NCBI GenBank assembly: GCA_019359395.1
Contig: JAHHHK010000010.1
Coordinates: forward strand, 175,894 to 234,328
From: Komarekiella atlantica HA4396-MV6
GTDB taxonomy: Bacteria; Cyanobacteriota; Cyanobacteriia; Cyanobacteriales; Nostocaceae
Length of the DNA: 58,435 bases
Direction of reading: 5' to 3'
Positions within the stretch are counted from its first letter, which is position 1; every line of letters starts with the position of its first letter. Under the pieces are notes generated by a model. The model was given only the letters and a program-made list of their open reading frames with translations. It made no database searches and was not told the origin of the DNA. This document shows, piece after piece, positions 1 through 58,435 of the stretch. Both the position numbers and the translations under genes were made by a program.

Positions 1-482
1 CCAGTCTGACACCGTATCATGTAGATAGGGCCAAGCTGTTTATTGATGAACGTTTTGGCGGTCACAAATTGATAGATGGTGAGGTAATTAAGAGCAATAT
101 TGAATGGACTCGGTTTCCCGTACCTAGAGCAGAGGATCATCAAGATACAAATAGTTTTGCAGGGTTAGTACGTGCTGCGGATTTGATTGGGCAATTAAGT
201 GATCCGCGTTATTTAAAGAAAATTACTTCTTTATTCTACGAGTTTGAAGAAACAGGGATGAATAAAGTTTTGGGTTATCAAACTCCTGCCGATTTACGCT
301 ATAACTATGCCAAGTTTTACTGGCATGGTGTCTATCCTTATGTCAAAGATGGACTACATTACTTATCACTAACACAGCAAGGAAAACAAATTCTTGCTAA
401 TTTATATTCAAATGTGTTTGTTGTAGAACACGAAAAACAACAGGAAGAACAGCGGTATTTAGTTGAGCAGCTACATGCTTAA
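1..482 (+). CDS. HD-domain-like protein, 3' part (5' end outside window)
   Basis: The frame is open from the left edge (first full codon at 3), so the gene is cut by the window and the TTG at 69 need not be its start. About 159 residues are visible. The stretch around DRAKLFIDERFGG, then AADLIGQLSDPRYL and LFYEFEETG, resembles the C-terminal part of cyanobacterial metal-dependent phosphohydrolase (HD family) proteins. The metal-binding His and Asp residues would lie upstream, so activity cannot be judged. It ends in a charged tail rich in Glu and Gln. The family call is from memory of similar cyanobacterial sequences and is moderate. Confidence 0.55.
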   Translation, partial: SLTPYHVDRAKLFIDERFGGHKLIDGEVIKSNIEWTRFPVPRAEDHQDTNSFAGLVRAADLIGQLSDPRYLKKITSLFYEFEETGMNKVLGYQTPADLRYNYAKFYWHGVYPYVKDGLHYLSLTQQGKQILANLYSNVFVVEHEKQQEEQRYLVEQLHA

Positions 483-502
483 ATATTAGTCAAGAGTCAA
501 GA

Positions 503-530
503 GTACAGACGCGATTAATCGCGTCTGTAC
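503..530. repeat. 28-bp perfect palindrome
   Basis: A perfect palindrome reads GTACAGACGCGATT followed by its exact reverse complement. It lies in a stretch (483-630) full of AGTCAA and TTGACCC short repeats. Such palindromes are dispersed in Nostoc genomes. It could form a hairpin downstream of the gene ending at 482, but no T-tract follows, so it is not called a terminator. Confidence 0.7.
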
Positions 531-630
531 AAGAGTCAACAGTCCAAAGTCAAAAGTTTAAAATCTACACTCAGCCCGTTGATTGACCCTTGACCCTTGA
601 CCTTTGATCCTTAACTATTGACTCAAAATT

Positions 631-1746
631 ATGGACTGGTGGCGACGACTCAAGAAAAATCCTTTGGCACGATTTGGGGCAATTTTACTGTTAGTTTTCT
701 ATTTGGCAGTAATTGCGGCTGATTTCGTGGCTCCCTACGACCCTTATGCCTCTCAACCCAATGGTTCGCTGCTGCCACCAACTAGGGTGTACTGGGCTTC
801 TCAGTCAGGGCAGTTTATCGGGCCTCATATTTATCCGACGACTCAAGGAGACACAAACCTAGAAACAGGCGATCGCAAATTGATTGTAGACTTCACAAAG
901 CCCTCACCTTTGCGCTTGTTTGTCTCTGGCCCAGAATACCGTTTGTTGCAAGTGAGTTTGCCATTACCTCCCAGCTGGGATGAAGTCACAATCATTCCCG
1001 GTATTCCCTTGAATTGGCATTTGTTTGGCGCAATAGGCACAGCAAAATTTAACCTTTTAGGGACTGATGATCAAGGCCGCGACCAATTTAGTCGCCTACT
1101 ACATGGTGGTCGCATCAGTATGTTTATCGGGATTTTTGGTATTATTATTACCTATCCCCTCGGTTTATTAATCGGTGGAATTTCCGGCTACTTTGGAGGT
1201 GTAACTGATAGCATCATCATGCGTTTAGCTGAAGTGCTAATGACTTTCCCCAGTATTTATCTTTTGGTTACTTTGGGAGCAGTCTTACCAGCTGGTTTAA
1301 GTAGTACCCAACGCTTTTTGCTGATTGTCGTGATTACTTCGGTTATTGGCTGGGCTGGTTTAGCAAGAGTAATTCGCGGACAGGTATTATCAATAAAAGA
1401 GCGGGAATTTGTCCAAGCGGCGCGTGCAATGGGTGGAAACCCACTTTATATCATCCTCCGCCACGTTTTGCCGCAAACAGCTACTTATATAGTTATCTCT
1501 GCTACTCTTGCGATTCCCAGCTTTATTGGCGCAGAAGCAATACTAAGTCTAATCGGCTTGGGCATTCAGCAACCAGACCCCTCCTGGGGTAATATGCTTT
1601 CTTTGGCAATCAATGCTTCTATTTTGGTGCTGCAACCTTGGCTAATCTGGCCGCCAGCAGTGCTAATTATCCTCACGGTACTAGCATTTAACTTACTTGG
1701 TGATGGGTTGAGAGATGTGCTAGACCCCCGTAGCTTGCGAAGATAA
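631..1746 (+). CDS. ABC transporter permease, DppC/OppC family
   Basis: Inner-membrane permease subunit of a peptide/nickel/opine-type ABC importer. The N-terminus has the OppC-type cytoplasmic start and first membrane helix (about residues 13-33, ending before APYDPY). A long extra-membrane insert follows, then five more hydrophobic segments from about residue 160. The EAA loop that contacts the ATPase is clear near residues 265-285 (FVQAARAMGG, then HVLPQ). At 371 aa it is longer than the usual 280-300 aa because of the periplasmic insert at about 45-145, a pattern seen in cyanobacterial homologues. No partner permease, ATPase or binding protein is in the window. ATG start. Confidence 0.9.
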   Translation: MDWWRRLKKNPLARFGAILLLVFYLAVIAADFVAPYDPYASQPNGSLLPPTRVYWASQSGQFIGPHIYPTTQGDTNLETGDRKLIVDFTKPSPLRLFVSGPEYRLLQVSLPLPPSWDEVTIIPGIPLNWHLFGAIGTAKFNLLGTDDQGRDQFSRLLHGGRISMFIGIFGIIITYPLGLLIGGISGYFGGVTDSIIMRLAEVLMTFPSIYLLVTLGAVLPAGLSSTQRFLLIVVITSVIGWAGLARVIRGQVLSIKEREFVQAARAMGGNPLYIILRHVLPQTATYIVISATLAIPSFIGAEAILSLIGLGIQQPDPSWGNMLSLAINASILVLQPWLIWPPAVLIILTVLAFNLLGDGLRDVLDPRSLRR

Positions 1747-2447
1747 GCTTGACTAGGTAATGCCTAAAACCTATTCGAGTAATTTGTGAGCTACATCTAG
1801 GCGGAGCGATCGCTCATCACTTTCGTGCAGAATGTGTATATAGCTGTTTTAGTCTAAACGCCAATTTTGGCATGATGGGGCTAAAACAGTTCTGTAAGTT
1901 TAATGTAGTATACTTGAAATAAATTTACGGTAATAAGTATAAAATATACAGGGATGTTTGTTGAAGAAAAATTTTAGAGAATTTTTTTCAAAAATATCTT
2001 GACAAATAATCAAATGAAAGTTATTAACTTAAATACCAAGGAGGTAAAAGAGATCTGAGTCCAAAAGTGAGACATAAAGAAAGCAAAACTCCGTCGCAGC
2101 TGTTGTGAGCTTGCTGCGGCGGAGAGAATAAAAATTGGAATACCAAAAGAGAGCAGGCAAAATGCTTGCGCCACAAGGATAGAAAGGGATAAAAAACTTA
2201 GAAGGAAATTACCTTTTACCTTTTACCTTGTGCCTTGTCTCCCCCTTGGCGTTTCCTACTGTGCTATGTACAAAATATAGTTTTTACTTGGAGGGAAAAG
2301 TATTCTAAAGATCAATTTTTATGTATCATACTGAACGCTAAATACAAGCAAGTACTCGAAAAAGGTTGATTTAAGGCTGTTTCCAGGATTGTTGCGAATA
2401 TTCAAAGAAACAATAAATAAAAAATTAAATTTAGTAGAAACGCTGTA
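1747..2447. other. 700-bp gene-free region with promoter-like and hairpin elements
   Basis: No credible protein gene is seen. On the plus strand a TTGACA (1999-2004) lies 17 bp before TATTAA (2022-2027). Downstream is a perfect AAGGAGGT at 2038-2045 with no start codon at a usable distance. A 12-bp hairpin (2089-2100 with 2113-2124, one T-G wobble) follows. The right part holds A/T-rich sequence and a CCTTTTACC repeat. Confidence 0.4.
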
Positions 2448-2936
2448 GTGAATGAGAAATTGCACCGAGTGCAGTTACATCAACAGTTTTTGTGGGTGGG
2501 AATTGGTTGTCAACGAGGAACCTCTGGACAATTGATTGATAAAGCAATTTGGCAAATATTTCAAGAAAACCAACTTTCCCAAAATGCGATCGCAGGTATT
2601 GCTACCATAAATACTAAAGCCTCAGAAGTTGGCTTATGGGAAATTTGCCGCCTACGCAATTGGACTTTAAAAACCTTTTCTGCGGAAATCCTTCGCACCG
2701 TCTCTGTTCCCAACCCTGCCACAATCATCGACCAAGCAGTGGGAACGCCTAGCGTAGCAGAAGCGGCTGCTATTCTAGCAGCTTCTCAACTTACCCCGTC
2801 CTTAACATTTCCTTTCTTTGCAAGCACAGAGGTATTGAGGGTGGCTTGCTTAGTTCCTAAACAAGTATTCCGGCAAGGGCAACAAGGCGCAGTGACGGTA
2901 GCTGTTGCCCAACAATTAGATAAAGGACGCATGTAG
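2448..2936 (+). CDS. cobalamin biosynthesis protein, CbiG C-terminal/CobE-like
   Basis: A 162-aa protein resembling the stand-alone CbiG C-terminal/CobE domain of the cobalamin (B12) pathway. Visible family traits are an N-terminal strand followed by a Gly-Cys-rich turn (VGIGCQRGTS), then IAGIATINTKASEVGL, and a later segment TPSVAEAAAILAA typical of the domain's end. CbiG/CobE act at the corrin ring-contraction stage. The start is GTG at 2448 (MNEKLHRVQ). No other cobalamin gene is adjacent, so function rests on family resemblance. The stretch at 2750-2770 resembles a dispersed Nostoc repeat, but the motif is also intrinsic to the family. Confidence 0.8.
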   Translation: MNEKLHRVQLHQQFLWVGIGCQRGTSGQLIDKAIWQIFQENQLSQNAIAGIATINTKASEVGLWEICRLRNWTLKTFSAEILRTVSVPNPATIIDQAVGTPSVAEAAAILAASQLTPSLTFPFFASTEVLRVACLVPKQVFRQGQQGAVTVAVAQQLDKGRM

Positions 2937-2993
2937 AGACGAGTATAGCGTCTACGTCCTTACTCTTGCGTTCCACTACATTTATATTTTTTC

Positions 2994-3347
2994 CTAATCA
3001 ACCACTCTCAGAACATAGTTGATGATGCTAGAGACAATCGCTAGCACGATGGAACCCAACAAAGCAGGTAAAAAACCCCTAATTTCAAAACCAGAACCAG
3101 GAGTCAAAACACTTGCTAGCCAAAGAGTCAAGGCGTTGAGTACAAATGTAAATAAACCAAAGGTAAGTAAGGTAATTGGAAACGCTAAAATACGTAAAAT
3201 TGGTCGAACAAATGCATTAACTAGACCTATAACAATAGCGGCAACAAGGGCAGCCACAAAAGTCTTGACAATAAACCCTGAAACGATATTAGCAGTGATC
3301 AATAACGCCACCGCAGTACCAAGCCAAGTGAATAAAAAGTGCCGCAT
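2994..3347 (-). CDS. phage holin family / YvlD-like four-helix membrane protein
   Basis: A 117-aa very hydrophobic protein with four predicted membrane helices (about residues 5-25, 30-50, 55-80 and 88-112) and a conserved central VNAFVRPILRIL segment. This matches the small 'mycobacterial 4TM phage holin, superfamily IV' (YvlD) family widespread in bacteria. Despite the name, chromosomal members are not known lysis proteins and their role is unclear. ATG start at 3347. It converges on the cobalamin gene, with 57 bp between the two stop codons. Confidence 0.85.
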   Translation of the reverse strand: MRHFLFTWLGTAVALLITANIVSGFIVKTFVAALVAAIVIGLVNAFVRPILRILAFPITLLTFGLFTFVLNALTLWLASVLTPGSGFEIRGFLPALLGSIVLAIVSSIINYVLRVVD

Positions 3348-3543
3348 AAGATTTTTAGATAAATTAACAGTAGTTTAATTACTTTCATTATTGCCTAGTG
3401 TGGGGTGAAACACTCTCAGACTAAGTCTTACACACTAGACCTGCCTTAAAAATAGGGACTAGGGACTGGGGACTGGGGAAGAGATATTTTTATTGTTCGT
3501 TGTGAGTTCCACTCATGGAGTCTCTTGCATAAATGCTTAGATT

Positions 3544-3608
3544 GTCATGTTGAGCAAAGCAAAACATCTCGGAGATTCTTTCCTCCACTACGTTACGGTC
3601 AGAATGAC
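3544..3608. repeat. dispersed repeat with GTCAT/ATGAC ends
   Basis: About 65 bp beginning GTCATGTTGAGC and ending TCAGAATGAC, so the ends are imperfect inverted repeats (8 of 10). A related start (GTCATTCTGAGC) recurs at 56072. This is a common cyanobacterial intergenic repeat type; it has no coding content. Confidence 0.55.
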
Positions 3609-3721
3609 ACTAATAGTTTTCTGACTTTTGCAAGAGGTCTACTGTACAGATTAAACATCATCTGTATTCAGAACATAGTTAGTCTTGTCTTCAGATATTG
3701 CTTGCTAAGAATGCAAAAATG

Positions 3722-3802
3722 AGACTTTACAGCAGCTTGTAAAATGGGCATTGTAATGCCCACCCTATTGTGGTCTATTCATAAAAACCCGCTGTAAAGT
3801 CT
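3722..3802. repeat. 81-bp MITE-like element with 12-bp perfect inverted ends
   Basis: AGACTTTACAGC at 3722-3733 is exactly repeated in inverse at 3791-3802. Inside lies a second perfect hairpin, GGGCATT-GT-AATGCCC (3746-3761). The nested symmetry and small size fit a miniature inverted-repeat element or a mobile palindromic repeat. No transposase is associated. Confidence 0.6.
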
Positions 3803-4045
3803 GATAAATCCACATCACGTACTTGATTATCTCTTTTAATGCGTAAGTCCTACAGACATCGCCCTTTTCGACTCATAAAGTTGCCGTCCTCTTTTGTCAA
3901 CCCAAAAGTAATGTAATTTTTCAGCACTGGCACTGATTGATACTTCTTAATCGGGGTATCTTTATCGTATTGTAGGATGTACCATGAAGTGAACTTAAAA
4001 AATTAATACAAAGCACCAAACCTCATAGAGGCGTCTTTGTTATGG

Positions 4046-5113
4046 CTAACGCCGCGAAAGAACCTCCCACGTGGAGCTACCAACTACGCCGTCAGCTTCT
4101 AAACCATAGCGTTTTTGTGCGGCTTTTACCGCCGCCTCGGTTGTCTCACCAAAATCTCCATCAAGACCGCCATCCAGGAAACCAAGCTTTTGCAATCTTT
4201 CTTGCAACTTAGTAACTTCAGAACCACGCATTCCTAGACGCAAAATTGGCCATCCTTCTGAGGTGTATTGAATACCTGGGGTTCGCTTACTACTTGGGGT
4301 TGGTTTAATTGGCGTAGTTTGCCCAGTACGTCTGGCTGACTGAGTTCGGGTAGTAGACGCAGTACGAGACGAGGGTTTCTGTTGCCTTGGAGTTGTACTT
4401 TGTCTGGGGTTAGCAGGCCTTGGCTCCGAGCTAGAATTTGCAGTAGTAGACGTAGTACGACGCGGTGTCTGTGGCTTTGGAGTTGTACTTTGTCTGGAGT
4501 TAGTAGGTTTTGGCTCCGGGCTGGATACAATTTGACTTGCAGGTTGTCTTGGGGGGTTTGGACTGGAGTTTACAACCCTAGTAACGTTGCTAGGCTGGGT
4601 TGGAACGGGAAAATTTGTCGCTGAGTTAAATGTTGGCTGAGGTGAAGAGGTGGTTGATGTCACTTTCGGTTCGTTAGGGAAAAGTCTTTGCCAAGTACTA
4701 GCATCAACAACACCATCTGGACTCAAGCCAGCTGCTTGCTTAAACCGGGAAACAGCGCTAGCCGTATTATCGTTATAGATGCCATCTACTGCACCTGAGT
4801 AAAAGCCCAAAAGTTTAAGAGCTGCCTGAAGTTCAGACACACGTTCTCCTTGGCTACCAACTTTCAGGGTAGGGCGGTTAATGCTATCTCCAAAACTTAC
4901 TTGGGCAATTTTTTGTGGCGCTGCAATTGACACTACAGCAAAGGAGCCAATGAGTAAAGGCGTACAAAAGAACAGGACTATTTCAATCCTTGATAGAAAT
5001 TTAGACCTCTTTGTCCACCTATCTTGTTGCCCGTCTTTTATTCTACGGCAAATTACAGTGGTTTCTAGTGCGCGTAAGTAGTTCAAGATACTTGCTTTCA
5101 GGCTGCCTTTCAT
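4046..5113 (-). CDS. peptidoglycan-binding protein with two PG_binding_1 domains
   Basis: A 355-aa protein with one N-terminal membrane anchor or uncleaved signal (about residues 45-65, rich in Leu, Phe and Ile). The first peptidoglycan-binding domain is at about residues 85-145 (VSELQAALKLLGFYSGAVDG, then FKQAAGLSPDGVVD). A Pro/Thr/Ser-rich linker of about 140 residues follows, then a second copy of the domain at the C-terminus (VTKLQERLQKLGFLDGGLDG). It probably sits in the periplasm bound to the wall. The linker has internal repeats (RQSTTP blocks) visible at DNA level between 4380 and 4520, which could expand or contract by slippage. No catalytic domain is present. Confidence 0.88.
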   Translation of the reverse strand: MKGSLKASILNYLRALETTVICRRIKDGQQDRWTKRSKFLSRIEIVLFFCTPLLIGSFAVVSIAAPQKIAQVSFGDSINRPTLKVGSQGERVSELQAALKLLGFYSGAVDGIYNDNTASAVSRFKQAAGLSPDGVVDASTWQRLFPNEPKVTSTTSSPQPTFNSATNFPVPTQPSNVTRVVNSSPNPPRQPASQIVSSPEPKPTNSRQSTTPKPQTPRRTTSTTANSSSEPRPANPRQSTTPRQQKPSSRTASTTRTQSARRTGQTTPIKPTPSSKRTPGIQYTSEGWPILRLGMRGSEVTKLQERLQKLGFLDGGLDGDFGETTEAAVKAAQKRYGLEADGVVGSSTWEVLSRR

Positions 5114-5203
5114 GGAATTTCCACCGGAAACTTCTGATGCTATATAGTACAGCCGCTTGATTGAGAAAACAGCTGATAATACTGCGATCGCATATAATTT
5201 ACC

Positions 5204-6475
5204 CTAGACGATGGCACTATTAATTGCTTCTTCTTGACCAACTAAAGACAAATAAGGTTCCTGTAAGTATTTACCAGCTGCGGCGATGGCATCTTTGACA
5301 CTTACAACCGCAATGAGTTCTTGAAACTTTTTATCAAAATCAATTCCTAAGCCTAAAATTTCATACCAGCCGTATATCTGAGCAATTTGTCCGTTCGTTT
5401 GTTTACCCAAGGCGTACTGTCCCAATATCTTGTTTTTAGCTGATTGCAGTGCGCTTTCTGATACTTCTGTGGTAAATAGTAAATCTACTTCTGTCCGCAG
5501 TCCTTCCAGAGCTATGCTGGTATTCTCCGCTGCCGTGCCCATGTAAACCAAAAATGACGCTGGAAACAGTCTTGTTGGGTAAAATGCGGATACCTCGTAA
5601 GCTAAGCCTCGCTTTTCCCGCAATTCGACAAACAAGCGGCTAGAAAGCCCATTTCCCAAGTAGGTAGAAAGTAACTTCAGTGGGGCATAGTCAGAAGAAC
5701 TCACCGATGGGCCTAAGTAACCTAGCATTACAATTGATTGTTGTGTATGTATAGGCTTGAGTTTTGGTTGCGGTTCTACCTTAATTTCAGGCAAATTTAA
5801 TACAGGTAGCGCTTGGGTTGGAACTTGCCAATCACCAAAAACTTTTTTTACCAAATCAACTGCATCTGTTGGTGTGACTCGCCCAGCAATACTAATTACC
5901 ACATTATCTGGACGAAAGTAAGTTTGATGATACTGCACTAAATCTGCACGAGTTATACTGCCCATTGTTGTTTCATCTCCTAGTACCGACATAGCATAGG
6001 GATGATTTTGGTACATTACCTGGCGCATTTGCTCAAAGGCCACAGTAAACGGTTGTTCTTGTTGTGAGCGAATGTCTTGTAGTGCTAGACGCCGTTCTAG
6101 TTCAACTTGGGTTTCGGGAAATGTGGGCGATCGCAAAATCAGCCCTGCCAATGCTAAAATTTCAGCAAAATCAGATGATACCGTCTTCAAAGACAGCAAA
6201 AAATAATCATTAGAGCTATCTGTACTCAAACTCGCTCCCACAGACTCTACTTTTTCAGCAATTTCCAAGCTAGAGAGTCCATCACATCCCTTTGTCATCA
6301 CCGCTGATAGCAAATGCGCTAACCCCGCCTGCTCCCGCTTTTCGCAACAACTACCAGCACGCACAAAGACTCGCGCCGCAATGATATCAGCAGCCGGATT
6401 TTCTGCCACCAGCACTACAATGCCATTGTTCAACACGGTGCGATGGATAGGGGAATTTTGCAGCAAAGTTGTCAT
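5204..6475 (-). CDS. M16 family peptidase-like protein, catalytic motif lost
   Basis: A 423-aa M16 (insulinase/mitochondrial-processing-peptidase) fold protein with N- and C-terminal halves of the family. At the place of the zinc motif HxxEH it reads HLLSA (His54 onward), so the catalytic Glu and second zinc His are missing. It is therefore expected to be the non-catalytic partner subunit. The C-terminal half keeps the family's RGLAYEVSAFY segment. The neighbouring upstream gene (6642-7907) encodes the active subunit, and in many bacteria the two form a heterodimer. The 166-bp gap between them is filled by short TTTGTC repeats. ATG start. Confidence 0.9.
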   Translation of the reverse strand: MTTLLQNSPIHRTVLNNGIVVLVAENPAADIIAARVFVRAGSCCEKREQAGLAHLLSAVMTKGCDGLSSLEIAEKVESVGASLSTDSSNDYFLLSLKTVSSDFAEILALAGLILRSPTFPETQVELERRLALQDIRSQQEQPFTVAFEQMRQVMYQNHPYAMSVLGDETTMGSITRADLVQYHQTYFRPDNVVISIAGRVTPTDAVDLVKKVFGDWQVPTQALPVLNLPEIKVEPQPKLKPIHTQQSIVMLGYLGPSVSSSDYAPLKLLSTYLGNGLSSRLFVELREKRGLAYEVSAFYPTRLFPASFLVYMGTAAENTSIALEGLRTEVDLLFTTEVSESALQSAKNKILGQYALGKQTNGQIAQIYGWYEILGLGIDFDKKFQELIAVVSVKDAIAAAGKYLQEPYLSLVGQEEAINSAIV

Positions 6476-6641
6476 TTGTCATTTGTCCTTTATCATTTGT
6501 CATTCGTCATTTGTCCTTTGTCCTCTCTTACAAAGTTGAGCCAGTCGCTTGGGCGGGTTTCCCGACTTGTGCGAACTGGCGTCTAATCTAAGGAAGCCTT
6601 CGCTCAGACTTTGTGCTTTGTCCTTGACTAATGACTAATGA

Positions 6642-7907
6642 CTAACAAGGTTTTAGTATGGTAACTGCGTAATTCTGTGGTGAAAGATATTGTTTAGCCA
6701 GTTGTTGCAGTTCTTGGGTATCAAACGACTGAATCTGCTGAGGATATGTCACTGCTAATTCAGCTTGAGCGATGGTATTGTAGTAGCCATAAAGCCCCGT
6801 GAGCTGATTTGGCGTTTCGGTAGAAAACGCATACTCATTACAAAGCAGCCTGCTTGTGCGAGCAAGTTCATGTTCGCTAATTCCGATAGTTTGCAAATCA
6901 TCCAAATGAGTGCAAATCAAAGATTCAACTTGCTCCAGATTTTCTGGTTCCAACCAGGCAGTAATTGTAAATAAACTCGATTCTCGTTGTAGGGAAAAAT
7001 TACTGCAAATTCCCTGCACCAATTGCATATCCTCCCGCAAATCACGTACCAAGCGCGAAGTCCGTCCTTCTGCTAATAACACTGACAACAAATCTAAACC
7101 ATAAGCAGTGCGGAGTTCCTCTACTCCTGGTACTAACCACGCCATCAGCAGCCGCGCTTGTTCTATGCGTGGTAAACACAGTTCTTGACGGCGGATTTTT
7201 GTTATTGCTGGCTCTGCCACTTTTTTAGACTGTGGACAATCAGGACGTTTGGCAAAATCAGAAAATGAGCGATTTACCATTTCCCAGGCTGGTTGCTGAG
7301 CAATACCCCCGACAATCACCACTGTCATATTTTCCGGCTGATAATGAGTGCGGTGAAAACAGCGCATTGCTTCTGGTGATTGCTGCATCAAATCGTGCTC
7401 ACTACCTAACACTGAACGCCCATAAGGGTGGTGTTGATAGATGCTTGTAATCAGGGATTGGAATCCTATCCAGTCAGAATCATCTTGGCAAGCGCGAATT
7501 TCCTCCAGTACTACATCACGTTCGCGGACAAATTCATCTTCGGGAATTGCTGCATTCAACAGCAGTTCTCCCAAGTGGGGCAAAGTATCTTTCAGGTAAG
7601 GGGCTGCTGTGGTGAGGGAGTAATGAGCATAATCATAACTCGTAGCCGCATTACTCACGCCACCCCTATTTTCAACATTGTGATCAAACATTCCAGGGGG
7701 TAGCGTCGCCGTACCTTTAAAAATCATGTGTTCTAAAAAGTGTGCCATTCCAAACCACGGTTCTGGCTCTAGGGTAGCTCCAGCACGCACCCAAACATCA
7801 GCCACAACTACAGGGGTAGTGGGAATTTCTTGATGAATAAATGTTAAACCATTGTCGAGTCGGAAAACCGAGGCTGGAAACACAGTATTAATTGGTTTTT
7901 GTGACAA
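6642..7907 (-). CDS. M16 family zinc metallopeptidase (active subunit)
   Basis: A 421-aa M16 peptidase. The zinc motif HFLEH is intact at residues 56-60, and the third ligand region follows in VVLEEIRACQDD. The C-terminal half carries the family's R-rich substrate segment (RTSRLVRDLRE). It should cleave peptides, probably with the motif-less partner encoded downstream at 5204-6475. The first possible start is TTG at 7907, directly after a stop; a GTG at 7883 is the alternative and there is no ATG before the zinc motif. Confidence 0.92.
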   Translation of the reverse strand: MSQKPINTVFPASVFRLDNGLTFIHQEIPTTPVVVADVWVRAGATLEPEPWFGMAHFLEHMIFKGTATLPPGMFDHNVENRGGVSNAATSYDYAHYSLTTAAPYLKDTLPHLGELLLNAAIPEDEFVRERDVVLEEIRACQDDSDWIGFQSLITSIYQHHPYGRSVLGSEHDLMQQSPEAMRCFHRTHYQPENMTVVIVGGIAQQPAWEMVNRSFSDFAKRPDCPQSKKVAEPAITKIRRQELCLPRIEQARLLMAWLVPGVEELRTAYGLDLLSVLLAEGRTSRLVRDLREDMQLVQGICSNFSLQRESSLFTITAWLEPENLEQVESLICTHLDDLQTIGISEHELARTSRLLCNEYAFSTETPNQLTGLYGYYNTIAQAELAVTYPQQIQSFDTQELQQLAKQYLSPQNYAVTILKPC

Positions 7908-8428
7908 TTTTTTGTAGCTTTAACCACAATTTGCAGCAATTTTGTCATCTTAACTCTGAACGATACCTAAATTAGAATCAATTTATACAGATTTTGTTTT
8001 CATAAACAGGCGTTACTAACTTTTAAGTTACAGAAGATTAAATTTGTTTGATTAATACAGCTAAAATGCTTACTAAGACTTGTTTGATATTTTATGTTTT
8101 TAATTTCTTATTGTTATTATAAGTTGTACTAATTTAAATAGTTAAAGCTCCCAAGTTCTGATTAACTTTGGGAGCTAATAATTTTGAGTTCACCGCGACG
8201 CCGTTTTACCTAAGTTTATGACCTGGTTAAACCAGGTGGGAACCTAAATTCCTCGTTTAAAGTTTCCGGGTACATGCCCGGTCTACTGCCACGAGAACAG
8301 TTGACTCCCTTGTCTTTAAAGGCATAGATCAAAAAACTTGATGGCAGTCACCAACGTCGTAGTGCAACTAACTCATTATAGCCTTCCAAAAGATGCTGTG
8401 TATTCCATATCGGAATTTTCTAGAAAAG
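7908..8428. other. 520-bp intergenic region with hairpins
   Basis: No gene seen. It contains a 12-bp hairpin (8146-8176, AGCTCCCAAGTT with a single bulged T in the other arm), ACCTGGTT-A-AACCAGGT (8222-8238), and CGGG-tacatg-CCCG nearby. These lie downstream of purK on the minus strand, but none has a clear T-tract. They could act as weak terminators or simply be repeats. Confidence 0.4.
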
Positions 8429-9586
8429 TTAACTGGGATACCAGATGGATTCTATGGTGTGGGCGATCGCGATCGCACTCAATCTATCCTGGTGCTGATT
8501 ATCCAACAGAACAGTAACATGTCCCAACTTTCGCCCAGGACGCGATTCACTTTTCCCGTACCAATGAACGTGTGCTTGGGGAATTTTTGCTAATTGTTGG
8601 CGCTTGCTTTGATAGTCGCTTTGAGAATTTTCGTACCCTAGTAGGTTGACCATCACAGCACCAGCGCACTGCAAAGCAGGATTACCCAAAGGTAAACCAC
8701 AAACTGCTCGAAGGTGCTGCTCAAACTGAGAAGTTTCACAAGCGTCAAGGGAGAAATGTCCCGAATTATGGGTGCGGGGGGCGATTTCATTAACCAGAAT
8801 TTTGCCATTAGCACTCAGAAATAGCTCAATCCCAAAAACGCCTACTACTTGTAAGCTATTTAATAGAGTGTGTGCGATCGCTTCAATTTCCGCTGCTTGA
8901 TTAGGCGTAATCTGAGCTGGAGCAATTACCCGCCGACATACCTGTTGTTCTTGTTGAGTTTCCACAACTGGATAGGTTACAACATCCCCATATACAGAAC
9001 GCGCCGCAATTATTGCCAATTCTCTTTCAAAAGGTACAAATTCTTCTAACAAGAAAAGTGGTTGACTTAAAGTTTTTGTTGCGGTTTCATTTAGCTTTTG
9101 TTGTAAAGCAGCAAAGTCCTGAATTATAAAAGTACCTTGACCGTCATATCCGTGGCGTCGGGATTTGAGGACTACTGGAAAGCTCAAATATCTCATTTTA
9201 GACTTGAGATGTTCTAGCTCGTCGAGGGCAAAAAACTGGGGGACAGGTAATCCCAAATCGCGCAAATAGCAACGCTGATGATATTTATCTAAAAGAGGAG
9301 CCAAGGCTTCTAACCTAGGGCGGAAGCAAACGCCTTTTTGCGCTACCAAGGATAAAGCGTCTAAATTAACAAACTCGTTTTCAAAAGTGATGACATCGCA
9401 TTTCTTCGCTAATATTTCTGTGGCGCTAGCGTCATCAACTGGGGCGAAAACAATTTCTTGAGCAATTGACACAGCTGGATCATCCTGACTAGGAGTTTGC
9501 AATACCAATTCCACACCTAGCTTTTTTGCTGCATCTCCCATCATCCAGGCAAGCTGCCCACCACCAATTATACCAACACGCTTCAT
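8429..9586 (-). CDS. purK: 5-(carboxyamino)imidazole ribonucleotide synthase PurK
   Basis: ATP-dependent carboxylation of aminoimidazole ribonucleotide to N5-CAIR in de novo purine synthesis (ATP-grasp family). The N-terminus has the family's GIIGGGQLAWMM nucleotide-fold signature (residues 5-16). The ATP-grasp core runs through VVLKSRRHGYDGQGT (about 135-150) and LLEEFVPFERELA. The C-terminal NEIAPRTHNSGHFS motif (about 265-280) is diagnostic. At 385 aa it is normal in length. Its ATG overlaps the stop of the upstream pentapeptide gene by ATGA, so the two are likely co-translated. HIP1 sites lie near its end. Confidence 0.96.
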   Translation of the reverse strand: MKRVGIIGGGQLAWMMGDAAKKLGVELVLQTPSQDDPAVSIAQEIVFAPVDDASATEILAKKCDVITFENEFVNLDALSLVAQKGVCFRPRLEALAPLLDKYHQRCYLRDLGLPVPQFFALDELEHLKSKMRYLSFPVVLKSRRHGYDGQGTFIIQDFAALQQKLNETATKTLSQPLFLLEEFVPFERELAIIAARSVYGDVVTYPVVETQQEQQVCRRVIAPAQITPNQAAEIEAIAHTLLNSLQVVGVFGIELFLSANGKILVNEIAPRTHNSGHFSLDACETSQFEQHLRAVCGLPLGNPALQCAGAVMVNLLGYENSQSDYQSKRQQLAKIPQAHVHWYGKSESRPGRKLGHVTVLLDNQHQDRLSAIAIAHTIESIWYPS

Positions 9587-10086
9587 TTACATCCCAGAGA
9601 ATAACTAGTTTCCACGCCAGTTTTAGAATTCACACCACTAGCTTTACCGCACAGTTCTTTGATTTGCACCTTATCTAAAACTGCATCTGTGAAATCTGCC
9701 CCGTCTATATTCACATCAGTAAAGATGGCGCGGAGCAAAAGAGCCTCTTTGAAAACTGCATCGCTCAAATCAGCTTTAGTCAAGTTTACCTGATCAACCA
9801 TTGCGTTAGTTAAATCCGCTCCGTGCAGATTCGCTTGCGTCATTACCGAAGCGCTCAATACTGCTCCCCTCAAGTCCGCGTCTGTAAAGTTGGCCAGTTC
9901 CATGTTGGCGTTAGAAAACTCCGCAGCTTGCAAGCTCTCACCAGAAAAATCGTGTCTTGTCAACTCTGCATTGCTAAATGACAGTGGATGAGTCCAGTCT
10001 GCCGCCAGTGCGGGATGAGCCGCGCACCATATTATAAGCCCCAGAAGTAACGCTAACCCTCGCCGCAAAAACATATTGCTAGCCAA
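9583..10086 (-). CDS. exported pentapeptide-repeat protein
   Basis: A 167-aa protein with a classical signal peptide (residues 1-28, ending ALA before ADWTHP). It is followed by about 14 pentapeptide repeats of the A(D/N)LXX type (e.g. ADLRGAVLSA, ADLTNAM) and a short Cys-containing tail (Cys at LCGKAS and at the C-terminus). Cyanobacterial pentapeptide proteins of this layout are found in the periplasm or thylakoid lumen; the fold is a right-handed beta-helix and the role is unknown. The two C-terminal cysteines could form a disulfide. It overlaps purK by 4 bp and is probably the first gene of that operon. Confidence 0.87.
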   Translation of the reverse strand: MASNMFLRRGLALLLGLIIWCAAHPALAADWTHPLSFSNAELTRHDFSGESLQAAEFSNANMELANFTDADLRGAVLSASVMTQANLHGADLTNAMVDQVNLTKADLSDAVFKEALLLRAIFTDVNIDGADFTDAVLDKVQIKELCGKASGVNSKTGVETSYSLGCK

Positions 10087-10520
10087 TTTTGTATCTTATA
10101 GCTGCATTTTTAGCTTATCGCATTTGAATATTAGCTTGAGTCTCAGAATTCACAATGAGTTAACAATCGAAAGCAATAGCTCATTAATATGTTTACAATT
10201 CTTGATTTTATAGTTTGATTTTTAGGATATGCACAGTTATATTAATTCAGCGATTGTTTGCTGAATCATTTACAATACTTTACTTTCTACCTTAGAAGTA
10301 AAGTTTATTGTCATTTCCTTTAAATAGCCTCTAGCGACTGTTAGCCTCTTAATTAAGGAAAGCAACATTTGAGCGTAATTAAATGTGTCTTATGTGCTTG
10401 GCAAAGCAGAATAATCTTATATTCACTTTAATAGCGCTCATCTAATTCGTCAGGAATCTCCAAGATATTTATATTTCGCCAACTATACAAATTCAACAAG
10501 CCGAACTCACAACCCCGACG
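10087..10520. other. 430-bp divergent intergenic region
   Basis: A/T-rich region between divergent genes that must hold both promoters. The only structure seen is a hairpin at 10277-10304 (ACTTTACTTTCT paired with AGAAGTAAAGT, one extra T). No recognisable operator was found. Confidence 0.35.
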
Positions 10521-10844
10521 ATGATGAATCATTACTCTCTTCAATGGATCGAGGCATGGTGCCAAGAAAATGGCTGGACAGATTTGTTTGTCGAGCGGCG
10601 TAACAACTTTTGGGCTTTTCCTCCCGGCGGAGTAATGCCTGAACCAATTCCCTCTAAAGTTCTCAGAACAATTAAAGCCGAAAAAGGATTAACTTTTGAG
10701 GAACGTTTATGGTCGATGTCCGCAGTAATTGGGACAATTTTAGCTGTTCTTTTTACCTTTTGGCTCCAGTCTCCAATGCCATTAGTTTTGGCTTTTGCTT
10801 TTAACGCTGTTACGGTGGCTCAATTTGAACTTGAGGATGCCTAA
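10521..10844 (+). CDS. conserved small membrane protein of unknown function
   Basis: A 107-aa protein with a soluble N-terminal half (residues 1-60, Trp-rich: WIEAWCQENGW and FWAFPPGGVMP) and two closely spaced hydrophobic helices (about 64-80 and 84-100). It looks like a conserved cyanobacterial hypothetical protein, but I recognise no named family. ATG at 10521, with a second ATG immediately after. A strong bidirectional terminator follows 25 bp downstream, suggesting a single-gene transcript. Confidence 0.7.
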   Translation: MMNHYSLQWIEAWCQENGWTDLFVERRNNFWAFPPGGVMPEPIPSKVLRTIKAEKGLTFEERLWSMSAVIGTILAVLFTFWLQSPMPLVLAFAFNAVTVAQFELEDA

Positions 10845-10868
10845 ATTCTTAGTTTGAACTTTGCTATT

Positions 10869-10910
10869 AAAAACTGCTCTTGCCTGTTAATCTCAGCAAG
10901 AGCAGTTTTT
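10869..10910. terminator. bidirectional intrinsic terminator
   Basis: AAAAACTGCTCTTGC (10869-10883) pairs perfectly with GCAAGAGCAGTTTTT (10896-10910) around a 12-nt loop, with U-tracts on both strands. It sits between the convergent genes ending at 10844 (+) and 11001 (-) and can stop both. Confidence 0.9.
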
Positions 10911-11000
10911 AATTGAAGAATAAGAGACGAAATTAACAAAGCTTCAGTTAATAGATAAACTTGCTTTTCACTTATCAGTTGACACAAACCTTTTAGTACA

Positions 11001-11222
11001 CTAAATACATTCTACTACTATTCTGTCTTCATCATAACTCCTGGGTAATTCATTGACATCTTCTAGAAATTTTACGTTGCATATTTTATATTGTTGTCCT
11101 CGTATGATTAGAAAGAATTCTTTCTTGGCTCCTACTACTAATTTAGCGTGATGCTGTTTTAAAAATTTTTCTATCTGTTGGAGTATTAATTCTGGATGGC
11201 TGTCTAGTTTAAGTATTTCCAT
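11001..11222 (-). CDS. hypothetical protein, 73 aa
   Basis: A small acidic protein, not recognised. The first half looks helical (ILQQIEKFLKQHH) and the second is beta-rich with a very acidic end (PRSYDEDRIVVE). It lies 17 bp downstream of another orphan frame (11240-11630), both co-directional with and downstream of tRNA-Val, which suggests a small accessory pair placed at a tRNA. ATG start at 11222. Confidence 0.5.
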   Translation of the reverse strand: MEILKLDSHPELILQQIEKFLKQHHAKLVVGAKKEFFLIIRGQQYKICNVKFLEDVNELPRSYDEDRIVVECI

Positions 11223-11239
11223 TTGAGTTATGTCAGGTA

Positions 11240-11630
11240 TTATTTTCCTTGTTTTTTTAAACCAAAAGATAAGCCAGGTGATTCTGGAATATTATTCAAT
11301 TCTTTACAATTAATAATATTCCAAGTTCCTCCTTCGTCATCAATAAAACTTACATAACTTTCAGGACTGACTCTATTTTCATGAATTCTTAAATTATTTA
11401 TGTCGCTGTAATACAATTGAACATGAGCATCATATGAAATAGATGGGTTTGTAAATGGAAGAAATGCTGGAGAGTAAATACGAAACCAAGAACAATTAAT
11501 TTTTGGGTGTGTATTTCCTGATTTTAGTATTACTTGAAGGGTTATATCTTTATAGTATCCTTTCAGAAAATGGCATACTTTACTGAAGGATATATTAGTT
11601 AATTGGCTGAAAGCCTTGCTATATGTAAAT
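11240..11630 (-). pseudogene. orphan reading frame without a normal start, downstream of tRNA-Val
   Basis: An open frame of about 130 codons ends at 11240. Its only ATG lies inside the tRNA-Val gene (its first residues are the translated tRNA), and no ATG, GTG or upstream TTG lies between the tRNA and the middle of the frame. The protein-like composition (FIDDEGGTWNIINCKEL near the end) suggests a real gene that lost its 5' end, possibly when DNA recombined at the tRNA. A very rare start codon or a random open frame are alternatives. Confidence 0.4.
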
Positions 11631-11701
11631 GGGCGATACTGGATTTGAACCAGTGACCCCATCCGTGTGAAGGATGTGCGCTACCACTGTGCTAATCGCC
11701 C
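11630..11701 (-). tRNA. tRNA-Val (anticodon CAC)
   Basis: On the minus strand the cloverleaf starts GGGCGAT and closes with ATCGCCC plus discriminator A. The anticodon stem CATCC/GGATG encloses the loop TTCACAC, giving anticodon CAC (Val, codon GUG). The T arm reads CTGG-TTCAAAT-CCAG. The D loop is short. CCA is not encoded. Confidence 0.95.
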
Positions 11702-11787
11702 AAGACTCCCGATTATATCATGGCTAACGCACAACAATAACAATCAAAATGACAAGATTGGGAAGAATTCCCAATCCCAAATTGCCT

Positions 11788-12519
11788 TCAATCCCCTTGA
11801 GGATAATCGTTCCATAAGGTTGTCGTCTCCCGCAAACTCTGGTGATTGCCATTGGCCAAAATGAGGTGATCTAGCAGCGGAATGTCTAAAAACTGCGCCC
11901 CTGCTAATAATTGGCGCGTCAATTCTATATCTTGCTGGCTGGGTTCAATGTTACCAGAAGGATGGTTGTGAGCAACTATTGCCCGCGTTGCTCCTTGACG
12001 AATAACTTCCCGAAAAATTTCACGCGGGGAAGCTAGGGTTTCGGTTGCAGTACCAATGGTAATTACTTGTGTGCCTAGCAAGCGATTTTTGACATCTAAC
12101 AGCAGCACTGCAAAACGTTCTTGTGTCTGCCACATTAAATCTTGACTGAGAGCAGCAGCAGCAACAACTGGACTATCGATTAATGTACGGTCTAGGGGAC
12201 GAGATTGAAAAGCGCGTTTGCCCAATTCAATTGCCGCCAGTATAGTTGTCGCTTTTGCTGGGCCAATACCAGGAATTTGCATCAACTCTGCGGGGGTGAC
12301 TTCTCGGAGAACTGCCAAAGGGTCACGCTGGTGTTTGCCTAATTCGGTCAAGATATATTGTCCCAAACCCACCGCTGACAGTTTTCCCGGCCCTTGACCA
12401 GTGCCTAGAAGAATTGCAATTAATTCTGCTGTAGCTAAAATTTTGGGGCCATGGGTCATTAGCCGCTCACGCGGACGTTCATTTGTGGGTATATCGGCAA
12501 TTCTGAGGCAATAGGTCAT
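11788..12519 (-). CDS. radC: RadC family JAB/MPN-domain protein
   Basis: A 243-aa RadC-type protein. The N-terminal part has the UPF0758 start ([11 protein letters not shown]) and a helix-hairpin-helix ([15 protein letters not shown], about residues 88-102). The C-terminal half is a JAB/MPN zinc domain with the HNHPSG motif (about 185-190) and the downstream Asp expected for metal binding. Historically linked to DNA repair, but the actual biochemical role of RadC is unproven. The start ATG at 12519 is well placed and there is no obvious operon partner. Confidence 0.95.
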
Positions 12520-12895
12520 AGAAGAACTAAGAGAATAGTCACCTTAGTTGGAACTATCTTTAGTTATCCCTTGTTTGCTTTCATAATCATCTTTATTTAC
12601 GAAAATCTTTAATTTTGGCCAATTTTCTCTTTTTTGCACATTTTGCTATCAGAGTAGAGACATTGCATTGCAACGTCTCTACATGGTCTATCTGTCACAT
12701 TCTTTTTTTAAATTGGTATTACATCTACGGTTAAGCAGTTTTATTTCTCGTCAGGACGGCAATCTGAAGGTTAGCCATTGGTGTTTAGCGTCAAGTTAGC
12801 ATGAGGTTATCTATGAAGCTAGCTATGATGTGGCGTTATAAGTGTGGTAATTGAGCTTAGATTCAGTGTTAGTTTACTCGATGTAGTTTAATAAT
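12520..12895. other. intergenic region carrying a dispersed repeat
   Basis: A divergent spacer between radC and the acetyltransferase. It contains a copy (12654-12720) of a repeat found inverted at 22454-22516; the core is an imperfect palindrome beginning GTAGAGACATTGCA and ending TGCAACGTCTCTAC. No gene is seen. Confidence 0.5.
12654..12720 (+). repeat. dispersed repeat, copy 1
   Basis: About 67 bp nearly identical, in inverse orientation, to 22454-22516. Shared parts are the GTAGAGAC/GTCTCTAC palindrome with TTGCATTGCAAC centre, ATGGTCTATCTGTCACATTC, a T-run, and AATTGGTATT at the far end. Confidence 0.75.
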
Positions 12896-12913
12896 TTGTC
12901 AGATATCTCCGAT

Positions 12914-13447
12914 ATGAAATTAGACGTTCGTGACGGTTTTCATTTGACCAGCATTTACCCCACAGATAAAGCTGCTTACTTGGAACATCTCAACGATAGA
13001 AGTATTTCCGATGCAATTCCTGTCATTCCTTATCCATATACAGAAGCCATCGCAGATTGGTGGATACAGCATAGGCTGAAGTTTTTGAGAGAAACTGGAA
13101 GAGAAATATCTTTTGCACTTCGCAATTCTGAAGGTTATTTAATTGGTTCAGTTGGTGTAGATGACTTAAAAGTTGGGAAAGTGCATAGAGCAGAGATTGG
13201 CTACTGGCTAGCTAAAGTATATTGTGGGCAAGGATTAGCTACTGATGCACTCCGTGTTTTTGTTCAATATGCGTTTGATCATCTCGAAGTGACTCGCTTA
13301 ACTGCTCATGTTCTTGATTTCAATACCGCTTCAGTAAGGGTTTTAGAAAAAAACAGATTTAAGCTAGAAGGGTGCTTGAGGCAACACACGAGAACTCGAA
13401 ACGGTATTTTCAATACTCTCGCTTATGGTTTGCTTAAAGGTGAGTGA
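12914..13447 (+). CDS. GNAT family N-acetyltransferase (RimJ/RimL-like)
   Basis: A 177-aa GNAT acetyltransferase. The acetyl-CoA-binding motif A is visible as AEIGYWLAKVYCGQGLATDAL (cut here: AEIGYWLA, then GQGLATDAL, about residues 98-118). The C-terminal motif DFNTASVRVLEKNRFKLEG is the typical RimJ-like end, where N, S and the Asn-Arg-Phe turn hold the cofactor. The substrate is unknown: it could be a protein N-terminus, an amine or an antibiotic. ATG 12914 is chosen; an in-frame TTG six codons upstream (12896) is possible. Confidence 0.88.
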   Translation: MKLDVRDGFHLTSIYPTDKAAYLEHLNDRSISDAIPVIPYPYTEAIADWWIQHRLKFLRETGREISFALRNSEGYLIGSVGVDDLKVGKVHRAEIGYWLAKVYCGQGLATDALRVFVQYAFDHLEVTRLTAHVLDFNTASVRVLEKNRFKLEGCLRQHTRTRNGIFNTLAYGLLKGE

Positions 13448-13559
13448 TAGCAGTTTTATGGAGAGGTAAAAATTGATACAGAAAATCGATACCACGTCAC
13501 TCCCCGTACCCGACCTAGTAAGGAATAATTGCGAGTTTGCGGAAGTCTAGATTGATGCA

Positions 13560-13742
13560 ATGCTGTCACACCCTTACGTGTTATTACTCCTTGGTAATTG
13601 GGAAGGAAGTTGTCGTGTGTATAACCCCGCCAAAGATTATAAAGTCATATTTACTGGTTCAACTTACGAAGAGGCTCAATTTTGGTTGCTAGAGGATAAA
13701 TATGAACCAATTGAAGGGCGTGTTTCTGCATCTGAAATTTGA
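13560..13742 (+). CDS. hypothetical protein, 60 aa
   Basis: A small protein with an internal YNPAKDYKVIFTGSTYEEAQFWL core, a pattern like short cyanobacterial hypothetical proteins that pack a beta strand against an Ala/Trp helix. No membrane helix. It lies 112 bp after the acetyltransferase on the same strand. Not recognised; retained because the composition is protein-like and the start is ATG. Confidence 0.45.
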   Translation: MLSHPYVLLLLGNWEGSCRVYNPAKDYKVIFTGSTYEEAQFWLLEDKYEPIEGRVSASEI

Positions 13743-13828
13743 GCAGTGCGATCGCATGAGCAATAGCCCAGCCCAAAACCGTGCTGCACTAAACGGGTTC
13801 GCAAGCCAGTTCCCTTTATCTTCGCTTG

Positions 13829-14767
13829 TTATTGGTAGGTTTGCGTTGCTTTCAGCATGTGGTAGGTAATGATTAATTGAGTAAGGGCAAGAGGATAACT
13901 TTGGAGTGTCTCACCAGTTGTACCAGCAATTTTGCCTAGTTCTGGGTTACTTTCGCGATCGCATATATTTCGTAAATGCGGCATATCGGAACATATAATA
14001 TGCTCTAGCTTGTTTACCTGTTCCAAGGTGGCATGACCGTCAACTTCTAAGACATCTACGGGTTTACTCATATCCCGGTCTAGTCCCAGGCGGATCGCTG
14101 AGAGGGAATTAATATCGTAGGCTTGCACAATCTGGGTAAAATCTGGGTGGGGAATTGTTGGACGCAGTACCAGGCGGACATTCAGGTGTCCATTGGTTTC
14201 ATCCTCTTCTTCTGTAGGCGGGTAGAAACTAATTACTATATCAGACCACTGTCGCTGCGGACGGATAAATTGCTCTGAGTCTGGTTCGCGCTTTTCTAGT
14301 TCCGCCAGAACTTGTTCAGCGGTATAACCCCGCTTTTGGGTATCTCGTTTGACCTTCCACTTGGCGCGTAATTCTTCAGGAGGCGCAAGATAAACTTTAA
14401 CGTCATAAGCATCGCGGGCGGCACGGGTAGAATAACCGAGTAATCCCTCAATAATTACGAATTTATTGGGCTTGATGTACTGCGGCGGCTCAAAAGTACC
14501 GGTTTTGTGGCTGTAAACTGGCTTGAGGATTGCCTGTCCTGTGCGTAGCAGCGATAGGTGCTGCTGCATAATATCTAGATGGTTGCAGTCAGGGTGGAGG
14601 GCAGTGATCCCGATTTCTGCACGTTGTTGACGATCGTAACGATGGTAATCATCTGTGCAGATGAGGGTAACATTTTCAGGGCCGAGTACCTGAGCGATGC
14701 CTTTAGTTAGTGTTGTTTTTCCAGCGGCGCTATCACCGACAATACCAAGAATTATTGGACGGCTCAT
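13829..14767 (-). CDS. phosphoribulokinase/uridine kinase family protein (PRK paralogue)
   Basis: A 312-aa P-loop kinase of the PRK family. Walker A is GDSAAGKTT (residues 11-19), and the next segment TLICTDDYHRYDRQQR, with GITALHPD after it, aligns with phosphoribulokinase substrate-binding sequence. The redox-sensing Cys of the Calvin-cycle enzyme's Walker A (GDSGCGKS) is Ala here, so thioredoxin control of that type is not expected. It is therefore a paralogue, not the main PRK; the substrate is unknown (ribulose-5-phosphate, uridine or another). The C-terminal 40 residues look like an added extension. Confidence 0.82.
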   Translation of the reverse strand: MSRPIILGIVGDSAAGKTTLTKGIAQVLGPENVTLICTDDYHRYDRQQRAEIGITALHPDCNHLDIMQQHLSLLRTGQAILKPVYSHKTGTFEPPQYIKPNKFVIIEGLLGYSTRAARDAYDVKVYLAPPEELRAKWKVKRDTQKRGYTAEQVLAELEKREPDSEQFIRPQRQWSDIVISFYPPTEEEDETNGHLNVRLVLRPTIPHPDFTQIVQAYDINSLSAIRLGLDRDMSKPVDVLEVDGHATLEQVNKLEHIICSDMPHLRNICDRESNPELGKIAGTTGETLQSYPLALTQLIITYHMLKATQTYQ

Positions 14768-14933
14768 TGATACTCCCCCCTGATATAAGCAATAGTAATA
14801 AATTTTTCAGACAATATTTTTTAATATTAAAAGGGATTAGGCAAGTAACTCAAGCTAAGTGTTTGTCTGCAACATCTCTACACATATATTGTCTAAGCGA
14901 TCGCGTGTTGTAAAATTAGCTCTTTGCTTAGTT

Positions 14934-15596
14934 ATGACAACTCAAACACTAGGACTCGAACAAAACCTATATGAGTATTTACTGTCAGTCTCTCTGCGGG
15001 AACCGGAAATTTTGAGCCAATTGAGGCAAGAAACAGCCCAGCATCCAATGGGGAAAATGCAGATTGCTCCTGAACAAGGACAGTTTTTAGCATTATTAGT
15101 ACAGTTGTTAGGAGCTAAGAAAACTTTGGAATTGGGGGTATTTACAGGTTATAGTTCCTTGGTGGTGGCATTAGCGTTACCGCCAGAGGGAAAAGTTATA
15201 GCCTGTGATGTGAGTGAGGAATTTACAGCGATCGCTCGACGCTATTGGCAACAAGCAGGGGTGGCTGATAAAATTCATCTGTGCATTGCTCCTGCAATGG
15301 AAACTTTAGATAAATTGCTAGTAGCCAAAGAAACAGAAACTTTTGATTTTGCTTTCATCGATGCCGATAAGAGCAAGTATGATGATTATTATGAGCGATC
15401 GCTGCAACTTGTGCGTCCGGGTGGACTGATTGCGATCGATAATGTTCTTTGGTCAGGAAGGGTTGCGGATCCTCAAGTGCAGGACAATCGAACCAAAAAG
15501 ATCCGCGCTTTTAATCAAAAGTTGCATCAAGACACGCGAATTAGTCTCAGCTTGATACCTATTGCAGATGGTTTAACCCTAGCGTTAAAGAATTAA
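14934..15596 (+). CDS. class I SAM-dependent O-methyltransferase (CCoAOMT-like)
   Basis: A 220-aa methyltransferase of the caffeoyl-CoA/catechol O-methyltransferase type. Motif I is LELGVFTGYSSLVVALALP (about residues 63-81), the metal/SAM Asp lies in FAFIDADKSKYDDYY, and the C-terminal half has GGLIAIDNVLWSG. These are the hallmarks of divalent-metal-dependent small-molecule O-methyltransferases; the acceptor is unknown. ATG 14934 fits the family's start, whereas the longer frame from 14859 adds 25 residues without family resemblance. It is divergent from the PRK paralogue. Confidence 0.9.
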   Translation: MTTQTLGLEQNLYEYLLSVSLREPEILSQLRQETAQHPMGKMQIAPEQGQFLALLVQLLGAKKTLELGVFTGYSSLVVALALPPEGKVIACDVSEEFTAIARRYWQQAGVADKIHLCIAPAMETLDKLLVAKETETFDFAFIDADKSKYDDYYERSLQLVRPGGLIAIDNVLWSGRVADPQVQDNRTKKIRAFNQKLHQDTRISLSLIPIADGLTLALKN

Positions 15597-15713
15597 AAAT
15601 TTTGCCATAAAGCATAGGATTTGAGAAAAGCAAAAATTATCCCCTTACCCTCTCTTACAAAGTTCTGTTCGCCTTGGCGTTGGCGGAGCCATCGCTATGC
15701 GGGTCTTACTGCC

Positions 15714-15785
15714 CAACCGTTCTAAAAGAACGGTTGCCTTGTGTCCTCTGGACACAAGGGAGAGGCGCAAGGCTTTGCGCCTCTC
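15714..15785. repeat. three contiguous perfect hairpins
   Basis: Three abutting perfect inverted repeats: CAACCGTTCT-aaa-AGAACGGTTG (15714-15736), CCTTGTGTCC-tct-GGACACAAGG (15737-15759) and GAGAGGCGCAA-ggct-TTGCGCCTCTC (15760-15785). Stems are 10-11 bp with 3-4 nt loops and no spacer. They lie within a repeat-rich spacer that also has the CGCCTTGGCGTTGGCG type repeat (15669-15690). Confidence 0.85.
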
Positions 15786-15880
15786 GGCAGTGAACAGACC
15801 ATCGGAGGAAGCCTCCGCTCAGACTTTGCGCTTTAACCTTTTCCCTTTCCCCCTCTTGAGAGTCCCCAATTCCCCATGTC

Positions 15881-16780
15881 CTATGCCCCAGTCCCCTTTA
15901 ACTGTATCTGTCGCCATTTCTCTTGCTGACGCGCTCTTTTCTCCTCAGTTAAGCCATCAAAACAATAGGCACAGGAAATGCCTTGTTTATACTTGGGAGA
16001 CATCTTATCTTCTTCAGAAATTGGATACCCACAACTGAGACACAATTCATAAGTCCCTTCTTCTAACCCATGACTGACGGCTACCCGCTCATCAAAAACA
16101 AAACATTCCCCTTGCCACAAACTTTCTGCTTCTGGAACTTCCTCCAAATACTTGAGGATGCCGCCTTTGAGGTGATAAACTTCTGCAAATCCTTGAGCAA
16201 GCATAAAGGATGAAGCTTTTTCACAGCGAATACCACCAGTACAAAATAGGGCAACCTTTTTGTGTTTAGTTGGATCAAGATGCTGGCGAACATATTCCGG
16301 AAATTCTCGAAATGAGTCAGTCTGAGGATTTTGCGCTCCTTGGAAAGTGCCGATATTCACTTCATAATCATTACGAGTGTCAATGACAGTTACTTCTGGA
16401 TCACAAATCAAATCATTCCATTCTTGGGGGTTGACATAAGTACCAACTTGCTCATTCGGGTCAACTTCAGGCAACCCCAGAGTGACAATTTCTGGTTTCA
16501 ACCGCACCTTCATCCGCTCAAATGGCGGAGTATCAGTATAAGATTCTTTGTATTCTAGGTCTGCCAAACGGAGGTCAGAACGCACAAAGGAGATAACAGA
16601 GTCAACCGCTTGACGCGAACCAGCAATTGTACCGTTAATACCTTCTGCTGCTAGTAAAATTGTCCCCTTGACACCTTGCTCTTGACAGTAAGACAACAAG
16701 GAATCTCGTTTGTCGGCAAAATCTGGCAATTTGACAAATTTATACAGTGTTGCAACAACTTGAGTGTTTTCTGACTTCAT
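15881..16780 (-). CDS. trhO: tRNA uridine(34) hydroxylase TrhO (rhodanese family)
   Basis: A 299-aa YceA/TrhO protein, which hydroxylates U34 of certain tRNAs using oxygen. An N-terminal ferredoxin-like domain (residues 1-100) is followed by a rhodanese domain with the catalytic loop [12 protein letters not shown] (about 180-191) and a C-terminal Cys pair region LCLSCGYP followed by CAYC, likely binding zinc. The order and length match the family. ATG start at 16780. The tRNA-Ala gene lies divergently 68 bp away. Confidence 0.95.
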
Positions 16781-16848
16781 CTCTTTGACAACGGTACAAT
16801 ATAAGTTAAAATAACGAAGGCAAACAAATTCTGCCTTTTTAATTTTAT

Positions 16849-16921
16849 GGGGGTTTAGCTCAGTTGGTAGAGCGCCTGCTTTGCAAGCAGGATGTCAGCG
16901 GTTCGAGTCCGCTAACCTCCA
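16849..16921 (+). tRNA. tRNA-Ala (anticodon TGC)
   Basis: Acceptor GGGGGTT pairs with AACCTCC (one G-T wobble), discriminator A. D arm is GCTC-AGTTGGTA-GAGC, the anticodon stem CCTGC/GCAGG holds loop TTTGCAA (anticodon TGC), and the T arm is CAGCG-GTTCGAGT-CCGCT-like. CCA is not encoded. The last 26 bases are repeated 261 bp downstream. Confidence 0.97.
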
Positions 16922-17403
16922 CTAGTATCCTCGACCGCCTGGAAATGAATTTCTAGGCTAATAGCAGAAGTCCACCTAAGTGGACTCAAACCCATTAATA
17001 GTCGTCTTGAGACGACTTGAGCTATTAGCCTGAGATTTTAATCTCTGGCGGACGCGGGGGACAGATGCTAGTATCAGCAGTCAAACATGGGAATTAAATG
17101 AATCGGTTAAAGAGCAGGAGATTGTTTTAAACTGGTCATAGGTTAATTGAAACTGCCAGCGGTTCGAGTCCGCTAACCTCCACTAGTATCCTCGACCGCC
17201 TGGAAATGAATTTCTAGGCTAATAGCAGAAGTCCACCTAAGTGGACTCAAACCCATTAATAGTCGTCTTGAGACGACTTGAGCTATTAGCCTGAGATTTT
17301 AATCTCTGGCAGACGCGGTGGACAGATGATAGTGTAAGCATTAAACGAACCTGCTAAACAACAGGAGATTGTTTTAAACTGGTCATAGGTTAACTGAAAC
17401 TGC
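16896..17403 (+). repeat. tandem duplication (period 261 bp) including the tRNA-Ala 3' end
   Basis: Copy 1 is 16896-17156 and copy 2 is 17157-17403. Each starts with CAGCGGTTCGAGTCCGC, the 3' end of tRNA-Ala, and runs to GGTTAAyTGAAACTGC. The first 170 bp and the last 45 bp are almost identical; the middle differs. Each copy contains a branched inverted repeat: AGGCTAATAGC/GCTATTAGCCT (16955-16965 with 17021-17031; 17216-17226 with 17282-17292), enclosing an AGTCCAC/GTGGACT hairpin and the palindrome AGTCGTCTTGAGACGACT. Confidence 0.9.
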
Positions 17404-17513
17404 TAAATCCTAAAACCTCTAGTGATTGATGAGCGGACAAATACCGACCCTCAAGTTATTTCTTTGTAAAAGTAGTAATTACGAATTACGTTAACAACCT
17501 TCTGTTTAAGCAC

Positions 17514-18287
17514 ATGCTAGCCGCTACAAACATTTTTCGCGTTGATGATTTACTAGTGCAGATTTACAACTCTGAGGTCGAAATGGCGCAGAACGTTGCT
17601 GAAATTGCTCAAAAGTATTTACAGGACGTTCTCACGCAACAGGATACAGCCGCAGTATTGTTAGCAACAGGTAACTCCCAAATTAAATTTATTGATGCTT
17701 TGATTACATTAGGTGGTGTAGATTGGTCACGGATTACTCTGTTTCATCTAGATGAATATTTAGGAATTGCTGCTGACCATACTGCAAGTTTCCGGCGATA
17801 TATGCGAGAACGTGTGGAAAAGCGGGTTGATCCGAAGAAATTTCACTATCTAGAAGGTGATACATTGCAACCTGTGGGAGAATGCGATCGCTACACTAAG
17901 CTACTACAAGCACAACCAATTGACTTATGCTGTCTCGGTATTGGTGAAAATGGGCATTTGGCTTTTAACGATCCATCTGTAGCGAATTTTCAAGATCCTT
18001 ACTGTGTAAAACTGGTAAAACTGGATACTGCGAATCGTCAGCAACAAGTGAGCACAGGTTATTTTCCGAATTTAGAAGCTGTGCCACAATACGCTTTTAC
18101 TCTGACAATCCCGATGATTTGTGCAGCCAAAAAAATTCTCTGCCTAGCGCCAGAAAAACGTAAAGCACATGTGGTAAAGGAGATATTGCAGAAGTCTATA
18201 AGTACAGACTATCCAGCTTCTATTTTGCGTCAGCAAGCCCAAGCAACGTTATTTTTGGATGTTAACTCTGCCAGCCTGCTGTCTTAA
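17514..18287 (+). CDS. nagB: glucosamine-6-phosphate deaminase NagB
   Basis: A 257-aa NagB/6-phosphogluconolactonase-fold enzyme that converts glucosamine-6-phosphate to fructose-6-phosphate and ammonia. Visible signatures are VLLATGNSQIKFIDAL (phosphate loop, about residues 44-59), FHLDEYLGI with the catalytic Asp (about 78-86) and LGIGENGHLAFNDP (about 141-154), the NagB diagnostic segment. The phosphate loop reads TGNS where classical NagB has TG(S/R)(T/S), a small change. ATG at 17514. It probably has its own promoter downstream of the repeat region. Confidence 0.94.
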   Translation: MLAATNIFRVDDLLVQIYNSEVEMAQNVAEIAQKYLQDVLTQQDTAAVLLATGNSQIKFIDALITLGGVDWSRITLFHLDEYLGIAADHTASFRRYMRERVEKRVDPKKFHYLEGDTLQPVGECDRYTKLLQAQPIDLCCLGIGENGHLAFNDPSVANFQDPYCVKLVKLDTANRQQQVSTGYFPNLEAVPQYAFTLTIPMICAAKKILCLAPEKRKAHVVKEILQKSISTDYPASILRQQAQATLFLDVNSASLLS

Positions 18288-18354
18288 AATATTAAGAATA
18301 ACTGTTGTTTCCTACCAATCATTTGAAGAAGAAACTCACACAGATGCTTGAAAA

Positions 18355-18561
18355 TTACTTTTTATAAGCTGCTTCAAGCCTGCAATTAGAGAGGCAAGCC
18401 TCAAGATATGGACAATCTTCACACTTGAGGTTTTTCCCTGGATTGTTACATCCACAAGGAGGATTCACGTAACATTCTGAAGGTTCTTTTGGTGTCCAAG
18501 ACTTTTTAAATATCAACGATAAAGCTGCTTCTTGGAGACAGAAAACAAAATCTTTCACCAT
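18355..18561 (-). CDS. Cys-rich small protein, 68 aa
   Basis: Has eight cysteines, most in the C-terminal half: NPPCGCNNPGKNLKCEDCPYLEACLSNC. The spacing C-x-C, C-x2-C, C-x4-C, C-x3-C is compatible with an iron-sulfur cluster or zinc site. No family recognised. ATG at 18561. It converges on nagB (67 bp between stops). Confidence 0.6.
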   Translation of the reverse strand: MVKDFVFCLQEAALSLIFKKSWTPKEPSECYVNPPCGCNNPGKNLKCEDCPYLEACLSNCRLEAAYKK

Positions 18562-18840
18562 GTTATTCGAGAATTACGAATTTTGAATTAGGTTAGCAGA
18601 TGACTTTTATAAATATGAAAAATACGAGCGATCGCTTGATTAAATTAGTTCATATAATATTTTAAAATTATTTTATCAGGATAGGTTTTCTACTTACTAT
18701 AAATTATTATTTCTATAAGTTTATTAAAAACTACTTTTATATTTTCTATTACTTGTGAAGACATAGCCTCATACTCCAGATGTGTTCTACCTTGGACTTA
18801 AGGAATATTTTTATTGAAAAAAAACAAATCAGAAGTTAGG

Positions 18841-18913
18841 AGGAGCCAGTACATTGCAAAGAGTTAGCCACATCTATAGTGGAAGCTGTCCCTCACAGTT
18901 TTCTCTGGCTCCT
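18841..18913. other. candidate structured RNA element
   Basis: AGGAGCCAG (18841-18849) pairs perfectly with CTGGCTCCT (18905-18913). Inside are two small hairpins, CCAC-atctata-GTGG and CTGT-ccctc-ACAG. The closed multi-branch layout of 73 nt could be a small RNA or leader. On the minus strand it lies about 280 nt upstream of the Cys-rich gene and a run of eight T follows the closing stem after about 16 nt. Strand and function are undecided. Confidence 0.35.
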
Positions 18914-18966
18914 TGTTATGGCTAGGTTGTTGCCTTGGATACAAACACAATACACAAACTTTTAGT

Positions 18967-19083
18967 AAGTAAGTCGGTGTAATAAAACCAAACTGTGTAA
19001 AGAAAAGTAAATAAGGCTCAAACTCTTTCTCTCCCTGCCCCCTGCCTTATCCCAATAATAATTATTTACGCCGACCTACTTAT
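18967..19083. repeat. MITE-like element with imperfect inverted ends
   Basis: The left end GTAAGTCGGTGTAATAA and the right end TTATTTACGCCGACCTAC are near inverse copies (about 14 of 17). The 117-bp element has no coding content and lies just after devA. Its end sequence resembles repeats common in cyanobacterial spacers. Confidence 0.45.
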
Positions 19084-19098
19084 CATCGTAATTTAGGG

Positions 19099-19788
19099 TT
19101 ACAAAACTTCTTTAATCAGATGACCATCTTCCATGTGAATTATGCGATCGGCAATATCTAAAATTCGGTTGTCATGAGTAACCATTAAAATGGCGCAATT
19201 CTGTTCTTTAGCTAATTGCTGCATTAAGTTAACAACATCTCGTCCTGACTTGCTATCTAAAGCAGCAGTAGGTTCATCAGCTAATACTAATTTAGGATGA
19301 CTTACTAAAGCGCGAGCGATAGCTACTCGTTGCTTTTGTCCTCCTGAGAGATCATGTGGGTAGTAATTAATTCGATTACCCAAATTAACTGCATTAAGCA
19401 TCGCTTCTGACTTACTGCAAGCTTCTGATTCGGGAATAGCTTTGTGTAATTCTAGAGACATTTGAACATTCTGTCGAGCTGTTAAGAAATCTAGCAAGTT
19501 GTGAGCTTGGAAAATATAGCCGATATGGCGACGTACTCTTACTAATTGCTCATTACTAGCTCCATAAAGCTCCTGACCTAGAAATTCTAGACTTCCTTCT
19601 TGGACAGAACGTAACCCACCAATTAAAGTTAGTAAGGTTGTTTTTCCTGAGCCTGATGGCCCAGTCATAATTACAATTTCTCCATATTTGATTCTAAAAT
19701 TGATATCAAATAGGATCTGACTTCGCAAGGTTTTTTTGCCAAAGTATTGATTAAGATTTTTGATGTCAACAATAAATTTTGGTTTCAT
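19099..19788 (-). CDS. devA: DevA-family ABC exporter ATP-binding subunit
   Basis: A 229-aa ATPase of the MacB/LolD/DevA type. Walker A is GPSGSGKTT (residues 43-51), the signature is LSGGQKQRVAIARAL, and Walker B is LVLADEPTAALD. It follows devC by 24 bp on the minus strand. In heterocystous cyanobacteria DevBCA with a TolC-like outer-membrane protein carries glycolipids to the cell envelope; several paralogues exist per genome, so the substrate here is inferred from proximity to the hgl-like island, not proven. No TolC gene is in the window. Confidence 0.92.
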   Translation of the reverse strand: MKPKFIVDIKNLNQYFGKKTLRSQILFDINFRIKYGEIVIMTGPSGSGKTTLLTLIGGLRSVQEGSLEFLGQELYGASNEQLVRVRRHIGYIFQAHNLLDFLTARQNVQMSLELHKAIPESEACSKSEAMLNAVNLGNRINYYPHDLSGGQKQRVAIARALVSHPKLVLADEPTAALDSKSGRDVVNLMQQLAKEQNCAILMVTHDNRILDIADRIIHMEDGHLIKEVL

Positions 19789-19812
19789 TATTTTATGAAG
19801 ATAAACATCAAG

Positions 19813-20985
19813 TTAAAAAATATCTGCTGGATCTACATTTCGTAGTTTTTTTGTAGATAAAAATCCAGAAGTTAAGCACATTATGATTGCAGAAATCAAT
19901 ACTATAGCTGCTTTATCTGAACTCATACTAACTGGTAATTTAGTAGCATTTTTTGCCACATCATACAGAGCTATGGATATAGCAAAACCTGGAATATAAC
20001 CTAGAGATGCTAAAATTAAGGCTTGTTGAAAAACTACACTCAGCAGATATTTGTTTTTAAAGCCCATTGCTTTTAAAGTTGCATATTCAGCTAAGTGAGT
20101 GGAAATATTGCTATAAAGGATTTGATAGACAACTATTACACCAACAACAAACCCCATTGTTACCATCAGATTAAATACAAATCCAATAGGTGTCCTGAGA
20201 GTCCAATAATTTTTTTCAAATGTAATAAAATCGTTACGAGTAACAACTACAACATCTTCAGGTAAGCTAGCTGATAAAGTTGCTAAAACTTTTTTTGGGT
20301 CGGCATCGGGTTTGAGTGTAATTAATCCTATATCTATATTTTGTACTGAGCGATCTTGGAATATTCGCAGGAAAGCTGAAGAACTAACAATCAAGTTGCC
20401 ATCAACTCCAAAGGAAGGCCCTAGGGTAAACAAGCCCCCAATTGTAACTTTATAGCCAACTAATGCGGTATAGCTGAATATTTCAATATTTACGTTTTTG
20501 CCCTGCTCAAAATCTTGAGCGATCGCTCCAAACTCCGGTCTAGAAGCACGGTCGAATAAAACCATCCTAGGGTTTTGTAATAACTTATAATTCTGCTGAA
20601 GTTCGGGAGAGCGAAAAACTGATTTAACTGGATCAAATCCAATCACATAGAGTGGAAACTTTAGACCACTAACTGGATTTTTGAGCTTAGCAAATTGCAT
20701 GTATAAAGGGCTAACTGATTCTACGCCATCAACGCCTAATGCCTGATATAAACGCCAACGAGGAAAGCTTTGACTAGATGTTAAAGATTTATATTGGGCG
20801 CTGATGATAAATAAATCTCCTTGAAGATTTCTATGCAGCTTTGTAGCACTAGCATAAAGGGCATCTTGGAAGCCAATTTGCATAAACATCAAAACTGCGA
20901 CAAAGGCGATACCAGCTAAAGCTACAAGAAAGCGAGCTTTTTGCTGTGACAGTTGTAGCCAAGCTAGAGGTATATTGAGAATCAT
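19813..20985 (-). CDS. devC: DevC-family ABC exporter permease
   Basis: A 390-aa MacB-like permease: one N-terminal helix (about residues 15-37), a large extracytoplasmic domain (about 40-260) and three C-terminal helices (about 270-295, 320-345 and 355-375). The ends IPLAWLQLSQQKARFLVALAGI and NVDPADIF are typical of cyanobacterial DevC proteins. Membrane subunit of the tripartite DevBCA exporter encoded by 21152-22345 and 19099-19788. ATG start. The 166-bp gap to devB holds only A/G-rich short repeats. Confidence 0.92.
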   Translation of the reverse strand: MILNIPLAWLQLSQQKARFLVALAGIAFVAVLMFMQIGFQDALYASATKLHRNLQGDLFIISAQYKSLTSSQSFPRWRLYQALGVDGVESVSPLYMQFAKLKNPVSGLKFPLYVIGFDPVKSVFRSPELQQNYKLLQNPRMVLFDRASRPEFGAIAQDFEQGKNVNIEIFSYTALVGYKVTIGGLFTLGPSFGVDGNLIVSSSAFLRIFQDRSVQNIDIGLITLKPDADPKKVLATLSASLPEDVVVVTRNDFITFEKNYWTLRTPIGFVFNLMVTMGFVVGVIVVYQILYSNISTHLAEYATLKAMGFKNKYLLSVVFQQALILASLGYIPGFAISIALYDVAKNATKLPVSMSSDKAAIVLISAIIMCLTSGFLSTKKLRNVDPADIF

Positions 20986-21151
20986 CTTGTAAACCTCAAA
21001 TGATGCAGATTAGACTGTTGGTGAAAATACTTGAATTGTGATGTTGAGTACAGTTTGGTTAATAGGGAAAAGAAAAAGGGGAAAGGCTAAAATTTATCCC
21101 TTACCTTTTACCCTTTAACTTTTTTCCACACCATCAAGTTATTCCAGGAGT

Positions 21152-22345
21152 TTAGATATCAATGAGTACCTGCACTTGTAATTCAGTAAGAGCAGCAACT
21201 TGTTCATTATCTGCTAAGTTATTGATGCGAATTTTTACGTCAACAACTTTATTATCTGTATCTGACTGTAGATTATTACTGAAGATATTTTGTTTGCCAA
21301 CTTGCAAACCGATATCTGTGACTGTTCCTCGTAGTTTTCCTGAAAAAGCATCACTAGTAATGGTAGCAGACTGACCTATACGCACTTTTTGGATATCAGT
21401 TTCATAGACTTCTGCGACTACATACATCTGCTGTGTGCGACCTAAGTTAGCTATTCCCGTACTGCCAATAATTTCTCCGGGCCAAGTATTAATTTTTAAG
21501 ATTTGTCCTGCTATAGGCGATCGCACAACACTTAAATCCCAGTCTGCTTGAGCCTGTTTCACTGAGGCGATCGCACTGTCTACATCAGCTTGTGCTGCTT
21601 GGATATCGGTGGGACGAATTTCAGCAATACTCTTGAGCTTGGCCTTGGCTTCGCTTAACTGCTTTTGAATAGTTTCAATAGTGCGATTCAGGGAAGCTTT
21701 AGCTTCATTGAGTTGTTGTTGAACAGTCTCGACTCGCAAACGCCTAGCGTCTGAATCGGAAGATGAAATTGCCCCTTCTTTATATAACTGCTGATATCGC
21801 TGATTTTCGCTCTCAGCATTACGCAATTCTGCCGCTATGCGAGCGATGGTTGCTTGTTGTGCAGAAGTTTCACCATTTAACTCAGCTTCCAGACGAGCAA
21901 TTGTTGCTTGTTGTGCAGAGATATCTCCGGCTTTTGCTCCCGCTTTTACTTGGTTGAGACTAGCTTGGGCAACTAAGACTTGTTTTCGGGCTTTTTCTAA
22001 GGCTGCAAGCCGAGTATCATAACTATCAAGAATTGCAACTATTTGCCCTCGACGCACTCTGTCTCCTTTGTTTACCAGGAGTTTTGCAACTCGAACACCC
22101 GCTTGGGAATCGGGAGCTGAAAGACGAATAACTTCCCCTTGCGGTTCTAAACGCCCTAAAGCAGCAACAGCAGCCATAGTAGGAAGGCTGCTTGGGGTAG
22201 GTGCTGGAGGGTTCAATATAGAGTTTTGAAATCGTGAAAAGCTGTAGATAAAAACTGCACCAGTTACTACAGCCAGCGCAGCTGCCAAAATTATCGACGG
22301 CCAACCTGCTGGTTTTATGAATGATTGCTTTTGTTTGTGTACCAT
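21152..22345 (-). CDS. devB: DevB-family membrane fusion protein (HlyD family)
   Basis: About 397 aa. An N-terminal membrane helix (SIILAAALAVVTGAVFIYSF) is followed by a half biotinyl-lipoyl motif (GRLEPQGEVIRLSAP), a coiled-coil hairpin of heptads (about residues 100-240, with a repeated SAQQATIARLEAEL / SAQQATIARIAAEL unit), the second lipoyl half (VRSPIAGQILKINTWPGE) and a beta-barrel. It links the inner-membrane DevCA pump to a TolC-type channel. The start is set at ATG 22345 because GGAAG lies 8 nt upstream; ATG 22351 and TTG 22381 are alternatives. Confidence 0.92.
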   Translation of the reverse strand: MVHKQKQSFIKPAGWPSIILAAALAVVTGAVFIYSFSRFQNSILNPPAPTPSSLPTMAAVAALGRLEPQGEVIRLSAPDSQAGVRVAKLLVNKGDRVRRGQIVAILDSYDTRLAALEKARKQVLVAQASLNQVKAGAKAGDISAQQATIARLEAELNGETSAQQATIARIAAELRNAESENQRYQQLYKEGAISSSDSDARRLRVETVQQQLNEAKASLNRTIETIQKQLSEAKAKLKSIAEIRPTDIQAAQADVDSAIASVKQAQADWDLSVVRSPIAGQILKINTWPGEIIGSTGIANLGRTQQMYVVAEVYETDIQKVRIGQSATITSDAFSGKLRGTVTDIGLQVGKQNIFSNNLQSDTDNKVVDVKIRINNLADNEQVAALTELQVQVLIDI

Positions 22346-22453
22346 AATCATGTCTTCCAAGTTAGCGATGTCTAACAACAAGCTGCTTTTGAAGTTCTAA
22401 TTACCATTTCCAGCAATTAGACTTCTTTTTGCATCTACGCCATTCATGCATTT

Positions 22454-22516
22454 AATACCAATTAAAAAAAAGAATGTGACAGATAGACCATGTAGAGACA
22501 TTGCATTGCAACGTCT
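22454..22516 (-). repeat. dispersed repeat, copy 2 (inverse of 12654-12720)
   Basis: AATACCAATT, A-run, GAATGTGACAGATAGACCAT and GTAGAGACATTGCATTGCAACGTCT in that order, the reverse complement of the copy near radC. It lies just upstream of devB and could place promoter-like sequence there. Confidence 0.75.
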
Positions 22517-23031
22517 ATATCAAAGGATTTGTTGCAATCATTAATTGAATCGGTATAATTTACACGTAGCAAGCAGCCAAAATACTGCTTACCATTAGGT
22601 TTTTGTATTTTGAAGTGGGAGTTCTGAATTACTGACTGCGTTGTTGAATGATTTAGAGCAACTTGAACGACACTGATAATAGGGGACCTCTCACTTTATA
22701 GCGGAACTGTATAGAGTTTTGGGAAAGGGGTAAGGGATAAATGTTTTTCCCTTAGACCTCGTGGTGAAATTTTTGTATCTAACCCAAGTAAGAATTGCTA
22801 TATGCAAGAGATACCCATAAACTGCCTTGACAACGCAGGATGAAAGTAAATTTTCAAGCAAGACAGAAGATAAAGTACATTTTATAGATTGCCTGATAAC
22901 GTCCGGTCTAAATTGTTGGCAAAGAAAAAGCTAGGAAGATGGAACTATCGAAAAAGTATCCATCAATCCGTTAGCAAAATCGGCTTTTATTAGAGCCATT
23001 TGGTACTTTATGCATCTAACCAGATGTATTT
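22517..23031. other. spacer upstream of devB
   Basis: No gene seen. It must hold the devB promoter on the minus strand and the 3' end of the transcript from 23355. No terminator hairpin was recognised. Confidence 0.35.
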
Positions 23032-23355
23032 TTACTTGTTTAATACTACTTCTTTGCTCTTTTTCATGATCGCTAAGTATTCGTTGCGAGTTCCATCTAT
23101 GCGGTAGTGATCGCAAATTTGGCAGAGTTTCAAGATATCCAATCTGCTGAATACTTTTTGATGCTCAATTCCATTGTCATTTCTCCACCGCCAGAAAGTA
23201 GTCCTGTCAATGCGACGATTGCTCTCAGGCCATCTTCGTCGGGATAAAAAGTCTACCAGTTCTTCTTCATAAAACGAGTAGCCTTTTGGCAACTTCAGGA
23301 GTTCGTTTCTTAACTCAGTTAGCGGGATGAGTGGATCTAGCTCAGATAGTCTCAT
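23032..23355 (-). CDS. small putative DNA-binding protein, 107 aa
   Basis: Not recognised as a named family. The segment RRIDRTTFWRWRNDNGI (about residues 47-63) has the look of a helix-turn-helix recognition region. It is followed by SRLDILKLCQICDHYRIDGTRNEYLAIMKKSKEV, an all-helical, basic end. It stands between the devBCA operon and the biosynthetic island, with a region of nested inverted repeats and a TTGCA-repeat promoter in its 5' region (23416-23609). This position fits a local regulator, but DNA binding is inference. ATG at 23355. Confidence 0.55.
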   Translation of the reverse strand: MRLSELDPLIPLTELRNELLKLPKGYSFYEEELVDFLSRRRWPESNRRIDRTTFWRWRNDNGIEHQKVFSRLDILKLCQICDHYRIDGTRNEYLAIMKKSKEVVLNK

Positions 23356-23567
23356 GCCAGCAAGCCCTTATAGTTTCGTGTAAGTAAAATTATGCAGAAC
23401 GCTTTATACAAGACGGTTTATCGTATTAACTCGTATCGCATACTGTGCGGTTAAGAATGTAGGAAGTGATGAAGTAATCAGGTGAATTTAATATTTTTAT
23501 TCTCCTAACTTTTACATCTATCCAGTGTGTTAATCGAACAGTATGCAATTCCTTGATTTAATCACAT

Positions 23568-23608
23568 ACGATAAACTGACTGATACTCAATTGCAACCCA
23601 TATGCAAC
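23568..23608 (-). promoter_or_regulatory. TTGCA-repeat promoter (site 1) facing 23355
   Basis: On the minus strand GTTGCATATGGGTTGCA (23592-23608) has two TTGCA units 11 bp apart. The second overlaps a -35-like TTGCAA (23591-23596), followed after 17 bp by TATCGT (23568-23573) as a possible -10. Twenty-six of 28 bases match site 4 at 52299-52326. Confidence 0.5.
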
Positions 23609-24327
23609 AGATTAGATGCTAGATAACTAACATTATGCTCGACACAAATTCGCTAAATAGTAGTGATGTATTGTCACTTTATACTGTTGTGATTAACCGT
23701 ATTTTGTCCGCGCTGCTAAACAATATCTTAAAAGGATTGATGTGGCTTACAAGGGATATGACACATATTTTATTGCTCAGATTATTTGTCATTCTTTAGA
23801 TATAGTTACCAGTGGCTAACTTTACATTACTGCAAAATATTGTTCTTGATAAATAAAAATTTTACCAAAAAAAAGAAATAATTGATTGCTATATATGTAA
23901 ATTTAAAATAAATCAACTTTCGGATAGATGTAAACACAAGACATTTTATTGCTTAATACTTTCTTATACACAGTTCATCATCAGAAAAACTTGTCTAATA
24001 TGTTACTCAAGCTGCTCTTAAAAGCAGATGGTTGTTTCTTATACGTTGCGCTTTTAATAGTCAAGAAGTTCAAGTTTAGATAGAGGTTAACTAAGGAATG
24101 TTTGAAAATGCCAATTTTAACAAAACTAAACTGATGAACCTTGTAAATTAATTTATGGATTAGGAAAGTCTTTTGTTAATAAATTTTGTTTTTGTGTAAC
24201 CAATACATATAACTTATGTAACTCACCGATGATTGACTGAAATTATGTGCAGCAGAAGCTTACTTTGATATAAATTATTTTCTTAGCAGTCTCAACAGTT
24301 GATAATCAGGATATAAATTAAGATGGA

Positions 24328-24344
24328 TGCAATTTGTATGCAAC
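24328..24344 (-). promoter_or_regulatory. TTGCA direct-repeat site 2
   Basis: Minus-strand GTTGCATACAAATTGCA with the two TTGCA units 11 bp apart, as in sites 1, 3 and 4. It lies 94 bp upstream of the ATG at 24438. No convincing -10 accompanies it in its own orientation, so it may be an operator rather than a promoter. Confidence 0.35.
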
Positions 24345-24437
24345 TTTTGTGATTAATTCCTACTGTATGACATACTAATAAATAAGAGATTTATAGCTAT
24401 GTGAGTAACAGCGATCGCCCCAAAGACCTCAGAGAAA

Positions 24438-24788
24438 ATGAAACTACAGCGATTCATGCTCTCATTGCCAAGCTTTGATAACCAGCGGCTCATTTTTCAT
24501 GCAGCCCGCCAGACTCTTCGCAAAGCTGAGATGGCCCGCCTTGTGGTGCATGAATGGCTCAATTATCATGATTTTGAGCTAGAAGAATGGAAAACTAAAA
24601 CTGCTTCTGAGCTTGGAATTAGTATCAGTGAACTTGAGCGAAAGCTATTAGCTGCTGTTCAGCGCCAGGCGATAATAGGGAAAAGAGATGAAGAACCCAA
24701 TTTTGGAAGTAATTCTATAGAAGTTTGTCATACAGATGATGATTCATCCACCCAATCATCATCGGTAGATGAGCAAACCCAAACTTAG
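24438..24788 (+). CDS. unknown protein, 116 aa, first gene of the island
   Basis: A mostly helical, charged protein (RLIFHAARQTLRKAEMARLVVHEW, cut: HAARQTLRKAEMARLV), then SELGISISELERKLLAAVQRQ, ending in a Ser/Asp/Thr-rich tail. No membrane helix, no motif recognised. It is on the same strand as the synthase genes, about 200 bp ahead of them, and shares the TTGCA-type upstream site, so it could be a regulator or accessory factor. Short ATG-preceding purine stretch AGAGAAA serves as a weak ribosome site. Confidence 0.6.
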   Translation: MKLQRFMLSLPSFDNQRLIFHAARQTLRKAEMARLVVHEWLNYHDFELEEWKTKTASELGISISELERKLLAAVQRQAIIGKRDEEPNFGSNSIEVCHTDDDSSTQSSSVDEQTQT

Positions 24789-24852
24789 CACTGTTAATTT
24801 GAAATCACCGACAAAACTATGAACCAAAATTTTATTTAGAAGGACAGATTCA

Positions 24853-24904
24853 GTTGCATGTAAGTTGCATATCAATTGCGATGCACAACTAACCAATCTA
24901 GTAT
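24853..24904 (+). promoter_or_regulatory. TTGCA triple-repeat promoter (site 3) before the megasynthase
   Basis: Three units TTGCA, TTGCA and TTGCG begin at 24854, 24865 and 24876, each 11 bp apart. The last overlaps TTGCGA (24876-24881), which is 17 bp before TAGTAT (24899-24904). Transcription would begin near 24911, giving a leader of 75-140 nt to the synthase start. Confidence 0.5.
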
Positions 24905-24985
24905 AAGCGCAAGTGACAAATTAATAGTTATCAACTTATTTGTTAACAGAAGTATTTCCTCTAAATATAATTTCAATTTACCTCA

Positions 24986-27900
24986 TTGATTGAGGAAGTG
25001 ATCTCAAAATATCTACAATTTCACAAGCACGATAGTGAAGATGAAATCATGGCTGCTTCTAAAGTTGAAGCTGTTTTAGCACAGTTGCAAGATGAAGTGA
25101 GCAACTGTGAGAAGTCCCTGCTCAAGCTCATACAAGTGAAAAAAATTATGGTTGAAAATGCACCTATAAGCACCAAAGCCACTACACAAAGGCAACAAAG
25201 CCATATTGCGATTATCGGCATGGCTTCGATATTCCCGCAATCCAAAAATTTACAAGAATATTGGGAAAAGATTGTTCAAAAAGTTGATTGTATTACTGAT
25301 GTGCCCCTTTCGCGTTGGAGTATAGAAGATTATTACGATCCCAACCCCAGAACACCTGATAAAACCTACTGTAAACGAGGCGGATTTATCCCCGAAATTG
25401 ACTTTAATCCGCTGGAATTTGGGCTTCCACCCAACATATTGGAAGTCACAGATATTTCGCAGTTGTTAGGTTTAGTTGTTGCTAAAGCAGCAATTGAAGA
25501 TGCGGGTTACGGCGAATCCCGACAGTTTAATCGCCAACGCACTGGAGTGATTTTGGGTGCAGCAACAGGAAGGCAGTTAGCGGTTCCATTGGGTGCAAGA
25601 TTGCAGTATCCGGTTTGGGAAAAAGTCCTCAAAAGCAGCGGCTTATCCGATGAAGATACGCAAAAAATTGTCGAGAAAATCAAAAGTGCATATGTGCAAT
25701 GGGAAGAAAACGCCTTCCCCGGAATGCTAGCTAACGTAGTTGCTGGACGAATTGCCAATCGCTTGGATTTAGGGGGAACTAACTGTGTAGTAGATGCCGC
25801 CTGCGCTAGTTCATTGAGTGCTCTTAAAATGGCTGTGAGTGAGCTAACCGAGCATCGAGCCGATATGATGCTGACTGGCGGTGTTGACACTGACAACTCG
25901 ATTTTTGCCTATATGTGTTTTAGCAAAACTCCTGCTGTTTCTCCAGGCCAGAATGTTAAACCTTTCGATGCCGAATCTGATGGGATGATGATGGGTGAAG
26001 GTGTCGGCATGTTGGTGCTGAAGCGCCTTGAGGATGCCGAGCGAGATAATGACCGAATTTATGCAGTCATCAAAGGTATTGGTACTTCTAGCGACGGTCG
26101 TTATAAAAGCATCTATGCGCCAAGTTCAGAAGGTCAAGTCAAAGCCTTGCATCGTGCTTATGAAGATGCAGGATTTTCGCCTGCAAGTGTGAGTTTAGTT
26201 GAAGCACACGGTACAGGCACGATGGTAGGAGATCCAACTGAATTCTTATCTATAAAAGAGGTTTTTGGCGAAAACAATCCCAGGAAACAATATATTGCCC
26301 TAGGAACTGTCAAATCACAGATTGGACATACAAAAGCGGCCGCGGGTGCAGCGAGTTTGATCAAAACAGCTTTGGCTTTACACCACAAAGTATTGCCACC
26401 AACAATTAACATCACCAAACCGCACCCAAAACTGAAAATTGATAGCTCTCCATTTTATTTAAATACAGAAACCAGACCTTGGATTCACGCCGATGACCAA
26501 CCAAGACGTGCAGGGGTAAGTTCTTTTGGTTTTGGTGGCACAAATTATCATGTTGTCCTAGAAGAATATAAAAGCTCCCGCCTCGCGTCTCCCAAAGAAA
26601 AAGCGTCACTTTCCAAAACAGCGGTAGCAGCTTATCGTTTACACAACAGTTCCCAGCAAGTACTTTTATTTGCACCAACACCTGAGCAGTTATTATCGCG
26701 TGCTCAAGAAGTTCAACTTCAATTGCAATCCGATACAGGACAACGCAATTATGCAGAACTGATTTCAGCGTGTAAATCTTTAGAAATTCCTGTCGCCAAT
26801 GCCAGAGTTGGGTTTGTTGCTGATTCTCTCGCACAGGCTTGTAACTTGTTGCAAACAAGTATTGAGTGGCTGACAAACAAACCGCAAGCAGAATCCTGGG
26901 AACATCCTCAAGGAATTTACTACCGCAAAACTGGGATGACGACAAAAGGTAAGGTAGTAGCGCTGTTTTCTGGACAAGGTTCGCAATACTTGGAAATGGG
27001 TCGGGAAATCTTGGTAAACTTCCCTGACTTGCAGCAGATTTATGCTGAAATAGATAGTTTGTTGCGCCAAGACGGTTTGCACCCCCTTTCAGAGGTCGTT
27101 TTCCCTGCTCCTGTGTTCGATTCAAATCAAAAGGCTGCTCAGTTAGAAAGATTACAACTAACAGAATATGCACAGCCGGCGATCGCAGCTTTCAGCGTTG
27201 GTCTGTACAAGCTATTGCAACAAGCTGGATTTAAACCAGATTTTGTCGCCGGACATAGCTTTGGAGAACTAACAGCTTTGTGGGCTGCGGGTGTTTTGAG
27301 TGAAGAAGATTACTTCTTCCTGGTCAAAGCTAGGGGTCAAGCTATGGCTGCACCCAATCCCCAATTTGATGCGGGAGCTATGCTGGCGGTAAAAGGGGAT
27401 GTTAGTCAAGTTACAGAACTAATCAAGAATTTTCCTCAAGTTACCATTGCTAACTTAAATTCCCATCATCAAGTAGTTTTGGCAGGAACAAAAGTTGAAA
27501 TTGCCAAAGTGCAGGAAATTCTGAAAACTCAAGGGTTCTCCACCGTTTTGCTGGGAGTTTCGGCGGCTTTTCATACACCATTAGTGGCTCATGCACAGAA
27601 ACCTTTTGCCAAAGCAATTGAGAAAGTTACTTTCAAACAGCCACAAATTCCGGTTTATACCAATGTCACAGGAAAGCCTTATCCAAGCGAGCCGCAAGTC
27701 ATTCAAAAAGTCCTCAAAGAACATCTGAGAAATCAGGTATTGTTTAAGCAGGAGATTGAAAATATTTATGCTGAGGGCGGTTCTTGCTTTATCGAATTTG
27801 GGCCGCGAAGTATTCTCACAAGTTTGGTAAAAGATATCCTGAGCGATCGCCCTCACATAGCTGTGGCTTTAAATGCTAATTCTTCCAAAGATAGCGATCG

Positions 27901-30379
27901 CACTCTTCGAGAAGCTGTTGTGCAATTGCGCGTCGCGGGCTTAGCTTTACTCAACTTTGATCCCTATCAATTGGAGAGCCAAATCTCAGAAGTCTCCCCA
28001 CAACTCTTAAATGTCCGCTTAGATAGCACTAACTATGTGTCTGAGAAAACGAAGCAGTCCTTTGAAAAAGCGCTGCAAAATGGGCATCAAGTGAAATTAC
28101 CCGTCAGCAACGGTAAGAAACCAACAATATTTATCGAAGATATAGCAACAAACCTCTTGACGACGCCAAATCCTACGGTGGAAATGTCGCCTAGGTTGCT
28201 GGCTGACAACGGTGCTGGCTCCTCAATGCGCTGGCTAACTAATCAGTTTGAACCAATAGAGAACAAAGCAGTTAACGGTGGAGCGAATGTGAACAACGAG
28301 CAATCAGAGGAACTGGATATCAATCCTCCGCAACCAAGTTCAGAAAATTCCCAAAGAGCTATAGACAGTTTAGAGTACACCCTGATCGAGTTCAATCGTC
28401 ATCAACGTAGCGTCTTGCAGGTTCACGAGCAATCTTTGAAGCATCAGACAGAATATACCAAAACCTTTTTCCAACTAATGCAGCAACAGCAATCGTTGTG
28501 GGGAAATGGTAAATTCACTGAGCAACAAGCGCAAACGCAGCAACTTGCACTTTCTAGTTCAGAGCGCAGTATCATGCGGTTTCACGATCATCAAGCTGAG
28601 ACTCTACGTGTTCATGAAGAATATCTGAACTATCAGCAGGAATATACTAAAAACTTCTTTCAATTGCTTCAACAACAGTACAAGCAGCAGCTTCTTGGTA
28701 ATGTCACTAACTACCATGCTGTCTCTGCGCCTCCACTGCTGCAAGAAGATCAATCTGTTTTGGTTGTAGAGAACAACGGCTTTAACACCAACTCAGAGCT
28801 AATTTCAACTAATGATGATGGTGTAAATCATCAACCAAAACCAGTCCATGACCAGACTGCGATCGCTACAGTCGCCCCTGTAATCCCAGCAACCATTGAT
28901 GATGGTGCAAATCATCAACCAAAACCAGTCCATAACCAGACTGCGATCGCCACAGTCGCCCCTGTAACACCAACAAACATTGATCAAGCTACCCTGAGTC
29001 AAACTCTGCTCAATGTCATTAGTGACAAGACCGGCTACCCAATAGAAATGCTGGAAATGGACATGGACATGGAGGCAGATTTGGGGATTGATTCCATCAA
29101 ACGTGTGGAAATCTTAGGGGCACTACAAGAAATGTACCCCGATTTGCCCAAGGGGAATGTAGAAGAACTAGGAGAATTACGTACAATCGGTCAAGTTGTA
29201 GAGTATCTCCAATCCCGCACACCAAGCATTTCTTCGGAAGTCCAAAATTTAGCCGCCAATCAACTAGAAGAATCTTCCCAATCCCCAGTCAACGAAATCG
29301 TCGTAGCATTCAGCACAGAAACAGAAATAGCAATAGCAACAACTAATGATGCAGACTTGAGTCAAACCTTGTTAACCATCACTAGTGATAAAACAGGTTA
29401 TCCAGTAGAGATGCTAGAGCTAGATATGGATATGGAGGCGGACTTGGGGATTGACTCCATCAAACGAGTGGAAATCTTGGGGGCGATGCAAGAAATGTAC
29501 CCCAATTTGCCCAAGGGGAATGTCGAAGATTTGGGAGAACTACGCACCATTGGTCAAATTGTCGATTATCTCCAACAGTTAGTTGGTGGTGAAAAAAAAA
29601 AGTCTGAGCCAGAGTTTGAGCAGCAGCCACCTCAAATAATCCAGAATATACCCCGTTGTCCAGTCAAACTCAAAACCCTACCGCCGTCAGATTATTTGGA
29701 TTTTAGTTTATCAGAGGGATACATCGGCTTAATCACAGATGATGGTTCCCTCACTACTTCTAAATTGGCTCATTCTCTGATTGAACAAGGCTGGAAAGTG
29801 GTGGTTTTAAGTTTTCCCCAATCGCTGATTCCCCAGCGATCGCCTTTAACCGAGGGTATGACTCGCGTCACCTTGGAGAACTTGAGTGAAGAACATCTTC
29901 AACAACAATTGCAGGCGATCGCTACTCACTACGGTGCAATTGGGGCTTTTATCCACCTACATCCTATATTTACAACACATACTGGGACAGTTCCCTATTT
30001 GGAACCAGAAAAGGCGATCGTCAAGCATGTGTTTTTGATCGCAAAACATCTCAAACAATCGTTAAATGAAGCGGCGCGTTATGGACGTAGTTGTTTTTGC
30101 ACTGTAGCTCATCTCGATGGAGCGTTTGGGTTGGAATACAAGGTCAACTTTGGTGCGATCGGCGCTGGTTTATTTGGATTAACCAAAACCCTGAGATGGG
30201 AATGGCCAAAAGTATTTACGCGTGCGCTCGACTTGAGTCCTAATTTAGATCCCAAGCAATCAGCACAACACATTCTTGCTGAACTTCACGACCCAAATCT
30301 TTATATTAGTGAAGTTGCTTACGGTTCACAGGGACGAGTCACCCTCGTTGCTAATAACAAGATTGTCATTAGTCATTAG
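24986..30379 (+). CDS. HglE/PfaA-like synthase: KS-AT-ACP-ACP-partial KR
   Basis: A 1797-aa iterative type I PKS/PUFA-synthase-like protein. KS at about 73-530 with catalytic Cys273 (DAACASS), EAHGTGT and GHTKAAAG; AT at about 655-965 with Ser758 (GHSFGE). A Gln-rich linker with two related helices (about 1126-1172 and 1192-1238) and a 28-residue tandem duplication (28814-28981) leads to two ACPs whose phosphopantetheine serines are Ser1370 and Ser1491 (both GIDSIKR). The C-terminus (about 1570-1797) looks like the structural half of a ketoreductase only; the catalytic half is in the gene at 31342. It follows the HglE/PfaA pattern. Start: TTG 24986 or, more likely, ATG 25049, which has GAAG upstream. 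Confidence 0.93.
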   Translation: MIEEVISKYLQFHKHDSEDEIMAASKVEAVLAQLQDEVSNCEKSLLKLIQVKKIMVENAPISTKATTQRQQSHIAIIGMASIFPQSKNLQEYWEKIVQKVDCITDVPLSRWSIEDYYDPNPRTPDKTYCKRGGFIPEIDFNPLEFGLPPNILEVTDISQLLGLVVAKAAIEDAGYGESRQFNRQRTGVILGAATGRQLAVPLGARLQYPVWEKVLKSSGLSDEDTQKIVEKIKSAYVQWEENAFPGMLANVVAGRIANRLDLGGTNCVVDAACASSLSALKMAVSELTEHRADMMLTGGVDTDNSIFAYMCFSKTPAVSPGQNVKPFDAESDGMMMGEGVGMLVLKRLEDAERDNDRIYAVIKGIGTSSDGRYKSIYAPSSEGQVKALHRAYEDAGFSPASVSLVEAHGTGTMVGDPTEFLSIKEVFGENNPRKQYIALGTVKSQIGHTKAAAGAASLIKTALALHHKVLPPTINITKPHPKLKIDSSPFYLNTETRPWIHADDQPRRAGVSSFGFGGTNYHVVLEEYKSSRLASPKEKASLSKTAVAAYRLHNSSQQVLLFAPTPEQLLSRAQEVQLQLQSDTGQRNYAELISACKSLEIPVANARVGFVADSLAQACNLLQTSIEWLTNKPQAESWEHPQGIYYRKTGMTTKGKVVALFSGQGSQYLEMGREILVNFPDLQQIYAEIDSLLRQDGLHPLSEVVFPAPVFDSNQKAAQLERLQLTEYAQPAIAAFSVGLYKLLQQAGFKPDFVAGHSFGELTALWAAGVLSEEDYFFLVKARGQAMAAPNPQFDAGAMLAVKGDVSQVTELIKNFPQVTIANLNSHHQVVLAGTKVEIAKVQEILKTQGFSTVLLGVSAAFHTPLVAHAQKPFAKAIEKVTFKQPQIPVYTNVTGKPYPSEPQVIQKVLKEHLRNQVLFKQEIENIYAEGGSCFIEFGPRSILTSLVKDILSDRPHIAVALNANSSKDSDRTLREAVVQLRVAGLALLNFDPYQLESQISEVSPQLLNVRLDSTNYVSEKTKQSFEKALQNGHQVKLPVSNGKKPTIFIEDIATNLLTTPNPTVEMSPRLLADNGAGSSMRWLTNQFEPIENKAVNGGANVNNEQSEELDINPPQPSSENSQRAIDSLEYTLIEFNRHQRSVLQVHEQSLKHQTEYTKTFFQLMQQQQSLWGNGKFTEQQAQTQQLALSSSERSIMRFHDHQAETLRVHEEYLNYQQEYTKNFFQLLQQQYKQQLLGNVTNYHAVSAPPLLQEDQSVLVVENNGFNTNSELISTNDDGVNHQPKPVHDQTAIATVAPVIPATIDDGANHQPKPVHNQTAIATVAPVTPTNIDQATLSQTLLNVISDKTGYPIEMLEMDMDMEADLGIDSIKRVEILGALQEMYPDLPKGNVEELGELRTIGQVVEYLQSRTPSISSEVQNLAANQLEESSQSPVNEIVVAFSTETEIAIATTNDADLSQTLLTITSDKTGYPVEMLELDMDMEADLGIDSIKRVEILGAMQEMYPNLPKGNVEDLGELRTIGQIVDYLQQLVGGEKKKSEPEFEQQPPQIIQNIPRCPVKLKTLPPSDYLDFSLSEGYIGLITDDGSLTTSKLAHSLIEQGWKVVVLSFPQSLIPQRSPLTEGMTRVTLENLSEEHLQQQLQAIATHYGAIGAFIHLHPIFTTHTGTVPYLEPEKAIVKHVFLIAKHLKQSLNEAARYGRSCFCTVAHLDGAFGLEYKVNFGAIGAGLFGLTKTLRWEWPKVFTRALDLSPNLDPKQSAQHILAELHDPNLYISEVAYGSQGRVTLVANNKIVISH
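28814..28981 (+). repeat. in-frame tandem duplication, 2 x 84 bp
   Basis: Two 84-bp copies (28814-28897 and 28898-28981) differ at only a few positions and each carries a HIP1 site. They encode two copies of a 28-residue linker (DDGxNHQPKPVHxQTAIATV...) just before the first ACP. The frame is kept. This could change linker length by slippage. Confidence 0.9.
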
Positions 30380-30503
30380 TCCTTTGCAATACACATGACT
30401 AATAACAACCTTCAATGCATAACACCAATTCTCAAAAATAGAGCAACAGATTTAAAGAAACTAACCATTCACTTACAACTAAACCCAAAGTCGAGGTACG
30501 AAA

Positions 30504-31289
30504 GTGTCAGTATTCACAGGAAAAGTCGTTTTAGTAACTGGAGGAAGTTCAGGAATTGGTAGAGCTTCTGCACTAGCATTTGCTAGAGAAGGAGCAAAGG
30601 TTGTCGTTGCTGATGTGGATGTTATAAATGGTGAAGATACAGTTAGCAAGATTGAGATAGCTAACGGAGAAGCTATTTTTGTTAAAACTGACGTTAGTAA
30701 AGCAGTCGAGGTTAAGCAACTCATCAAAAAAACTGTTGATACCTATGGAGGACTCAATTGTGCATTCAACAATGCTGGTATTTTAGGAAATAGTAGCTCA
30801 ACGGCCGCCTGTACTGAAGAAAACTGGGATCGAGTGCTCAACATCAATCTTAAGAGCGTGTGGTTGTGCATGAAATACGAGATTCCTTATATGCGAGAAC
30901 AAGGCGGCGGAGTCATTCTTAACATGTCTTCAATAGCAGGTTTTGGCGGTGGTTTACAACGTTTTCCCGCCTACACGGTTAGTAAGTATGGCGTTATTGG
31001 ACTCACTAAAACAGCGGCTCTAGAATATGCAAAAGTGGGTATCCGTATCAATGCATTGTGTCCTGGATTTATCCACAATACACCATTGTTTGAAAGCCAA
31101 ATTTCTCAAAATTCTGATTTTCGGGAAGTGGCAATTAATCAAATACCTATAGGGCGTTGGGGAACCCCAGAAGAAATTGCTGATATTGCAGTTTTTTTAT
31201 GTTCAGATAAAGCTTCCTTTATTACTGGACACGCGATGGTCGTAGATGGTGCTGGCAGTATGTCTAGACATGTAATTTTGAATAAATAA
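30504..31289 (+). CDS. short-chain dehydrogenase/reductase, inserted between KR halves
   Basis: A 261-aa classical SDR. Cofactor motif TGGSSGIG (residues 12-19), Asp after the second strand (VVVADVD), NNAG at about 88-91, catalytic Ser in MSSIAG and YxxxK as YTVSK. The Asp at the end of the second strand suggests NAD(H). It begins with GTG at 30504 after GAGG. It lies between the two genes that together make one PfaA-type ketoreductase, so it may reduce a keto group on the acyl chain or act on a free intermediate. 125 bp separate it from the synthase gene and 52 bp from the next. Confidence 0.92.
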   Translation: MSVFTGKVVLVTGGSSGIGRASALAFAREGAKVVVADVDVINGEDTVSKIEIANGEAIFVKTDVSKAVEVKQLIKKTVDTYGGLNCAFNNAGILGNSSSTAACTEENWDRVLNINLKSVWLCMKYEIPYMREQGGGVILNMSSIAGFGGGLQRFPAYTVSKYGVIGLTKTAALEYAKVGIRINALCPGFIHNTPLFESQISQNSDFREVAINQIPIGRWGTPEEIADIAVFLCSDKASFITGHAMVVDGAGSMSRHVILNK

Positions 31290-31341
31290 TCACTGCAAGC
31301 ATCTATTTATTAGTAAACTATCTACTCAAATATGAGTATTT

Positions 31342-33081
31342 ATGACAAAAATAGCGCAACTTAGCCCATCATCTGTATTTGTCGTAAGCGGCGGTGCAAA
31401 AGGCATTACGGCTCAATGTACTATTAAATTGGCACAGCACCAACCATGTAAGTTTATTCTCCTTGGTCGTTCTGAAATTTTAGAAACTGAGCCAGATTTT
31501 GCTCAGAATTGTTTTGAAGAATCTGTATTAAAAAAACGCATTATGGAGAATCTTCTTACCCAAGGAGAAAAGCCCACACCTATGAGTGTGCAAAAAGTCT
31601 ATAACCAGATTACCTCTAGCCGCGAAATTAAAAAAACCCTATCTTCAATTCAACAAACAGGAGCAGAAGCAGAATATATTAGCGTTGATGTTACAGATGT
31701 AGTGGCTTTACAGGATAAACTAGCTACTACTGAAAAACGCCTAGGTATGATTACAGGAATCATCCACGGCGCAGGAAATTTAGCTGATAAGTTAATTGAA
31801 AAGAAAACAGAACAAGATTTTGAAAAAGTTTATAATGCGAAAGTTAAAGGTTTAGAAAATCTCTTATCTTGCATCCCACCTAATCAAATTCAGCATTTAG
31901 TTTTGTTTTCTTCAGTAACAGGTTTTTATGGAAATATCGGTCAAACCGATTATGCGATCGCCAATGAAATTCTTAATAAATCAGCCCATTTGTTGAAGCA
32001 ATATTATCCACAATCTCATGTAGTGGCAATTAATTGGGGAGGATGGGATAGTGGGATGGTGACTCCAGAACTTAAAAAAGCTTTTGCTGAACGGGGAATA
32101 GATATTATTCCTGTAGAAGTTGGCACACAAATGTTAGTTAATGAACTGCATTCTGCTCATCACGCAACTACACAAGTTGTGATAGGTAATCCAATTGTTC
32201 CACCTCCCACACCGATAGATTCAGAACTGAAAAGCTATCAGATTCGACGACGGATCACACTTGAGAATAATCCCTTTTTGCTCGATCATGTGATTGCTGG
32301 TTATCCAGTATTGCCAGCTACCTGTGCAATGTCATGGATGATAAATGCCTGTGAAGAAATCTATCCGGGTTATCGATGTTTCAGTTGTAGAGAATTCAAA
32401 GTTTTAAAAGGGATTACTTTCAATCACACTCTGGCTAATGAACACATTTTAGAAGTGCAAGAAATTTCTAAAATAGATGCTCAAGAAATTGAATTTCGGA
32501 CTACAATTTTGAGTAAAACACCAGAAGGAAAAACCCACTATCACTTTAGTGCTTTTATTAAACTTCTGAGAAAAATACCTGCTGCACCAATTTATGATGC
32601 AGTAGATCTAACAGAAGATAAAATTATTACTAATACTGGTAAATCTTTTTATCAAAATGGAGAGTCAACCTTATTTCACGGGCCAGCTTTTCAGCAAATC
32701 ACCAAAGTTTTAAACATTAGTTCTGAAAAAATTACTGCGGAATGCCTTTGGACAGCGATAGAAGATCGGCAGCAAGGACAGTTTCCTGTTCACTGGGTTA
32801 ACCCTTACACAACTGATTTAAGTACGCAACCGTTATGGATTTGGTTGAACCATTTTCATCAGGAAGTTTGTTTACCTGGACAGTTAAATAAATATGAACA
32901 ATTTGCACTTATACCATGCAATGAACCTTTTTACGTTTCTTGTGAAATCAAAGCAAAAACAGATACAAGCTTAACTGCCGATTTCATTATCCATAATCTT
33001 CAAGGACAAGTATACTCACGTATTCTAAGAGCCAAAGCCGTTATTTGGCCGATGCAATCACTTAAGCGCAATCATTCTTAA
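31342..33081 (+). CDS. HglD/PfaA-C-like protein: catalytic KR half plus dehydratase
   Basis: A 579-aa protein. The N-terminus is a ketoreductase catalytic domain: VVSGGAKGITA (residues 14-24), LLGRS, FSSVTG and the Tyr in DYAIANE. After about residue 295 a hot-dog dehydratase follows with the canonical HVIAGYPVLP (HxxxGxxxxP) motif and, further on, FHGPAFQ. It matches the C-terminal part of PfaA-type synthases and HglD-like proteins; the matching structural half of the KR is at the end of the protein encoded at 24986. It probably performs reduction and dehydration on the ACP-bound chain. ATG start. Confidence 0.88.
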   Translation: MTKIAQLSPSSVFVVSGGAKGITAQCTIKLAQHQPCKFILLGRSEILETEPDFAQNCFEESVLKKRIMENLLTQGEKPTPMSVQKVYNQITSSREIKKTLSSIQQTGAEAEYISVDVTDVVALQDKLATTEKRLGMITGIIHGAGNLADKLIEKKTEQDFEKVYNAKVKGLENLLSCIPPNQIQHLVLFSSVTGFYGNIGQTDYAIANEILNKSAHLLKQYYPQSHVVAINWGGWDSGMVTPELKKAFAERGIDIIPVEVGTQMLVNELHSAHHATTQVVIGNPIVPPPTPIDSELKSYQIRRRITLENNPFLLDHVIAGYPVLPATCAMSWMINACEEIYPGYRCFSCREFKVLKGITFNHTLANEHILEVQEISKIDAQEIEFRTTILSKTPEGKTHYHFSAFIKLLRKIPAAPIYDAVDLTEDKIITNTGKSFYQNGESTLFHGPAFQQITKVLNISSEKITAECLWTAIEDRQQGQFPVHWVNPYTTDLSTQPLWIWLNHFHQEVCLPGQLNKYEQFALIPCNEPFYVSCEIKAKTDTSLTADFIIHNLQGQVYSRILRAKAVIWPMQSLKRNHS

Positions 33082-33091
33082 GCACTTTTAA

Positions 33092-33275
33092 CAGTTATCA
33101 GTAAACGGTAAACAGTAAACATAACTGGGTTTAAGGAGAACCACTAAGGGGGCGACTACTTTCAACTGAAAACTAATAACTCAAAGCCGATTAGTGGCAA
33201 GCTCTATCTAGCAGGTTTAAACCCCCCACCATACCCCTTAATAACTGTTTACTGTTTACTATTTACTGTTTACTG
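33092..33275. repeat. intergenic element with inverted GTAAACAGTAAAC arms inside the operon
   Basis: The left arm (33092-33127, CAGTAAAC-type units) and the right arm (33240-33275, GTTTACTGTTTAC units) are inverse copies around about 110 bp that include G/C-rich CCCCCCACC. It fills the 220-bp gap between two synthase genes, an unusually large gap for this operon. It could fold in the mRNA or hold a promoter. Confidence 0.6.
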
Positions 33276-33301
33276 CCTAGTAGATGAGGAGAATATAACT
33301 A

Positions 33302-34660
33302 ATGGAAAAAATTGCAATTATTGGATTATCGTGCCTCTTTCCTGATGCGACAAACCCTGAGCAATTTTGGCAGAATATTACTGAACAAAAAGATTCAATA
33401 TCATCATTGACTGTTGAAGAAATGGGATTAGATCCCAGCATATTTTATGATTCAGTTAAAGGACAGCCAGAAAAAATATATTCTCTAAAGGGTGGATTCA
33501 TTCGCAATTTTAAGTTTGATGCTGATGAATATAATTTGCCATCAAGTTTTTTAGAAAGTTTGGATGATACCTTTAAATGGTCACTTTATGCTGCTAAACA
33601 AGCGATTGAGCAGAGTGGTTATGCAGGAAAATCTGTTCTCTCAAAATGTGGCGTTATTTTGGGGACTCTATCCTTACCAACCAAATCGTCTAATCAATTG
33701 TTAGCACCAATTTATCAGCAAACGATTGAATCTGCGATCGCAGAACTTTTACAACAAGATTTTCGTTTAGCTGCTCTACCAACCGCAGCGAAAGCGTCTC
33801 CATATAATGCTATGGTATCAGGCTTTCCGGCAGCCTTAATTGCCAAAGCTTTTGCTCTATCTAGTACCCATTTTTGTATAGATGCTGCTTGTTCTTCAGC
33901 ATTTTATGCGATTAAATTAGCATCACATTATCTGTGGTCACGCAAAGCTGATTTGATGTTAGCTGGAGCTATTAGCTGTTCAGATCCGCTGTTTTTGAGG
34001 ATGTTATTTTCTGGTATTCAAGGTTATCCAGAAAATGATATCAGCCGCCCCTTAGACAAATCATCTAGAGGATTAATTACATCCGAAGGGATTGGCATGG
34101 TCATGTTGAAACGATATAATGATGCCATCAGAGATGGTGATAAAATTTTAGCAACTATCTGCGGAAATGGGCTTTCTAATGATGGGAAAGGTAAGCATCT
34201 GCTTAGCCCTAATTCTAAAGGACAAATACTAGCTTTTGAGAGAGCTTACACTGAGGCAAAACTCAATCCAAAAGCAATTGATTATATGGAGTGTCATGCT
34301 ACTGGCACTTTATTAGGAGATACTACCGAATTCAACTCTATAGAAACCTTTTTTCCCCCACACCAAGCAGCACCTTTAGTTGGTTCTACTAAAGCTAATG
34401 TTGGTCACTTACTAGTTGCTGCTGGTATGGTTAGCTTGACTAAGACGATTTTAAGCATGTCTTATGGCGTGATTCCACCAACTATTAATGTTACTGATCC
34501 TTTAGGTTCTGAGGATAGTATAATTTCCGCCAAAAATATTGTAAGAACTACCACAACATGGCCAAATAATATAGCCACTAAACGTGCCGCGTTAAGTGCT
34601 TTTGGCTTTGGTGGAACTAATTCCCATTTAATTCTTGAACAAGGAAACATAGTAAAATGA
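33302..34660 (+). CDS. stand-alone 3-oxoacyl-ACP synthase (KS), HglC/PfaC-like
   Basis: A 452-aa ketosynthase. Catalytic Cys197 lies in DAACSSA; the two histidines are in ECHATGT and NVGHLL. The N-terminal KIAIIGLSCLFPDA and C-terminal FGFGGTNSHLILEQ are typical. It resembles the first ketosynthase of PfaC. The stop overlaps the start of the next gene by ATGA, so the KS and the chain-length-factor protein are translationally coupled, as expected for a KS/CLF heterodimer. The upstream leader has GAGGAG 10 nt before the ATG. It probably elongates the chain on the synthase ACPs. Confidence 0.93.
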   Translation: MEKIAIIGLSCLFPDATNPEQFWQNITEQKDSISSLTVEEMGLDPSIFYDSVKGQPEKIYSLKGGFIRNFKFDADEYNLPSSFLESLDDTFKWSLYAAKQAIEQSGYAGKSVLSKCGVILGTLSLPTKSSNQLLAPIYQQTIESAIAELLQQDFRLAALPTAAKASPYNAMVSGFPAALIAKAFALSSTHFCIDAACSSAFYAIKLASHYLWSRKADLMLAGAISCSDPLFLRMLFSGIQGYPENDISRPLDKSSRGLITSEGIGMVMLKRYNDAIRDGDKILATICGNGLSNDGKGKHLLSPNSKGQILAFERAYTEAKLNPKAIDYMECHATGTLLGDTTEFNSIETFFPPHQAAPLVGSTKANVGHLLVAAGMVSLTKTILSMSYGVIPPTINVTDPLGSEDSIISAKNIVRTTTTWPNNIATKRAALSAFGFGGTNSHLILEQGNIVK

Positions 34661-37600
34661 GTCTTGAACAAGAAAGCACCAGCAAAATAGCTGAACATTT
34701 GCCACTAGCCAAAATTGCGATCGTTGGCATGGATGCCTTTTTTGGTGAATGTAATAGATTAGATGCTTTTGAACGTAGTATTTATGATGGCAAACAGCAC
34801 TTTATTCCCCTGCCACCTCAAAGATGGTCTGGCATAGAACAGCAAGAAAACTTACTCAAAGAATACGGTTTTGCAGATGGAAAAGCACCCGTAGGGGCGT
34901 ACATTACAGATTTTGAAATTGATACTTTAGCTTATAAAATTCCCCCAAATGAACTAGAAAAACTCAACCCCCAACAATTATTACTACTGAAGGTTGCCGA
35001 TCGCGCCTTGAAAGATGCGAACATTCAAGAAGGGGGAAATGTCGCAGTTATTATTGCTGCTGAGACAGAACTTTCTGTTCACCAGCTACAGCAAAGATGG
35101 AATTCGCCCTGGCAAATCAAAGATGGACTGAATGCTGCAAACATTGCTTTGCCTGCGGACAAAGTTGCTCAATTAGAAACCATTGTCAAAGATAGTATCC
35201 ATCATCAGGTAGATATTGGTGAATATCTGAGTTACATCGCTAATATCATGGCAAGTCGGATTTCTGCTTTGTGGAATTTCACCGGGCCAGCATTCACCGT
35301 AACTGCGGTGGAAACTTCTGCCTTCAAAGCGTTGGAAGTGGCACAAATGCTACTAACTACTGGGGAAGTCGATGCTGTGGTTGTTGGTGCTGTCGATTTA
35401 GCAGGAGGCGTGGAAAATGTCTTGCTGCGAAACCAGTTTGTAAAAGTTAATACTGGTGTCAATACCTTAAGTTATGACCAAAAAGCGAATGGGTGGATGA
35501 TTGGCGAAGGCGCAGGCGCCGTTGTCCTGAAGCGTTACGAAACTGCACAACAAAACGGCGATGGCTGCGTCAACGTCTTTGCCAGCACCAAAGGCGATCG
35601 CATTTATGCAGTCATCGATGCCATTAGTTTTGGGCAAGCCCATTCTATTTCAACAGATGCGGAAACTGTTAACGAAGTCTGCAATCAAGCTTTCCAGATA
35701 GCGGGTATTCAATCCACAGAAGTGAACTATGTAGAAGTTTGCGGTAGCGGCATTCCTCAAGAAGATGCAGCCGAAATTACAGGTTTGATCCAAGCTTATT
35801 CCTCAAAGGGAAATGATTTGTACTGTGCGCTGGGTAGTGTCAAAGCCAATATTGGTCATACTTATGTAGCTTCAGGAATTGCTAGCCTGATCAAAACCGC
35901 TCTCTGTCTCTATTACAGATATATTCCGGCCACCCCCAACTGGTCTGGCGTCAAAACACCGGAAGTTTGGCAAGGCAGTCCTTTTTATGTCGCTACGGAC
36001 TCAAGATCTTGGTTGTTTGGTAAGGACGGCATCAAGAGAATAGCAGCAATTAACGGTATGGGGTGTGATGGGACTTATGCCCATTTAATTTTGTCAGAAG
36101 AACCCAACCAACAAGAGCGCAGCAGCAGATATTTGCAGCAAACACCTTATTATCTTTTTCCTGTAGCAGGTGATGATCGCTCAAATTTATTAGAGGCTTT
36201 GGATGATCTCCAACGAAACATCGAAAATAGTTCTGCTTTATCAACTACTGCTAGCCAGACATTTGTTACCTTTCAAAAGTGTTCACAGACAAAATATACT
36301 CTAGCGATCGCAGGACGTAATCAGCAAGAATTAGTTAAAGAAATTGCATCTGCGCGTAAGGGTGTCAATAGCGCTTTTGAGCGAAACGCAGACTGGCAAA
36401 CACCCCTAGGTAGTTATTTCACAGCTAAACCACTAGGTAAAACTGGAGGATTAGCTTACGTTTATCCAGCAGCAGTCAATTCTTATATCGGCATTGGTCA
36501 AAATCTCTTCCGTTTATTTCCGAAAGTCTTCGATGACCCGCTATTTAATAGTCTAGCTAGCCGTGCTACCAAAATTCATCAGCAACTTTATCCCCGAAGT
36601 TTGCAGAAGTTATCAACCAGACAACTGGAAACTCTTGAACAGCAATTGCTAGATGATTCCCTATTAATGTTTGAAACGGAAATAGCTTATTCTCGACTGA
36701 TTACTACAATTATTCGAGATGATTTTCAAGTCAAACCACAATATGTGTTTGGCTACAGTCTGGGTGAAACTAGCATGATGGTTGCTCAAGGAGTTTGGAG
36801 TAATTTTCATGGTGGGAGTAATAGCTTAAACTCATCCTCGCTGTTTGGAAATCAGTTATCTGGCCCGAAACATGCTGTGCGTGAGTATTGGGGATTGCCA
36901 GATACACCAGATTCACAAGACAACGATTTTTGGAGTATCTATGTTCTCATGGCCACTCCATCCCAGGTCAGGGAATGTATTAAATCTGAGAATCGTGTCT
37001 ATTTAACTCAGATAAATACACCAGAAGAAGTCTTAATTGCTGGTGAAACAGCAGCTTGTCAGAGAGTAATTGGAATTTTAGGTTGCAATGCTTTTCCAGC
37101 TCCTTTCGACCATGTGATCCATTGTGAGGCGATGCGATCGCAATATGATGAGTTGGTAAAATTAAACACTTTACCATCTAAGAATATCCCAGATATCGTC
37201 TTTTATTCCGCAGGTGATTATCAACCTATCACACTCGATAGTGAAGCGTTCGCCGGAGGCGTTGGCGTTGGCGAAGCCTCTCGTAGAGAAGCCATCGCTC
37301 GCAGTATTGCAAAAACCCAGTGTGAACAACTTGATTTTCCCCGATTAGTTAACCGTGTCTATGCTGATGGTGCGCGAATATTTCTAGAAGCCGGTGCTGG
37401 TAGTGTTTGTTCTAGATGGATTGATCAAATTCTCACAAATAAAGAACACATCACAGTATCCCTAAATCGCAAAGGTGTAGATGACCATACTTCTATTGTC
37501 AAAGCATTAGCAAAACTCATCAGCCATCAAGTTGATTTAGACTTATCGCCACTTTACAGTTTCACTGAAGAAACTGCTAATCAAAGTACAACAACTCTTA

Positions 37601-38052
37601 GAACTGTTACCTTGGGTGGCAATTCAATTACTGCCACAATCCTGAGCGAAGCAAACCGCAAACTTTTTCAAAATCAAGCTGAGATCATGCATAAACCTGC
37701 TGGAACCACGCCTATTTTTAGAGAATTGGAAGTCATTAATTCCCTTCAAACTCCAAATTTTGTCAACAACTATTTTGAACAAAAAGAACAGTTACAACCT
37801 TTAAAATCAAATGTCGATCAACAAAAACTTACTCAAAGCCTTCAGGATTCTGTTAATGTATCTAACTATTTTAGTTATACAGGCTCCTTATCCAATTTTA
37901 ATAAGTCTCAGTTTCAAAAACTGATTGTCAATAATTGCAGTACAACTAAAGCTCACGCTGCTTTTTTAGAAGCTAGACAAGAATCTAGCAAGCAATTGAG
38001 TGCAATCATCCAATTACAATTATCTACTGTTCAAAATTTGCTTAATCCATAA
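34657..38052 (+). CDS. KS/chain-length factor-acyltransferase protein (HglC/PfaB-like)
   Basis: A 1131-aa two-part protein. Residues about 15-475 have the ketosynthase fold, but the catalytic Cys is replaced by Glu219 (VETSAF) and the His motif reads EVCGSGIP, so it is a non-condensing chain-length factor. An acyltransferase at about 585-960 has the active Ser701 in GYSLGE, the form seen in PfaB, and ends with FLEAGAGSVCSRWI. The last 150 residues hold a helical motif like the synthase linker. A 45-48-bp palindromic repeat is inserted in frame at about 37243-37302 (residues about 864-879). It pairs with the KS encoded just upstream. Confidence 0.9.
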   Translation: MSLEQESTSKIAEHLPLAKIAIVGMDAFFGECNRLDAFERSIYDGKQHFIPLPPQRWSGIEQQENLLKEYGFADGKAPVGAYITDFEIDTLAYKIPPNELEKLNPQQLLLLKVADRALKDANIQEGGNVAVIIAAETELSVHQLQQRWNSPWQIKDGLNAANIALPADKVAQLETIVKDSIHHQVDIGEYLSYIANIMASRISALWNFTGPAFTVTAVETSAFKALEVAQMLLTTGEVDAVVVGAVDLAGGVENVLLRNQFVKVNTGVNTLSYDQKANGWMIGEGAGAVVLKRYETAQQNGDGCVNVFASTKGDRIYAVIDAISFGQAHSISTDAETVNEVCNQAFQIAGIQSTEVNYVEVCGSGIPQEDAAEITGLIQAYSSKGNDLYCALGSVKANIGHTYVASGIASLIKTALCLYYRYIPATPNWSGVKTPEVWQGSPFYVATDSRSWLFGKDGIKRIAAINGMGCDGTYAHLILSEEPNQQERSSRYLQQTPYYLFPVAGDDRSNLLEALDDLQRNIENSSALSTTASQTFVTFQKCSQTKYTLAIAGRNQQELVKEIASARKGVNSAFERNADWQTPLGSYFTAKPLGKTGGLAYVYPAAVNSYIGIGQNLFRLFPKVFDDPLFNSLASRATKIHQQLYPRSLQKLSTRQLETLEQQLLDDSLLMFETEIAYSRLITTIIRDDFQVKPQYVFGYSLGETSMMVAQGVWSNFHGGSNSLNSSSLFGNQLSGPKHAVREYWGLPDTPDSQDNDFWSIYVLMATPSQVRECIKSENRVYLTQINTPEEVLIAGETAACQRVIGILGCNAFPAPFDHVIHCEAMRSQYDELVKLNTLPSKNIPDIVFYSAGDYQPITLDSEAFAGGVGVGEASRREAIARSIAKTQCEQLDFPRLVNRVYADGARIFLEAGAGSVCSRWIDQILTNKEHITVSLNRKGVDDHTSIVKALAKLISHQVDLDLSPLYSFTEETANQSTTTLRTVTLGGNSITATILSEANRKLFQNQAEIMHKPAGTTPIFRELEVINSLQTPNFVNNYFEQKEQLQPLKSNVDQQKLTQSLQDSVNVSNYFSYTGSLSNFNKSQFQKLIVNNCSTTKAHAAFLEARQESSKQLSAIIQLQLSTVQNLLNP
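37243..37302 (+). repeat. dispersed palindromic repeat inserted in frame in the AT domain
   Basis: The segment reads GCGTTCGCCGGAGGCG, GTTGGCGAAGCCTC and TCGTAGAGAAGCC, like the repeat in the spacer at 15669-15700. It encodes AFAGGVGVGEASRREAIA, which interrupts an otherwise normal AT sequence (DSEA..IARSIAK). It keeps the frame, so the protein carries about 15 extra residues. Confidence 0.6.
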
Positions 38053-38240
38053 GTGACAACTTATAGAATTTGTAAATGTAGATGAAAGGTAATAAAAACT
38101 TTATCATTTTCTTACTTACAAAAAAACAGGAGTAAGGCTAAAACTCTATTATCAAAATCAATTTTCTAGAGAAAAGAAAAAATGCTTAACTGAGCTGAGT
38201 TGGTTCATAGTAATTACTTATAATTTGAGGTGTGACTATT

Positions 38241-39920
38241 ATGCAAACTGTAGATACAGTATTCAACAAACATGTTAATAGTCTTGGATTTTCTGCTTAT
38301 TCTTATAGGCAAAACCAAGTGTGGAAAGGTTCTTTAGAATCTATATCTTTTGAGCAATCAGCCATCAAAAAGAAATTGATGGTATTAGATAAACATTGCT
38401 ACATCGTTAAAGTTGCCGGAAAAATTGGTGTCACTAACGAAGGATATTTATCTCCTACCAGAAATGGCACAACATCACAAGCAGAACTGCTGACATTTGT
38501 GCCACCAATTCGTATTCAACAGCTAGGAGATCCCAATTTTCTCTCCTTTCATGGCGTCAAATATGCCTACGTCACTGGTGCAATGGCTGGCGGTATTGCT
38601 TCTGAAGAAATGGTGATTGCACTCGGAAAAGAGAAAATTTTAAGTTCCTTTGGTGCAGGTGGTTTAAGTCCAAATCGTTTAGAAGCAGCGATTAATCGTA
38701 TTCAACAAGCTTTACCTCAAGGCCCTTATGCTTTTAATTTAATTCACAGTCCCAATGAACCCGCAATTGAACGATGTGCAGTAGATTTATACCTCAAATA
38801 TCAAGTAAGAACGGTAGAAGCTTCAGCATTTCTCGACTTGACTCCTAACATTGTCCACTACCGTGCTGCTGGACTTGGTTTAAATGACGCCAATCAAATT
38901 GAAATCAAAAATAAAGTCATTGCTAAAATTTCTCGCCGAGAAGTAGCGACTAAATTTCTGCAACCAGCACCAGCTAGAATTCTCAAAGAACTTGTTGAGC
39001 AAGGATTAATAACTGAGCTACAAGCAAATATTGCAGCCCAAGTTCCGATGGCTGATGATATTACCGTCGAGGCTGATTCTGGTGGTCATACAGACAATCG
39101 TCCCTTGGTCTGTTTGTTGCCTTCTATGATTGCTTTGCGGGATAAAATCCAAGAACAATATCATTACGAAATACCCGTTAGAATTGGCGTAGCAGGAGGA
39201 ATTGCTACACCGCAATCAGCCTTAGCAGCCTTGATGATGGGTGCTGCTTATGTGGTAACTGGCTCTATTAATCAGTCATGCATTGAATCTGGGGCTTCTC
39301 AATATACCAAACAATTGCTGGCTCAAGCCGAAATGACTGATGTAATGATGGCTCCAGCCGCAGATATGTTTGAAATGGGGGTGAAACTTCAAGTATTAAA
39401 AAAAGGGACTCTCTTTCCCCTACGCGCACAAAAACTGTTTGATTTATACAAAACCTATGACTCAATAGAAGACATTCCTATCCAGGAAAGAGAGAAGTTA
39501 GAAAAACAAATTTTTAGAAATAGTCTAGAAGCAGTTTGGCAAGAAACAGTTAATTATTTGTCCCAGCGTAGCCCCGATAAATTAATCAAAGCAGCCAGCA
39601 ACTCAAAACTAAAAATGGCTTTAATTTTCCGTTGGTATCTCGGATTATCTTCTCGCTGGTCTAATTCTGGTGAAAAAGGTCGGGAAATTGATTATCAAAT
39701 CTGGTGTGGCCCTGCAATAGGCAGCTTTAATGACTGGGTAAGAGGTTCTTATTTATCTGAGCCAAATAATCGTCGGGTAGTTGATGTTGCTTACCACATT
39801 ATGACTGGAGCCGGATATTTGTACCGCATACAAAGTTTAAAAATTCAAGGATTACAAACTCCAGATTACTACAATCAGTATTTACCACCGATTTCCATTA
39901 ATTTATTAGATAAAGATTGA
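38241..39920 (+). CDS. PfaD-family enoyl reductase (FMN, NPD-like barrel)
   Basis: About 559 aa, a TIM-barrel flavoenzyme of the PfaD/2-nitropropane-dioxygenase family, the trans-acting enoyl reductase of PUFA synthases. Visible motifs: YAYVTGAMAGGIAS near residue 115, AFNLIHSP, EASAFLDL, EADSGGHTDNRPL with the conserved His (about residue 275), and the phosphate-binding GVAGGIATPQSALAA near 318. Start ATG 38241 has GAGG ten nt upstream; a GTG at 38232 is unlikely. It implies that double bonds in the chain can be fully reduced. The same leader GAGGTGTG precedes the carrier-protein gene at 41491. Confidence 0.94.
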   Translation: MQTVDTVFNKHVNSLGFSAYSYRQNQVWKGSLESISFEQSAIKKKLMVLDKHCYIVKVAGKIGVTNEGYLSPTRNGTTSQAELLTFVPPIRIQQLGDPNFLSFHGVKYAYVTGAMAGGIASEEMVIALGKEKILSSFGAGGLSPNRLEAAINRIQQALPQGPYAFNLIHSPNEPAIERCAVDLYLKYQVRTVEASAFLDLTPNIVHYRAAGLGLNDANQIEIKNKVIAKISRREVATKFLQPAPARILKELVEQGLITELQANIAAQVPMADDITVEADSGGHTDNRPLVCLLPSMIALRDKIQEQYHYEIPVRIGVAGGIATPQSALAALMMGAAYVVTGSINQSCIESGASQYTKQLLAQAEMTDVMMAPAADMFEMGVKLQVLKKGTLFPLRAQKLFDLYKTYDSIEDIPIQEREKLEKQIFRNSLEAVWQETVNYLSQRSPDKLIKAASNSKLKMALIFRWYLGLSSRWSNSGEKGREIDYQIWCGPAIGSFNDWVRGSYLSEPNNRRVVDVAYHIMTGAGYLYRIQSLKIQGLQTPDYYNQYLPPISINLLDKD

Positions 39921-39988
39921 GGCTTTTAAATTCAGCAATGCCAAAAATATTTGTGTGATAAGTCTAATAAAATTAAATCAAAGGAAAC

Positions 39989-41347
39989 ATGATGACTGAT
40001 AATAGAAAGTTAGGTCGCCTTGAACAAGCTATGGAAATCTTAAATAGGCGTGCTAAAACTTGGAATATACTGACTATTAGTCGCATCAAGGGAGCACTCA
40101 GCGAAGAAATTCTTAAACAGGCTTTAGATATAGTTCAGTATCGTCAGCCTCGTCTTAATTCTCAGATTGTCCGTTCTAAAAATAATCTCTACTTTCAAAG
40201 TGATGAAACAAAAATTGCTTTGCGCGTTGTCAACAAGTTAGAGGCTCAGCAGTGGCAAGAAGTCGTTTATGAAGAGATGAACGAGGAAATTGATAGTAGT
40301 AAAGGTCTGATGCGAGTGGTGCTTGTTCATGCCTTAAGTGATCAGCATATAAGTTACTTAATTACAACAGTACACCATGCGATCGCAGATGGTTTATCAT
40401 GCATACAACTTCACTCAGAAATCTTGACTTATTGTCAAAAAATTGTGTCTGGCGAGGCCATTAATCCAGATACTAAGTTAGCTCCGCTCCCACCTACCGA
40501 AGACTTATTACCTGAATGGACAAAGGGTTTCAAAGGTAGAATAAGTAGTCTACGCTTTTTGTTGCGGCTGGCGGTTCAAAAGATTTGGCATCGACCAAAA
40601 ACATTAGGTTTTGAAAAGTACGCACCCATTGCACAACGTCGTTGCAATCTTATTCATAGACAACTTGACCCAGAGTTAACCCAACAGTTTGTAAATCGCT
40701 GTCGGCAAGAAAATACAACAATAAATAGTGCTTTATGTGCTGCATTAATGTTTACAATAGCGAAAAAAATAACTAAAGTTAATAGAAAAGATGTACGAGT
40801 GAGTTGCTTATCATATTTTGATTTGAGGAGACATATTGAACCTGCAATCAGTGATAAGCAGATGGGTGTATTGGCTTCGTCTATGATGGGCTTTTACACC
40901 ATACAGAAAAATACTTCTTTCTGGGAATTAGCTAGGGAGGTAAAACAAAAGCTAGAAGCTGGTACAAAGCAAGGTGATATCTTCAACATGGCGCTAATTG
41001 CCAAGCATCTGATCAATTTTTGTTTCATACAACCCAAAGAAGTCGCAGCCACGGTATCTGTCTCCAATGCTGGTAAAGTAAATATTCCCAAAATTTACGG
41101 TGAATTTGAACTAGAAGAAATTAGTTTTGCTGGCTCCCATTCTTTATATGCAGGTATGTTTATTACCCATGCTTCAACTTTTCAGGGAAAAATGCTGTTG
41201 AATTTCGTGTTTTCAGAGCCTTCAATCAGTCAGGATACGATGGAGGGTCTGGTAAACAATGTAATGTCCTGCATTTTTGATGTTTGCAATTTAAAGTTTA
41301 ACCTCCGTTTTACATACGATATGTGCATTTCTTGCTCAGCAAAATAA
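39989..41347 (+). CDS. condensation-like acyltransferase (HHxxxDG; PapA/alcohol-acyltransferase type)
   Basis: A 452-aa protein of the condensation-domain superfamily. The active motif HHAIADG is at about residues 129-135; before it are LEQAMEILNRR and the RQPRLNSQI substrate tunnel element, and the C-terminal half keeps VSNAGKV (like the DFGWG region, but altered). Single-domain relatives such as PapA5 and alcohol acyltransferases transfer an acyl chain from a carrier protein to an alcohol or amine. No adenylation domain is nearby, so release as an ester or amide of the PKS chain is the best guess. ATG 39989; ATG 39992 has a better-spaced AAGGAA site. Confidence 0.82.
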   Translation: MMTDNRKLGRLEQAMEILNRRAKTWNILTISRIKGALSEEILKQALDIVQYRQPRLNSQIVRSKNNLYFQSDETKIALRVVNKLEAQQWQEVVYEEMNEEIDSSKGLMRVVLVHALSDQHISYLITTVHHAIADGLSCIQLHSEILTYCQKIVSGEAINPDTKLAPLPPTEDLLPEWTKGFKGRISSLRFLLRLAVQKIWHRPKTLGFEKYAPIAQRRCNLIHRQLDPELTQQFVNRCRQENTTINSALCAALMFTIAKKITKVNRKDVRVSCLSYFDLRRHIEPAISDKQMGVLASSMMGFYTIQKNTSFWELAREVKQKLEAGTKQGDIFNMALIAKHLINFCFIQPKEVAATVSVSNAGKVNIPKIYGEFELEEISFAGSHSLYAGMFITHASTFQGKMLLNFVFSEPSISQDTMEGLVNNVMSCIFDVCNLKFNLRFTYDMCISCSAK

Positions 41348-41490
41348 TTATACTTTGGTTAATGTTGTCAATCTTAAGCATAAGGGTATATACATTTTTA
41401 TACTGAAAAAAAATCTAGATAAATACAGTATACAAATACCATTTTACTACTATCAATATTGTCTAATACCTATTATTTTGAGGTGTGTAA

Positions 41491-41796
41491 ATGAGCAAGT
41501 TTATTCCTAACTCAACTGCAAAGCCATCTTACACGGCTGAAGAAATTCAAGTCTGGCTAGTCTCTCACATTGCTGAATTGTTGAAAGTTAATCCCGATGA
41601 GATAGATATCACAGAGCGTTTAGATAGCTATGGCTTAGATTCAGTTCAGGGGATGCTTTTGGCTGCTCAAACAGGAAAGTTATTAGGATTTCAATTGTCT
41701 CCCTTGGTGCTGTGGCATTATCCTACTATTGAATTACTTTCCCAGCGTTTAGCTGAAGAATTTCAAGCTTCGGAGTCAGAAACATTTGAAATTTAG
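41491..41796 (+). CDS. free-standing acyl/peptidyl carrier protein
   Basis: A 101-aa phosphopantetheine-binding protein. The attachment Ser51 lies in YGLDSVQG, with helices typical of carrier proteins after it ([11 protein letters not shown], then [15 protein letters not shown]). The motif resembles carriers that work with fatty-acyl-AMP ligases or condensation enzymes rather than the PUFA-type ACPs (GIDSIKR) of the megasynthase. It stands between the condensation-like enzyme and the docking-domain protein, spaced 143 bp and 15 bp, and so may present a second acyl group to that enzyme. Good ribosome site GAGGTG before ATG. Confidence 0.93.
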
Positions 41797-41811
41797 TCTT
41801 TAATTAAAACT

Positions 41812-43689
41812 ATGAATACAACCGAAATTGTAAATAGTCTTAGACAACAAGGTGTAGATATTTGGGTTGAAAATGAAACATTAAATATTCGTTCTCCTAA
41901 AGGAGTAATAACACGAGATATCCAGGCACAACTAGTTGCACATAAGTCAGAAATTTTAGCATTTTTGCAACGCGATCGCAACCTTAATCATTCTTCTCTT
42001 GTGCCACTTGCTCAGGGTTTAAGCTTGCAAACAATTGGTCGTTTAATTGGAGAAGTAGGCGATGAATTAAATCCAGAGTTCAAGCAACCAATTATTGATC
42101 CAAGGCTAATGGCTCAAAAGTTAACTGTTACCTTTAGACCTCTACAAAATGGATATAAAAATCTCGAAATTATCAAATTTAGAGATGAGCTAGAACAAAA
42201 ATTCCGGGAACATGGGGTAAAAATTACACCTTGGCAACAAGCTACAAAAGAATTTTCTTATGAAATTAAGATACCATTTATTAACTGGAAGCAAAGCATC
42301 AAAACTAGAGTAGTTAAAACTGGGATTAATGCTGTAATTGATGTTGATAGACCATCTTCTGTGAGAAGTCGAGCAGAAACATTTGCAGCCGAAAAGCTGT
42401 ATCAATTTTATTCTCGCTTTATTTTGAAAGACCGCAAAATATCAGTTTCAGGAATTGCTCGCTTAATTGGTTGGGCTGAAGAGTGTGCAGCTAAATATGT
42501 TGAAGACCCTACGAATACTCAAATAATTATCTTGACAGATTTAGATCAAGAGTTTGTTAATTCGCAAACTCCCTATCAGCAGAAAATCAAAATTGGATTA
42601 AATACTTTAATCAGAACATTTTCAGAAATTGTAATTGGAGTTTCTAATACTCAGTTCTCAATCTTAAACATGAATTTGTCTGATTCTGTTTTCTCTCGCG
42701 ATGAGATAGACAATTTTGTCTTAAAATCACTCATTCCTAAAGTCTATGTTCCTATATTGCCTCTACCACTAAGCAAATTCAAATTAGGAAAATTCAATCC
42801 TCAAGAATCTATCTATGCCAAAAAGTTAGTGACATTGAGTCATTATCTAGCAGACACAAATCTATTTCCTCCTGGTTCAAAGCTAAGTGAGGTAATTAAA
42901 AGACAGTCTCATAGAGATATTGTTAATGTTATCGTTAATGGCAGAACTGGTGTTTCTTACGGCTTTGTGGCTTACGCAGAACCACCACATTATGTAGGTG
43001 AAATTGAGATAACTGAGAAGGATTGGAATAGCCTATATCCTGTTGCAGAATTGTCTATTAACGAAGTTCGCAAAAATACCATAGGTAGACGATATTTAAA
43101 AACTAAGATAGGAGCAGAATATAAATTTAAGCAGATTCCTGATATTTGGATTTTAAGTGCTCGCTCCGGCTCAAATAAAACAAACTTGAATCTTGATAAT
43201 GATATCCTCAGAATTGGTTTAACAGACAGATTATTACTAGAGCTACCGCAGAAAATTGACTCTCAAGTAGTAGATGTCAAGCCTTCATATGATGTTTATG
43301 TAATGCTTGCTATTAGTCTTGGCGCTGCTTTGTACACACCGGAATTAATTAAAAATGGCGCACCAATTGTTCATTTCCACGGTTATCCTGTATTTGACTG
43401 GTTTAAACCTAATGAATTTTGCGTTGGAGTACATAACCCTTCAGTACCTTGTGGAACCTATGAATCAGGAGTATTCAACTTTCTGGGTATTGCCAGCTTA
43501 GCAAATCAACAGGTGAAAAATCATGCTTTAGTTAGTTTAGTGGAACCAGATCATGGCACAAATTTCATCGCTCATGATTTGGATTATCTAGTCGAAAGAT
43601 TGAAAACTGGATGTGCAGATGGGCAAATTGAACTAGGTGGAAAACATTTTGCTTCTTTGAAAACAAAGATAGGCGAAGACGAAATTTAA
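41812..43689 (+). CDS. TubC-type docking domain fused to an unknown 570-residue region
   Basis: A 625-aa protein. Residues 1-52 match the TubC N-terminal docking domain (NSLRQQGVDIWVENETL, then SPKGVI, then LVAHKSEILAFLQ), a module normally found at the start of NRPS subunits to bind a partner. The rest is not recognised. It has an RLIGWAEECAAKYVEDP helix, an IIILTDLDQEF segment, Gly-rich HFHGYPVFDW, and PSVPCGTYES with one Cys, but no NRPS, PKS, P-loop, SAM or Rossmann motif was found. It lies 15 bp after the free carrier gene, so it is probably co-transcribed and may dock to it. Function is open. Confidence 0.7.
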   Translation: MNTTEIVNSLRQQGVDIWVENETLNIRSPKGVITRDIQAQLVAHKSEILAFLQRDRNLNHSSLVPLAQGLSLQTIGRLIGEVGDELNPEFKQPIIDPRLMAQKLTVTFRPLQNGYKNLEIIKFRDELEQKFREHGVKITPWQQATKEFSYEIKIPFINWKQSIKTRVVKTGINAVIDVDRPSSVRSRAETFAAEKLYQFYSRFILKDRKISVSGIARLIGWAEECAAKYVEDPTNTQIIILTDLDQEFVNSQTPYQQKIKIGLNTLIRTFSEIVIGVSNTQFSILNMNLSDSVFSRDEIDNFVLKSLIPKVYVPILPLPLSKFKLGKFNPQESIYAKKLVTLSHYLADTNLFPPGSKLSEVIKRQSHRDIVNVIVNGRTGVSYGFVAYAEPPHYVGEIEITEKDWNSLYPVAELSINEVRKNTIGRRYLKTKIGAEYKFKQIPDIWILSARSGSNKTNLNLDNDILRIGLTDRLLLELPQKIDSQVVDVKPSYDVYVMLAISLGAALYTPELIKNGAPIVHFHGYPVFDWFKPNEFCVGVHNPSVPCGTYESGVFNFLGIASLANQQVKNHALVSLVEPDHGTNFIAHDLDYLVERLKTGCADGQIELGGKHFASLKTKIGEDEI

Positions 43690-43748
43690 GCAACGCTTTT
43701 CGTCCTAATTATGCTGAATTTTTCAACCAAGTTTAGTTATTAAGTTTT

Positions 43749-44753
43749 ATGGAACTCTCGCAAAAAAAGCTTTTGATATCAGGAACTAGTGGATTTATTG
43801 GCTTGCGAGCTGCTGAGTTAGCCCTAGCTCAGGGGATGAAAGTCTGTGGGCTGCAACATTGCACAGATGAAGCTAAAAAAGCGCAGGAACTAGGTTTTGA
43901 GGTGATTTTGGGCAGTATTACTGATCCTGCTATTGCTCAAAAGGCCTGCCAGGGAGTGGACATTGTTTTGCATACGGCTGACATGGCTAATGAAAGCGCG
44001 TCACTTGAGCGTTTTCGTGAGGTAAATGTAGGCGGTACTGTGAATATGGCTAAAGCCGCCAAAAATGCTGGTGTCAAAACATTCGTGCATCTTTCCAGTG
44101 TAATGGTCTATGGCTTCAACTATGGCGATCGCATCACAGAATTAGGGCCGTTATCTGGTGAAAATAATTCTTACTGTCAAACGAAAATAGAAGCTGAAGA
44201 AGCCATTTTACAACTGAATGCCCCACCCGATTTTGGGATTATCATCATCAGACCAGGTGATGTTTATGGCCCAGGAAGCATTCCTTGGGTAGTCCAACCG
44301 ATTCTCTTGATGCGCCAAAAATTGTTTTTCTATGCTAACGATGGGCGGGGAGTCATCAATCATCTATATGTAGACAACCTAATTGATGCCATCTTTTTGG
44401 CTATAGAAAAAGAAACCTATGGTGAAATCTTTAATATCACCGACGGACAAAAAACTTCTTGGAAAGAGTATTTCACACGCTTAGCAGAAATGGCAGGTGT
44501 ATCCATACCTCATTCTCTGCCAAAAGAAGAACTTAAAGTTTTGGCGCAACTGCGCTACCAGGGACGGAAACTTTTTGGAAAAAAGGTTGATATTTTGCCT
44601 GAATCGATAGATTTTATCTCTCGCCCCTATGCATATTCCATTGCTAAAGCAGAAACAACCTTGGGCTATAAACCAAAAATTGATCTGAAAGAGGGAATGC
44701 AACGCACAAAAGAATGGCTACAAAAAACCGACATCCGAAAATTAATTGACTAA
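43749..44753 (+). CDS. extended SDR: NAD-dependent epimerase/dehydratase family
   Basis: A 334-aa extended SDR of the 3-beta-HSD/nucleotide-sugar-epimerase type. The cofactor motif is GTSGFIG (residues 12-18), the catalytic region has SSVMVYG with Ser and YCQTK as YxxxK, and the C-terminal part (PYAYSIAKAETTLGYKP) is the typical family end. A keto-group of a sugar nucleotide, sterol-like or chain-bound substrate could be reduced or epimerised. It comes 60 bp after the docking-domain gene and 168 bp before the methyltransferase. ATG 43749. Confidence 0.9.
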   Translation: MELSQKKLLISGTSGFIGLRAAELALAQGMKVCGLQHCTDEAKKAQELGFEVILGSITDPAIAQKACQGVDIVLHTADMANESASLERFREVNVGGTVNMAKAAKNAGVKTFVHLSSVMVYGFNYGDRITELGPLSGENNSYCQTKIEAEEAILQLNAPPDFGIIIIRPGDVYGPGSIPWVVQPILLMRQKLFFYANDGRGVINHLYVDNLIDAIFLAIEKETYGEIFNITDGQKTSWKEYFTRLAEMAGVSIPHSLPKEELKVLAQLRYQGRKLFGKKVDILPESIDFISRPYAYSIAKAETTLGYKPKIDLKEGMQRTKEWLQKTDIRKLID

Positions 44754-44921
44754 GATAAAAATTTGGCTTTTTTAATACACAGATCAGTGAATAATGAACG
44801 CAAAACTATGAATTATTTACAAATATTTCATGTTTTAGTTAAAAGGGTGGAATCAGGGTAATAAATTTACTAATCGCCCACTCAAGCCATTAAAACACAT
44901 TGGAATTAAGGTTAAAAACAG

Positions 44922-45854
44922 ATGATCAAGAGTATCTTAAAGACCCAAATACACAACGAACAAATTAGCGAAAAACGCGTTAAATGTATAGTTTGTGATC
45001 ACTTAATAAATGAGAATGACAAATCTGCATTTGCAACTTTTGCCTGTAATCTTAGAGCTTTTAAACATGAAACCTTCAATGTCTGGCGATGCCCCAAATG
45101 TCAGACAATTAATTGTTTAGAAGTTGTCGATCTGCCACACTATTACGCAAAATATCCCATTGCTCAGGCAAAACTCACATGGCAGTACCGCTTAATTTAT
45201 CAAAATCTTACTCGAAGACTGACAAAACATGGTTTTTCCAAAAATCATTCATTACTCGATTATGGCTGTGCCAACGGTCTATTTCTAGAATATCTGCGAC
45301 AACACGGCTTCACCAATTGTCACGGTTATGACCTTTATGCTCCTCAAGACGGCTTTGGCGATCGCACAACACTCCAGCGCGGCCCATTCGATTACATCTT
45401 GCTCCAAGAAGTGATTGAACATGTTGAAGATCCCAATACACTATTATCTGAGTTGGATAGCTTGCTTGCACCTGGTGGTCATATTCTAATCGGTACACCA
45501 AATGCCGCTCATCTTGATCTGAACAAACCCAATGTATCCGACTTTTATAATCAAGTGCATGTCCCCTATCATCTTCATATCTACACTCGTGAAGCTCTTG
45601 AATCATTAGGGCATCTCCAAGGATGGAAGCCTGTAGATTTCTTTGATCGATCTTATTACGATACACCTTGGTTTAGCATGAATACTCGTGCTTTTAATCA
45701 GTACCAAAATCTTTTTGATGGGTCGATTGACGTTGTTTATGAATCTATTCAACCTTGGAAGGCACTGACTTCTTACAAATTCTGGTTCTACTCTCTTTTC
45801 GGTTATTGGTTGAGTTTCCGAACTGGAATGGCAGTTATGTTCCGTAAAAGCTGA
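44922..45854 (+). CDS. class I SAM methyltransferase with zinc-like N-terminus
   Basis: A 310-aa methyltransferase. Residues about 22-28 (CIVCDH) and 58-64 (CPKCQT) form two CxxC pairs like a zinc knuckle, as in sugar C-methyltransferase-like families. SAM motif I is LLDYGCANGLFLEYL (about residues 111-125); FDYILLQEVIEHVEDP is motif II/III and GGHILIGTPN motif IV. It could methylate a sugar or a fatty-acyl carbon. The presence of two methyltransferases in the island (see 47462) points to at least two methylations or alternatives. ATG 44922. Confidence 0.9.
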   Translation: MIKSILKTQIHNEQISEKRVKCIVCDHLINENDKSAFATFACNLRAFKHETFNVWRCPKCQTINCLEVVDLPHYYAKYPIAQAKLTWQYRLIYQNLTRRLTKHGFSKNHSLLDYGCANGLFLEYLRQHGFTNCHGYDLYAPQDGFGDRTTLQRGPFDYILLQEVIEHVEDPNTLLSELDSLLAPGGHILIGTPNAAHLDLNKPNVSDFYNQVHVPYHLHIYTREALESLGHLQGWKPVDFFDRSYYDTPWFSMNTRAFNQYQNLFDGSIDVVYESIQPWKALTSYKFWFYSLFGYWLSFRTGMAVMFRKS

Positions 45855-46042
45855 TTAGGCACATGCTTAAGACTTAGCTTAGCAGTATGCGTAATTTAAA
45901 TTAGTGCCGAATTGATCAATATCAACACTTCTCGTCCCCAGCGTACTGCTTTTCTTAATCAAGTTTAGTCTTTAAGTTCAATGAGCTTATTTCAACAAAG
46001 GCTTCTGATTTCAGAAATTCAATTGATAGGATTATCGGTAAT

Positions 46043-47302
46043 ATGAACGAGCTAGCAATCATTATTTTTAGCATCTTAGCAGGTTTAGTGATTTACCAAA
46101 CACTGCAAGCGCTGAATTTAGTATCGTTATTCTATTCACCAAGTCCAAGAGCGGTAGATAATGAGCCATTGCCTAAAGCTGCAATTGTTCTTTCTCTGCG
46201 AGGTGCCGATCCGTTTTTAACTGATTGTGTGCATGCTTTGCTAAACCAGAATTACCCACAGTATAAATTACACATTGTCATTGATAGTCAGGAAGACCCC
46301 GCCTGGAAAATTGTCAATGATACCATCCACCGGGAGCAAGCAACACATGTCCAAGTCAACCCTTTAATCTTTCGACACGATACTTGCAGTCTCAAATGTA
46401 GTGCATTAGTTCAGGCCATCTCACAACTAGATGATTCTTATGATGTGGTGGCACTATTAGATGCTGATGTTATAGCTCATCCTAATTGGTTACGTGAACT
46501 GGTTGCACCTTTAGCAGATAAGCAAGTCGGAGCTACTACAGGAAATCGTTGGTATATACCGCAAATTGGAAAGTGGGGTACGCTAGTTCGATATGTGTGG
46601 AATGCGGCAGCTGTCACCTTCATGTATGTCTACCAATGCCCTTGGGGAGGCTCAATGGCATTGAAACTTTCTGTATTACGCAAAGCGCGGTTACTGGAAA
46701 CATGGAAACAAGGAGTTTCTGTTGATACCCCTATCCACAAAGCATTGCGAGAAATCGGCTTAAAAATCAAATTTGTACCCTCAGTCATGATGAGCAATCG
46801 TGAGGAGTGTAACTTTGCCCAATGTTTGCGCTTTATTACACGTCAATTACTCGTCGCGCGACTCTACAATCCCAACTGGATTGTGATTGCTGGCGCAGTA
46901 TTCATCAGTACATTAGCTTTGCTAATGATCCCGCCAATGCTACTGATTGCCTTAGTCACTAGCAACTTTGATACCGCAATTTTTATTGTAGGCGGAACCG
47001 TCATTTATATTCTGGGAATGGCTCTACTACTGGTATTAGGGGAGCAAGGCGTAAGACGAGTGCTTCAAGCACGGGGCGAACCGACGGAGAGTTTTTCAGT
47101 CCTGATGATGGCAAAAATATTAATAGCAATTCCGTTAACACAGTTAGTTTATGCAGTCACTACCATAGCCGCAATATTGGCGCAAAGTGTCGAATGGCGT
47201 GGCATAACCTATCAAATCAAAGACGCCTGGAATATTCGTTTAACCGAATACTATCCTTATCAACACTCGAACAAATCACTAGATACTAACATTTCACTTT
47301 AA
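46043..47302 (+). CDS. membrane glycosyltransferase family 2/21-like
   Basis: A 419-aa glycosyltransferase with an N-terminal membrane helix (residues 4-24) and three C-terminal helices (about 275-300, 308-332 and 352-378). The catalytic Asp motif is LLDADVIAHP (about 138-147), followed by CPWGGSMALK, the acceptor-site Asp in SVDTPIHKALRE and the RFITRQLL segment, comparable to the QxxRW of processive enzymes. It resembles ceramide glucosyltransferase-like (GT21) enzymes. It is a good candidate for adding a sugar to the lipid product of the synthase. ATG start. Confidence 0.87.
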   Translation: MNELAIIIFSILAGLVIYQTLQALNLVSLFYSPSPRAVDNEPLPKAAIVLSLRGADPFLTDCVHALLNQNYPQYKLHIVIDSQEDPAWKIVNDTIHREQATHVQVNPLIFRHDTCSLKCSALVQAISQLDDSYDVVALLDADVIAHPNWLRELVAPLADKQVGATTGNRWYIPQIGKWGTLVRYVWNAAAVTFMYVYQCPWGGSMALKLSVLRKARLLETWKQGVSVDTPIHKALREIGLKIKFVPSVMMSNREECNFAQCLRFITRQLLVARLYNPNWIVIAGAVFISTLALLMIPPMLLIALVTSNFDTAIFIVGGTVIYILGMALLLVLGEQGVRRVLQARGEPTESFSVLMMAKILIAIPLTQLVYAVTTIAAILAQSVEWRGITYQIKDAWNIRLTEYYPYQHSNKSLDTNISL

Positions 47303-47461
47303 AGTGCAAGTTTCTATAACTTTAATGTTGCATCATTGTTAATAAGTCAGGTAAAAAGATGAAATCAGCAAACTGTGCCGATGAAAAATCTCACAAGCTT
47401 ATTACAACTGATGCAATATTTGAGTAGATAACAAAAACCCTCAATTTACTCTCAGCTAGTA

Positions 47462-48298
47462 ATGATTAATACAAACACTGTCAGTTTGGGTACTATCCAA
47501 GAAACACTGCTAATCACACTCTGGGCACGAGCGTTTGAGATGAACCAACTCGATCCCATTCTGATTGATTCAAAGGCTACTGATATCCTGGCTAAAATTG
47601 ACTATGATTTTAATAAATTTTCCCATGAAAAAAGTTCTCAAACTATAATATGTCTTCGGAATAAAGCATTTGATGAGATAGCCAAACAGTTTCTACAAAC
47701 ACATTCACAGACCTCAATCTTAGAAATTGGTACGGGTCTAAATAACAGATTTGAGCGATTAGATAATGGAAAATTACACTGGTTTGACCTAGATTTACCT
47801 GATACAATGGCTGTCAGAAGACGGTTTTTTCATGAGAGCGATCGCCATCGATTTATCTCAGCTTCAGTATTAGATACAGAATGGATAGACGAAGTAAAAA
47901 GCTTAAGCAATGAGCCGATGTTATTTATTGCAGAAGGTGTTTTACTTTATTTTTCTGAGCAGCAAGTTAAAAATCTGTTTAAAACATTAGCAGAACGCTT
48001 TCCGGGATCGTGGATTTTATTTGATGCTACCTCCCCATTCTTGATCAGAATTCGACGCAGATTTGATGCAGTTAAATATACAAATGCTCAGTTCCAGTGG
48101 GGAATTCGCAATATTCAGGAAATGAAAAATTGGGATTCAAAATATCAGGTATATCGTTCGCTCTATATACCAGCAGATTTTCCCCAATACTTGAATAGAT
48201 TTCCTTTTTTTGAACGATTGATGATGTCCTTAGTTACAGGATTTCAACGTATGTATGGGGTACATTTGATGAAATTACAGGATTATAATGCTCAATAA
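47462..48298 (+). CDS. methyltransferase of the LCMT/Tcmp family
   Basis: A 278-aa SAM-dependent methyltransferase of the leucine carboxyl methyltransferase type. Motif I is LEIGTGLNNRFER (about residues 89-101), followed by LHWFDLDLPDTMAVRR and the diagnostic FIAEGVLLYFSE (about 153-164). Family members methylate carboxyl or hydroxyl oxygens of peptides, polyketides and other small molecules. Here the free carboxyl end or a hydroxyl of the island's product is the likely target. ATG 47462. Confidence 0.9.
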   Translation: MINTNTVSLGTIQETLLITLWARAFEMNQLDPILIDSKATDILAKIDYDFNKFSHEKSSQTIICLRNKAFDEIAKQFLQTHSQTSILEIGTGLNNRFERLDNGKLHWFDLDLPDTMAVRRRFFHESDRHRFISASVLDTEWIDEVKSLSNEPMLFIAEGVLLYFSEQQVKNLFKTLAERFPGSWILFDATSPFLIRIRRRFDAVKYTNAQFQWGIRNIQEMKNWDSKYQVYRSLYIPADFPQYLNRFPFFERLMMSLVTGFQRMYGVHLMKLQDYNAQ

Positions 48299-48858
48299 AC
48301 TTTTGAATATAGATTCGCTCCCAATACTACTTTTTGGTTAAACCTAAAAATCTCCCTCATAGTCTAGGAAAAATTAAGGGGTAAAGGATAAATTCAAACT
48401 TTCTCCCTTGCCTCTTTCCGCTTGAAGCTAGAAATATTGGATTTGTTTTCTTAGCCTATTTATTCACATTTTTTATTTTTGCATAGTAATGCATATATAA
48501 AATTCTTACCTCTTTGAGAATAAGATTCAGCGAATTGGTTTAACGTTTCGCATTGGACAAGCTCATGTAGTTCTGTTTGCCACGATGATGCAGGTTCTTA
48601 TAGTTACGAGTAAATACACAGTCAGGTAATTCATCTCTAAACTACAAGTGAGTGAAGACTTAAATACAGTGCTTGTTTTACTCCTGAACGCCAGCTGCTC
48701 CAACTTCTGTTTGCAACACAGTGGCTTCCCTTCTCTACGTTCGCCTTGGTGTCGCAGACAGACGCTACCTACGCGAAGAAAAAAGACTGCACTACCTCCT
48801 CCTAACGACTAACACCGTTATTGTGCTGTATTATGCAACGCCGTCAATCATTGACTTT
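48299..48858. other. 560-bp spacer before the exporter gene
   Basis: No gene seen. Near 48731-48775 it contains a copy of the palindromic Nostoc repeat (CTCTACGTTCGCCTTGG, then ACGCTACCTACGCGAAG). An open frame through this repeat (48721-48858) is not accepted as part of the exporter. Confidence 0.45.
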
Positions 48859-50472
48859 ATGAACCTAATCCGTCTTCTATTTCGTACTTCTTCTCTTCAT
48901 CTTAGTCTTGCAATATTCGCTGGTATTTGCAGTGGCGCTACTGCCGCAGGTTTGATTGCCTTAATTAATACGACATTAACTCAAAAACAGCCATCAACAA
49001 ATATACTAATTTGGGGTTTTGTCGGTCTTTGTTTACTACGGCTAATTGCTAATTTCACTTCCCAATTTTTGTTAATTCATCTTTCAGAAAAAGCCATTCT
49101 CAACTTGCGGATACTCTTAAGCCGCGGTATCCTTGCTTCACCGTTACGTCACTTAGAACAAATTGGCCCTCATGCTCTTTTAGCCGTCCTCACTGAAGAT
49201 ATCCAAACAGTTTCTAGCACGGTTATTACTATTCCTTTTTTGTGCATTAACATTGCCATTGTGATTGCTTGCCTGATTTATCTCTGCTGGCTTTCCAAAA
49301 TTGTCTTTCTTGTAGGTATTAGCTTTATGTTCATAGGAATATCTAGCTATTTACTACCAATGAGGAAAGCTACATCTTTTTTAAAATTGGCCCGTGAGCA
49401 GGAAGATAACTTGTTTAAGCATTTTCGTACCGTAACTCAAGGTACAAAAGAACTCAAGCTGCATAGCCAGCGACGCCAAGCATTTTTCTGTGAAGACCTT
49501 CATCCCACTGCTCTAACATATCGCCGTCATAATATTGTGGGTATGAGTATCTTTGCTGCTGCTGCTAGTTGGGGACAAATTTTGTTCTTTGTTGCTATTG
49601 GTATATTGTTATTTACCATACCAACTCTCAATAATATTCCTCCAGTAATTATATCTGCGTACGCTCTAACTACAATCTATTTAATAGCTCCTTTAGAGTA
49701 TATTATGAGTCTTATACCAACTGTAACTAGAGCTTTTGTTGCTTTAAAAAAAGTTGAGTCTCTAGGTTTATCCTTAGATAAATACTCAACCGAAACTGAG
49801 TTTGATACCTCACTTGAGTTAAACCAAAATTGGAAGTTTCTGGAATTGGTAAATGTAACCCACACTTATTATCAAGAGCGAGAGGAAAGCAATTTTATCC
49901 TTGGGCCTATGAGTTTAAAATTTCACCCAGGAGAGCTAATTTTTATTGTAGGAGGTAATGGTAGCGGTAAGTCCACCCTTGCTAAATTAATTACTGGGCT
50001 TTATATCCCCGAAAGTGGAGAAATTTATCTAGATGGCAAACTCATTAACAATCAAAATCGGGAGTGGTATCGCCAGCAGTTTTCTGTAGTATTTTCTGAT
50101 TTTTATCTTTTTGAACGTTTGCTAGGCTTGGATAATAGTGAGTTGGATATTCAAACTCAAAAATACCTTGTTCAATTACAACTTGATCATAAAGTTAAAA
50201 TCAATAATGGCATACTCTCTACAACTGACCTTTCTCAAGGACAGCGCAAGCGTCTTGCTCTGGTTACTGCTTACCTAGAAGACCGTCCCATCTATATGTT
50301 TGATGAATGGGCAGCAGATCAAGACCCTGTATTCAAAGAAATTTTTTATACTCAACTCTTGGCAGAGCTAAAAAATAGAGGAAAAACTGTATTGGTCATC
50401 AGTCACGATGACCGATATTTTTATCTAGCAGATCGGATTGTCAAACTGGAACACGGCAAAGTGAAAGTCTAA
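48859..50472 (+). CDS. cyclic-peptide-type ABC exporter (SyrD/PvdE family)
   Basis: A 537-aa fused transporter. The N-terminal membrane part (about residues 1-300, six helices) precedes the ATPase: Walker A GGNGSGKST (about residues 363-371), signature LSQGQRKR and Walker B IYMFDEWAADQDP, the last typical of SyrD/PvdE exporters. Members export or translocate non-ribosomal peptides and siderophore precursors. Its presence, with a TubC domain but without any adenylation domain, suggests the product is at least partly peptide-like or that a lipid is exported by this pump. ATG 48859 is chosen; the frame upstream is repeat sequence. Confidence 0.92.
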   Translation: MNLIRLLFRTSSLHLSLAIFAGICSGATAAGLIALINTTLTQKQPSTNILIWGFVGLCLLRLIANFTSQFLLIHLSEKAILNLRILLSRGILASPLRHLEQIGPHALLAVLTEDIQTVSSTVITIPFLCINIAIVIACLIYLCWLSKIVFLVGISFMFIGISSYLLPMRKATSFLKLAREQEDNLFKHFRTVTQGTKELKLHSQRRQAFFCEDLHPTALTYRRHNIVGMSIFAAAASWGQILFFVAIGILLFTIPTLNNIPPVIISAYALTTIYLIAPLEYIMSLIPTVTRAFVALKKVESLGLSLDKYSTETEFDTSLELNQNWKFLELVNVTHTYYQEREESNFILGPMSLKFHPGELIFIVGGNGSGKSTLAKLITGLYIPESGEIYLDGKLINNQNREWYRQQFSVVFSDFYLFERLLGLDNSELDIQTQKYLVQLQLDHKVKINNGILSTTDLSQGQRKRLALVTAYLEDRPIYMFDEWAADQDPVFKEIFYTQLLAELKNRGKTVLVISHDDRYFYLADRIVKLEHGKVKV

Positions 50473-50500
50473 CATTTAATGATTGGCAAGGAGCAAAGCA

Positions 50501-51865
50501 ATGTTGTTGACTAAGCTATCAGCAAAATATGACTTATCCAACAAGTTTTTAGGAGATGAAATACTTACATCACGTAAACAGCAAGATAAAACTTTAGAAG
50601 CAGATGTAAAAAATGTTTTATCTTACAGAACATGGATTCAAGCTAAAACTAATAATACTTTTGATAGTACAAGAATATTAGGGATAGTAGCAGTTACTAA
50701 AGGATCTGAAAATTATTTACCTTATACCATCCCAAAAATTATTCAGCAAATCTCTGAAGTAGGGATGATGGCTGATATAGTAATAGGTCTAAATAATGGC
50801 TTTGAATGTCCGTATGTTATCGACCGTTTTATGCGTCCAGATGTCCAAGTCATTCATCTCTATACTGGAGAAAAGACGGCAAATAATACTCCAGCTAAAA
50901 TATTTGACAATTTGATGTGCGAAGGTAAACCTTATTGCGTAACTAATATCAACTTTCAGCAAGCTAAACATAGGATATTTGTTGTCCATCAACAAGAGGG
51001 GCAATACTCAGCAGGTAAAATTCGAGTTTTAGGGGACATTTATGGCTCATTACTGATGAATAGTATAGATAATGGATGGATACCACCTGCAATTTTAGTA
51101 ACTTTTGATGCTGAGTCTCAATTTTTAATTGAGCAGAAACATGCATTTATTGAGTCAGATTCTAACGGGTTAAAACTAATAGTAGCTCAGCTTACAGATC
51201 AGCCAGAAATAGATATTTTGGGTGTAAGACATAAATTTTTAGTTTACCAAAAAGGTATGGTAGATAAAATTGAAGTTTTAGTACCCGACTTTAGTGAAGA
51301 TTTGCCTCCTATTCAATGGTTTTTAGATATTATTCATGGGAAATTTAGCAGCTTTATGACTAAACCTGGAGGTGGAACATTTGGTAAAAGTGAGACCATA
51401 ATTAGCTTATTAACAGTAATTGCTGAAAGCTATCCAGGAAGTAGATGTGAAGACTCTCATCTCACTATATTGGCAAAATATGCAGGCTTTATCGGCGACA
51501 TATTTATAGATGTTGTTGCTACAAATAGAACTCCTCATATTACAGATATGACAACCGATAAACCGCCAAAAAAAGCTTGGATAGAACAAGTATATAGATG
51601 GTCTACTTCTGTTCAAGGACTGAAATTACTATATGGTGAACATAATATTAAAATGATTGTAGATGATGGCTTACCTTGGTGGTTATTATTGACAAAAACA
51701 ATTGAAGTTTTTAAGCTCGTAATGGGAAGAAAAAATAATTTTTTTACGGTAGTTAAAAAGTTAAAATTCTTGTTTATTGCCTTTTTAATATCTCAAAAAA
51801 TAAACAAGATGAGTATACAAAATCCTGATGTGTTAAAAGGTAGCAGAGCAAAAGCCTGTTGGTGA
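50501..51865 (+). CDS. unknown 454-aa protein, possibly glycosyltransferase-like
   Basis: The family is not recognised. The N-terminal part carries LGIVAVTKGSENYLPYTIPKI and VIGLNNGFECPYVIDRF (about residues 60-115), which resembles the start of nucleotide-sugar transferases, and ILVTFDAES is a possible DxD-like motif; FMTKPGGGTFGKSE and SRCEDSHLTILAKYAGF follow. A hydrophobic stretch near residue 430 may anchor it. It starts 28 bp after the exporter stop with an ideal ribosome site (AAGGAG at 50488-50493) before ATG 50501. If it is a transferase, the island has three. Confidence 0.6.
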   Translation: MLLTKLSAKYDLSNKFLGDEILTSRKQQDKTLEADVKNVLSYRTWIQAKTNNTFDSTRILGIVAVTKGSENYLPYTIPKIIQQISEVGMMADIVIGLNNGFECPYVIDRFMRPDVQVIHLYTGEKTANNTPAKIFDNLMCEGKPYCVTNINFQQAKHRIFVVHQQEGQYSAGKIRVLGDIYGSLLMNSIDNGWIPPAILVTFDAESQFLIEQKHAFIESDSNGLKLIVAQLTDQPEIDILGVRHKFLVYQKGMVDKIEVLVPDFSEDLPPIQWFLDIIHGKFSSFMTKPGGGTFGKSETIISLLTVIAESYPGSRCEDSHLTILAKYAGFIGDIFIDVVATNRTPHITDMTTDKPPKKAWIEQVYRWSTSVQGLKLLYGEHNIKMIVDDGLPWWLLLTKTIEVFKLVMGRKNNFFTVVKKLKFLFIAFLISQKINKMSIQNPDVLKGSRAKACW

Positions 51866-52140
51866 AGGTAAAAGAATTAACACATATTATGCTAGTATTT
51901 AAATTATAAAATATTAGCTCTTTACTTTTTTGTAACTTCTAAACTATTTTAATGTGTAGCCGTTTTTATAATATGTAAATCATAACTAGCACTATCTTGA
52001 TTACAAGAGCGATCGCTTTGCTTTTTGATTCACATAATTTATTGCATCAACAGTCACCTGTAAGGAGAAGTTTAAAAAAAATTAGAGTATTTAACACGGC
52101 GATCGCTTATTAAATTTAAACGAATACAATAACGATTATT

Positions 52141-52173
52141 TGTTGAATATTATATAATATTCAACATTTTTTT
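52141..52173 (+). terminator. A/T-rich palindrome plus T-tract
   Basis: A perfect 26-bp palindrome at 52141-52166 (arm TGTTGAATATTAT) is followed by seven T (52167-52173). The stem has almost no G/C, so termination may be weak. It lies 276 bp after the 454-aa gene. Confidence 0.45.
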
Positions 52174-52299
52174 AACAGTAATTATTAAGTATTAAGCTGT
52201 TAAAAATTTTATTTTTACATAAAATTGTAATTTAGTCATTTTTATTTATACAAGAAAAATGAATAAAGCACCAATGGCAACTTCTTGATTATTTAAAGT

Positions 52300-52341
52300 G
52301 TTGCATATGAGTTGCAATTGGGTATCTCAAGAACATACTAT
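52300..52341 (+). promoter_or_regulatory. TTGCA-repeat promoter (site 4)
   Basis: GTTGCATATGAGTTGCA (52300-52316) has the same 11-bp spacing as sites 1-3. The second unit overlaps TTGCAA (52312-52317), which lies 18 bp before TACTAT (52336-52341). It would start transcription about 345 nt ahead of the SDR at 52692. Confidence 0.5.
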
Positions 52342-52691
52342 ATGGATAATTCCAACTTGAAAAAACGAGAGTTAAAAGTTTAAAAAGCTTTAGCTACTTT
52401 AATACTGTACTAGTTTCAGTTGGATGGCAGGTTAGTTTTTGCAATATGGTGTAAACACAGTTGTGAATAATTACCAATTAGCTCTGAAGTTTTAGACTAT
52501 TTTGATGTGCTGTTGCGATGGCGTAAGCGCCAGCCAGAGGCGATCGCTCTTTCAATTTTTGACTCCAGATTATTAAGTTATAAAAATGAAGTCAAAAGTG
52601 GCTGTACTCGCTAATAGTAACTCTAAAAAAAGCAGTTCTATAGTTTCAACTCTCTAAATGATTTTAGCAATAACAGGATAAGGTGTTACTT

Positions 52692-53564
52692 ATGACAACT
52701 TTAGCAGGTAAAACAGTACTTTTAACCGGTGCTTCACGCGGCTTGGGAGTATATATTGCTCGTGCTCTGGCAATAGAAAAAGCAACTGTAGTTTGTGTTT
52801 CCCGATCCAAGGAAGGACTAGATATAACATGTGATCAAATCACAGCTTTAGGTGGTAAAAGTATCAGTATTCCCTTTGACATTAAGAACGTAAGAAAATT
52901 GTCAACTCTCAAAAAGTTAATCAATCAATTTGTCGGGCATATTGATATATTAATTAATAATGCTGGCATAGAAGTTTGTCATTTTTTTACTGATTATTCT
53001 CTAGATGAAATTCACTCAGTATTGGAAACAAATCTACTTTCTCCTATAGAATTAACCCGCTTGTTTTTGCCAAGTATGTTAGAGCGACGTAGTGGACACA
53101 TTGTTAACATTGCTTCTCTAGCTGGTAAAAAAGGAGTTGCTTACAGCAGTATTTATTCTGCAAGTAAAGCTGGTTTAATTATGTGGAGTGATGCTATACG
53201 ACAGGAGTTAGTTGCTACTGGAGTAGAAATTTCTGTAATTTGTCCAGGCTATATATCTCAAGAAGGATTAGTCGCTAAAAATGGCTCAACTGCACCACAT
53301 TTAGCTGGTATATCTACACCAACTTATACAGCGAATGCTGTAATCCGGGCTATTAAGCAGAATAAGGCAGAAATAATTGTTAATAAAGAACCAATAACAG
53401 AGTGTTTGACGAGGTTACTGTTTGCAATTGGACAACTGTATTCACCATTTGTAGATGCAATTTATCGGTGGATTGATATACCAAAATTTAATCGAATGCG
53501 CTTAGAAAAGCGACAATGTATAGATGAGAGTATGAGCAAGTTTATGGTTGGTAAACGTGGGTAA
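52692..53564 (+). CDS. short-chain dehydrogenase/reductase
   Basis: A 290-aa classical SDR with an extended C-terminus. Cofactor motif TGASRGLG (about residues 12-19), NNAG, catalytic Ser in NIASLAG and YxxxK as YSASK. The C-terminal 50 residues after NKEPITECLTR are longer than the core family and have a hydrophobic stretch. It resembles ketoacyl reductases found beside hgl-type genes (HetN-like), which is comparison by layout only. ATG 52692 is chosen over GTG 52683. It is preceded by AAGGTG and by the TTGCA promoter. Confidence 0.9.
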   Translation: MTTLAGKTVLLTGASRGLGVYIARALAIEKATVVCVSRSKEGLDITCDQITALGGKSISIPFDIKNVRKLSTLKKLINQFVGHIDILINNAGIEVCHFFTDYSLDEIHSVLETNLLSPIELTRLFLPSMLERRSGHIVNIASLAGKKGVAYSSIYSASKAGLIMWSDAIRQELVATGVEISVICPGYISQEGLVAKNGSTAPHLAGISTPTYTANAVIRAIKQNKAEIIVNKEPITECLTRLLFAIGQLYSPFVDAIYRWIDIPKFNRMRLEKRQCIDESMSKFMVGKRG

Positions 53565-53913
53565 CTAATACCACTACCTTGATGTGCAGTGGCGATGGCA
53601 TAAACACCTGTCGGAGGCGATCGCAGCAGCAATGAGTTATCCTCAGAACCGCTTGTATTGCAACGATCGCCTTATAAAAACTAAATCTACACAGGCTCAG
53701 AATTGTACCCATCACGCCAGTAGCTCACAGAACTAATCACCATTTTGTTCGCTTAAATCGTTGATTCTGATTCACTAGTCAAACTGAGGTAATAGCAAAT
53801 TATTGACAGAGATAGCGTATTCTAGTCGTTTATTATTTTTACTTGCTTATTATATATGTTTAATAATAAATTTTTTGGTAAATAGATCTTGTTGCATTTC
53901 TATTGCTTATTGT
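53565..53913. other. spacer after the SDR
   Basis: No gene seen. HIP1 sites lie near 53618. The rest is A/T-rich. Confidence 0.35.
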
Positions 53914-54456
53914 GCTGTGCGCCAGATAATATTTGCTCATATCGGTTGGGGATAACCACTAGGTGGGGTCGGCTCGATCATTTCAACTTATAATTCGGTC
54001 TTCACTAAGTATTTTAAAATTCATGATGAAATCAATATCCCTGTGGATTTAGTTCTCAAAGAAGCAAGATAACACCTACTGAAAAACTATCTCTGCGATC
54101 CCTATCAGATTTTTAAGGAATTAAAGCTCTCCAATTTCTTGTTTAACCTGATTGTTAAAAAAGCTCGTCAGGTTGATAGCTCATATCCCAACTTTATTAA
54201 CATCCTACTTCCTCCTTTGCAAGGAATTCATCACACTCAACCGTTAGGAGGTTTATCAGTAGTGGTGCGATATAGAAAGTTAAATCTTAGATAGACGTTG
54301 CATATCTGCTTGCAAGATGATTCCGCCTGGAATAAGCACAATACTATCTTGGAGTTTAATGAGGATTTTGCGATCGCCCTAGGCTATAAAGCTGAAGTGA
54401 AAGCTATCCACAACATTATTTTTAGAGGAGTTAGCACTTCATTGCGCTTCTCTTGA
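53914..54456 (+). pseudogene. decayed reading frame with three internal stops
   Basis: One frame reads as protein-like sequence for about 180 codons with stops only at 53953 (TAA), 54070 (TAA) and 54292 (TAG) before the final TGA at 54454. Parts such as GSIISTYNSVFTKYF, FKELKLSNFLFNLI and EFNEDFAIALGYKAEV look like coding sequence. It lies between two island genes on the same strand. The family is not recognised. It could be a dead gene of the island, or chance. Confidence 0.3.
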
Positions 54457-54477
54457 CCCTTGACTCACGTATTTCCT

Positions 54478-55446
54478 ATGAATAAAAATCAGCCACGACT
54501 AAGCATCGGATTACCTGTATACAATGGTGAAAAGTTTATCAAAGAAACCATAGATTCACTGTTGTCTCAAACCTTTGAAGATTTCGAGCTAATTATTTCA
54601 GATAACGCATCTACAGACAAGACTGAAGAAATTTGTAGAGCATACGTTGATCAAGACAAACGTATAAGCTACTACCGCAATGAAAAGAACATGGGTTGTG
54701 CTATTAACTTCAATCGTGTCTTTGAATTATCTTCAGGTGAGTACTTTAAGTGGGCAGCCTATGATGATTTATATGCTCCAGATTTTATCATGAAGTGTAT
54801 TGAGGTACTTGACCAAGATTCTAGCTTCATCTTGTGCCACTCCTATGCATATTTCATTGACGAATATGGGAAATTTATCCGAAACTACGATGTTCATCTG
54901 AAGACGGATTCACTAAAAAGACACGAGCGTTTTCACGAATTGCTGCATAAGCATTTATGTTATCAAATTTTCGGAGTAATCCGTGCTAGCGCTCTCAGGA
55001 AGATACCGCCTATGGGTGGTTACGGTCATACAGATGGAATTTTTTTGTTAAGACTTGGTCTTTTAGGTCGGTTTTATGAAATTCCCGAATATCTATTCTT
55101 TGCTAGAAAGCACCCACAACAATCAATGAGTATGTTCGTTGATGATTACTTGTTATTTGCTAACAAAAATCAAAAATACTCATTGAATATGATGCCTGAT
55201 TACTATGCATATTCTGTATGGTTCGATTCATCAAATGAAGGCAAAATTATGTTGCCTCATTGGAGAATATTCTGGGAGCATTTACTCTCTATGTGGCAAA
55301 GTTCCCTAAGCTTATATGAGTACGTTTACTGTTCTCGAAGTATGTATCAGCAGTTAAAAGGTACAGAGTATTTTTTACTGCAAGATTTGATTAGAGTCCT
55401 TCAAACACTTTGGCAACGTTGGCGAAAAGCATTAGTTGAAAGTTAG
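54478..55446 (+). CDS. glycosyltransferase family 2
   Basis: A 322-aa GT-A glycosyltransferase. LSIGLPVYNGEKFIKETIDSLL begins the fold (shown: GLPVYNGEKF, residues 10-19), ELIISDNASTD holds the first Asp, and the DxD-like AAYDDLYAPDF lies near residue 96. The C-terminal half is soluble, unlike the membrane enzyme at 46043, and contains HTDGIFLLRLGLLG with the probable acceptor-site Asp. It is a second glycosylation step for the island product or envelope polysaccharide. ATG 54478 follows family start; the TTG at 54460 is less likely. Confidence 0.9.
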   Translation: MNKNQPRLSIGLPVYNGEKFIKETIDSLLSQTFEDFELIISDNASTDKTEEICRAYVDQDKRISYYRNEKNMGCAINFNRVFELSSGEYFKWAAYDDLYAPDFIMKCIEVLDQDSSFILCHSYAYFIDEYGKFIRNYDVHLKTDSLKRHERFHELLHKHLCYQIFGVIRASALRKIPPMGGYGHTDGIFLLRLGLLGRFYEIPEYLFFARKHPQQSMSMFVDDYLLFANKNQKYSLNMMPDYYAYSVWFDSSNEGKIMLPHWRIFWEHLLSMWQSSLSLYEYVYCSRSMYQQLKGTEYFLLQDLIRVLQTLWQRWRKALVES

Positions 55447-55918
55447 TAACTCTCTTTTTTTTACAGTTTATGTATTTTTTTAGTATACCAGTTACAGGTT
55501 TAAGTTTTTCATTTATGACCGCCTGATGGATGCGGACGAGCGATCATCAAGACTGAATGTACAACATAATTAATCGCCACCTTATCCGCTTGATAGAAGT
55601 ACTTAAATCTGGCTGATTTTCGACCAGCAGAACTCTTATAACTACTCTAATTTGGATCTGGGCTATAGCCAGAGGATATCCGCTGCTATACCCAGACTTT
55701 ACGATCAAAAGAATCACATTTAAAGAAAATAAATATTACATCGTATTAGCGATCGCCTTCTGAACACTCCTTTGCTCCTTATATCTTTCTTAAAACTTTA
55801 TACTTCCGTGAAAACTGGTATAGTCCATATTTTTGCATGAATTTACACGTTGGTAAAAAAGTCAACCCTCTTAGGAGGTATTTAAAATTACAGATGTTGA
55901 AATTTTCAACTCTTTAAA
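55447..55918. other. spacer with one imperfect hairpin
   Basis: No gene seen. TCTGGGCTATAG and CTATACCCAGA (55657-55695) form an imperfect inverted repeat. It may stop transcription from the last island gene weakly. The region leads into the minus-strand small-RNA array. Confidence 0.35.
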
Positions 55919-55996
55919 TAAAAAGCCCCCAGTTAGTACTGGGGGTATGTATGGTCTATTACCATCAACATCTATTCCCATAAACAAGAATGGCAT
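55919..55996 (-). ncRNA. array unit U0 (terminator clear, promoter weak)
   Basis: On the minus strand CCCCCAGT-acta-ACTGGGGG (55926-55945) is followed by CTTTTTATTT, an excellent terminator. Only a weak CATCT-type start lies near 55994, so the 5' end is uncertain. It may be a diverged array unit or an independent small RNA. Confidence 0.4.
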
Positions 55997-56096
55997 CTCC
56001 AAGGCTTTGATGCATTCATTAAATGCAATAATTGCATAATTTTAATTCGTTTTTTGCAATCACTCCAAGTTGTCATTCTGAGCAAAGAGTTCGCAC

Positions 56097-56144
56097 AGCG
56101 TTCCACACGAAAGTATCTCACCAAATACTTTCGTGTGGAACGCT
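56097..56144. repeat. 20-bp perfect hairpin inside a dispersed repeat
   Basis: Arm 56097-56116 (AGCGTTCCACACGAAAGTAT) and its exact inverse 56125-56144 enclose 8 nt. Just left is GTCATTCTGAGC (56072-56083), as in the repeat at 3544. No coding content. Confidence 0.75.
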
Positions 56145-56459
56145 ACAGGCAGTTTGCTTGCCTAGTAAGCCTACACTTTGTTTCGTACTCTGCGGGAACC
56201 AAAGCGAACAGTATGACACAATAGCATCTTTGGCAACTTGGTGTTATGCAGAATCCTGGCAGCGAATTAATTCGCCTGCTCATTTCTTGTGTCAATGCAG
56301 AAGCTTCCAAAGCGAGGAGGTTTAGTAAGTAAATTGTTAGACAGTTATAGTTATTGGATAAGCTTTCCATCTGTTGAGTAAGAGATACATGCTGAGAATA
56401 GCAATGCTCATGCTAGAACTGATGAAAAACAGCTAGTAAGTAAACAAACGGCAATAGAT

Positions 56460-56547
56460 AAAAAAGCTGAAGCTGAGCGCTTAACCTCTAGAGATTCTAG
56501 TTATTTATGCAGACATCACAGCCTAATTTAAGCCTAATCTAACAATT
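56460..56547 (-). ncRNA. array unit Z
   Basis: A promoter-like CCTATATACAG near 56551-56560 (minus) is followed by a body of about 85 nt and T6 (56460-56465) after a short imperfect stem AAGC/GCTT. The terminator is eroded compared with the other units. Confidence 0.45.
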
Positions 56548-56610
56548 CATCTGTATATAGGCTGTTTCTAAAAATCCCGAAGGCTGATACAAAATTATTT
56601 GGTAAGTGAT

Positions 56611-56695
56611 AAAAAAGGCTTGACTGAGCCAAGCCTCTATATATACCAAGCATTTACTACACCATGATTAATTTAGACCTAGTCTTACTTTAGTT
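56611..56695 (-). ncRNA. array unit A
   Basis: Minus-strand TTTGGACACAGCCTATAGG (promoter-like, 56702-56720) leads to a predicted 85-nt RNA starting near GATGAAC and ending in AGGCTTG-gctcagt-CAAGCCT (56616-56636) plus TTTTTT. The segment GGTATATATAG before the terminator is shared with unit E. Confidence 0.6.
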
Positions 56696-56758
56696 CATCT
56701 TCCTATAGGCTGTGTCCAAATAATTTAAAAGCTGATATATGATCACTTTGTTAGATAT

Positions 56759-56846
56759 AAAAAAAGGTTTGGCTGTGAACCAAACCTCGATAATTGCTGT
56801 GCTTAACAACGTACTAAATTAATTTAATTTCACTTTACTTACATAT
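56759..56846 (-). ncRNA. array unit B
   Basis: Minus-strand TTTGAACACATCCTATAGG (56853-56871) precedes a predicted 88-nt RNA ending in AGGTTTGG-ttcacag-CCAAACCT (56765-56787) and seven T. An upstream TATCAG block is shared with units A and Z. Confidence 0.6.
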
Positions 56847-56988
56847 CATCTTCCTATAGGATGTGTTCAAATATTCTAAAAACTGATAAAAAATTTAGCA
56901 ACTTTATCTAATTTTCAAAATCCAAAAGTTCAGATTTCCGATTTATTAGAGAAGTCGGAAATCTCGTTGTTCACGCGATGTACCTAAT

Positions 56989-57075
56989 AAAAAAGACCCT
57001 GGGTATTATTCCAGGGTGCACACACGTTTTTCAGGCATTAACAGGCTGAATTTTAACTTGATCAAATAGTTATTT
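56989..57075 (-). ncRNA. array unit C
   Basis: Minus-strand TTTGTATCATTCTATGGG (promoter-like, weaker) precedes about 87 nt ending in ACCCTGG-aataatac-CCAGGGT (56996-57017) plus CTTTTTT. Promoter match is the poorest of the clear units. Confidence 0.5.
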
Positions 57076-57150
57076 CCACTACCCATAGAATGATACAAAT
57101 ATCTAAATGTATATGGTATGAAAGCGCCTGAGTTAGGTGGTCTATCCATG

Positions 57151-57224
57151 AAAAAAGCTAATGTAAATCATAAATTCTTGCTTGTAGTATTTTTTGATAC
57201 TAACTAATTCATTTTTTCTAAAAT
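57151..57224 (-). ncRNA. array unit D (degenerate)
   Basis: A diverged promoter motif (minus ATTGAAACACCTACCAG, near 57235-57250) and a T6 at 57151-57156 lie about 75 bp apart, but no G/C hairpin remains. It looks like a dying copy. Confidence 0.25.
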
Positions 57225-57348
57225 ATCTACTTCTGGTAGGTGTTTCAATAATTTACAAATTAATAAATAACTAGCTGATTATTGAGAGTTATAATCTTTG
57301 ATTATAAAACTAGAATTTTAATTATCTATTTTGCTTATTATTGCTTAC

Positions 57349-57434
57349 AAAAAAGGCGTGGCTTTTAGCCACGCCCCTATATATACCAAGTGTTTACCAT
57401 ATATATATAATTTAGATTTTCTCCTACTTTAGTT
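57349..57434 (-). ncRNA. array unit E
   Basis: Minus-strand TTTGGAACCACTCTATAGG (57441-57459) precedes about 86 nt ending in GGCGTGGCT-aaa-AGCCACGCC (57355-57375) and TTTTTT, the strongest stem of the array. The body shares CTTGGTATATATAGG with unit A. Confidence 0.6.
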
Positions 57435-57699
57435 CATCTACCTATAGAGTGGTTCCAAATACCTTATCAGCTGTTAAGCGAATATTGAGGAATCAAACTA
57501 ATTATAACTTGACCAATAATATTCTAAAGTAGCTATGATGCTAAAGTCGAGCTACGCTATCTCAAGCTCGGCTAAGCTTTTGAGCCGCAGCAGGCTTAGT
57601 TTGTGTAAGTTAGTTGCGTTAACTACTCATCTATCTACCATTAGAGAGCATGCAAACATTTTTAAAGCTAGTAAACCATAAGTCTGTCATATCAGTCAT

Positions 57700-57786
57700 A
57701 AAAAAGGCTTAGCTGAAAGCTAAACCTCCATAGAAAGCAGTTATTCGACACACCAGGATTAATTTATATCTACTCTTACTTTTGGT
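57700..57786 (-). ncRNA. array unit F (first in transcription order)
   Basis: Minus-strand TTAGACACATCCTAGAGG (57792-57809) precedes about 87 nt ending in AGGTTTAGCT-ttc-AGCTAAGCCT (57705-57727, one U-G pair) and T6. It is the rightmost unit seen. Confidence 0.6.
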
Positions 57787-57829
57787 CATCTTCCTCTAGG
57801 ATGTGTCTAATAGTTATGAAATTTGGTAG

Positions 57830-58313
57830 AAGCTTAACCATTTAAAGTAACGAGTAATTAAACTACCTTTGGAGAGATTAAAAGCTAAAAATATTAAATA
57901 AAATATAAAAATTCTTACTAAGCAAAATTTCAGCTAAGTGTTGACCTTTAGAATACTTGTGCGTGCAGGAGTACTCATATTGCTGCACTCGATTCAGTAG
58001 TCTTATATAGCATTTCCTAGTCGTCTGAAGTACAAATTTATGGGTGTTTATCTGTCTTGAAAAGTTTCCTGCCCAGGGTTGCCCTAAGCGAAGTTTGCTT
58101 GGAGGGAAACCCTCCGACGCTCGATGACTCGCTCTAAGCGTAGTCATGCCGTAGGCTTTACGCTGCGCTATGGCAACTTCTCTCCGCAGAACTTTTCGCT
58201 GTCTTGAAAAGTTTTGCGCTCCTGTTACCCGGAGCTTCGCTTACTTTTCGCTGTGGTTAATTACAACTTCTGTATACCTCACTTAAGCGAGAACCGCTAT
58301 ATTACTTGCCTTA
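57830..58313. other. repeat-rich spacer before the IS
   Basis: No credible gene (an 89-codon frame is made of repeats). It contains GGAGGG-aaa-CCCTCC (58101-58115), palindromic GTAGTCATGCC/GCTTTACGC stretches and two copies of CTTGAAAAGTTT (near 58058 and 58204). Confidence 0.45.
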
Positions 58314-58435
58314 GAGGCTGTTTGAAAAGTCAGATAGGTGGTAAAAAAGCTCTCTCGGTATACGCTGTGAATAGATAGTAAACAGCACCGAAAGAGCAAC
58401 ATGAGTAAAGCATACCCCAGCAATTTGACCCGCGA
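58314..58435 (+). mobile_element. left end of an IS5-like insertion sequence (cut by window)
   Basis: GAGGCTGTTTGAAAAGTC at 58314-58331 looks like the terminal inverted repeat of IS5/IS1031-type elements of cyanobacteria. The transposase start follows at 58401. The right end and target duplication are outside the window. Confidence 0.7.
58401..58435 (+). CDS. IS5-family transposase, first 11 codons
   Basis: ATG at 58401 opens MSKAYPSNLTR, a start well known in cyanobacterial IS5-type transposases, and the frame runs off the window. GAAAGAGCAAC is upstream. No catalytic residues are visible yet. Confidence 0.7.
   Translation, partial: MSKAYPSNLTR

Follow-up and report, generated by a model that had tools for sequence, protein, structure and literature searches.

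Our data indicate that the minus-strand, small-RNA-type array at the end of this Komarekiella atlantica contig is real and well beyond chance. We propose, with a probability of roughly 70%, that it consists of tandem, independent small RNA (sRNA) genes of approximately 55 nt, each with its own promoter and terminator, which would be activated together with the RNA of Rfam family RF02596 and would pair in trans with mRNA targets of their own. This proposal is built on features read from the sequences: the units, their fixed promoter geometry, compensatory changes in the terminator stems, cores conserved within each unit type, and a single order of the types across genera.

Five tandem units on the minus strand

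The window, i.e., the whole 58,435-nucleotide stretch of DNA analyzed here, corresponds to C77:175894-234328 of the 7.78-Mb genome, and its right end is the contig end. We found five clear units on the minus strand at 56459-57820, in the transcription order A, B, C, D, E2 (Table 1). Each unit consists of a promoter box, a variable spacer, TAAATT or a near match, a core of approximately 30 nt, a hairpin, and then a T-tract. We derived a profile from 277 units at other loci, leaving out the window and its closest relatives, and it matched all five units with E-values from 8.8e-30 to 3.4e-11 (38.5 to 98.7 bits). A sister profile that includes the window units was run on 100 first-order Markov simulations of the window, where its best chance match scored 12.9 bits. 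The 15-mer CCTATAGGAAGATGA occurs six times in the window when up to three mismatches are allowed, and five of these occurrences are at the five units; shuffled windows contain 1.5 on average, and 2 of 100 shuffles reached six. The 20-mer CACATCCTATAGGAAGATGA, again with up to three mismatches, occurs four times in the entire 7.78-Mb genome, namely in units A, C, and D and in the canonical RF02596 gene. The held-out profile and the box counts uphold the first-pass annotation in its description of a minus-strand tandem array of small-RNA-like units. The constant spacing of 85-88 bp to the T-tract that it reported was likewise recovered, measured from AAGATGA in the five units, and in all of them the 25-bp box begins 103-106 nt ahead of the T-tract. 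It had counted six clear and two weak units; five clear units stand, the sixth does not, and we find two or three that look decayed.

The far end of the interval first assigned to the array (55918-55964) holds a terminator without an upstream box. Between this terminator and the array, at 56099-56142, lies a 20-bp hairpin with near-perfect arms that matches a plant miRNA model below its cut-off. Elsewhere, the window contains a 6S RNA (8186-8368, minus strand, 108.1 bits) and two tRNA genes (11630-11701, minus strand; 16849-16921, plus strand).

Table 1. Predicted sRNAs, promoter boxes, and possible remnants of units in the array, in transcription order (window positions)
Feature	Position	Strand	Evidence
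Promoter box of unit A	57786..57810	-	2 mismatches to 25-mer TTGGACACATCCTATAGGAAGATGA
Predicted sRNA A: core GGTGTGTCGAATAACTGCTTTCTAT and terminator	57702..57756	-	Profile match 57697-57820, E 3e-27
Possible decayed unit, type G place	57562..57665	-	Not significant alone, E 0.33-7.2; place judged from relatives
Promoter box of unit B	57434..57458	-	5 mismatches to 25-mer TTGGACACATCCTATAGGAAGATGA
Predicted sRNA B: core ATATGGTAAACACTTGGTATAT and terminator	57351..57406	-	Profile match 57347-57464, E 8.6e-26
Possible decayed unit between B and C	57180..57250	-	By eye, against an untyped unit of a relative's locus (L120); no profile match
Doubtful diverged unit	56985..57112	-	Weak box and intrinsic terminator 57017-56996; no profile match
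Promoter box of unit C	56846..56870	-	1 mismatch to 25-mer TTGGACACATCCTATAGGAAGATGA
Predicted sRNA C: core TAGTACGTTGTTAAGCACAGCAATTAT and terminator	56762..56817	-	Profile match 56759-56881, E 4.3e-27; RF02596 36.4 bits, cut-off 35.7
Promoter box of unit D	56695..56719	-	1 mismatch to 25-mer TTGGACACATCCTATAGGAAGATGA
Predicted sRNA D: core TGGTGTAGTAAATGCTTGGTATATATA and terminator	56613..56665	-	Profile match 56609-56730, E 8.8e-30
Promoter box of unit E2	56547..56571	-	6 mismatches to 25-mer TTGGACACATCCTATAGGAAGATGA
Predicted sRNA E2 (type E variant), weakest unit	56462..56519	-	Profile match 56459-56580, E 3.4e-11

The array is distinct from NsiR1

NsiR1, whose expression is HetR-dependent and heterocyst-specific, has been studied more closely than any other multicopy sRNA involved in heterocyst development. 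Like NsiR1, the array is a tandem series of short sRNA genes in heterocystous cyanobacteria, each gene with a promoter and terminator of its own; this likeness would fit the array being this genome's NsiR1 locus or a diverged copy. A weak match to the Rfam NsiR1 model (RF02399) points the same way. This match, of 21.5 bits (cut-off 39), lies on the 55918-55964 terminator outside the units and is the sole one in 55400-58435 at E-values up to 5; the first-pass annotation had called the array probably NsiR1-like, and the model matched none of its units. Seven RF02399 matches exceed the cut-off in this genome, all of them on other contigs, and six are in tandem at C2:121628-122946. These six copies adjoin a gene on the opposite strand that is transcribed away from them. 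It encodes 855 aa, of which 832 align with NCBIfam CellDiv_HetF (1491.9 bits, cut-off 1200), and it also matches Pfam CHAT. The first-pass annotation had proposed looking for hetF to the right of the window; the HetF gene of this genome adjoins the RF02399 array on C2. According to passages of one report on Nostoc PCC 7120, the first NsiR1 copy there is antisense to the hetF leader (PMC9045159), the same layout as on C2.

Passages of a second report give NsiR1 the DIF1 promoter motif TCCGGA at -35 (PMC6133370). This motif was found in the -35 stretch of none of the 308 array units with a recognized -10, even allowing one mismatch, and the window array contains no exact TCCGGA. Furthermore, the six NsiR1 copies on C2 are 0.86 alike, whereas array types are 0.46 alike in their cores. 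We therefore reject NsiR1 identity on the RF02399 search, the HetF-adjacent array on C2, and the lack of DIF1 in 308 units, and consider it extremely improbable that the array is the NsiR1 array or its diverged copy, although the two may have a remote common ancestor. The other half of the original inference, a related new small-RNA array with differing unit bodies, fits our data. The array thus differs from NsiR1 in sequence, promoter motif, and place, and its types are unlike one another while NsiR1 copies are largely alike; NsiR1 sibling copies with different targets are described in PMC9045159.

Identity with NsiR9 was likewise not supported, since the 122 nt reported for that RNA (PMC4734099) do not fit units of approximately 55 nt. 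Three tandem NsiR1 matches below the cut-off (32.6-35.8 bits) at G000:C56:192875-193240, apart from the hetF array, may be a second, diverged NsiR1 array. A lone NsiR1 match above the cut-off (51.5 bits) with TCCGGA nearby lies at G000:C78:175253-175303, away from hetF.

Relation to RF02596

The nearest described RNA to the array is RF02596 (cyano_het_sRNA, Rfam 15), a family whose name implies small-RNA expression in heterocysts. Unit C just passes the cut-off of this model, units B, A, and D score 24.4-26.4 bits (25.6 for A and 24.4 for D) and fall below it, and E2 is unlisted. Scores of 24-26 bits are near chance, as matches below the cut-off at E-values up to 1 were found in 7 of 14 control genomes. 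In this genome, the canonical RF02596 gene occurs once, at C9:28847-28903 (71.6 bits), and has the same box as the array. This box, which was found here and lies outside the Rfam model, is present in all five window units. It also precedes the RNA in all 31 canonical RF02596 loci examined, starting 57 nt before it (58 in one case) and differing at 0-6 of 26 positions. This set, made up of the copy of this genome and the 30 best-scoring loci of the family search, is not a random sample.

The array and RF02596 therefore share a similar length and layout, the promoter box, and a core related to that of unit C. They differ in that the canonical RNA is a single copy while the array comprises several types, of which one barely passes the cut-off. 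We take the two, from these sequence likenesses, as one paralogous family with one promoter type. RF02596 as modelled would then cover only part of a larger paralogous family.

Distribution and fixed order of unit types

An exact scan of genome contigs for the type C core returned 66 stretches. Their named hosts are Nostoc, Anabaena, Dolichospermum, Aphanizomenon, Nodularia, Cylindrospermum, Calothrix, Tolypothrix, and relatives, together with some uncultured MAGs; the eight named genera are heterocyst formers. With up to two mismatches, the 22-mer core of type C is present in 106 of 217 Nostocaceae genomes (99 exact, 7 with one or two mismatches). Allowing three mismatches raises this to 118, although the 12 genomes gained only at that level are perhaps background. 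RF02596 exceeds its cut-off in 130 of the 217 genomes, including 105 of the 106 with type C and 25 without it, and NsiR1 is present in all 217. The array is confined to part of the Nostocaceae, nearly nested within the range of RF02596. Since 111 of the 217 genomes have no type C core at up to two mismatches though all have NsiR1, the array is not needed for heterocyst formation generally if those genomes are heterocystous, as their NsiR1 suggests.

Across 66 named and 18 unnamed loci, whose genomes overlap, the profile found 368 unit matches at E < 0.05. Typing was performed on 322 distinct sequences, with duplicates removed by sequence such that the counts refer to sequences rather than genomes: C 76, A 49, B 47, B' 47, D 42, E 21, and G 15, followed by the rarer I (5), E2 (4), and F (1), and 15 untyped units, four of which are A units with one inserted base. 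Relatives contain up to seven unit types in the one order. Indeed, in the 78 array loci that remained after removal of duplicates, the order A-G-B-B'-C-D-E is never broken by typed units, even though some members are missing. Type I sits in the place of B and E2 in the place of E, and in three loci a second B-typed unit occupies the B' place. Cores of the same type are similar between genomes, with mean identities from 0.77 (E) to 0.94 (C), while cores of different types within one genome share 0.46 (386 pairs; shuffled baseline 0.38), the opposite of the largely alike NsiR1 copies.

Conservation and structure of the units

Types A, B, B', C, and D are almost invariant in three regions: the -10 (0.95-0.99 identity), the core (0.92-0.97), and the 5' terminator arm (0.90-1.0). 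Their box is intermediate (0.81-0.88), and much more variation is seen in the spacer (0.57-0.79), the loop of the terminator (0.50-0.70), and the flank upstream (0.53-0.68). The cores of types E and G are looser, at 0.85 and 0.83, respectively. For sRNA A, the alignment comprised 33 orthologs. A fixed core, -10, and terminator arm beside a drifting spacer and loop is what a promoter with a functional RNA would show.

The terminator stems vary in sequence and retain their pairing, as first noted from the window alone. Between types, in 15 sequences hand-picked across them, 98.5% of cells are paired and 16 cells are double-changed, with double changes in five pairs; none of 500 shuffles equalled this. 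Within B and B' (42 units), 94.7% of cells are paired with 16 double changes, a level that 0 of 500 shuffles reached, although 68 of 500 matched the number of pairs with a double change (three). The predicted 5' hairpin of B and B' has no covariation support, with 83.3% of cells paired compared to 84.1% in shuffles. Most predicted folds contain two hairpins. Unit B folds with a z-score of -5.95, and of the five window units E2 has a fold no better than that of shuffles (z 0.55).

These patterns bear on whether the units could be a decaying interspersed repeat without function. The units are multicopy and intergenic, and the window holds two or three degenerate copies, as such a repeat would. 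A fixed order across genera, cores that are kept while spacers and loops drift, and a 20-mer box found only four times in the genome all argue against this, and we consider it very improbable.

Neighboring genes and target searches

Flanking genes vary among the 78 loci, and none is common to most, in a survey of loci of up to approximately 8 kb with flanks cut at the locus ends. The commonest flanking group, a kinase-like family on either side, occurs at only 27 of 78 loci, which rules out a conserved neighbor gene; the most consistent neighbor is an agmatinase-like gene downstream at 11 of 78 (both named by reading sequences). In the window, the nearest gene left of the array is a glycosyltransferase pointing towards it. 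The array behaves as a self-contained unit.

For cores C, D, F, and A, we searched 10, 8, 12, and 10 genomes, respectively, for antisense 16-mers with up to two mismatches, a search that would miss short or gapped pairing, and found no site kept in most of the genomes searched. Matches, own RNA genes included, numbered 47 for C, 77 for D, 39 for F, and 56 for A, and 30 loci were retrieved for each core. Some match strings recur in two or three genomes, and one such pair is inside a coding gene. Ten of 78 non-self matches lie near a possible same-strand start codon, by a loose definition of the start and without a control. A 19-nt complement in G073 was rejected, being inside an ABC permease-like gene and probably due to chance.

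A stretch of 16 nt perfectly complementary to the core of canonical RF02596 lies at G156:C1:1502097-1502112 on the minus strand (L260, position ~1516), approximately 30 nt before a transporter gene. This gene, which we take to be NrtA-like, has a weak SsuA-family match and is directly downstream of nirA (ferredoxin-nitrite reductase). None of the other 11 genomes searched has a counterpart with up to two mismatches at that gene; the complement is therefore not counted as a target and is perhaps due to chance.

Proposed function

We hypothesize that one activator binds the box and would switch on the array together with the single-copy RF02596 RNA, since a shared box suggests activation by one factor. 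Each array RNA would then act in trans, its core pairing with its own mRNA targets, and one signal would thereby be fanned out to several targets. Unlike but conserved cores suggest pairing with different mRNAs, and it is plausible that the cores differ enough for this. As for timing and cell type, we can only guess, by analogy with NsiR1, at nitrogen step-down or heterocyst development.

Alternatively, the RNAs might titrate a common RNA-binding protein instead of pairing with mRNAs, as CsrB and RsmY do. Many copies under one promoter type, two hairpins in most predicted folds, and loop-like strings such as TAA(G/A)CAC that are common to several types by eye are all consistent with titration. 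Cores as unlike as those of different types are, however, ill suited to one common protein site, and the 5' hairpin predicted for B lacks covariation. We thus consider titration unlikely and favor pairing of each RNA with its own targets.

Tandem sibling sRNAs are already known, NsiR1 being the local example, and several related sRNA genes per genome are also found among LhrC and other sibling or multicopy sRNAs. Those siblings are mostly a few similar copies, whereas here there are five to seven types with unlike cores in one order across genera. In a literature search of titles, the beginnings of abstracts, and passages, with key subscription papers outside its reach, we recognized no description of the array. 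As far as that literature shows, a fixed-order set of diverged, individually conserved sibling sRNAs with its own promoter type is undescribed. The organisms that have NsiR1 would here carry a second sRNA array, independent of the first and more diversified, whose promoter type is its own and whose paralogs form a natural series for testing how duplicated sRNAs gain separate targets. We put forward, more tentatively, that an undescribed Nostocaceae regulator may switch on, through one box of approximately 44 bp, six to eight paralogous sRNAs (the RF02596 gene and the array with its fixed order), each with a strongly conserved core and its own target set. Such a one-signal, many-target RNA regulon might have arisen by tandem duplication followed by specialization rather than homogenization.

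The promoter box and its possible wider use

The putative promoter comprises an upstream element, TATCAG..TTT..TTTGGACACA-CCTATAGG-AGATGA, and a TAAATT -10. Of 319 distinct units, 272 have TAAATT at a distance of 34 nt from CCTATAGG, and 16 have it at 35 nt. The element extends upstream, with the CA of TATCAG 25 nt before CCTATAGG in 268 of 318 units and the full CAG in 153. A promoter scanner reported none of the five units' own promoters, and terminators were reported for one of the five.

The box also contains AGGAAGATGA, which resembles a ribosome site with an ATG, and could therefore be read as the start of very short peptides encoded by the units. Frames from this ATG end at many lengths, however, for example after 2 codons in 84 units and 11 in 45, with 44 open to the unit end, and the ATG is upstream of the -10. 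The ATG heads no conserved reading frame, and we regard peptide coding as the least probable of the alternatives.

The pattern TAGRNAGATG-N17-20-TAAATT occurs at 35 places in 13 of 15 genomes, 26 of them within approximately 2 kb of a type C core and 9 elsewhere. Since the reversed-pattern control gave 2 places compared to these 9, the promoter may not be private to the array RNAs. Among these nine, two pairs of similar matches lie far from the arrays in two genomes of the same genus (G045:C1:114699 with G049:C1:3022867, and G045:C1:5015425 with G049:C1:3889362) and possibly mark further genes under the same box.
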